A DNA stretch of 26,258 nucleotides from positions 1 to 26,258 of the IMG/VR virus record IMGVR_UViG_3300033273_000625; one strand, written 5' to 3'. The notes below the pieces were generated by a model. The model searched no databases. It saw nothing but the letters and a program-made list of their open reading frames with translations, and was not told where the DNA came from. Made by a program: the position numbers and the translations under genes. Positions 1-26,258 of the stretch are shown in pieces (within the stretch, counting starts at the first letter, position 1; every line of letters starts with the position of its first letter). Source of the stretch: a virus.

Positions 1-1689
1 CGTCTTTATGCAATAGAAGTCAATGGTACGGTTCTAACTGGGTATACAGACTTAGACCCTGCTAACATTGACAGCCTCGTAGACTCCCCCACTAATTACG
101 GCACTGATACAGGCGCTGGTGGTGAGGTGAGGGGGAATTATGCGACGTTGAATCCGTTAGCAAAAAATACATCTTTTTCTTTGGCAAACGGAAATCTTGA
201 GGGAAGCAGTACTAGTGGTTGGCAATCTTGTAGGTCTACAATCCAAATACCGTCAACTGGGAAATGGTATGCAGAGTTTACATACAACGGAAACGGTCAA
301 ACAGGAAATGACAGATATGCATGGACTGGAGTTTGCAAGGAAGATGCGTCATACACAGAATCTGGAGCTAGTTCAAACTGCCTCGCGTGGGGTGATGGGT
401 ATCAAGCGTTTAATTTTAGTACAACCGATATTGATACTTCATCCACCGCCAAGTTAAGTGGAGGAGTGGTTGGCCTTCAACTTGATCGAGATGCTAATAC
501 ATTTGCGTTTTTTTACAACGGATCTGCTGGACCCAGCGGAACAATTGGAGTAGCAGCCGGTACTCCTTTGTTTTTTGCCATGGGACATTATCCAGGGTAT
601 TCAACATCAATTCATGTCAACTTCGGCCAACGTCCATTTGCGTACACGCCACCAACAGGATACAAGTCACTCTGCACAACCAATTTGACGGACCCAGTAG
701 TCGCACAGCCTTCTACGGTGATGGATGTGGTGACGTATGACGGTAACGGTTCTACGCAGACAATTAGCGGTCTCGGTTTTAGCCCTGATTGGGTGTGGCT
801 GAAAAGCAGAAGCCAAGCTTATTATCACATTTTGGTTGATTCAGTTAGAGGAAACACCAAGGAGCTTTACTCAAACGACACAACCGCCGAACAGACTACG
901 ACTAATACCATAACTGCTTTTAATAGTGATGGTTTTAGTCTTGGTAATAGAGCTAATACAAATCAAAGCAGTGCAACCTATGTCGGTTGGGCATGGGACG
1001 CTGGAACGACAACGGCGACAAACACAGATGGCAGCATCACTTCTAGTGTGAGGGCTAATCAGTCTGCTGGGTTCTCGATTGTTAGTTACACGGGGAATGG
1101 CAACGCTGCGACTATTGGGCATGGATTAAATGCAGCGCCTGAGTTGATTATCAAGAAATTTAGATCTGCAGCTAGCTCATGGGATGTATACCACGCATCG
1201 GCTGGCGCAGGTAAACGGCTTGTACTAAATACAACTGCTGCGGTAAGTACGATAAGTTCTTATGCAAACGTTAATTCCAGCACGTTTGATGTACACGCTG
1301 GTAACAACGACAGCGGTGTAACAATGATCGCCTACTGTTTTACACCAGTAGACGGGTACTCTAGTTTTGGCAGCTACACCGGCACGGGAACCTCCGATGA
1401 CTCAGCCCCGTTTGTTTATACCGGGTTTAGGCCGAGGTGGATTCTTTTGAAACGAACCGATTCGTCAGGTGATTGGGTGCTGCATGACACAGCACGAGAT
1501 GCTTATAACGTTGGTGATAAAACCTTGTATCCAAATACGTCGGATGCTGAATATACTGTTGCTCGCTTAGATGAATTAAGCAACGGCTTCAAACTGCGTT
1601 CAACGTCAGTAACAACAAACGCATCTGGTGGCACCTACATATACGCCGCATTTGCTGAGCATCCCTTCAAAACCGCCCGTGCCCGCTAA
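1..1689 (+). CDS. Tail fibre / adhesin-like protein, 5' partial
   Basis: The reading frame is open from base 1, so the N terminus lies outside the window; the 562 visible codons end at TAA 1687-1689. Near the left edge is the motif EVRGNYATLNPL, which I recognise from many phage tail or adhesin proteins that carry a SPRY/concanavalin-like beta domain, here roughly codons 50-225 (W-rich, ending around the FGQRPFAY stretch). The rest contains two related beta-rich segments with the pattern GFSPDWVWLKSR / GFRPRWILLKRT followed by TARAR at the C terminus, as in DUF7483-type phage tail proteins. It probably binds the host surface at the distal tail. A GTG at 127 is internal to the conserved motif and is not the start. 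Family assignment is good; host receptor is unknown. Confidence 0.75.
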   Translation, partial: RLYAIEVNGTVLTGYTDLDPANIDSLVDSPTNYGTDTGAGGEVRGNYATLNPLAKNTSFSLANGNLEGSSTSGWQSCRSTIQIPSTGKWYAEFTYNGNGQTGNDRYAWTGVCKEDASYTESGASSNCLAWGDGYQAFNFSTTDIDTSSTAKLSGGVVGLQLDRDANTFAFFYNGSAGPSGTIGVAAGTPLFFAMGHYPGYSTSIHVNFGQRPFAYTPPTGYKSLCTTNLTDPVVAQPSTVMDVVTYDGNGSTQTISGLGFSPDWVWLKSRSQAYYHILVDSVRGNTKELYSNDTTAEQTTTNTITAFNSDGFSLGNRANTNQSSATYVGWAWDAGTTTATNTDGSITSSVRANQSAGFSIVSYTGNGNAATIGHGLNAAPELIIKKFRSAASSWDVYHASAGAGKRLVLNTTAAVSTISSYANVNSSTFDVHAGNNDSGVTMIAYCFTPVDGYSSFGSYTGTGTSDDSAPFVYTGFRPRWILLKRTDSSGDWVLHDTARDAYNVGDKTLYPNTSDAEYTVARLDELSNGFKLRSTSVTTNASGGTYIYAAFAEHPFKTARAR

Positions 1690-1735
1690 CCCCATTAGTG
1701 AACAAGACTACGACCGTACCGCCCGTGCGCGGTAA
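1672..1735 (+). repeat. Imperfect direct repeat duplicating the fibre gene 3' end
   Basis: ACCGCCCGTGC occurs at 1672-1682 and again at 1718-1728, each followed within a few bases by TAA (1687-1689 and 1733-1735). Both copies encode TARAR-stop, but in different frames: the second copy is in the frame beginning at 1688 and would read NPISEQDYDRTARAR. It looks like the remnant of a second fibre-gene 3' end or a small tandem duplication. Confidence 0.6.
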
Positions 1736-1758
1736 CATTGACTTATCGCCCCAGATCC

Positions 1759-2364
1759 ATGCCTTATCAACTTGGCAGTAAAACACTCCAGCTTGATGTT
1801 CCTTGGGAGCACAACGGCGTCCAGTATCCCAGCAACTGGTTACGACTGAGCACAGCACAAAATCGTGCAGAGCTTGGCATTGTCTGGGTCGATAACAGCC
1901 CAACGTGGAATCAAAAGTTCTACTGGGGTTATGACGCTGACGGCAACCTGATTCCCAAAAACTACGCTGACCTCAAAGCACTCTGGATCGCTAACACCAA
2001 GGACACTGCATACAAGCTGTTGCAGCCGTCTGATTATCTGTGGCCCAAGCTGCAAGACGAGAACAGCAGTTTTGCAGCAGCCAAGACTGCTTATGCAGCA
2101 TCACCTTGGAGCACTTGGCGTTCCACCATCAGGACTGAATGCCAAGCAATGGTGGCAAAGATTGAAGCCACTGCTCAGGTTGGCGATACTTCGCCTCATG
2201 CAGACTTCGGCAGAGTCCAAGCACTGCAGCAATACATCGAAGGTGGAACGTATAACGTGTGGACTCCTAACCCTGATCAACCTGCAGCAGCAGAGCCAAC
2301 ACCTGAACCAAGTCCTGAGCCAACACCTTCGTTTGATTCTTCACAAGTCACGACTGGTTTCTAA
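1759..2364 (+). CDS. Tail-fibre-associated / assembly protein-like
   Basis: A 201-aa protein starting MPYQLGSKTLQLDVPW. The N-terminal ~75 residues (NGVQYPSNWLRLST, FYWGYDADGNLIPK) match a block I know from proteins next to cyanophage tail fibres, often called tail assembly or DUF4376-like. The middle (residues 80-160) is helical and alanine-rich; the C terminus has a Pro-Glu linker EPTPEPSPEPTPS and a short tail. It follows the fibre gene directly, which suggests a fibre chaperone or fibre-tip component. Start: ATG 1759 is preferred over the in-frame TTG at 1738; neither has a clear ribosome-binding site. Function is inferred from position and pattern only. Confidence 0.7.
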   Translation: MPYQLGSKTLQLDVPWEHNGVQYPSNWLRLSTAQNRAELGIVWVDNSPTWNQKFYWGYDADGNLIPKNYADLKALWIANTKDTAYKLLQPSDYLWPKLQDENSSFAAAKTAYAASPWSTWRSTIRTECQAMVAKIEATAQVGDTSPHADFGRVQALQQYIEGGTYNVWTPNPDQPAAAEPTPEPSPEPTPSFDSSQVTTGF

Positions 2365-2498
2365 TGGCAGTTAAATCAAGAACAGGTTTGGCTCGTACTG
2401 AATTTAAGCCGGGTAAACCTAAAAAAAGTCGGCAAGGTAACGGCAACAACTCCAAGCCAAGACACAATAAAAAAATGTATCGCGGTCAAGGTAAGTAA
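2364..2498 (+). CDS. Small basic protein (44 aa)
   Basis: A 44-aa Lys/Arg-rich protein beginning MAVKSRTGLARTEFKPGKP and ending YRGQGK. ATG 2364 overlaps the preceding TAA by one base (TAATG), and its own TAA shares its last base with the next ATG, so the three genes are translationally coupled. The pattern KSRTGLARTEFKPGKPKKSRQG recurs in marine cyanophages as a conserved microprotein of unknown role. The charge suggests nucleic-acid or envelope binding; no structured domain is evident. Confidence 0.75.
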   Translation: MAVKSRTGLARTEFKPGKPKKSRQGNGNNSKPRHNKKMYRGQGK

Positions 2499-2626
2499 TG
2501 GACAAACACACTATTGAAAATTGGAAAAAGATAAAAGAGCTGATGGAACGACAAGGCCGTATAGACAGCATGTTTTACAAACGTGCCTGCATGATCCTTG
2601 CTGGTAAAAAGGATCCATTAGAATAG
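2498..2626 (+). CDS. Hypothetical small protein (42 aa)
   Basis: A 42-aa ORF, MDKHTIENWKKIKELMERQG and on to KDPLE, ending TAG 2624-2626. ATG 2498 overlaps the upstream stop by one base. It reads as one charged amphipathic helix followed by a second short helix with a Cys-Met segment; there is no membrane segment. Similar short helical proteins sit between fibre and lysis genes in cyanophages. Not recognised beyond that. Confidence 0.6.
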   Translation: MDKHTIENWKKIKELMERQGRIDSMFYKRACMILAGKKDPLE

Positions 2627-2650
2627 GCTGAGAGATCTGGAGAACCTGCC

Positions 2651-2848
2651 GTGGATGTGTTCTCCGGCATCGCAACCGTCGTCATCTCAGCAGGCGTTGG
2701 TGCGTTATGGCGACTCGATAAACGTCATGCAGCTATCGAAGCCCGCGTTGAAATCGTTCTTGAACAAATCGTTGCACTGCGAACAGACCATAAAGAACGG
2801 CTTGATGATCATGAGCTGCGCCTGAGAGTTCTGGAGAAGAACCACTAG
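2651..2848 (+). CDS. Membrane-anchored coiled-coil protein, lysis region
   Basis: A 65-aa protein, GTG start at 2651 with GGAGA a few bases upstream (about 2639-2643). Residues 3-20 (VFSGIATVVISAGVGALW) form one hydrophobic segment; residues 22-65 are a charged heptad-like helix with conserved-looking ALRTDHKERLDDHELRLRVLE. One TM helix plus coiled coil, placed just before the endolysin, fits a holin, antiholin or spanin-like accessory protein, but there is no lipobox and no second TM, so this remains an inference. Upstream in-frame starts are not apparent. Confidence 0.6.
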   Translation: MDVFSGIATVVISAGVGALWRLDKRHAAIEARVEIVLEQIVALRTDHKERLDDHELRLRVLEKNH

Positions 2849-2875
2849 AATACTTTTGTGCGACCATTCATTTCA

Positions 2876-3013
2876 ATGGACCCAACAACTACTGCGATGA
2901 TTGCTGTGGCTTTGGCTGCTGCATCTGAAATCATTGCTTTGTCACCGCTGCGCAGCAACAGCATCATTCAAGTTGTACTTGAAGTGCTGACGCGCCTTTT
3001 CCCAAAAAAGTAA
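2876..3013 (+). CDS. Small hydrophobic protein (45 aa), possible holin; zero-frame product of a frameshift site
   Basis: ATG 2876 opens a 45-aa protein, MDPTTTAMIAVALAAASEII and on to LTRLFPKK, that ends at TAA 3011-3013. Residues 5-22 are a small-residue-rich hydrophobic helix; a second amphipathic helix follows (IIQVVLEVLTRLF). Short proteins of this pattern are common in marine cyanophages near the lysis genes. No Shine-Dalgarno sequence is evident. The last two sense codons AAA AAG are part of the heptamer A_AAA_AAG lying against the stop codon, so some ribosomes may shift to -1 and continue into the next ORF (see the separate site entry). Family recognition is moderate; holin function is inferred. 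Confidence 0.65.
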   Translation: MDPTTTAMIAVALAAASEIIALSPLRSNSIIQVVLEVLTRLFPKK

Positions 3014-3034
3014 GCGGCATCCCAGAAGATGGGA
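3004..3034 (+). promoter_or_regulatory. Candidate -1 programmed ribosomal frameshift site
   Basis: In the frame of the 45-aa gene, bases 3004-3010 read A AAA AAG, the heptamer used by E. coli dnaX, followed immediately by TAA 3011-3013. Nine bases further on, TCCCA (3020-3024) and TGGGA (3030-3034) form a 5-bp stem with loop GAAGA. The -1 frame is open from 2983 to the TGA at 3283-3285 and has no good start of its own. Heptamer, stop and stem are seen directly; frameshifting itself is inferred. Confidence 0.5.
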
Positions 3035-3039
3035 AATGG

Positions 3040-3285
3040 TTGGTGCGGTTTGGTGATAAGCACTGGACCGATCACGTCAAAAAAGCCGCGCAGGACTTTA
3101 AGTTCCATGCAACCTTAAAGCCTCGTCTTGACAACGAGATTGAGGATTGGCACGCGGCACAGCCTGATAACAAGCCACAAACAGTAATCATTGAAGAGAG
3201 CGGTCCTGATACAACAGGTTTAGGTCCACCACTCAGCATCCGTTACCACTGGAGCGATGAATCAGAAACCGATCCGACTGATTAA
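3040..3285 (+). CDS. Soluble domain of unknown function, probably expressed by -1 frameshift
   Basis: The only starts available to a standalone protein are TTG 3040 or GTG 3043, with no ribosome-binding site, and both cut into a well-formed segment SGIPEDGKWLVRFGDKHW that is open further upstream in the same frame. The 81 codons from 3040 encode a mixed alpha/beta, acidic domain (VKKAAQDFKFHATLKPRL, TVIIEESGPDTTG, SIRYHWSDESETDPTD). If made by frameshifting at 3004-3010, the product would be a 136-aa fusion of the upstream membrane segment to this domain. The 3' end overlaps the endolysin start (3257). I do not recognise the family. Confidence 0.5.
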   Translation: MVRFGDKHWTDHVKKAAQDFKFHATLKPRLDNEIEDWHAAQPDNKPQTVIIEESGPDTTGLGPPLSIRYHWSDESETDPTD

Positions 3286-3844
3286 CCTGTTCAAGTATTA
3301 CAAGGCATTGCCGCATCAGAATGCAGCGATCGAAGAGCTTGAGGCTGAGATCAATGCGTTAGATCCAGGCATTTTGATGCGTGGTGCAGAGTGGTATAAC
3401 ACTTGGAATGTTGCACCAGCGGTGAAGCCTGCAGTGTTTGATAACACTTGGGATGGAATCTACAACTGTGCAAAGGAAGCTGGCGCAAAGTTCCCTGAAG
3501 TAGTTGCTGCTCAATGGGCGCTTGAATCTGCATGGGGTAAGCATGTAAGCGGCAAAAACAACTATTTTGGAATCAAGGGCAAAGGCACAGTTAAAACCAC
3601 TTGGGAAGATTACGGTAATGGTCCCGTTGTAATCAAGGATGAATTCAAAGATTTCGATACACCAATGGATTGTGTCGTTGATTTAGTCGATAAATGGTAC
3701 AAAGATTATCGTACATATAAAGGAGTTAATCGCGCTTTGACTCCTGAACAATGTGCGGGTATGTTAAAAGCCGAAGGATATGCAACTGACCCTAATTATG
3801 CGTCTAAATTAGTGTCCATTATGAACCGACAGAAGCTAGACTGA
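3257..3844 (+). CDS. Endolysin, N-acetylglucosaminidase (FlgJ/LytD-type)
   Basis: A 195-aa protein. The N-terminal ~55 residues (LFKYYKALPHQNAAIEELE) are a helical segment I know from cyanophage lysozymes. The catalytic domain, residues ~60-195, has the glucosaminidase signature VVAAQWALESAWGKH with likely catalytic Glu90, followed by SGKNNYFGIKGKG (98-110), the conserved NYFGIK substrate-cleft loop, and a C-terminal helix with YATDPNYASKLVSIM. It would cleave the glycan backbone of peptidoglycan at lysis. No signal peptide or membrane segment, so it needs a holin to reach the wall; the small membrane proteins just upstream are candidates. ATG 3257 overlaps the previous ORF by 29 bases. Confidence 0.9.
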   Translation: MNQKPIRLINLFKYYKALPHQNAAIEELEAEINALDPGILMRGAEWYNTWNVAPAVKPAVFDNTWDGIYNCAKEAGAKFPEVVAAQWALESAWGKHVSGKNNYFGIKGKGTVKTTWEDYGNGPVVIKDEFKDFDTPMDCVVDLVDKWYKDYRTYKGVNRALTPEQCAGMLKAEGYATDPNYASKLVSIMNRQKLD

Positions 3845-3863
3845 AATAGCTGCCCTGAAGATT

Positions 3864-4199
3864 TTGACTGATCTAAATGACAGCCAAGATCATCAGATTT
3901 TTGAGACTGAATATATACCAAAAAAAGAAGCAAAAAATAGATTACGTCGTCGGGTACTTGAATCTTGGGGTTGGTCTTGTGCTTATTGCGGCGTAATGCT
4001 TGAAGAACGTGGGGCAACGCTAGATCATGTTGTGCCGAAAGCAAAAGGTGGCTTGACAGTCCGTGAAAACCTTGTGGCGTGTTGTTTGGGATGCAATTCA
4101 AGTAAAGCGCATATGCCCTGGAAAACATGGTTTCGAGGTCAAGATTTTTGGACTGATTACAGGGAAAGATGGATTGAAAATTGGGTGGATGGATATTAA
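3864..4199 (+). CDS. HNH endonuclease
   Basis: A 111-aa HNH nuclease. Residues ~35-95 hold two zinc-binding CxxC pairs (CAYCG and CCLGC) around the HNH core: TLDHVVPKAKGG (the D-H dyad), then ENLVACC and NSSK. This is the compact cyanobacterial/phage form, able to nick or cut DNA; free-standing copies may be homing enzymes or packaging-related nicking enzymes. It sits far from the terminase genes in this window, which makes the homing or accessory role more likely. TTG 3864 is the chosen start, with GAAG just upstream; an ATG at 3877 is out of frame. The 3' end is followed 22 bases later by the dCTP deaminase start. Confidence 0.85.
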   Translation: MTDLNDSQDHQIFETEYIPKKEAKNRLRRRVLESWGWSCAYCGVMLEERGATLDHVVPKAKGGLTVRENLVACCLGCNSSKAHMPWKTWFRGQDFWTDYRERWIENWVDGY

Positions 4200-4221
4200 G
4201 CTTGAGCATCGAACAATTTCA

Positions 4222-4755
4222 ATGACTGTTCTTGCTGACTGGCAGATCCGCAGCTATTGCGAAAGCTCTCAAATGGTTCATCCCTTTGCATTGGATTTGC
4301 TTAATCCAGCATCGCTTGATGTGCGTCTTGGGTTTAACTTGATGATTGAAGTGGCAGATACGCCTGAACTGCAGCGCATTGATATTTCAGATCGCACAGA
4401 GGAGCATCCTTTTTTCCTGCAGCCTGGTGAATTTTGCCTTGCTGAAACCATCGAAACCTTTAATCTGCCTGATACAATTAGCTGTCAATTTGTTCTTAAA
4501 TCAAGTCGTGCACGATCTGGCCTAAATCATCTTCTTGCTGGATGGTGTGATCCGGGCTGGCACGGTTCAAAGCTTACGCTTGAGCTGAAGAACGAACGCC
4601 GCTTTCACGATATTCCGCTCTTTCCAAACCTAAAGATCGGGCAGATGGTGTTCCACTATATGTCTGAAGTACCTGTTAGGTCTTATCGCGAAGTGGGTCA
4701 TTACAATAACCATCTGACTGTGATGCCAGATATTGTTTCACGACACACTGCTTAA
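4222..4755 (+). CDS. dcd: dCTP deaminase
   Basis: A 177-aa member of the dCTP deaminase/dUTPase trimeric fold. MTVLADWQIR is the usual Dcd opening; PASLDVRLG (residues 29-37), FCLAETIETFNLPD (71-84), KSSRARSGL (93-101), DPGWHGSKLTLELKN (110-124, with Glu121 as the likely catalytic acid) and LKIGQMVFH follow in the family order. The enzyme turns dCTP into dUTP, feeding dTTP synthesis during phage replication. Longer in-frame starts exist upstream (for example around 4189), inside the HNH gene, but ATG 4222 gives the family length. No integral dUTPase or thymidylate synthase is visible nearby. Confidence 0.9.
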   Translation: MTVLADWQIRSYCESSQMVHPFALDLLNPASLDVRLGFNLMIEVADTPELQRIDISDRTEEHPFFLQPGEFCLAETIETFNLPDTISCQFVLKSSRARSGLNHLLAGWCDPGWHGSKLTLELKNERRFHDIPLFPNLKIGQMVFHYMSEVPVRSYREVGHYNNHLTVMPDIVSRHTA

Positions 4756-4933
4756 CACGATGTCGCCACATGTCTAATACCTGTTCATACCAGCACTTTG
4801 CTTGCCATTCTTGGTAGTGCTCTCTGGTCATTCCGGCGTAAGTGACGCGGTACAATTTTCCGTATTTTGTTTCAATTACGTCTAGTTTTGGCGCGGTGTT
4901 GTCGGTATCCTGCGGCAAAGCGTTATCTTTCAT
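4676..4933 (-). CDS. Hypothetical protein (85 aa), antisense to dcd end
   Basis: Minus-strand ORF from ATG 4931-4933 to a stop at 4676. The N terminus is polar (MKDNALPQDTDNTAPKLD), then VIETKYGKLYRVTYAGMTREHYQEWQAKCWYEQVLDMW looks like real folded protein rather than shadow sequence. Its last 80 bases run antisense to the dCTP deaminase gene. No Shine-Dalgarno sequence. The start shares CATG with a plus-strand ATG at 4932. Not recognised; I judge it probably real on composition alone. Confidence 0.45.
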   Translation of the reverse strand: MKDNALPQDTDNTAPKLDVIETKYGKLYRVTYAGMTREHYQEWQAKCWYEQVLDMWRHRVKQCVVKQYLASQSDGYCNDPLRDKT

Positions 4934-4988
4934 GGCTTGGGCTGGGTGGCAATGGATGTCGGTTGAAGTTCCATTGGAGGAACAGTTA

Positions 4989-5207
4989 ATGATAGAAAGA
5001 CAAGTCCGTGCCGTGCATGATCATGCTGATACTAAAGAAATTGCCGAGTTGTGCAGCACACTGATCAGACAAAGCCATCATCAACAAAAGCTGTTGCAAC
5101 AAGCAATCACCCGAATCATGGAACTGGAGATCATCGAAGAATGTCGAGACGATAAACCTAAACAACTACCCTGGTGGCGAAATATCCTTCTGCGTTTTAA
5201 GCCTTAA
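4989..5207 (+). CDS. Hypothetical helical protein (72 aa)
   Basis: ATG 4989 is preceded by GGAGG at 4976-4980 with 8-base spacing, one of the better ribosome-binding sites in this part of the window, and this decides the start over in-frame ATGs at 4932 and 4953. The product (MIERQVRAVHDHADTKEIAE and on to WWRNILLRFKP) is one long amphipathic helix with His/Gln-rich heptads, QSHHQQKLLQQAITRIMELEI, and a basic aromatic tail that could contact membrane or nucleic acid. Its 3' end overlaps the convergent sigma-factor gene by 42 bases. Family not recognised. Confidence 0.55.
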   Translation: MIERQVRAVHDHADTKEIAELCSTLIRQSHHQQKLLQQAITRIMELEIIEECRDDKPKQLPWWRNILLRFKP

Positions 5208-6062
5208 TTTACGAAGCGCATGTTCTTTTATTTGGCGGGTGCGTTCACGGCAGATGTTCATTTCTGCGCCAATGTGCGCTAATGCCTCGGTTTTATTGCT
5301 TAAGAAATAACGCTGAATGATTTCATATTCTCGATCATTTAATGTATCTAGCGCATCGTTCAACGCTTGATGATTGGCAGATTTAATCGCCATATGTTCC
5401 GTGTCAGCGTAAGACGAAGGATCAGGGATTTGCTGCAGCAGTGGTGAACCGTCATCGTGGCAAAGCATGTCAAGACTTCGGTGTTGCTTTGCTCTTTCAA
5501 ACCACATCATGACTTCTTCAATAGGTCGTTCGGCTTCTTCACTCATTTCTTGCAGTGTTGGCCTGCGATGAAATTGCTGCTCATAATCATTCATCCATTT
5601 ACAAAGACGATTAATTTTTTCCAGTGTATTTTGCGGTAAACGCACAACACGGGAAGACATGTCAATGGCTCTGGTGATGCTTTGCCTGATCCACCAATAT
5701 GCATAAGTGCTGAATTTATACCCACGAGTTCCATCATATTTCTCGACAGCACGCTGCAAGCCGATACAACCTTCCTGCACAAGATCTGAAAGATCTAATA
5801 TCGTGCCATCAATTCTTGGTGCATATTTACGAGCAACATTAACAACCAGGCGCAGATTTCCATTGATTAGTTTCTCCTTCGCACGACGCCCTGAACGAAC
5901 AACACGTTGTTCTTCTTTCGTCAATGGTTCTTTTTCTAGGTCACGTTCTGCCAAGAGATCTTGCATCGCAAAGATACGACGCGATAGCTGAATTTCTTGC
6001 TCAGCCGTAAGCAGTGGATGTTTGCCGATTTCATTTAGAAATTGTCTGAATGAATCGGCCAT
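5166..6062 (-). CDS. RNA polymerase sigma factor, sigma-70 family (group 2-like)
   Basis: A 298-aa sigma factor. Region 1.2 is residues ~3-35 (FRQFLNEIGKHPLLTAEQEI); region 2 is ~62-137 with NLRLVVNVARKY, DLVQEGCIGLQRAVEKYD and FSTYAYWWIRQSITRAI (regions 2.3-2.4, promoter melting and -10 contact); VRLP and helices of region 3 follow to ~215; region 4 is ~232-290, with a helix-turn-helix ending RERTRQIKEHALRKLR. Domain 1.1 is missing. The pattern and length fit cyanobacterial group 2 (SigB-E like) factors rather than the T4 gp55 late factor. It likely redirects host RNA polymerase to phage promoters. ATG 6062 is needed to keep region 1.2 intact; it has no Shine-Dalgarno sequence and abuts a terminator. 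Confidence 0.93.
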   Translation of the reverse strand: MADSFRQFLNEIGKHPLLTAEQEIQLSRRIFAMQDLLAERDLEKEPLTKEEQRVVRSGRRAKEKLINGNLRLVVNVARKYAPRIDGTILDLSDLVQEGCIGLQRAVEKYDGTRGYKFSTYAYWWIRQSITRAIDMSSRVVRLPQNTLEKINRLCKWMNDYEQQFHRRPTLQEMSEEAERPIEEVMMWFERAKQHRSLDMLCHDDGSPLLQQIPDPSSYADTEHMAIKSANHQALNDALDTLNDREYEIIQRYFLSNKTEALAHIGAEMNICRERTRQIKEHALRKLRLKTQKDISPPG

Positions 6063-6095
6063 AAAAAAAGCTGCTACCGAAAAAGGGTAACAGCT
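6063..6095 (-). terminator. Intrinsic terminator abutting the sigma-factor start codon
   Basis: Read on the minus strand, 6095-6086 pairs with 6069-6078: AGCTG/CAGCT, then a U-G wobble, then a 4-bp TACC/GGTA block, with a 7-base loop, followed by seven T residues (6069-6063) that run straight into the ATG of the sigma gene. It would end transcripts of the recombination operon. The hairpin also lies within possible upstream starts of the sigma gene (ATG at 6104 and 6098 on the minus strand, same frame), so translation through it could open it. Confidence 0.75.
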
Positions 6096-6126
6096 CATGA
6101 TCATAGTGTCTATGAATTGTTGCAGC

Positions 6127-6450
6127 TTAGAACGGCACTTCTGCATCCATCGGGTTGGCTTCACGCGCTGGCAGGGTGAAATCAGTGACATTTACATTGA
6201 GACTTTGTTTTTCAACGCCGTCCTTCATGTAAGTGTTTAGCTTGCCTTGACCCGCAATTGTAATCTTCGCACCTTTGCGGAGATATTCAGCAGCAGTTTG
6301 TGAACGCTTGCCCCATACAACGCAGTTCATCCAAGTCGTTTCATCTTTGCCAGTACGAACAGCAAGGCTGAAGCTTGCGACTTGATTTTGCCCGACGTTT
6401 TTTAGTTCAGGATCTTTGCCGAGGTTGCCGTGTGCAGTGATGTTGAGCAT
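6127..6450 (-). CDS. ssb: Single-stranded DNA-binding protein
   Basis: A 107-aa SSB. MLNITAHGNLGKDPELK is the usual OB-fold opening, VASFSLAVRT and TTWMNCVVWGKRSQTAAEYLRKGAKITIAGQGKL are the conserved central strands, and the protein ends MDAEVPF, a short version of the acidic C-terminal tip that docks partner proteins. There is almost no linker between the fold and the tip, compared with ~170-aa bacterial SSBs. It would coat single-stranded DNA for the ERF annealing protein encoded two genes upstream. Start 6450 is one base after the stop of the HTH gene, implying coupled translation; an upstream in-frame extension to 6531 is unlikely. Confidence 0.93.
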   Translation of the reverse strand: MLNITAHGNLGKDPELKNVGQNQVASFSLAVRTGKDETTWMNCVVWGKRSQTAAEYLRKGAKITIAGQGKLNTYMKDGVEKQSLNVNVTDFTLPAREANPMDAEVPF

Positions 6451-6451
6451 T

Positions 6452-6676
6452 TCAGTTAATGGGCGTGATGTTGTTGGTTTGCTCCCAGGCGAGAACGTCT
6501 GCGAGCTTGTAGCGAATTTGTGGTTCGCCACGACTGATAGCGAAAGAACTTCGCTTGTAAAAGGCTGGACCTTTTCCTTTTATTCGCCAACGTTGAATAG
6601 TATTTGGCTTTAAGTCATAGCGAACAGCAAGATCTTCAGTTGTCAAGTAAGTGTTAATGTCGTCAATGTCGATCAT
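6452..6676 (-). CDS. Small helix-turn-helix protein (excisionase/MerR-like)
   Basis: A 74-aa protein with a winged-helix HTH_17 type motif: YLTTEDLAVRYDLKPNTIQRWRIKGKGPAF, then KRSSFAISRGEPQIRYKLADVLAWEQ, the wing and the terminal helix seen in AlpA/Xis-like proteins. It binds DNA; it might be an excisionase, a local transcription regulator or a replication accessory factor. No integrase is present in the window, and its place between annealing protein and SSB argues for regulation or recombination rather than excision. ATG 6676 overlaps the ERF stop by ATGA. Confidence 0.8.
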   Translation of the reverse strand: MIDIDDINTYLTTEDLAVRYDLKPNTIQRWRIKGKGPAFYKRSSFAISRGEPQIRYKLADVLAWEQTNNITPIN

Positions 6677-7275
6677 TTCTCAAACTCCTTTAATTCTGAT
6701 TCCTTGTCGAGCAGCATCTTCAACAGTTCATCATATTCTTGTTTGCTGAGATCTTTTTTGTCGAAACGTTCAGCAACACGCTTGCTTAGATCAGAAATGG
6801 ATTTGAGTGTTTTGGCTGCTTTGATCGCATTTTGCCCAGCTTGAAACGCCTGAGATGCAACCGCTTTTTTTACGAGTGCAGGCTTGGCTTGCGCTGGTGT
6901 TGTCTTGTTTGATGGCGGCAGATCAGGTACATCATCCACATCCATATCGGCCACAACACCCAAGATCGCGCAAATTGAAAACCTCCGTTGATAGGTGACA
7001 GCTTTGCCCCATTCTTGAGTCATGTTGCGACCATCGCACATGATCAATTTGCAGGAGCTGGACAGAGTTTCGCCGCTTTCATGATGCAGCGTAGTGATCA
7101 ATGAATCCTCAAGAAACGTTTGAGTAATTGCCAAGCCGTTTGCATGAAGTGCAGGGGTCACAGTGGAAAGCACATTTGCCAGATCAGCAAACTTGCCGTA
7201 GTTGGCACGCGCATTCTTTTCAATTTTGTCCACGGCTTTATGAAAGCCGATCAATGCTTTTGTCAGTTCAGACAT
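6673..7275 (-). CDS. erf: ERF-family single-strand annealing protein
   Basis: A 200-aa recombinase. The ERF core is at residues ~5-118: ALIGFHKAVDKIEKNARANYGKFADLANVL, TPALHANGLAITQTF, and the family hallmark GKAVTYQRRFSICAILGVVADMD (90-112). A Lys/Ala-rich linker and a C-terminal helical segment (ISDLSKRVAERFDKKDLSKQEYDELLKMLL) follow, as in other phage ERFs. It would anneal complementary single strands exposed by the exonuclease encoded upstream. Starts within TAATG overlapping the exonuclease stop, so the pair is coupled. Confidence 0.92.
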   Translation of the reverse strand: MSELTKALIGFHKAVDKIEKNARANYGKFADLANVLSTVTPALHANGLAITQTFLEDSLITTLHHESGETLSSSCKLIMCDGRNMTQEWGKAVTYQRRFSICAILGVVADMDVDDVPDLPPSNKTTPAQAKPALVKKAVASQAFQAGQNAIKAAKTLKSISDLSKRVAERFDKKDLSKQEYDELLKMLLDKESELKEFEK

Positions 7276-8087
7276 TAGAAATCATCGGGTGAAAGTTCGA
7301 TGTTTGTGGCGTAGCTTGGCAGTGACAACGTTGAGATGTCATCGCTATAGCCCGGCCACTGATTGCGTTCCTTGCAAGTCTTGATGCGATTCATGTCACG
7401 TTGCCGCAACTCCTCACCAATACCGCAAGCTTCATTGTCGAGTTCATAAACACCCACATTAAATGGGTATTCTTTCTCGACAGCAACAAAGACGAATCGT
7501 GCTGCTTTTGTGCCCTGCAGATAATGCATCTGCTGAACGTGATACCTCCACTTCGCAACGCTTGAGGCAAAACCTCTAGGGCTGGCATCAATCGTTGTTT
7601 TGAGGTCTATAACAATATCACCATTCCACCAATCAGGACGACATTTGCAACGCATCTCAAACTGTTCATCATCCCACCAAACAGATTGCTCGGCTTTGCC
7701 ATCTGATAACAACCAGGCGGCTTCAGGATGATTGCGAACAGAGTCACACATTGCTAAAGCTTGATCCCATTGAGCCTGATTTACAGGTTCAAGTCCTTTC
7801 TCGATCAATTTGTTGTAAGTTGTGGAGCCTTTGCGAGTGGCGCAGACTGCATAACGTCGATCAAGATCGTCAGGTTCAAGAACAGCAGTATGAACAAGAG
7901 TACCAAGCCGCATAGCAGCAGTAGGTTCGGACGAAGGCCGTTGAGGATCGAGATACTTCTTGAAGTAGTTTCGCGGGTTGCTAGAGATTGCGTGGAGATG
8001 TGATGCTGAAATTGCTGGGTCGGCATGGTACTCAGCATTGGAGATCATTGAGTGTATGCCATTGCCAGCGAAGGGTAACTCGGTCAT
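7275..8087 (-). CDS. PD-(D/E)XK exonuclease, RecE/YqaJ-like
   Basis: A 270-aa nuclease. GTLVH (residues 62-66) with AVLEP next, then MRCKCRPDWW (145-154, Asp152), VIDLKTT (159-165, Asp161 and Lys163) and YHVQQMHYL (182-190) are the ordered active-site motifs of the RecE-like exonuclease VIII family. N-terminal residues contain the family's YHADPAISASHLHAI. It would digest one strand of duplex ends 5'-to-3' and hand the product to ERF. The stop overlaps ERF's ATG, and its start overlaps the stop of the membrane protein upstream (ATGA). Confidence 0.92.
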   Translation of the reverse strand: MTELPFAGNGIHSMISNAEYHADPAISASHLHAISSNPRNYFKKYLDPQRPSSEPTAAMRLGTLVHTAVLEPDDLDRRYAVCATRKGSTTYNKLIEKGLEPVNQAQWDQALAMCDSVRNHPEAAWLLSDGKAEQSVWWDDEQFEMRCKCRPDWWNGDIVIDLKTTIDASPRGFASSVAKWRYHVQQMHYLQGTKAARFVFVAVEKEYPFNVGVYELDNEACGIGEELRQRDMNRIKTCKERNQWPGYSDDISTLSLPSYATNIELSPDDF

Positions 8088-8233
8088 TTTGACCTCGCAA
8101 GAGCTTTGCAGGCTTTGACAACACCAGCTTCGCAGTCTTTTCGGGTTAGATCATCTAATATTTGCGTAAGCGAATAGAAGAATGCCCAACCAAACAATGT
8201 GATGAAAATGGCGACCAACGGAAAATGTTTCAT
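8084..8233 (-). CDS. Small membrane protein (49 aa)
   Basis: ATG 8231-8233 opens MKHFPLVAIFITLFGWAFFYSLTQIL, a single hydrophobic helix of ~18 residues, followed by a soluble tail DDLTRKDCEAGVVKACKALARSK. A TTG start at 8272 would add 13 residues and has AGGTG nearby, so it cannot be excluded. The stop overlaps the exonuclease start by ATGA, so it belongs to the same operon. Role unknown. The 88 bases between it and the zinc-ribbon gene hold no further gene that I can see. Confidence 0.6.
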   Translation of the reverse strand: MKHFPLVAIFITLFGWAFFYSLTQILDDLTRKDCEAGVVKACKALARSK

Positions 8234-8321
8234 GTAGAATTTGTAGGAACTTTGCCAAAAGGCGAAGGACAAGTCACCTGCAGCGGATCAGGTGTGAGGG
8301 ATGCAGATGCGTGAGTCGGTC

Positions 8322-8552
8322 CTAGTCCGCAACTATTGAAACTGTGCGTGTATTGCGCTCATCCTTGCGCCATTTGATTTTTTCCAATGGCACGGGCTTT
8401 TCGCGTGTTTGACGTGTGTAAAAGCGATGATTGCAATCAAGGCATTCACGCAAACGAATCAAGTCATAAGTGCGGCGTTCATTAAGGTTACTTTTCACCT
8501 TTGTAGGACCGAAGCATTCGGGACAAGTCGGAATGTTAAAGCTTGCAGGCAT
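8322..8552 (-). CDS. Zinc-ribbon protein, NrdR N-terminal-like
   Basis: A 76-aa protein with two CxxC knuckles, CPECFGPTKVKSNLN and RLRECLDCNHRFYTRQ (residues ~10-48), the arrangement and the ERRTYDLIRLRECLDC context of the NrdR zinc ribbon. The ATP-cone domain that follows in NrdR is absent; the C terminus is a basic tail KIKWRKDERNTRT. NrdR represses ribonucleotide reductase genes by DNA binding through this ribbon. The phage version could bind similar sites without nucleotide control, or be an unrelated Ogr/Delta-like activator. Start overlaps the upstream stop by TAATG. Confidence 0.7.
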   Translation of the reverse strand: MPASFNIPTCPECFGPTKVKSNLNERRTYDLIRLRECLDCNHRFYTRQTREKPVPLEKIKWRKDERNTRTVSIVAD

Positions 8553-8782
8553 TACTGAATTTCTGTTTCGACGGTGTAGGTGAAACCAGCAGCGACAGCA
8601 TCACGAATCAATGATTCGCGTTCTTCCTCATCAGTTGCCCATTCAGTCCACTGAAGGCGATTATCAATGAAGGCTTCGATGTAGTAGATCGTTTGCGGAT
8701 CTGTTTCTTGAAGCTGTTTGCCGCGATCAAGCATGTTATGCATGAATTCATATTGGTCGAGTGAGATGTTGTGAAAGTCCAT
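8552..8782 (-). CDS. Hypothetical acidic protein (76 aa), first gene of the coupled operon
   Basis: A 76-aa acidic, helical protein (MDFHNISLDQYEFMHNMLDR, EEERESLIRDAVAAG, ending YTVETEIQ). ATG 8780-8782. It leads the run of coupled minus-strand genes that includes the zinc ribbon, and a symmetric dyad at 8809-8834 lies 27 bases upstream of the start. No domain recognised; small acidic proteins in this position may be host-takeover or regulatory factors, but nothing in the sequence proves it. Confidence 0.65.
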   Translation of the reverse strand: MDFHNISLDQYEFMHNMLDRGKQLQETDPQTIYYIEAFIDNRLQWTEWATDEEERESLIRDAVAAGFTYTVETEIQ

Positions 8783-8808
8783 GAAATTGAGGCGATTGGG
8801 GTGAGTCG

Positions 8809-8834
8809 TCTAGCAATGAAAGCGACTTGCTAGA
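8809..8834. promoter_or_regulatory. Perfect 8-bp dyad, candidate operator
   Basis: TCTAGCAA (8809-8816) and TTGCTAGA (8827-8834) are exact inverted copies separated by 10 bases. There is no T-run on either side, so it is not a terminator. It lies just upstream of the minus-strand operon start at 8782. The 8-10-8 geometry and the inner CAA/TTG match the dyad before the cyAbrB gene (20539-20564). Confidence 0.5.
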
Positions 8835-8877
8835 AGATGCCTAGGTTTCACTGCAATGCACTGCTTTGTATGCCAGT

Positions 8878-8976
8878 TCAGCGACTGGAACGCAATTGAT
8901 TCCTAAGTCCGACAACGACTCCAACCAGCAGTATCAAAGTGAGTCCACTGCAGACATACAAAGTCACTAGATCCAA
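8878..8976 (-). CDS. Micro-membrane protein (32 aa)
   Basis: A minus-strand ORF from TTG 8974-8976 (GTG four codons in is an alternative) to TGA 8878-8880, encoding MDLVTLYVCSGLTLILLVGV and continuing VVGLRNQLRSSR. About 20 hydrophobic residues followed by a basic tail: a plausible single-TM microprotein. Such short TM proteins ending in GLR-type basic tails are common in cyanophages. No ribosome-binding site is clear, so the call rests on composition and on filling an otherwise empty leader. Confidence 0.4.
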   Translation of the reverse strand: MDLVTLYVCSGLTLILLVGVVVGLRNQLRSSR

Positions 8977-9008
8977 TGCGGTCTCTGTAACAGTATGAAC
9001 GGCGCTTC

Positions 9009-9038
9009 AACTTAAAGTTACTTAAGTTAATTAGTAAC
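9009..9038. promoter_or_regulatory. Overlapping inverted repeats between divergent genes
   Basis: AACTTAA (9009-9015) and TTAAGTT (9022-9028) form one dyad; GTTACT (9017-9022) and AGTAAC (9033-9038) form a second that overlaps it. The A/T-rich block sits between the divergent starts at 8976 (minus) and 9055 (plus), where promoters for both directions are expected. I could not assign clear -35/-10 hexamers. A repressor-controlled divergent promoter is the simplest reading. Confidence 0.4.
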
Positions 9039-9054
9039 CGTTGCTACCAAACCA

Positions 9055-9192
9055 ATGAACGTGCTTTCACTCCTCCAGCGCAAAGAGCAAAAGCAGAAAC
9101 TGCTTAAAGTCGCGCAAAAGCAATCACTGCAGCCGTCACAGCTTTGCTATCGCGGCGTTTGCTACACAACAATCAAAGCGGAATCACGGTGA
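9055..9192 (+). CDS. Small YRGV-motif protein (45 aa), DUF4278-like
   Basis: ATG 9055 to TGA 9190-9192, 45 aa: a basic helix (MNVLSLLQRKEQKQKLLKVA) then SQLCYRGVCYTT. The LCYRGVxY element is characteristic of a small protein family frequent in cyanobacteria (DUF4278) and their phages. Function is unknown. It is transcribed away from the minus-strand operon, and its last 20 bases overlap the convergent RusA gene. Confidence 0.65.
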   Translation: MNVLSLLQRKEQKQKLLKVAQKQSLQPSQLCYRGVCYTTIKAESR

Positions 9193-9607
9193 TCAATGCA
9201 CCAGGCGGTTCGCTGCCAATGCAATATCGCTTTTCTGCATTTAGACTCACCACAAGACAGTCATCAGTGAACACCGTGTCGGTTAGGGCATCAAGCGTTG
9301 ACCGACAGCATTTATCAATGTCATTCCTTTTCACGACACAGTGCTTCGGTGCTGCTGCCCTTAGTTGCCCATTTGTTGTCAAATGTGCCTTTGGTCGTTT
9401 GAAGCGAAATACCACGGACACACTGCAAGCGCAAGTCAATAGCTCGCATTTTTGATCTTTCATCTGCTGTTGTGCTGAAGCTGCAACAGCTTGCCGCCAG
9501 GGCTTGACCCTTTTGCTGGCCTCTATTAATCTTCCACCGCCTACATGGCGCTTACTGCCTTGTGGTGCTGGTTCAATATCGTTCACCGCGATATGGATCA
9601 CTGTCAT
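9173..9607 (-). CDS. rusA: RusA-family Holliday junction resolvase
   Basis: A 144-aa resolvase. Residues 11-40 (IEPAPQGSKRHVGGGRLIEASKRVKPWRQA) are the substrate-binding opening of phage RusA proteins; RNDIDKCCRSTLDALTDTVFTDDCLVV (94-120) carries the catalytic acidic residues Asp96, Asp98 and the Asp115-Asp116 pair. It would cut four-way junctions left by recombination and replication before packaging. Start 9607 is chosen over 9631 because the family begins here; both lie 27 bases or less from the divergent gene at 9635. It is the only minus-strand gene between two plus-strand genes. Confidence 0.9.
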   Translation of the reverse strand: MTVIHIAVNDIEPAPQGSKRHVGGGRLIEASKRVKPWRQAVAASAQQQMKDQKCELLTCACSVSVVFRFKRPKAHLTTNGQLRAAAPKHCVVKRNDIDKCCRSTLDALTDTVFTDDCLVVSLNAEKRYCIGSEPPGALITVIPL

Positions 9608-9634
9608 CTCGTTCTTTCTTCGTTCTCTCATTCT

Positions 9635-10180
9635 ATGTCTGACAATCTCAGCCTTGGCAATAACAAAAGCAACTTTTCATTTGTTCGTGCTTTGGTATTC
9701 AGCCCAGGAAAACCAGGGTCAAATTGGTTTAAAGCAACAGTTGGTGATTCACTTGTAATGGTGTTTTATCCTGACGATGCAAGCATCACTGCAGAGATGA
9801 TTCAACCCGGCGATACGCTTTTTATCGCTGGGTTGAAAAGTATGGAGGTAAAAGGATCTTGCGATAAAAAAGCAAACTGCGCTCCGTTTGCATTGCAAAT
9901 TGATGCGTTTAAGAATGCAGTGCGTTATCGACAACAAAACAATCAAGTTGAAACAGCAGCAGAACAGTCGATTGAATCAAAGCCTGAAGTTGAGCAGCAA
10001 AGCGATGAACCTATTGAAATTTACATTGATCAAAGTTTGCGATTCAGCGGCTTAGTGCGTGGCAAAGAAAATGTTGATTTTGTGAATGCAAAGAAAGAAA
10101 AATACTCAGCACGCGGCAGGCATCGCAGCATGTATGCAATCAACGAAATCGTCGAGCTGGCACGGAAAAATGAAGGATGA
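9635..10180 (+). CDS. Hypothetical protein (181 aa), possible OB-like N domain
   Basis: ATG 9635 (MSDNLSLGNNKSNFSFVRAL). Residues ~15-105 form a beta-rich domain (FVRALVFSPGKPGSNWFKATVGDSLVMVFYP, IQPGDTLFIAGLKSMEV, FALQIDAFK) whose strand pattern resembles OB-fold nucleic-acid binders. An acidic Gln/Glu linker follows (~115-145), then a basic C terminus SARGRHRSMYAINEIVELARK. The N-terminal start is divergent from rusA with a 27-bp gap. It ends in an 11-base overlap with the next gene. An ssDNA- or replication-linked role is only an inference. Confidence 0.65.
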   Translation: MSDNLSLGNNKSNFSFVRALVFSPGKPGSNWFKATVGDSLVMVFYPDDASITAEMIQPGDTLFIAGLKSMEVKGSCDKKANCAPFALQIDAFKNAVRYRQQNNQVETAAEQSIESKPEVEQQSDEPIEIYIDQSLRFSGLVRGKENVDFVNAKKEKYSARGRHRSMYAINEIVELARKNEG

Positions 10181-10412
10181 ACAACGCTTGCGGCTGCTTT
10201 CTGCACTAATTAAAGACCGCGATCAAACCAAAGCTGCTCTTGATTACATCAATCAACAAAAGCAACACGAAGAAACCCTGTACTGGGAAACAGGATTAAC
10301 GCGTGACATCACACGCAACGATGATTCACAACTCAGGCGTCATGCTGACTGTCTTTTCATGCAGCATGAACAAACCCTGAAGGCGTATTTCCAATCTGTG
10401 GAATCGCCGTAG
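10170..10412 (+). CDS. Hypothetical coiled-coil protein (80 aa)
   Basis: ATG 10170 lies 11 bases inside the end of the previous gene. The product (MKDEQRLRLLSALIKDRDQT and on to FQSVESP) is almost all helix, with heptad-like charged residues (LLSALIKDRDQTKAALDYINQQKQHEETLYWE). No domain recognised. Its TAG stop is part of a TAGAAT element that may serve as the -10 for the replication operon. Confidence 0.6.
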   Translation: MKDEQRLRLLSALIKDRDQTKAALDYINQQKQHEETLYWETGLTRDITRNDDSQLRRHADCLFMQHEQTLKAYFQSVESP

Positions 10413-10415
10413 AAT
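10388..10415 (+). promoter_or_regulatory. Possible promoter of the replication operon
   Basis: TAGAAT at 10410-10415, with a weak TTTCCA 16 bases upstream (10388-10393). A closely similar TAGAATAAC word stands at 12633-12641 at the head of another leader, which supports a shared -10. The -35 match is poor, so this is tentative. Confidence 0.35.
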
Positions 10416-10429
10416 CAACGGCACGCAAT

Positions 10430-10476
10430 AAAAAAGCCACCGTTGCAGCGGTGGCTTGCGTGTCCCGGAGAGGACA
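10430..10476 (-). terminator. Strong hairpin in the rep leader; T-run faces the minus strand
   Basis: AAGCCACCG (10434-10442) pairs perfectly with CGGTGGCTT (10449-10457), loop TTGCAG. Six A residues (10430-10435) on the upstream side make it an intrinsic terminator for minus-strand RNA. On the plus strand it has no T-run and is followed by a second small stem, TGTCC/GGACA (10461-10465 and 10472-10476) with loop CGGAGA. It could block antisense transcription or fold the 5' leader of the rep mRNA. Confidence 0.55.
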
Positions 10477-10508
10477 ACACCCCAATTCATCCAAACAGAG
10501 GGTAGCAC

Positions 10509-11315
10509 ATGCCAAGCAAAGTCAGTGCAAGCGGATTCGCTGCACTTCCCTACAAGCTCATGGATCAAGCCGATGCTGCTATATGGGCGGTTTATGCCGT
10601 CTTGCATCGTCACGGCTGGAATTCAGAGCAAGGCTGTTGGGTCTCGATCAACACGATCCACAACGAAACCGGGATTAGTCAGTTCGTGATCAGGCGATCA
10701 CTGTCGTGGTTGCGTGAAACCGGATGGATTACATCCATTGAAAGACCAGGCTACACAACGGTTCATCACGTCAAAACTGATGCGCCGACACCCCTTGCAA
10801 ATTTGACCCCTGTCAAAAACGAAAGGGGTTACCCCTTACAAAAACGACAGGGGACCCCTATCAAAAACGCAAGGGGTCCCCTTGCAAAAACGACAGACGA
10901 ACAAGAACCCAATAACAAGAACCCAAGAAGTAAAACCCAAGGCGCAAGCGCCGAAAACGAGAAGAAGGATCCGAACAGACTCAAGAAGCTGCCGTTATCA
11001 TCTGTGCCAGATGATTTAAGCGGTTGCGGTGACTTGCTTGTCGAGTTTTGGTCTGTGAAAAAGGGTGTGCGTTCAACATCGGTACTGAATCGCATCTGCA
11101 AGAAGCTCCGCAGCATGACCTCACAACAGCGTCAAGAGGCTCTAGAACGCGCTATAGCCTCTGGTTGGGGTGATGTGTTCGCTCCACGCAAACAAGCCGC
11201 TTACAGCCCCGTACAGGAGCCTGACATGAAGCACCCAGCGCATCGCGTGTTTACCGCTGATCGTGGTTTTGACGATCAACCCACAACAAACTCAGTCCTT
11301 AAAGATTTCTTCTGA
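10509..11315 (+). CDS. Replication initiation-like protein with N-terminal HTH; contains origin iterons
   Basis: A 268-aa protein with a good start: GAGGG at 10498-10502, 6 bases before ATG 10509. Residues ~10-85 are a winged helix-turn-helix of the HTH_36/replication-initiator type (LMDQADAAIWAVYAVLHRHG, SINTIHNETGISQFVIRRSLSWLRETGWI). Residues ~95-125 are a tandem octapeptide block of the form xPxKNxRG encoded by iterons, then a charged linker, and a C-terminal helical domain (~160-240) that may load helicase. The layout matches lambda O: DNA-binding domain, origin iterons in the coding sequence, then partner-binding domain. No helicase or primase gene is visible, so it probably recruits host machinery. 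Confidence 0.75.
   Translation: MPSKVSASGFAALPYKLMDQADAAIWAVYAVLHRHGWNSEQGCWVSINTIHNETGISQFVIRRSLSWLRETGWITSIERPGYTTVHHVKTDAPTPLANLTPVKNERGYPLQKRQGTPIKNARGPLAKTTDEQEPNNKNPRSKTQGASAENEKKDPNRLKKLPLSSVPDDLSGCGDLLVEFWSVKKGVRSTSVLNRICKKLRSMTSQQRQEALERAIASGWGDVFAPRKQAAYSPVQEPDMKHPAHRVFTADRGFDDQPTTNSVLKDFF
10790..10926 (+). repeat. Iterons inside the rep gene, candidate replication origin
   Basis: Five CCCCT-led units start at 10791, 10807, 10832, 10855 and 10878 (spacing 16, 25, 23, 23). Most share the core CAAAAACG and end in AGGGG, so each full unit is itself an imperfect palindrome. The unit length is close to 24, matching the octapeptide repeat it encodes. Just downstream AACAAGAACCCAA is repeated exactly at 10900-10912 and 10914-10926, in an A-rich stretch. 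Position and design resemble the lambda origin within gene O; origin function is inferred. Confidence 0.6.
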
Positions 11316-11506
11316 TGAAGCCCGCTGCTTTTGATGTAACCTCAGTCCGCCTCAAACTCAGGTACATGGTTGAAAACAATTACGTCACAATCGACGATCT
11401 TGATGAACCATCACCAGGCTTCAAATCAAACATGAATGTTCACATGCGTGATTTCCCTTCTGGTTATCGCGGTGTACGTCATCAAAACCTTCTTCGTGAA
11501 TCGTAA
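11315..11506 (+). CDS. Hypothetical protein (63 aa)
   Basis: ATG 11315 overlaps the rep stop (TGATG), so it is coupled to rep. Product: MKPAAFDVTSVRLKLRYMVE, YVTIDDLDEPSPGF, MRDFPSGYRGVRHQNLLRES. A helix then a Pro/Gly-rich basic tail; no domain recognised. Being co-translated with rep it may help replication, but nothing in the sequence shows how. Confidence 0.6.
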   Translation: MKPAAFDVTSVRLKLRYMVENNYVTIDDLDEPSPGFKSNMNVHMRDFPSGYRGVRHQNLLRES

Positions 11507-11517
11507 ACACTCAACCC

Positions 11518-11754
11518 ATGCAACTTTCAAGTTTCCTTGATGTTTCAAAACGTCAAGATCCTGTCGTTGACATGCTTGCAGACCTGCTTGACGAAGCCAA
11601 GGCAACCGCTGCTGCAATTTCTGACAATGCAATCGAAGAGCAACGTCCTATCCCAAAAGACTTGCTACGATCCTTCAACAATGACCTTGAACGCATCAAG
11701 GCTCATCTTTTAACTGCTGCTGATGTCCCTGAAAAGATTCACACTGCGTCTTGA
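11518..11754 (+). CDS. Hypothetical helical protein (78 aa)
   Basis: Starts at ATG 11518, twelve bases after the previous stop, no clear ribosome-binding site. Predominantly helical and acidic (MQLSSFLDVSKRQDPVVDML, DLLDEAKATAAAISDNAIEE, LLRSFNNDLERIKAHLL). Its last 32 bases overlap the ribbon-helix-helix gene in another frame. Not recognised. Confidence 0.6.
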   Translation: MQLSSFLDVSKRQDPVVDMLADLLDEAKATAAAISDNAIEEQRPIPKDLLRSFNNDLERIKAHLLTAADVPEKIHTAS

Positions 11755-11986
11755 CGAAGAAGACATTGAAATCATTGACAAACTTGCCGAAGAACAAAAC
11801 ACCACACGCGCAGACATTATTCGCAATTCACTTCATCAAAAAGCAATCACCACTGATGCACTACATCAGGTAACAACTGCCATCCGTAAACGCTTTCATG
11901 GCATCTTCACTGCACAACAGGCTGAACAAGCCGCAGCAATCGCAATCTTCACCATCGCGTCAAATCAGCAACAAAAAGCTGCGTAG
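11723..11986 (+). CDS. Ribbon-helix-helix (CopG/Arc-type) regulator
   Basis: An 87-aa protein. KRFTLRLDEEDIEIIDKLAEEQNTTRADIIRNSL (residues 4-37) is a typical ribbon-helix-helix: the beta strand FTLRL that enters the major groove, helix A, the turn around NTTRA and helix B. The remaining ~50 residues are a helical Ala/Gln-rich tail. It would bind operators as a dimer and may regulate phage genes or act as an antitoxin-like partner; no toxin-like ORF follows. ATG 11723 is inside the end of the previous gene. Confidence 0.8.
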   Translation: MSLKRFTLRLDEEDIEIIDKLAEEQNTTRADIIRNSLHQKAITTDALHQVTTAIRKRFHGIFTAQQAEQAAAIAIFTIASNQQQKAA

Positions 11987-12054
11987 CATTCTCAACACCT
12001 ACGACGACTTCTACACATCCCTGTATCACGATCGCATCAACCCCCAACCGCACA

Positions 12055-12282
12055 ATGAGCAGCAGCTACTTCCACGACTGGATCAGTGACATGGCACCAT
12101 CCGCAATGCAACCAGTTCTGCCTGAGGCGCAGGATACGGAAGCAATGATGGATCGCGTCATTCTTCTGGAGCTTCTTTATCATCTGGATGCACGGCATAA
12201 TCAATCGAACCCGCATCACAACACCTACACCGGCCTTTGGGAGAAGTACAAAAATGGCATCAATCGATCCGGTAAAAAATGA
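12055..12282 (+). CDS. Hypothetical protein (75 aa)
   Basis: ATG 12055: MSSSYFHDWISDMAPSAMQP, MMDRVILLELLYHLDARHN, HHNTYTGLWEKYKNG. The segment LLYHLDARHNQSNPHHNTYTGL resembles a block (LY..DGR..PHHGTYTGL) that I know from small cyanophage proteins of unknown function. No ribosome-binding site. The 68 bases before it, after the ribbon-helix-helix gene, contain no convincing gene. Ends inside the next gene. Confidence 0.65.
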   Translation: MSSSYFHDWISDMAPSAMQPVLPEAQDTEAMMDRVILLELLYHLDARHNQSNPHHNTYTGLWEKYKNGINRSGKK

Positions 12283-12436
12283 GGATTTTTGGTACGATCC
12301 CACCGAAGATAGTATGTATCGCGTTTGCATGAAAATTGACGATGTGACTGCATGTTGCACGGTTTCATCAATGCATTTGATCGAAGAAAAGCGCTCTCAA
12401 TTGCGCGGCGCATGTTTACGACAGACTGAATCCTAA
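12254..12436 (+). CDS. Hypothetical protein (60 aa)
   Basis: ATG 12254 is preceded by GGGAGAAG at about 12239-12246, which decides this start over the upstream in-frame one. Product MASIDPVKNEDFWYDPTEDS, YRVCMKIDDVTACCTVSSMHLIEEKRSQLRG: a short beta-hairpin-like protein with three cysteines. It overlaps the previous gene by 29 bases and its stop overlaps the next ATG by one base. Not recognised. Confidence 0.6.
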   Translation: MASIDPVKNEDFWYDPTEDSMYRVCMKIDDVTACCTVSSMHLIEEKRSQLRGACLRQTES

Positions 12437-12624
12437 TGGCAACTATTTCACAAAAGTACATTGGCGACCGCGAAGTGTTCACCAGTCCTCGCGGTTCAAG
12501 GTATATCATCACCGATGATGGGCGCAAGCTTTATATCAGCAAAAATGACAAAGCCTATGGTCGATCCTTCAAGCCACGTCGCGGTGCTTACAAAAGATTT
12601 CTCGAATCACAAAAAACTATTTAA
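12436..12624 (+). CDS. Hypothetical basic protein (62 aa)
   Basis: TAATG overlap with the previous gene. MATISQKYIGDREVFTSPRG, SRYIITDDGRKLYISKNDKA, then a basic tail SFKPRRGAYKRFLESQ. The first ~45 residues read as a small beta sheet; the tail is nucleic-acid-like. Last gene of the rep operon; the TAGAAT-headed structured leader follows nine bases later. Confidence 0.6.
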   Translation: MATISQKYIGDREVFTSPRGSRYIITDDGRKLYISKNDKAYGRSFKPRRGAYKRFLESQKTI

Positions 12625-12632
12625 TTCTGCGG

Positions 12633-12723
12633 TAGAATAACTTCGGTGCATATGTGGTAACTTGCGCCTGGCACATCGGAGTAGTGACCCGATGAAAACC
12701 CCTTTCTTAATCGGGGAAAGGGG
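12633..12723 (+). promoter_or_regulatory. TAGAAT element and structured leader with hairpins
   Basis: A possible -10 TAGAAT stands at 12633-12638. Downstream, CATCGG (12674-12679) pairs with CCGATG (12689-12694) around a loop containing AGTAGTGA, and CCCCTTTC (12699-12706) pairs with GAAAGGGG (12716-12723), followed by CTTT only. The second hairpin could end the rep operon or an RNA starting here. No ORF of note is inside, so a short structured non-coding RNA or attenuated leader is possible. Confidence 0.4.
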
Positions 12724-12786
12724 CTTTGCCAAAATAATTGATTTAAGTGGATTATATTTCTGTAAAAAATTCAGTTAATCCTTTAT

Positions 12787-12861
12787 TTGAAAATTATCTT
12801 CGACAAGATATAATAATTCAGATTCACATCTTTTTTGTGTTTCTTCACTTCGCTTCAGCTT
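12787..12861 (+). promoter_or_regulatory. Sigma-70 promoter and SD-less leader (cassette 1)
   Basis: TTGAAA 12787-12792, 16-bp spacer, perfect TATAAT 12809-12814. The predicted RNA starts near 12821; CACA/TGTG around a T-rich loop (about 12825-12839) can form a small 5' stem. Then TTCTTCACTTCGCTTCAGCTT leads to ATG 12862 without a Shine-Dalgarno sequence, as in the other cassettes of this region. Confidence 0.7.
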
Positions 12862-13035
12862 ATGCATCCCGATCTTAGTGTTAAAGAGTACGGCCTATTG
12901 ATTGATTCAATCGAATGGGAATTGACTTTTTTGCGTGAAGCTGGCTGGGACAATTGTCGGCGCTATTACCGCTTAGTTGACATCCAGCAGCGCATTCAAC
13001 AATTTATCGACCACACATCACCTCTCCGATCATGA
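12862..13035 (+). CDS. Hypothetical protein (57 aa)
   Basis: ATG 12862 (MHPDLSVKEYGLLIDSIEWE) to TGA 13033-13035. Helical, with LTFLREAGWDNCRRYYRLVDIQQRIQQFI. Start placed after the promoter/leader described above; a longer frame from 12835 would begin inside the leader. It overlaps the ASCH-like gene by ATGA, forming a two-gene cassette. Not recognised. Confidence 0.6.
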   Translation: MHPDLSVKEYGLLIDSIEWELTFLREAGWDNCRRYYRLVDIQQRIQQFIDHTSPLRS

Positions 13036-13478
13036 ACACCAGTGCAATTGCAGACTCGGCAATCCTTCGTGCATTGTCCATTAAAACGATCTATGCAGAC
13101 AAAATAAGAGAACGATCCAAACTTTGGGAATTGCGGACTTATTCACCCAACGTTGCCCCAGACGGTTGGATTGCATTGTATGAATCAAGGCCAACTCAAG
13201 CGATTCAAACAATTATTCAGATCGGACATACATTTAAATTAGATCCTGATGATGCTTGGGAACGATATGAGGATCAGCTAGGCATCGAGTTCGAGGATTA
13301 CTTCTCTTATTTTCGGAAGCGTAAATATGCCTTCGGCATGGAGATACAAGATGTTCGATCTTTCGATCCAGTGTCATTGGCAACTTTGCGTCGAGAAAAT
13401 GATTTTGTAGTTCCGCAAATGTGTATGCCACTCAAGTCCATCCATAAGCGCATTCTTGCCGAATGGTTGAGACCATAA
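13032..13478 (+). CDS. ASCH/PUA-like domain protein
   Basis: A 148-aa protein. LSIKTIYADKI (residues 15-25), SKLWELRTY (29-37) and GWIALYESRPTQAI (45-58) are the ordered motifs of ASCH domains: the first strand, the basic E-x-R pocket and the beta strand after the P-x-G-x-W turn. ASCH proteins bind RNA or modified nucleotides; some hydrolyse N4-acetylcytidine. The C-terminal half (~75-148) is helical and aromatic (YFSYFRKRKYAFGMEI) and is less familiar. The immediate leader is CTCCGATC before ATG 13032, an echo of the CCCGATTCA element. Role in the phage is unknown. Confidence 0.7.
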   Translation: MNTSAIADSAILRALSIKTIYADKIRERSKLWELRTYSPNVAPDGWIALYESRPTQAIQTIIQIGHTFKLDPDDAWERYEDQLGIEFEDYFSYFRKRKYAFGMEIQDVRSFDPVSLATLRRENDFVVPQMCMPLKSIHKRILAEWLRP

Positions 13479-13489
13479 AAAACGAGCAT

Positions 13490-13563
13490 TTGACTTCCTC
13501 TTGTTCTCGTATATAGTTCAATTGTCAGCTCACCACTGACACTTACTTCACCCGATTTTTTCA
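13490..13563 (+). promoter_or_regulatory. Promoter, 5' hairpin and CCCGATT leader (cassette 2)
   Basis: TTGACT 13490-13495, 16-bp spacer, TATAGT 13512-13517. TGTCAG (13523-13528) pairs with CTGACA (13536-13541), loop of seven, exactly where the RNA should begin. ACTTACTTCA follows and CCCGATT (13551-13557) stands just before ATG 13564. No Shine-Dalgarno sequence. Confidence 0.7.
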
Positions 13564-14010
13564 ATGACTATTGTTCCAATTTTTGACACAATGTGTAAGT
13601 TGGCTATTGCCGACAACACTTTGCAGCATTATGTCGATGATCTAACTATACATGATCGAGCCCATCTTCAACACATTGACCTCGATTCAACTTGGCTCTG
13701 GATTGTCCATAAAAATGGCACTCACATGGCCCGATGGGATGAAGACAGATATGCCGGTTCTAAAGACTCACATCTGGAGTGTTTGATTCGAGCTGGTCTT
13801 AATGGCAGTTGGCCGAATCACAAGGCATTTCTCATTCACATTGTCCACAGAAATGAGAGTTTGTCACCCGGTGTTTTTGGCACTATTAATAAGGTTTCGC
13901 TCCAGACCTTGCAAACTAAACTGCCAAGGCCGAAGCCTCAGGTTAAATTACCCAAGCTGAACCGACAGCAACAGGTTCTTTCTGCCGCCACTGGTTTTTC
14001 TTATCTGTGA
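13564..14010 (+). CDS. Hypothetical protein (148 aa)
   Basis: ATG 13564 after its own promoter and leader. The product begins MTIVPIFDTMCKLAIADNTL; a central segment with WLWIVHKNGTHMARWDEDRY and NHKAFLIHIVHRNESLSPGVFGTINK looks like a small alpha/beta fold with His and Trp clusters, and the C terminus is Pro/Lys-rich (LPRPKPQVKLPKLNRQQQ). I do not recognise the family. It heads a four-gene coupled cassette (13564-14717). Confidence 0.6.
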   Translation: MTIVPIFDTMCKLAIADNTLQHYVDDLTIHDRAHLQHIDLDSTWLWIVHKNGTHMARWDEDRYAGSKDSHLECLIRAGLNGSWPNHKAFLIHIVHRNESLSPGVFGTINKVSLQTLQTKLPRPKPQVKLPKLNRQQQVLSAATGFSYL

Positions 14011-14012
14011 CC

Positions 14013-14192
14013 ATGTACGAAGTATTTGCCGTTATTACAGACGAGCATGGCTCACGCTATGTGCCGACTGGCTACGGTTCAATGCACCGCACTGTAGCTG
14101 AGAATCTTAGGCGAAAGCTGATGATGACTCAACCAGCCGCTCAATTTTTCATCGAGTACACCCAATCTGAGGATCAATTCAATGCTTACTAA
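14013..14192 (+). CDS. Hypothetical protein (59 aa)
   Basis: ATG 14013 is preferred; a GTG two codons earlier (14007) overlaps the previous stop. MYEVFAVITDEHGSRYVPTG, then SMHRTVAENLRRKLMMTQPAAQFFIEYTQ: a strand-helix-strand miniature protein. Its end overlaps the next gene by 11 bases. Not recognised. Confidence 0.55.
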   Translation: MYEVFAVITDEHGSRYVPTGYGSMHRTVAENLRRKLMMTQPAAQFFIEYTQSEDQFNAY

Positions 14193-14505
14193 ACCGAAAC
14201 TTGAGTGCCTCGGCGCACTTGTCTGGTCATTTGGTGTTGCACATCGCCTTGAAAATGACTGTCAGTTCACGGCTGATGTGACAAATATGGTTCAGTTATT
14301 CCGATCAGGTGATTGGGGTGACTTAGACGAAGAAGATTGGGAATGCAATGTCCAAACTTGCAAGAGCAACACAGGCGGTACTTTGATGGGATGTTACAAG
14401 TCATTCGATGGCACCAGGATTTGGATCATGACAAGCGGCTATGGGCAGCAGCAACTTGGCCGAGATTATTGCTACACAACTGTGTTGTTTCCCGAGGAGT
14501 ACTGA
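14182..14505 (+). CDS. SGDWGD-motif small phage/plasmid protein (107 aa)
   Basis: ATG 14182. Residues 41-54 read RSGDWGDLDEEDWE, and the end is TTVLFPEEY; between them lies a strand pair around GCYKSFDGTRIWIMTSGYG. I know the combination of a GDWGD/EE acidic motif, a 'FDGTR-IWI-T' strand and a TTVL-PEEY end from small proteins spread among phages and plasmids, whose function is not established. It sits in the middle of the coupled cassette, 3' end overlapping the next ATG (TGATG). Confidence 0.6.
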   Translation: MLTKPKLECLGALVWSFGVAHRLENDCQFTADVTNMVQLFRSGDWGDLDEEDWECNVQTCKSNTGGTLMGCYKSFDGTRIWIMTSGYGQQQLGRDYCYTTVLFPEEY

Positions 14506-14717
14506 TGAGCAACAATCCACTTATTAATGCAGGAATCAGACAAGCACTCGGTCAATTGTTTGAAATGGGTGCCGAGCATCATGCATATTATTGGTTGGAT
14601 GAACTCCACCAAGTTGATGGTTATCCAATAGAAGATCGGTGGAATGCAATGACACTGCGGCAAATTCAGTCAGATGTTGCACTTAACGCCGCACAGTTAG
14701 GTGAAATAATACCATAA
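14505..14717 (+). CDS. Hypothetical protein (70 aa)
   Basis: ATG 14505 has the best ribosome-binding site of the cassette: GAGGAG 14494-14499, 5 bases away. MSNNPLINAGIRQALGQLFE, HHAYYWLDELHQVDG, MTLRQIQSDVALNAAQLGEI: helical, acidic. Stop overlaps a possible terminator region at 14744. Not recognised. Confidence 0.6.
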   Translation: MSNNPLINAGIRQALGQLFEMGAEHHAYYWLDELHQVDGYPIEDRWNAMTLRQIQSDVALNAAQLGEIIP

Positions 14718-14743
14718 GAATCGCTCATCTTAAAATAACAACC

Positions 14744-14765
14744 GAGGCTTGACTTTTCAAGCCTC
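14744..14765. promoter_or_regulatory. Nine-base perfect dyad over the -35 of the DUF932 promoter
   Basis: GAGGCTTGA (14744-14752) and TCAAGCCTC (14757-14765) are exact inverted copies with a 4-base loop CTTT. The -35 hexamer TTGACT (14749-14754) lies inside. It may terminate the preceding cassette (the following bases TTAGT are only weakly T-rich) or act as an operator, or both. Confidence 0.55.
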
Positions 14766-14830
14766 TTAGTATATATTAAAAAGGTGGAAATCACTAATCC
14801 ACATTTACATTCACTTCACACCCGATTCAA
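14749..14830 (+). promoter_or_regulatory. Promoter, 5' hairpin and CCCGATTCA leader (cassette 3)
   Basis: TTGACT 14749-14754, 17-bp spacer, TATATT 14772-14777. GTGGA (14784-14788) pairs with TCCAC (14798-14802) at the predicted RNA 5' end. TTCACTTCACA follows, then CCCGATTCA (14821-14829) before ATG 14831. No Shine-Dalgarno sequence. Confidence 0.75.
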
Positions 14831-15835
14831 ATGCCTACCAAGAAAGCCGCTAAAGCCCCTCAAACCACCGGAGTTCTGCTCAATGGCAAGTCCGGTTATC
14901 ACCAGGAACATGAAGTTGTAGACGGCACATTGCCTGCCCGTGAAGCATTCACCCGTGCTAATGCATTATTCACAGTAGACAAAACGCCACTCATCTTCAA
15001 AAATCCCGTCACTGGTGAGATGCAAGACTCGGATCAACGTTGTGCTGTCTATCGGACAGACACAGGTGAACAGCTTGGCACTGTCGGCTTGGGTTATGAA
15101 TGCATCCAAAACGAACAACTGTGTCAGCTTGCCGAGTACCTAAGAGATGATTTGATCATGGACACCGTGATCACTCTCAAAGGTGGAGCTAAGGTCGCCT
15201 TTACTGGCAAAATTGTTGGAACTGATGAGGAGATTGTTGATGGTGATCGAGTTCACCGCAACTTAGTCGGCTATCTAAGTCATGATGGCACTACAGGCTT
15301 CGGCTGCTGCTTCACTGATGTGCGGGTTGTTTGCCAGAACACTCTCGGTTGGGCTCTATCTGGAGCCAAGAAGGATGGCAAAATCAAGCAAATCTCGCAC
15401 ACTAAAGTCGGTGTCAGTATGTATGACAATCTCCTCAAATCTATTGATGTAGCACGTCGGACTTTCAAGGAAGACACCAATGATTATCGTCGGATGCAAG
15501 AGACTCCTATGGAGTTCGAGGCTTACAGGAAATGGCTCACCCATCTCTACAACTGCAAGCCAATTCTGGCAGAGGATGGATCAATGATTGAAGCTGACAT
15601 CGCCCATAACAAGGTCAAGTTCAACCGACTTGCCCATGCTTGGGTTGGAGGCTATGGCACTGGTATCAATGGAGTTAGTGAGACTGCCTGGGGCGCATAC
15701 AATGCAGTCACAGAAGTCGAAACTAGCTTGAGAGATGCTCCAGATAGCCGTAACTTTATGACACCTAATGGTTACTACACCCGCAAGGTTGTGCAGAAAG
15801 CCAAGGATTCAATTCTGGAACTTTGCACTGCATGA
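14831..15835 (+). CDS. DUF932 phage/plasmid-like protein
   Basis: A 334-aa protein of the DUF932 type (phage/plasmid-like protein family). Typical features seen in order: VLLNGKSGYHQEHEVVDG with an opening segment that the family uses (residues ~15-32), VGLGYECIQNEQL (~87-99), KGGAKVAFTGKIVG, VGYLSHDGTTGFGCCFTDVRVVCQNTL (~145-171, the best-conserved block), and a long helical C terminus with HNKVKFNRLAHAWVGGYGTGI. Function in other phages is not established, though nucleic-acid or stress roles have been suggested. It is alone in its cassette, between promoter 3 and a strong terminator. Confidence 0.85.
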   Translation: MPTKKAAKAPQTTGVLLNGKSGYHQEHEVVDGTLPAREAFTRANALFTVDKTPLIFKNPVTGEMQDSDQRCAVYRTDTGEQLGTVGLGYECIQNEQLCQLAEYLRDDLIMDTVITLKGGAKVAFTGKIVGTDEEIVDGDRVHRNLVGYLSHDGTTGFGCCFTDVRVVCQNTLGWALSGAKKDGKIKQISHTKVGVSMYDNLLKSIDVARRTFKEDTNDYRRMQETPMEFEAYRKWLTHLYNCKPILAEDGSMIEADIAHNKVKFNRLAHAWVGGYGTGINGVSETAWGAYNAVTEVETSLRDAPDSRNFMTPNGYYTRKVVQKAKDSILELCTA

Positions 15836-15857
15836 TCCACTACAACCAACAATCCAC

Positions 15858-15885
15858 AAAGGGGTCGATCTGACCCCTTTTTTTT
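15858..15885 (+). terminator. Intrinsic terminator after the DUF932 gene
   Basis: AAAGGGGTC (15858-15866) and GACCCCTTT (15872-15880) form a 9-bp stem with loop GATCT, followed by five further T residues (15881-15885). Strong, plus-strand oriented, 22 bases after the DUF932 stop codon. Confidence 0.9.
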
Positions 15886-15928
15886 GGTCTATATGCCGAT
15901 AACCTTTTTTTTTCATTGGTTTTGCAGC

Positions 15929-16002
15929 ATGTGCTATGCATCATTCAGCAGCTGGATGCAAAAAAAATTAAGTTCGGAAGCTGGGACCCAAGGCCACCAC
16001 TG
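15929..16002 (+). repeat. First copies of two intergenic words duplicated near 17 kb
   Basis: Bases 15929-15949 (word containing GCTATGCATCATTCAGC) recur at 17052-17072 with 20 of 21 matches. Bases 15983-16002 (GGGA..CAAGGCCACCACTG) recur at 16987-17006 with 18 of 20 matches. The two words are in opposite order in the two regions. The ORF 15884-16072 crosses this stretch but begins inside the terminator and is not called. Apart from these words and the cassette 4 promoter, I see nothing in 15886-16197. Confidence 0.6.
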
Positions 16003-16135
16003 GAGTCTTATTGAGGAGCATTCTCAACACCAGACCCAGGTACCCTGTCAGACCTTATTTCACCCAACTTAAGTCAGCAAAAAAATCTTAATCATCGGTG
16101 CATCCGCACGGACTACACGGTTTATCAACTTGCCA

Positions 16136-16197
16136 TATATTAAAAGAGTGGAAGACATCACTTATTCCACACTTCACTTCACTTCTTTCCCGATTCA
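16136..16197 (+). promoter_or_regulatory. Promoter, 5' hairpin and CCCGATTCA leader (cassette 4)
   Basis: TATATT at 16136-16141 with no good -35. GTGGAA (16148-16153) pairs with TTCCAC (16165-16170) at the expected RNA start. ACTTCACTTCACTTC follows, then CCCGATTCA (16189-16197) directly against ATG 16198. No Shine-Dalgarno sequence. The design is the same as cassettes 2 and 3, so an alternative sigma or activator for the -35 is possible. Confidence 0.6.
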
Positions 16198-16410
16198 ATG
16201 GACAGCAAGCAAATCCAATTCTGGATGACTGTCATGATCCGATCTGAGATTCATGAACAGTTAAAGGATATGTCTGAAGCAGATCGTCCGATCAACATCA
16301 ACAACCCTGGTGATGACCCGAACTTTCATGCACTGGTCAATCGCATCAAGCAGGAAATGGAAATCCATCTTGTGAACAGGGTTGACCACTATCTATCCGA
16401 GGGCTTCTGA
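16198..16410 (+). CDS. Hypothetical protein (70 aa)
   Basis: ATG 16198 follows CCCGATTCA directly. Product MDSKQIQFWMTVMIRSEIHE, then a polar loop with PININNPGDDPNFHALVN and a helix IKQEMEIHLVNRVDHYLSEGF. Its stop TGA (16408-16410) lies within the terminator hairpin that ends the cassette. Not recognised. Confidence 0.6.
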   Translation: MDSKQIQFWMTVMIRSEIHEQLKDMSEADRPININNPGDDPNFHALVNRIKQEMEIHLVNRVDHYLSEGF

Positions 16411-16422
16411 GCCCTCTTTTTT
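16399..16422 (+). terminator. Intrinsic terminator spanning the stop codon
   Basis: GAGGGCT (16399-16405) and AGCCCTC (16410-16416), 7 bp with loop TCTG, then TTTTTT (16417-16422). The last codons and stop of the 70-aa gene form one arm and the loop, so the ribosome terminating here would sit on the hairpin and may lower termination. The 16455 leader begins right after the T-run. Confidence 0.85.
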
Positions 16423-16454
16423 CCACTTCAATTCACCACACCACCCGATTCATC
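16423..16454 (+). promoter_or_regulatory. SD-less CCCGATTCA leader without its own promoter
   Basis: CCACTTCAATTCACCACACC precedes CCCGATTCA (16444-16452) and ATG 16455. I find no -35/-10 between this leader and the terminator, so the gene is probably reached by read-through from cassette 4. The leader composition (no G before CCCGATTCA, rich in C, A and T) matches the other cassettes. Confidence 0.5.
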
Positions 16455-16676
16455 ATGCAGATTTACTTCAATCGTCCGTGTGCTTGCCGCCTTTATCAGG
16501 CGCTAGGTCAGATACTTTGGCTCGACTCAGCCACTGGTGATGCCGCAACAGATGAGCAGAAACTCGAAGCTCTTGCACAATTCAAGGCGAACCTGAAAGA
16601 GGAAATTGGAATTGACCGCATCAACATTATGCAAGATGAGGTCTATTGCACACTTGTAAACCCGATGGAGTTCTGA
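16455..16676 (+). CDS. Hypothetical protein (73 aa)
   Basis: ATG 16455 after a CCCGATTCA leader. MQIYFNRPCACRLYQALGQI, then an acidic helix ATDEQKLEALAQFKANLKEE and a strand-like end INIMQDEVYCTLVNPMEF. Three cysteines but no recognised metal motif. Followed three bases after its stop by the next gene. Not recognised. Confidence 0.6.
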   Translation: MQIYFNRPCACRLYQALGQILWLDSATGDAATDEQKLEALAQFKANLKEEIGIDRINIMQDEVYCTLVNPMEF

Positions 16677-16679
16677 TCA

Positions 16680-16901
16680 ATGGCAAACTTACCTGAATTC
16701 AATGCTCCGCATCAACTCCCTCCAAGCACCCGACTTTTACATGTCACTAGGCTCCGAAAAGCACTAGAGCAGCTAATGACCGAAAGAGAGCGTGATTATT
16801 ACGAATGTCTGTTTGAACATCTCACCGACTTTCAAAATGACTTGCTCATCGATCTTGAGAGATCAGTTCCACCACTTGATCCATCCAAGCTTCCAGACTA
16901 A
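16680..16901 (+). CDS. Hypothetical protein (73 aa)
   Basis: ATG 16680. MANLPEFNAPHQLPPSTRLL, then a long helix HVTRLRKALEQLMTERERDY, and YECLFEHLTDFQNDLLIDLE. The Pro-rich start and helical rest are typical of small structural or regulatory proteins; not recognised. Translation may be coupled to the previous gene. A terminator follows 16 bases after the stop. Confidence 0.6.
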   Translation: MANLPEFNAPHQLPPSTRLLHVTRLRKALEQLMTERERDYYECLFEHLTDFQNDLLIDLERSVPPLDPSKLPD

Positions 16902-16916
16902 AAATCCAACTTACAG

Positions 16917-16945
16917 CCCTGGAGTGAAATCCAGGGATTTTTTTT
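16917..16945 (+). terminator. Intrinsic terminator ending the small-cassette region
   Basis: CCCTGGA (16917-16923) and TCCAGGG (16930-16936), 7 bp with loop GTGAAA, then A and eight T residues (16938-16945). Separates the cassettes from the packaging module, implying that the module starts from its own promoter between here and 17124. Confidence 0.9.
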
Positions 16946-16986
16946 GGCTTTCCACCAGGTCACACAACTGTCCATCATGGACCTTT

Positions 16987-17072
16987 GGGAAGCAAGGCCA
17001 CCACTGCATTCCCAAGCTCGAACATCAATTTTTTCCATATTCAGCTGCTTTATGAGCTATGCATCATTCAGC
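16987..17072 (+). repeat. Second copies of the duplicated intergenic words
   Basis: GGGA..CAAGGCCACCACTG is at 16987-17006 and the GCTATGCATCATTCAGC word at 17052-17072, reverse order relative to 15929-16002. A short palindrome, GTCCATCATGGAC (16970-16982), precedes them. The ATG at 17052 would start a 10-codon peptide (MSYASFSLSE), upstream of the ParB-like gene. Confidence 0.6.
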
Positions 17073-17123
17073 TTGTCAGAATGAAAAAAACAAGTTATCG
17101 TTACTTCAGTAAAACTATTCTGC

Positions 17124-17693
17124 ATGACCGCCAATACTCCCAAGGATATTGGGGATTTGATAGGTGATCCTAAAAACGCCAGGAAACGTACAACACAATC
17201 CAGGGCGCTAATTGAAGAATCGCTTAAGTCATTTGGTGCGGCTCGTTCTATTGTCATTGACGAATCGAATACTATCTTGGCCGGCAACGGTACAGTAGAA
17301 GCCGCTGCCGCACAAGGCATTAGCCGTGTCCGAGTTATTGAAACCGATGGCGATGAAATCATTGCCGTAAAACGGTCTGGTTTGAGCGATTCACAAAAAG
17401 TTGGACTCGCCTTGGCAGATAATCGTACTGCTGATTTAGCGGAGTGGGATGCACAGATGCTGCAGTCACTCGCCGCTGAGCATGATGTTTCCCCTTGGTT
17501 TTCCGAGGATGATATAAATGAACTTCTCGCCAAAGAAGATGAATTTGACCCTGATGATCCGACTGAAGATCAATCAGATAAAATCGACGCAGTTTTTCAG
17601 ATCATTGTAAATTGCCGCAATGAAGAGGAACAAACGGCGACTTTGGACTACCTATTGGGCCAGGGTCTCGACTGTAAAGCCATGAATGCTTGA
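17124..17693 (+). CDS. ParB/Srx-like domain protein
   Basis: A 189-aa protein. Residues ~8-95 form a ParB N-terminal-like (ParB/sulfiredoxin) domain: NARKRTTQSRALIEESLKSFGAARSIVID, ILAGNGTVEAAAAQGISRVRVI, which is the nucleotide-binding GxGxxxA loop region, and ADNRTADLAEWD (98-109), common in phage ParB-like proteins. A C-terminal acidic stretch (EDEFDPDDPTEDQSD) and a short helical domain follow. CTP/ATP-dependent DNA binding or nuclease-like activity is possible. It is directly upstream (4 bp) of the ABC-GNAT gene and the terminases, so it may act in DNA modification or packaging; chromosome partitioning is unlikely without a ParA. Confidence 0.75.
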   Translation: MTANTPKDIGDLIGDPKNARKRTTQSRALIEESLKSFGAARSIVIDESNTILAGNGTVEAAAAQGISRVRVIETDGDEIIAVKRSGLSDSQKVGLALADNRTADLAEWDAQMLQSLAAEHDVSPWFSEDDINELLAKEDEFDPDDPTEDQSDKIDAVFQIIVNCRNEEEQTATLDYLLGQGLDCKAMNA

Positions 17694-17696
17694 GTT

Positions 17697-18839
17697 ATGC
17701 CGCAAATTAATTTTGAGCTAACTTCGGAAGTAAAACGCACGGCAAGAGTCGCACAACTGGAGGGCTTATTCGACATTGCACCAGATCCTAAATCCACAGT
17801 TAGCTTCAATGCTGATATACCAATCGAAGATTTTGATTGGAATGTCGGTGTAATTGTGGGTCCATCCGGTTCAGGTAAAACTTCGATCGCTAGACAGTTG
17901 TTTGGCGAACGATTTAATCCTGAGTGGAGTTGGGATCAAAATAAATCCATTGTGGATTCTTTCCCAAAGTCCATGTCGATTAAAGAAATCACTGGGCTTC
18001 TTTCATCGGTTGGTTTTTCATCACCGCCAAACTGGTTACGTCCGCATCATGTATTATCCAATGGCGAACAATTTCGGGTAAATACCGCACGCGGTTTAGC
18101 TGAATCACCAGATTTGCTAGTCGTTGACGAATTTACCTCTGTTGTTGATCGGACAGTTGCACAAATCGGCAGCGCAGCTATCGCAAAAGCTGTTCGCAAA
18201 CGGAATCAAAAATTTGTAGCAGTTGCCTGTCATTATGACATTCTTGAGTGGCTGCAACCCGATTGGGTTTTTGATCCCTCTACCTCCCGCTTTGCGCGGG
18301 ACTGTCTTCAACGACCTCAAATTACTATCGACGTTCAACCCGTATCGGGCAAAAAATATTGGCCGCTCTTTAGTAAATTTCACTATTTGAACCACGATAT
18401 TCATAATGGTGCAAAAGCGTTTTGCGGCTTTTACAATGGTCGTCCGATTGCTTTTACTGCAGTTCTAACCATGCCGTGTCCACAAGGTACACGCTGGAAA
18501 GAACACAGAACCGTCTGTCATCCAGACTTTCAAGGAGTCGGTATTGGTAATGCAATGTCGAACTTTATTGCCTCTTGTTTTCATGGCACCAGAGGCCGAT
18601 ATTATTTATCGGTAACAGCCAATCCAGCAATGGTGGCTTACAGGGCTAAATCACCGCTTTGGAATATGACTAGAAAACCGCAAAACAATTGCGATCAACG
18701 TCAACGTCGAAATACAAGAGCAAAAACTCAGGCAATGACGCAATGGAGGAAAGCTTTGACTACCGATAGAATTACAGCAAGTTTTCGCTATTGTGGACCT
18801 AGAAATCCTGAAGCAGCTGCCGCATTAGGAATTAAGTAA
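17697..18839 (+). CDS. ABC-type ATPase fused to a GNAT acyltransferase-like domain
   Basis: A 380-aa two-domain protein. The N half is an ABC ATPase: Walker A GPSGSGKTS (55-63), signature LSNGEQ (120-125), Walker B LLVVDE (140-145) and H-loop His179; no membrane segment and no transport partner, so it is a soluble ABC protein like those acting on DNA. The C half (~215-330) is GNAT-like: WPLFSKFHYLNHD, AFCGFYNGRPIAFTAVL, and HRTVCHPDFQGVGIGNAMSNF (motif A, acyl-CoA loop at QGVGIG, 279-284). A Mom-like DNA-modifying activity is a possible reading, since Mom of phage Mu belongs to the GNAT fold, but this is inference. It overlaps the TerS start by one base. Confidence 0.82.
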   Translation: MPQINFELTSEVKRTARVAQLEGLFDIAPDPKSTVSFNADIPIEDFDWNVGVIVGPSGSGKTSIARQLFGERFNPEWSWDQNKSIVDSFPKSMSIKEITGLLSSVGFSSPPNWLRPHHVLSNGEQFRVNTARGLAESPDLLVVDEFTSVVDRTVAQIGSAAIAKAVRKRNQKFVAVACHYDILEWLQPDWVFDPSTSRFARDCLQRPQITIDVQPVSGKKYWPLFSKFHYLNHDIHNGAKAFCGFYNGRPIAFTAVLTMPCPQGTRWKEHRTVCHPDFQGVGIGNAMSNFIASCFHGTRGRYYLSVTANPAMVAYRAKSPLWNMTRKPQNNCDQRQRRNTRAKTQAMTQWRKALTTDRITASFRYCGPRNPEAAAALGIK

Positions 18840-19183
18840 TGCCAAGACGACTTGATGGTAAAAAAAACGCACCGCGTGCCTCAGCAGCCGAAAAGCAATA
18901 TAGAGTCAACCGTCTTTTTAATTTAATTCGCAATGGCGGCACTAGAACTGATTGCTTGCGATTTGCGGCACAAACCTGGAATCTAAGCGAGTCCACGACT
19001 GACAAGCTGCTGGTTGAAGTTAGGAAGCAATTGAAGCGTGATTTCGAGATTGATCGTGAGCAATTTGCTGCCGAACTAATGCAGCAAGCGGCTAGCGTCC
19101 AAATGGAAGCACGGCGCACGAACAATTTAAATGTTGCATTAGGGGCGATTAATACACTGGCGAAATTGGCGCAGCTTGATTAA
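18839..19183 (+). CDS. terS: Terminase small subunit
   Basis: A 114-aa protein, N-terminal basic (MPRRLDGKKNAPRASAAEKQ) and a helix-turn-helix-like core (YRVNRLFNLIRNGGTRTDCLRF, then TWNLSESTTDKLLVEV), followed by a helical tail (ELMQQAASVQMEARRTNNLNVALGAINTLAKL) typical of the oligomerising region of TerS. It would recognise phage DNA (pac or cos) and guide the large subunit. Identification rests on the adjacent TerL (TAATG coupling) and the size and fold pattern. Confidence 0.8.
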   Translation: MPRRLDGKKNAPRASAAEKQYRVNRLFNLIRNGGTRTDCLRFAAQTWNLSESTTDKLLVEVRKQLKRDFEIDREQFAAELMQQAASVQMEARRTNNLNVALGAINTLAKLAQLD

Positions 19184-20508
19184 TGGCAAATATTCTGGCA
19201 GGTCGATCTAGGGGTTGTATTCTTTCTACGCCATTGCCCGCTCTTGATCCAGAATATGATTTCTCGGAACTGCCAATAAATTTATATGAGAGTCTGACTG
19301 GACCGCAAAAATCTGTCTACGACTCAAATAGTCGATTCAAGTTGCTTTGTTCAGGGCGACGTTTTGGTAAAACATATTTATGCATCACTCGCCTGATTAA
19401 TTGGGCGATAGAAAAACCAGGCAGTTTGAATTGGTATGTGACTGCAAATTATCGCATGGCAAAACAAATTGCTTGGCGGCAGTTGCGTCAAATGGTGCCT
19501 GCGGAAGTTTTTCTATCGAAGAATGAGGCTGAACTAACAATTGAACTTAAAAACGGATCCATATTATCTCTGAAAGGAGCCGATAATCCAGATTCTTTGC
19601 GTGGAGTTAGCTTGTCGGCTCTAGTTATTGATGAAGCGGCCTATGTCAGACAAGATGCATGGGAGATGGTTTTACGGCCAGCTTTATCTGATCAAACTGG
19701 TCCGGCATGGTTTATTACCACACCAGCTGGTTTGAATTGGTTTTACGACTTATGGCAGCAAGCCGATGAATTATCTGATTGGTCAACTTTTTCATATACT
19801 ACAATTGAAGGCGGTCAGGTTTCAAAATCTGAAGTTGAAGCGGCTCGCAGCACATTAGATGACAGGACTTTTCGTCAAGAATATTTGGCGAATTTTGAAA
19901 CACTGTCAGGCCGTGTATATCCTGGATTCTCAGATGACAATATATCAGCCGATATTAAAGATACTGGCGGCACCATTTACTGGGGCACCGACTTTAATGT
20001 GAGCATCATGGCTGGCGTTATTGGTAGCCGTGTTGGTGATACGCTGCACATCTGGGATGAAGTGGCGGTAAAACAATCAAATACAGACGAAGTATGCAAG
20101 ATGTTACGCGAAAAATATCCTAATCGCAAAATTGTGGCATATCCAGATCCAACTGGTTCGGCCCGTAAAACATCATCAGCTGGTCGTACAGATCATGACA
20201 TCATCAGGCGTTATGGATTTGGCTGCGTAAGTCCAAAAGCGCCATGGCCTGTAAAGGATAAAATCAATGCGACTAATTGGATGATTCGCACTGCTAATGA
20301 TAAGATCAAATTATTCGTTCATCCGAGATGTAAAAATACGATCAAGGCACTTAAAAACGTCACCTATAAGCAGGGTGCTGAGGATTATGTCATTGACAAG
20401 TCGGCAAATATTGAGCACTGGACTGACGGCCTTGGTTATTTGATTTTGGCTGAATACAATCCGCTTTATGAACGAGCAGGTCAGGGAACTGGCATCAGAA
20501 TTTACTAG
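19183..20508 (+). CDS. terL: Terminase large subunit
   Basis: A 441-aa packaging motor. ATPase domain: SGRRFGKT (57-64, Walker A), LVIDEA (147-152, Walker B with the catalytic Glu151), TTPAG (179-183, coupling motif). Nuclease domain (~260-420): GTDFN (Asp270), YPDPTG (Asp322) and HWTDGLGY (Asp415), the three acidic residues of the RNase H-like fold. It cuts concatemers and pumps DNA into the prohead. ATG 19183 overlaps the TerS stop. The sequence is somewhat shorter than the T4-type gp17 but normal for phages of this class. Confidence 0.97.
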   Translation: MANILAGRSRGCILSTPLPALDPEYDFSELPINLYESLTGPQKSVYDSNSRFKLLCSGRRFGKTYLCITRLINWAIEKPGSLNWYVTANYRMAKQIAWRQLRQMVPAEVFLSKNEAELTIELKNGSILSLKGADNPDSLRGVSLSALVIDEAAYVRQDAWEMVLRPALSDQTGPAWFITTPAGLNWFYDLWQQADELSDWSTFSYTTIEGGQVSKSEVEAARSTLDDRTFRQEYLANFETLSGRVYPGFSDDNISADIKDTGGTIYWGTDFNVSIMAGVIGSRVGDTLHIWDEVAVKQSNTDEVCKMLREKYPNRKIVAYPDPTGSARKTSSAGRTDHDIIRRYGFGCVSPKAPWPVKDKINATNWMIRTANDKIKLFVHPRCKNTIKALKNVTYKQGAEDYVIDKSANIEHWTDGLGYLILAEYNPLYERAGQGTGIRIY

Positions 20509-20538
20509 ACAACTCCGCAAACAGCGTGTAATTTAGTG

Positions 20539-20564
20539 ATTGTCAACCTTTATTCATTGACAAT
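20539..20564. promoter_or_regulatory. Perfect 8-bp dyad over the cyAbrB start codon
   Basis: ATTGTCAA (20539-20546) and TTGACAAT (20557-20564) separated by 10 bases. The second arm ends within ATG 20563-20565. It is a good candidate operator for the AbrB-like protein itself, or an mRNA stem that hides the start. Shares 8-10-8 spacing and inner CAA/TTG with the dyad at 8809-8834. Confidence 0.6.
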
Positions 20565-20904
20565 GCTCGAAGGCGCTGAACTCATTGCAAAAGCTAAAGC
20601 GATGGCTGATGCCTCTCGCTCTGATCTAGTTCGAGAATGCGGCTATTTTACTGTGAAAGAAGATGGCACCGAACGGCTTAACTTCGTCACCTTTTACGAA
20701 GCACTGCTGAAGGCTAAGGGTGTTGATCTGAAGCCGAAGAAGCGCATGGGCCGCAAACTCACGCATAAAGCCAAAGTGCAAGCCGATGGCAAAGTCATCA
20801 TTGGCAGTGCCTACATCGAAGAAATGAATCTCGACCCTGGCACTGTATTTGACATTGAAGTTGGCCGCACAAAGGTTGTTTTGACTGCTTCTGCAGCAGA
20901 CTAA
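20563..20904 (+). CDS. cyAbrB-family transcription regulator (cyanobacterial type)
   Basis: A 113-aa protein. MLEGAELIAKAKAMADASRSDLVRECGYFT (residues 1-30) and RLNFVTFYEALLKAKGVDL (38-56) are the cyanobacterial-type extension; the AbrB-like DNA-binding domain is at ~67-110 (GRKLTHKAKVQADGKVIIGSAY, EEMNLDPGTVFDIEVGRTKVVL). This family in cyanobacteria regulates nitrogen/carbon genes. Its presence between terminase and portal of a phage is unusual and suggests capture from a host to steer host or late-gene transcription. An upstream in-frame start (20536) would extend into the dyad; ATG 20563 matches the family. Confidence 0.88.
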   Translation: MLEGAELIAKAKAMADASRSDLVRECGYFTVKEDGTERLNFVTFYEALLKAKGVDLKPKKRMGRKLTHKAKVQADGKVIIGSAYIEEMNLDPGTVFDIEVGRTKVVLTASAAD

Positions 20905-20935
20905 ACTAGAGACATCGACTTGCGGGATTAAAGCG

Positions 20936-22339
20936 GTGTATTCTGGTTTCTCTCACTATGACCGGCAATTATTTGCCAAGGTCTCGCAAGTCAACGATCC
21001 AAATGCAGCGTGGGTTAATCAAGAACCACACTGGATGCTTATAGAAGATTTAATTGGCGGCACTTATGAAATTCGTCGTCGTCATCGTCGATATTTACCA
21101 CAAGAGCCCCGCGAAATAGATGAGAGTTATGATCGCAGGCTGAGCACTTCAATTTGCCCGCCATATTATCAGCGCCTTGAACGGATGCTGGCTGGGATGC
21201 TTACACGCAAACCAGTGCGCCTGAATGACACATCCGATCAAATCCGTGAGCAGCTTTTCAATGTTGATCTAGGTGGATCAGATCTCAATGTCTGGACGTA
21301 TGAAACTGCACGCAAGATGATTCGTTACGGTCATGTCGGTGTTTTAGTTGATGCACCGCGTGATGGTGGTAGACCTTACTGGAGTTCATACACGCCACGC
21401 GATATTCTCGGCTATCGCACCGAAATTATTGACGGTGAACAACGCATTGTTCAGCTTCGTCTATCTGAAACCGTCACCATTCCCGATGGTGAATACGGTG
21501 AAAAGCAAGTGCAGCAGGTGCGTGTACTGACGCCTGGTGAATTTAAGCTGTTCCAGCGTGATGACAAGAAGGGTGATTTCCGTGTCGTTGATGAAGGGCG
21601 CACAAGCCTAAATCGCATCCCGTTTGCTGTTGCCTATGCAAACAAGGTGAACACCTTTGAGTCTCGTCCACCGCTTGAAGATATTGCCAACCTAAACCTC
21701 AAGGCATATCAGGTTCAATCTGATTTAGACAATCAACTGCATATCTCGGCAGTGCCGATGTTGGCGTTCTACGGTTTCCCTTCTGCAGCAGAAGAAGTTA
21801 CCGCTGGTCCTGGTGAAGCGATTGCATTCCCTGCTGATGGACGTGCAGAATATATTTCCCCATCATCTGATGCGTTTGCATCATTGTTCCAGCGGCTTGA
21901 TCAAATTGAAAAGCAGATCAATGAACTAGGACTTTCTGCTGTGCTTGGTCAAAAGCTAAGTGCTGAAACTGCAGAGGCCAAACGTCTTGATCGCAGTCAA
22001 GGCGACAGCACCATGATGGTGATCGCTCAAAACATGCAGGACATGATCGACAACTGCCTGCAGTATCACGCTGAATTTCTTGGTGATCGTCAACCTGGCA
22101 GCAGCTACGTCAACCGCGATTTCCTTGGCACCAGACTGGAGCCGCAAGAAATCCAAGCATTGCTGCAGCTCTACACCGCAGGCACCATCACGCAAGAAAC
22201 GCTGCTGATGCAACTATCAGAAGGCGAAGTGCTAGGTGACGACTTCGATGTAAGCGGTGAACTTGAGGCAACGCAGACGGGTGGCTTAATTAATGTTGCA
22301 CCTGAGGAGACAAGCCTCATTGAAGAGGATGCGGCATGA
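20936..22339 (+). CDS. Portal protein (DUF4055-type)
   Basis: A 467-aa protein of the phage DUF4055 family. Seen: a YEIRRRHRRYLPQEPREIDESYDRRL N-terminal region with DRRLSTSICPPYYQRLERMLAGMLTRKPVRL (~65-97), a mid region with ETARKMIRYGHVGVLVDAP and IPFAVAYANK (typical portal stem/wing block), and a C-terminal EAKRLDRSQGDSTMMVIAQNMQDMIDN. Portal rings sit at a capsid vertex and hold TerL and the neck. GTG 20936 is the start, with a weak GGGA upstream. Location next to terminase and MuF fits. The last 11 codons, acidic, overlap nothing. Confidence 0.88.
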   Translation: MYSGFSHYDRQLFAKVSQVNDPNAAWVNQEPHWMLIEDLIGGTYEIRRRHRRYLPQEPREIDESYDRRLSTSICPPYYQRLERMLAGMLTRKPVRLNDTSDQIREQLFNVDLGGSDLNVWTYETARKMIRYGHVGVLVDAPRDGGRPYWSSYTPRDILGYRTEIIDGEQRIVQLRLSETVTIPDGEYGEKQVQQVRVLTPGEFKLFQRDDKKGDFRVVDEGRTSLNRIPFAVAYANKVNTFESRPPLEDIANLNLKAYQVQSDLDNQLHISAVPMLAFYGFPSAAEEVTAGPGEAIAFPADGRAEYISPSSDAFASLFQRLDQIEKQINELGLSAVLGQKLSAETAEAKRLDRSQGDSTMMVIAQNMQDMIDNCLQYHAEFLGDRQPGSSYVNRDFLGTRLEPQEIQALLQLYTAGTITQETLLMQLSEGEVLGDDFDVSGELEATQTGGLINVAPEETSLIEEDAA

Positions 22340-22361
22340 TGAATACAGCGGCGCAAACACA

Positions 22362-22613
22362 ATGGAACCGGACACGTCAGAAAAATACAGCATTCATTAT
22401 GTTCAACAAGAGTTGCCAAATCGATTATTTGCCGTTGTTCGCATGGCATGGCGATCAGAGCATGGTATTGAGATGGTTGATGAGGCAAAATTAATCGATG
22501 AAGGCGCTGATACAATTGCGGGCTTTAGTGAATTAATGCAAAAGGCGATTGAAGGTGGTGCCGAAATTTCCATTATCTGCCCATATGAGCCAGAGCACAT
22601 TGGATTGCATTAA
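22362..22613 (+). CDS. Hypothetical protein between portal and MuF (83 aa)
   Basis: ATG 22362 (MEPDTSEKYSIHYVQQELPN, RLFAVVRMAWRSEHGIEMVD); ATG 22329, inside the portal gene, is an alternative start with GAAGAGG directly upstream. A small alpha/beta protein with EADTIAGFSELMQKAIEGGAEISIICPY, acidic. Its place suggests a head-assembly accessory. Not recognised. Confidence 0.5.
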   Translation: MEPDTSEKYSIHYVQQELPNRLFAVVRMAWRSEHGIEMVDEAKLIDEGADTIAGFSELMQKAIEGGAEISIICPYEPEHIGLH

Positions 22614-22615
22614 CA

Positions 22616-23809
22616 ATGAGCATTCCATCAGAGTTTTACCGTAATGCGGTAAATTTAAACCGATTTAGTAATAGTGTCGCAAGACGCATAGCTATTACTT
22701 ACAACGATTTAATAATTCAAGCTGTCAACAGTCTTCGTGCGACTGATGAGTTATCTGCACCAGCTAAGGCGGCTAGATTGCGCGATATTCTTGCTCAACT
22801 TAAACGCTCATTAGAAGGCTGGGCTGATGCAAGTACTTTTTTTGCCGTTGAGGAACTACAAGGTTTAGCGGTTTTACAATCTGAGTTTGTTGAAGATCAA
22901 CTTAGGCGAGCATTGCCAGTTGAACTGCGAGAGGAGATACAGAGTATTGAGATTAGTCCGCAATTTGCAAGATCTGTTGCAATGACAGATCCAACAGCAA
23001 TCAATGTAGTATCACTAAGTGATGATCTTCAAGCGGCAGTAACTGGAGCGCCTGCAACTTTTCAACTTACAGCCGCACAAGGAACAACAATTACATTGCC
23101 TAATGGCAAAATACTTCAAAAATCATTTCGTGGCATAGCTGAATCACAAGCAGAATTATTCGCCAAAACAGTGCGAAATGCGCTTTTAACAGGTGAATCG
23201 ACGACAACACTTGCAAAACGCCTTAAAGGTAGGTTGCAATTTGGGCAACCTGCTATGTCTGCGCGACAAATAGCATTAGCTGGTGGAGAACTTACTACAG
23301 TCGCCAATCATCAGGTGATAACTCTGGTGCGAACTAGCGTTAATCAAGTTGCAAATGCATCAAGCCAACAAACTTATGAGGCGAATCAAAGCGTAACAAG
23401 TCGGTATCGCTATATAGCAACACTAGATAGCAGAACATCGCCAATATGTCGAGCACTTGATGGTCGTGAATTTGTATATGGCAAAGGTCCAGTACCACCA
23501 CAACATTTCAATTGCAGATCTACTACTGTGCCTCTGATTGATTATGAAAGACTTGGCATTTCACCGCCTGAACCTGGCAATCGTCGAAGTCGAGACGGCT
23601 TAGTACCTGAAGATCAAACTTATGGACAATGGCTAAATAATCAAAGCAAAGAAACCAAGGCGGATGTTCTTGGTGCCAAAAAAGTGCCATATTTTGACAA
23701 ACTCGTCAAAAAATATGGTGCTACGGATGCTATTCGCAAATTTGTCAGTGAAGACGGGTCGGAGCTAACATTAAGTGAACTCCGAGCAATTACCAAGGAG
23801 GTTGACTGA
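22616..23809 (+). CDS. MuF-like head morphogenesis protein
   Basis: A 397-aa protein. The C-terminal half contains the Mu gpF/SPP1 gp7 head-morphogenesis pattern: VRTSVNQVANASSQQTYEAN (238-257), ATLDSRTSPICRALDGREF (268-286), and PPQHFNCRSTTVPL (294-307), with Cys278 and Cys300 and the His-x-Asn-Cys-Arg-Ser end. The N-terminal ~150 residues are helical and bind the portal in relatives. It joins portal and DNA or helps prohead assembly. Its codon choice is noticeably more A/T-ending than the following capsid gene. ATG 22616; stop overlaps the next ATG (TGATG). Confidence 0.88.
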   Translation: MSIPSEFYRNAVNLNRFSNSVARRIAITYNDLIIQAVNSLRATDELSAPAKAARLRDILAQLKRSLEGWADASTFFAVEELQGLAVLQSEFVEDQLRRALPVELREEIQSIEISPQFARSVAMTDPTAINVVSLSDDLQAAVTGAPATFQLTAAQGTTITLPNGKILQKSFRGIAESQAELFAKTVRNALLTGESTTTLAKRLKGRLQFGQPAMSARQIALAGGELTTVANHQVITLVRTSVNQVANASSQQTYEANQSVTSRYRYIATLDSRTSPICRALDGREFVYGKGPVPPQHFNCRSTTVPLIDYERLGISPPEPGNRRSRDGLVPEDQTYGQWLNNQSKETKADVLGAKKVPYFDKLVKKYGATDAIRKFVSEDGSELTLSELRAITKEVD

Positions 23810-23883
23810 TGCCACGCTATACCGGACCCAAAAAACCCATGAAGCCAATGGGACAGAAAAAGAAGAAGGGTAAGAAAAAATGA
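23809..23883 (+). CDS. Polylysine microprotein (24 aa)
   Basis: ATG 23809 overlaps the MuF stop (TGATG) and ends with TGA 23881-23883 overlapping the next ATG (ATGA). Product MPRYTGPKKPMKPMGQKKKK then GKKK. Ten of 24 residues are Lys. Such tiny basic peptides recur between MuF and capsid genes in cyanophages; probably a DNA- or capsid-interior binder. Too short for homology claims, but coupling on both sides supports translation. Confidence 0.6.
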   Translation: MPRYTGPKKPMKPMGQKKKKGKKK

Positions 23884-24107
23884 AAAAAGGTTCCCGCGTT
23901 AGTTGGACTTATCAAGGTAAGCGCACCTATGGCGTTGTAACCAGCGTCAAAGGCGAGGGTTCTTACAGTATCAAAGGCCCTTCTGGTGGCACTGTCACAC
24001 GTCGTGGCTCTAAAGGTGATCCAATTATTGCGATCAAATCTGAAAGCACCGGCAATCCTGTGCTCAAGAAGCGATCACAACTTAGTGCTGCCCCAAAACG
24101 CAAATGA
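23880..24107 (+). CDS. DUF2945/hypervirulence-associated TUDOR-like protein
   Basis: A 75-aa basic protein: MKKGSRVSWTYQGKRTYGVV, SVKGEGSYSIKGPSGGTVTRRG, DPIIAIKSESTGNPVLKKRSQL. The strand pattern GxxVSWxYxGKxxxGxV then a Lys-rich strand and a KRSQL end fits the DUF2945 (HVA1 TUDOR-like) family of small SH3-like barrels. In phages it is found among head genes with unknown role. Coupled to the genes on both sides. Confidence 0.7.
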   Translation: MKKGSRVSWTYQGKRTYGVVTSVKGEGSYSIKGPSGGTVTRRGSKGDPIIAIKSESTGNPVLKKRSQLSAAPKRK

Positions 24108-24379
24108 CAATCAAGTATCGCGGCGAGAGTTTTTCAGGCTATAACAAGCCCAAGCGGACGCCTAAGCATCCGAAAAGTTCTCACGCGGTACTTGCAAAAG
24201 AAGGCGATAAGGTCAAGTTGATTCGCTTTGGACAGCAAGGTGTATCTGGCTCACCACGTCGAGAAGGTGAATCAAAAGCTGCAAAAGCACGGCGTTCAGC
24301 ATTCAAAGCACGCCATGCAAAAAATATCTCCAAAGGCAAGATGTCTGCGGCATTTTGGGCAAATAAGGTGAAATGGTGA
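24104..24379 (+). CDS. Conserved basic phage protein (91 aa), DUF6321-like
   Basis: ATG 24104 overlaps the previous stop. DKVKLIRFGQQGVSGSPRRE (~residues 36-54), then ESKAAKARRSAFKARHAKNI and SKGKMSAAFWANKVKW. I know the RFGQQGVSGSP and RHAKNI-KGKMS-A-WANK-KW words from a small protein present in many marine and soil phages. Very basic, likely nucleic acid or capsid-interior binding. The 36 bases to the scaffold start hold only a weak ACCC/GGGT stem with T-rich end (24400-24413). Confidence 0.75.
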   Translation: MTIKYRGESFSGYNKPKRTPKHPKSSHAVLAKEGDKVKLIRFGQQGVSGSPRREGESKAAKARRSAFKARHAKNISKGKMSAAFWANKVKW

Positions 24380-24415
24380 TAACATCCGACTGAAAACTTA
24401 CCCTACGGGTTTTTC

Positions 24416-25093
24416 ATGTCTGACGAGCAAATTCAAGAGGTTACGCCTGTTGAAACGCAAAACAACGGCGAAATTGATTCTTTGAAGGCGAGCATTGATG
24501 CTCTGGAGCGCAAGAATCATGAGCTGATCGGAAAACTAAAGAAAGCAAAGTCCATCCCTGATGATGTGGATGTTCAAGAACTTCTGGACTTTAAGCGACA
24601 AGCCGAACAATCAAAGCTTGAATCTGAAGGTAAGTACACCGAAGCGCGACAAGCTTTGGAGCAGCAATTCCGTGAGGCGTCGGCGGAAAAGGACAAGCGC
24701 ATTCAAGAACTTGAAGCCCGAGTTCGAGAACTAGAGCTGATTAGTCCTGCTGTCTCTGCACTAGCAGATATTGTGCATGATCCCGATCTAGTGCTGAAGA
24801 CTAAATTGTCTGCTGACAAAATTGAGCGTGAATCGGATGGCACTGTTGTTGTCGTCGATGGCTATGAACGCAAACCTGTTGCAGATTGGGCAAAGACATC
24901 ATTGCCAGAGTGGATGCAAAAAGCACCGAAACCACAGGGTTCTGGTGCACCATCAGGCCGCAGCACTGGTGAAATTCCAGCAGGCATGAAGAATCCATTC
25001 ACCAAGGAAAACTTCAACTTGACCGAACAATCACGTCTATTTAAGACTGATCGTGATTTGTATGATCGGATGAAAGCTGCAGCCGCACGTTAA
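24416..25093 (+). CDS. Capsid scaffold protein
   Basis: A 225-aa acidic coiled-coil protein: residues ~15-115 are nearly continuous heptad helix (IDSLKASIDALERKNHELIG, YTEARQALEQQFREASAEKDKRIQELEARVREL), a Pro/Gly-rich linker (PKPQGSGAPSGRSTGEIPAGM), and a short C-terminal helix (TEQSRLFKTDRDLYDRMKAAAAR) that resembles the capsid-binding end of other scaffolds. It would template prohead assembly and be removed or cleaved. Position directly before the major capsid gene supports the call. Confidence 0.88.
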   Translation: MSDEQIQEVTPVETQNNGEIDSLKASIDALERKNHELIGKLKKAKSIPDDVDVQELLDFKRQAEQSKLESEGKYTEARQALEQQFREASAEKDKRIQELEARVRELELISPAVSALADIVHDPDLVLKTKLSADKIERESDGTVVVVDGYERKPVADWAKTSLPEWMQKAPKPQGSGAPSGRSTGEIPAGMKNPFTKENFNLTEQSRLFKTDRDLYDRMKAAAAR

Positions 25094-25101
25094 TATAAAT
25101 A
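25094..25101 (+). promoter_or_regulatory. TATAAATA element before the capsid gene
   Basis: TATAAATA at 25094-25101 directly after the scaffold stop. It equals the T4-type late promoter word. A 64-base leader follows to ATG 25172, including GGGTTACGCCC (a small stem) and the Shine-Dalgarno GAGGA (25158-25162). No -35 is evident. The phage has no gp55-like gene in this window, but does have a sigma-70-like factor. Confidence 0.45.
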
Positions 25102-25171
25102 CAAGGCAAAGCTACGCGGAGCCATTTTGGGTTACGCCCACACCGTAAACAACTTTTGAGGATTTTTAGTC

Positions 25172-26191
25172 ATGGCGACTCTTCGCTCTGACATCATCAT
25201 CCCCGAGGTATTTACGCCTTATGTTATCGAGCAAACCACTCAGCGTGATGCCTTCTTGGCCTCTGGTGTGGTGCAACCGATGGCTGAGCTGAATGCCACT
25301 GAGGGCGGTGATTTTGTCAACGTTCCATTCTGGAAAGCAAATCTTTCTGGTGACTTTGAAGTTCTGTCTGACAGTTCTTCACTGACTCCCGGCAAGATCA
25401 CTGCTGATAAGCAAATCGGTGTGATCCTGCACCGTGGTCGTGCATTTGAAGCGCGTGATCTGGCAGCACTTGCTGCTGGTTCTGATCCTATGGCTGCCAT
25501 TGGTGCCAAGATCGCTGATTACGTTGCTAATCAGCGTCAAAAGGATCTGCTGTCTTGCCTTGGCGGTATTTTCGGTGCTGTCGGCACTGACAATGCTTCC
25601 GCTTCTTTCCAAGCACTCACCATTGATGGTGGTGGATCTGGCGAGACTGCACTTTCACCTCGTCACGTTGCTGAAGCTCGTGCTGTACTGGGTGATCAAG
25701 GCGACAAGCTTTCTGCCATTTGTATGCACAGCAATGTGTACTACGACTTGGTTGAGCGTCGTGCTATTGATTTCATCTATGACAACACTGGCGCTGCTGA
25801 CTCTGACGCAACTCAGGGTTCAACTGCAAACGCATTTGGCAACGTTTCCGTTCCGACCTTTATGGGTCTGCGCGTGATTGTTTCTGATGATGTGCAAACC
25901 AGCGGTTCTTCTCCTAACAAGAAGTTCGCTGTTTACTTCTTCACCGAAGGTGCTGTTGCTTCTGGCGAACAGCTTGCACTGCAGACTGAAACCGATCGTG
26001 ACATTCTCGCCAAGAGCGATGCAATGTCCATCGACCTTCACTATTGCTATCACCCTGTTGGTGCTAAGTGGGGCGTGACAACCACGAACCCAACTCGCGC
26101 ACAACTGGAAACCATTGGCAACTGGTCGAAGGTGTACGAAACCAAGAACATTGGTATCGTGCGTGCGACTGTGACCTCTAACTTCGATTGA
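25172..26191 (+). CDS. Major capsid protein
   Basis: A 339-aa protein with ATG 25172 and GAGGA 9 bases upstream. MATLRSDIIIPEVFTPYVIEQTTQRDAFLASGVV, the E-loop-like region GDFEVLSDSSSLTPGKITADKQIGVILHRGRAFEARDLAALAAGSDP, and a C-terminal strand set with KFAVYFFTEGAVASGEQLALQTETDRDI match a group of HK97-fold major capsid proteins common in siphophages. Codons are the most biased in the window (many GCT, CGT, ATC), as expected for a highly expressed gene. No N-terminal delta domain or protease gene beyond the separate scaffold is seen. Confidence 0.92.
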   Translation: MATLRSDIIIPEVFTPYVIEQTTQRDAFLASGVVQPMAELNATEGGDFVNVPFWKANLSGDFEVLSDSSSLTPGKITADKQIGVILHRGRAFEARDLAALAAGSDPMAAIGAKIADYVANQRQKDLLSCLGGIFGAVGTDNASASFQALTIDGGGSGETALSPRHVAEARAVLGDQGDKLSAICMHSNVYYDLVERRAIDFIYDNTGAADSDATQGSTANAFGNVSVPTFMGLRVIVSDDVQTSGSSPNKKFAVYFFTEGAVASGEQLALQTETDRDILAKSDAMSIDLHYCYHPVGAKWGVTTTNPTRAQLETIGNWSKVYETKNIGIVRATVTSNFD

Positions 26192-26205
26192 GGAGGTAAC
26201 TAATC

Positions 26206-26258
26206 ATGGCTTCTATCTTTGAACTAGGTGACATCCCTGGCGGTCTTCTGCCAGCGCA
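26206..26258 (+). CDS. Unknown protein following the capsid gene, 3' partial
   Basis: ATG 26206 with perfect AGGAGGT at 26191-26197, 8-base spacing, immediately after the capsid stop. The visible 17 residues read MASIFELGDIPGGLLPA. Too short to assign; a head-completion or second capsid-associated protein is expected here. Confidence 0.6.
   Translation, partial: MASIFELGDIPGGLLPA

Follow-up and report, generated by a model that had tools for sequence, protein, structure and literature searches.

An uncultured virus carries the same short, C-rich word just upstream of the ATG of several early genes, behind a promoter and a hairpin at the presumed 5' end of the mRNA. The question raised by this locus is what this word does and which molecule reads it. 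The original prediction proposed a translation-initiation or RNA-regulator element; we found that the second half of this proposal is favored, and that the word probably serves as the binding site of a small RNA encoded by the phage itself.

The Contig, Its Relatives, and Its Host

The window, that is, the whole stretch of 26,258 nt analysed here (IMG/VR record IMGVR_UViG_3300033273_000625), is a viral contig of 26 kb whose large terminase is 52% identical to that of Cyanophage S-2L, the closest isolate by terminase. It encodes a sigma-70 factor, for which the nearest models and genomes were of the cyanobacterial RpoD type, a DUF932 protein, and numerous small genes of unknown function; no antirepressor was recognised. 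The host is most likely a picocyanobacterium. Ten cyanophage contigs with DUF932 proteins 61-92% identical to that of the window were compared, and additional genomes were recruited with a DUF932 profile. Homologues of the phrog_3136 gene, located at 13032 in the window, occurred in only 3 of 400 genomes of the host family, and all 3 were remote.

A Word Repeated before Start Codons

The window contains three exact copies of the word CCCGATTCA, all on the plus strand and each 0-2 nt upstream of an ATG (1 nt at 14831, 0 nt at 16198, and 2 nt at 16455; table 1). The expected count was 0.14, and three copies were reached by none of 100 shuffles, so the predicted repetition of the word right before start codons was borne out. 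The count of words with one mismatch was not enriched in the window. As predicted, the copy before ATG 16455 has no promoter of its own, and a terminator-like hairpin precedes it.

Table 1. Features of the small RNA candidate and of the word-bearing leaders (window coordinates)
Feature	Position	Strand	Remark
-10-like TAGAAT of candidate small RNA	12633-12638	+	from sequence
Candidate small RNA	12645-12731	+	fold z -4.0; compensatory changes vs L004, L006, L018
5' hairpin H0 of candidate small RNA	12645-12668	+	
Closing stem TGGC/GCCA of candidate small RNA	12669-12672 / 12728-12731	+	
H1 of candidate small RNA, CATCGG/CCGATG, loop AGTAGTGAC	12674-12694	+	complementary to TCACTA in 5' hairpin loop of DUF932 mRNA
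H2 of candidate small RNA, CCCCTTTC/GAAAGGGG	12699-12723	+	loop 12707-12715, TTAATCGGG, reverse complement of word
Sigma-70-like promoter TTGACT-16-TATAGT	13490-13517	+	
5' hairpin TGTCAG/CTGACA	13523-13541	+	RNA folding, z -4.1
Word CCCGATT	13551-13557	+	6 nt 5' of ATG 13564
148 aa gene, unknown function	13564-14010	+	leader word retained in L006, L018, L293, L295
Sigma-70-like promoter TTGACT-17-TATATT	14749-14777	+	-35 inside palindrome GAGGCTTGA/TCAAGCCTC (14744-14765)
5' hairpin GTGGA/TCCAC, loop AATCACTAA	14784-14802	+	RNA folding
Word CCCGATTCA	14821-14829	+	precedes ATG 14831
DUF932 gene (TIGR03299, phage/plasmid-like)	14831-15835	+	
-10 TATATT	16136-16141	+	without good -35
5' hairpin GTGGAA/TTCCAC	16148-16170	+	RNA folding
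Word CCCGATTCA	16189-16197	+	precedes ATG 16198
70 aa gene	16198-16410	+	word also before homologues in L004, L007, L026, L292, L295
Word CCCGATTCA	16444-16452	+	precedes ATG 16455; without promoter; 3' of terminator-like hairpin 16399-16416
73 aa gene	16455-16676	+	

In the ten related contigs, the invariant core of the word is CCCGAY. It was found 0-12 nt upstream of 28 of the 208 starts, in 11 gene families and 10 genomes, while dinucleotide shuffles gave 1.2 (maximum 5); the enrichment in relatives, a test named beforehand, was thus confirmed. The core is otherwise rare around starts, and its position peaks 4-7 nt before the ATG. It is invariant in the DUF932 leaders of the window, L004, L006, L016, L025, L026, L292, L293, L295, and L298, where its A lies 5-9 nt from the ATG. 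The rest of these leaders turns over; the sequence of the upstream hairpin differs in most lineages, but its pairing is kept. In close relatives (about 84% DNA identity), the word was retained while the remaining leader had diverged. As a start signal, CCCGAY was absent from the other terminase relatives. In two sets of host genomes (8 and 251 genomes), the word occurred at chance level, mostly inside genes and not before them, and an origin of the word from the host was therefore rejected.

The predicted layout of promoter, 5' hairpin, and G-poor leader is present as well. The promoter claim held for ATGs 13564 and 14831, while 16198 has a -10 but lacks a good -35. The three hairpins lie about 5-7 nt downstream of their -10, and in RNA folding the 5' hairpin was the sole structure of the leaders, with the word single-stranded, although the 14831 leader on its own folded no better than shuffles (z -0.74). 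A scan of all loci for the whole design (-10, hairpin, G-poor leader, ATG) returned 35 sites, compared with 8-14 after shuffling, so the layout by itself carries a modest signal. The pairing of the 5' stem is conserved in relatives despite sequence change, and the role proposed for it, protection of the mRNA, is plausible.

ATGs 12862 and 13032, which had been counted as members of the set, are weak ones. At 12862, a CCCGAT lies past the start codon (12868), not before it, and the echo at 13023, CTCCGATC, matches the word weakly. Moreover, relatives of the 13032 gene share an N-terminus, (V/L)FL(D/N) as read by eye, beginning at a GTG or TTG codon immediately downstream of the 12787-type promoter; the stretch with TTCTTCACTTC at 12841 is therefore probably coding, formerly at least, rather than leader.

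A Structured RNA at the Head of the Gene Cluster

Upstream of these genes, the window contains an undescribed structured RNA at 12645-12731, a candidate small RNA gene. A structured RNA lies directly 5' of the phrog_3136 gene in the window, L004, L006, L018, L292, L298, L293, and L295, with fold z-scores of -3.6 to -5.2 in six genomes. Three fold types were observed: H0, closing stem, H1, and H2 (window, L004, L006, and L018); H0, H1, and a terminator-like H2 (L292 and L298); and H1, a second hairpin, a linker, and a U-run terminator (L293 and L295). U-run terminators are present in L292, L298, L293, and L295, and none was seen in the window, L004, or L018. Stems H0, P1, H1, and H2 remain fully paired with changes on both sides; they were compared by hand, as the MAFFT alignment put the stems out of register. 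Equivalents of the -10 read TATAAT (L004 and L006), TATACT (L018), and TACACT (L292). Upstream -10 sequences and fold z-scores thus indicate the promoter and the compact conserved structure expected of a trans-acting small RNA. Rfam scans returned no matching family, so a known RNA family was rejected; C4 in particular gave no hit in Rfam 15 with E-value limits of 5 for the window and 0.5 for L018, L292, L293, and L053, and no record of the phage-isolate collection matched the RNA. A likeness of CCCGATTCAAATG to a tRNA T-arm was dropped for want of a matching 3' arm.

Read in reverse complement, the loop of this RNA (the linker in L293 and L295) gives the leader word of the same genome. The window has AATCGGG and CCCGATT, while L018 and also L292 combine AGTCGGG with CCCGACT; the remaining pairs are AGTCGGGA with TCCCGACT for the 13564 homologue of L292, and ATCGGGGA(A) with (T)TCCCCGAT in L293 and L295; after the window and L018, the loops were further read as GAGTCGGGA and GATCGGGGAA, against the words TCCCGACT and TTCCCCGAT. 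Each lineage has 7-9 perfect pairs, L004 and L006 excepted. Moreover, Y in the word and R in the loop covary, being T/A in the window, L293, and L295 and C/G in L018, L292, and L298. A seed matching several mRNAs and changing together with them is what a trans-acting RNA would show. In the exceptions, L004 and L006, the loop GACTCGGGG has one mismatch within its pairing to CCCGATTC, and much of it is taken up by predicted pairing, although all leaders retain CCCGATT. The H2 loop of the window is likewise made narrower by U-G pairs in the minimum-energy fold. In the window, the word-bearing leaders rank near the top of the start regions scored against the loop, and loop-complementary sites are concentrated in leaders (p 2e-5). 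This enrichment is weak in L018, L313, and L004. Cognate loops are not always the best, as the loop of the window pairs over 8-10 nt with leaders of L292, L293, and L295.

A second contact is suggested by the H1 loop, which reads AGTAGTGA, with GTGTGTGA in L292 and L298 and GGTGATGA in L293 and L295. Its pairs with the 5' hairpin loop of the DUF932 mRNA are TAGTGA/TCACTA, GTGTGTGA/TCACACAC, and GTGATG/CATCAC. Within a genome, 6-8 nt are complementary (window, L004, L018, L292, L298, and L295; 4 in L293), against mostly 4-5 nt for H1 loops taken from other genomes. The match is convincing for the DUF932 leaders only and was not significant for most other genes, and the contact is therefore only suggestive.

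A Distant Clade

In a distant clade that includes the terminase relatives L029, L044, L048, L050, and L053, leaders carry CCCCCTAG before the ATG, and a conserved element upstream of a ParB-like gene exposes CTAGGGGG in a hairpin loop. The loop is CCTAGGGGG in L044, where one leader has CCCCCTAGG, and TCTAGGGGG in L053, with CCCCCTAGA in a leader. L044 and L050 have more loop-complementary sites in their leaders than expected (p about 1e-4; 7e-5 in L044), and several members of the clade lacked such enrichment. Because the loop lies within the 5' leader of a gene, it possibly acts in cis as an element of that leader, or else belongs to an RNA derived from it.

Possible Roles of the Word

Since the early genes share the word and an adjacent RNA exposes its complement, control of many phage genes by one small RNA is probable. 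We infer that the RNA would be transcribed from a dedicated promoter where the early gene cluster begins, and that its second hairpin loop would expose RTCGGG, which would pair with a CCCGAY lying 0-12 nt before each start codon. Its targets would be the separately transcribed early genes at 13564, 14831 (DUF932), 16198, and 16455; on the DUF932 mRNA, the H1 loop may additionally touch the 5' hairpin loop. As the paired word would fall within the 30S footprint, binding most likely blocks initiation and would turn the gene set down jointly. The 5' hairpin and the G-poor linker would serve to stabilise the mRNA and to leave the site free of structure. Taken as a whole, the CCCGAY word as the site through which a phage-encoded trans-acting RNA represses several early mRNAs is a candidate explanation that we hold to be somewhat better than even. 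Judged by the position of the site, the effect is probably repression of translation, as for the C4 RNA of phage P1.

The word might instead recruit ribosomes in place of a Shine-Dalgarno (SD) sequence, by contact with the ribosome or an initiation factor and without any small RNA, which we regard as unlikely. Its peak 4-7 nt before the ATG corresponds to SD spacing, and the 16S rRNA of picocyanobacteria contains an AUCGGG, in GCGTAGATATCGGGAAGAACACC. But this match lies in the body of the rRNA and not at its 3' end, and it is constant, whereas the word is CCCGAC in half of the lineages and CCCCCTAG in the distant clade; pairing of the word with 16S rRNA was accordingly rejected. As predicted, no SD is found in the word-bearing leaders of the window, and by a simple criterion only 2 of the 28 starts with the word have one. 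However, just 40 of 180 other starts in these phages carry an SD, so its absence is not special (p 0.08 for the difference, not significant). Moreover, the hosts make no use of the word, and the complementary loop would be left unexplained. Because the loop of a syntenic RNA carries the complement and changes with the word in most lineages, we favor the RNA regulator over the initiation element.

The small RNA could also pair with the word and activate, by stabilising the mRNA or bringing in the ribosome. Word and loop are conserved in leaders free of inhibitory structure, and GGAG stands in or beside the loops (L293 CTGGAGGAGA, L292 GGGAGTCGGG, window and L018 GGAGTAGTGA). The lack of inhibitory structure, on the other hand, argues against the usual activation by unfolding, the paired nucleotides fall within the 30S footprint, and in the window and L018 the GG of GGAG sits in the H1 stem; we consider activation rather improbable. 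In one form of it, kept in view by these GGAG stretches, the RNA would supply an SD in trans, its loop on the CCCGAY of SD-less mRNAs and its GGAG on the anti-SD of 16S rRNA; ribosomes would then be recruited to a private set of phage genes, for which we see only a small chance. We give about as little credit to the leaders being repeated mainly as recombination modules at cassette borders, with the word maintained by exchange between copies. It is true that L006 lacks the 16198 gene, whose promoter and hairpin merge into the 16455 leader, and that L007 lacks the 16455 gene. Yet the copies diverge outside the word, and CCCGAY stays constant where its flanks have diverged, across 11 unrelated gene families and genomes with non-alignable leaders. 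Least credible of all is that 12645-12731 encodes a small protein or leader peptide and matches the word by chance. Short frames of 28 aa in the window and of 20-36 aa in L292 and L293 do occur, but the peptides bear no relation to one another (L004 has one of 15 aa and L018 one of 7 aa) and the stems are kept by paired changes, and a small ORF was rejected as not conserved.

Comparison with Known Regulatory RNAs

To our knowledge, examples of phage small RNAs from outside the enterobacteria are few, and cyanophages offer hardly any. Among the known ones, C4 acts on a single neighboring operon (ant), and repression of this antirepressor operon confers immunity in lysogens. C4 of P1/P7 is a small phage RNA that blocks translation of a phage mRNA, its loops pairing with sequence around the ribosome binding site, the sar RNA of P22 pairs with the ant mRNA and hinders initiation, and CfrI of cyanophage S-PM2 is a long regulatory RNA that is cis-antisense to psbA (PMC12197685). 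CfrI resembles our candidate in being a cyanophage regulatory RNA but has no relation to it in sequence or layout. In Cyanophage S-2L, several genes likewise show a -10, a 5' hairpin, a C-rich leader, and the ATG; however, CCCGAY was not enriched at its starts, and no matching small RNA was identified in it. The likeness to sar lies in a phage small RNA pairing at the start region of an mRNA, and that to C4 in loops complementary to the region around a phage mRNA start, although Rfam scans detected no relation of either to the candidate. If the present reading is correct, gene timing in an uncultured virus group becomes testable, and searching for the complement of a repeated leader word offers a route to such RNAs from metagenomes alone. 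Whereas sar has a single target and C4 a single operon, here one loop matches many targets through one word repeated in several separately transcribed leaders, and a regulon made up of early genes of the phage itself appears to be under the control of one RNA, by a word that changes together with its loop.

Sequence Features Surrounding the Leaders

A conserved noncoding element lies between the DUF932 gene and the gene starting at 16198. Its parts, in order, are a terminator, a long inverted repeat flanking a T-run/A-run, the core AAGGCCACCACTGG and then ATCGGTGCATCCGCACGGACTACA, the last of which is immediately upstream of the -10 at 16136. A second, partial copy was found in the window, two copies were seen in the related cyanophage contigs L016/L018, and in L025 an element of this type was present with the core in inverted orientation. 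This element may serve as an origin or as a regulatory site in the DNA, or it may represent a further RNA. When the window was compared with two further relatives, the gene cassettes between leaders were found to be lost one at a time, the 16198 gene being absent from L006 (7300-7370) and the 16455 gene from L007 (1200-1260).

The -35 of the DUF932 promoter is covered by a perfect 9-bp palindrome, GAGGCTTGA/TCAAGCCTC, which is also retained in L004/L006 and looks like an operator. The phage also encodes a sigma-70 factor, which may read some of the leader promoters. In relatives, the phrog_3136 gene seems to start with GTG/TTG, with the word CCCGAY located after the start codon (L004 4150-4250; L018 3050-3090; L292 960-1010); in the window, the region of this start appears to be split by an insertion.

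Coordinates of the features in the window
Feature	Position	Strand	Remark
Sigma-70 factor, cyanobacterial type	5166-6191	-	~40% identity to host factors
phrog_3136 start region	12790-13060
DUF932 promoter palindrome	14744-14765
Noncoding element	15858-16130
Inter-leader cassettes	16148-16455
Partial element copy	16917-17110

Comparison with Leaders of Other Phages

Leaders with 5' hairpins having GAAG/GGAG loops and CCCCCTAG ahead of ATG occur in L044 (4580-5190), L046, L048, and L053; their layout is the same as in the window, but the word is different. Early genes of Cyanophage S-2L (L091 26500-30640), the closest isolate by terminase, have a -10 (TTTAAT/TATAGT), a hairpin where the 5' end is expected, and a C-rich leader, followed by ATG.
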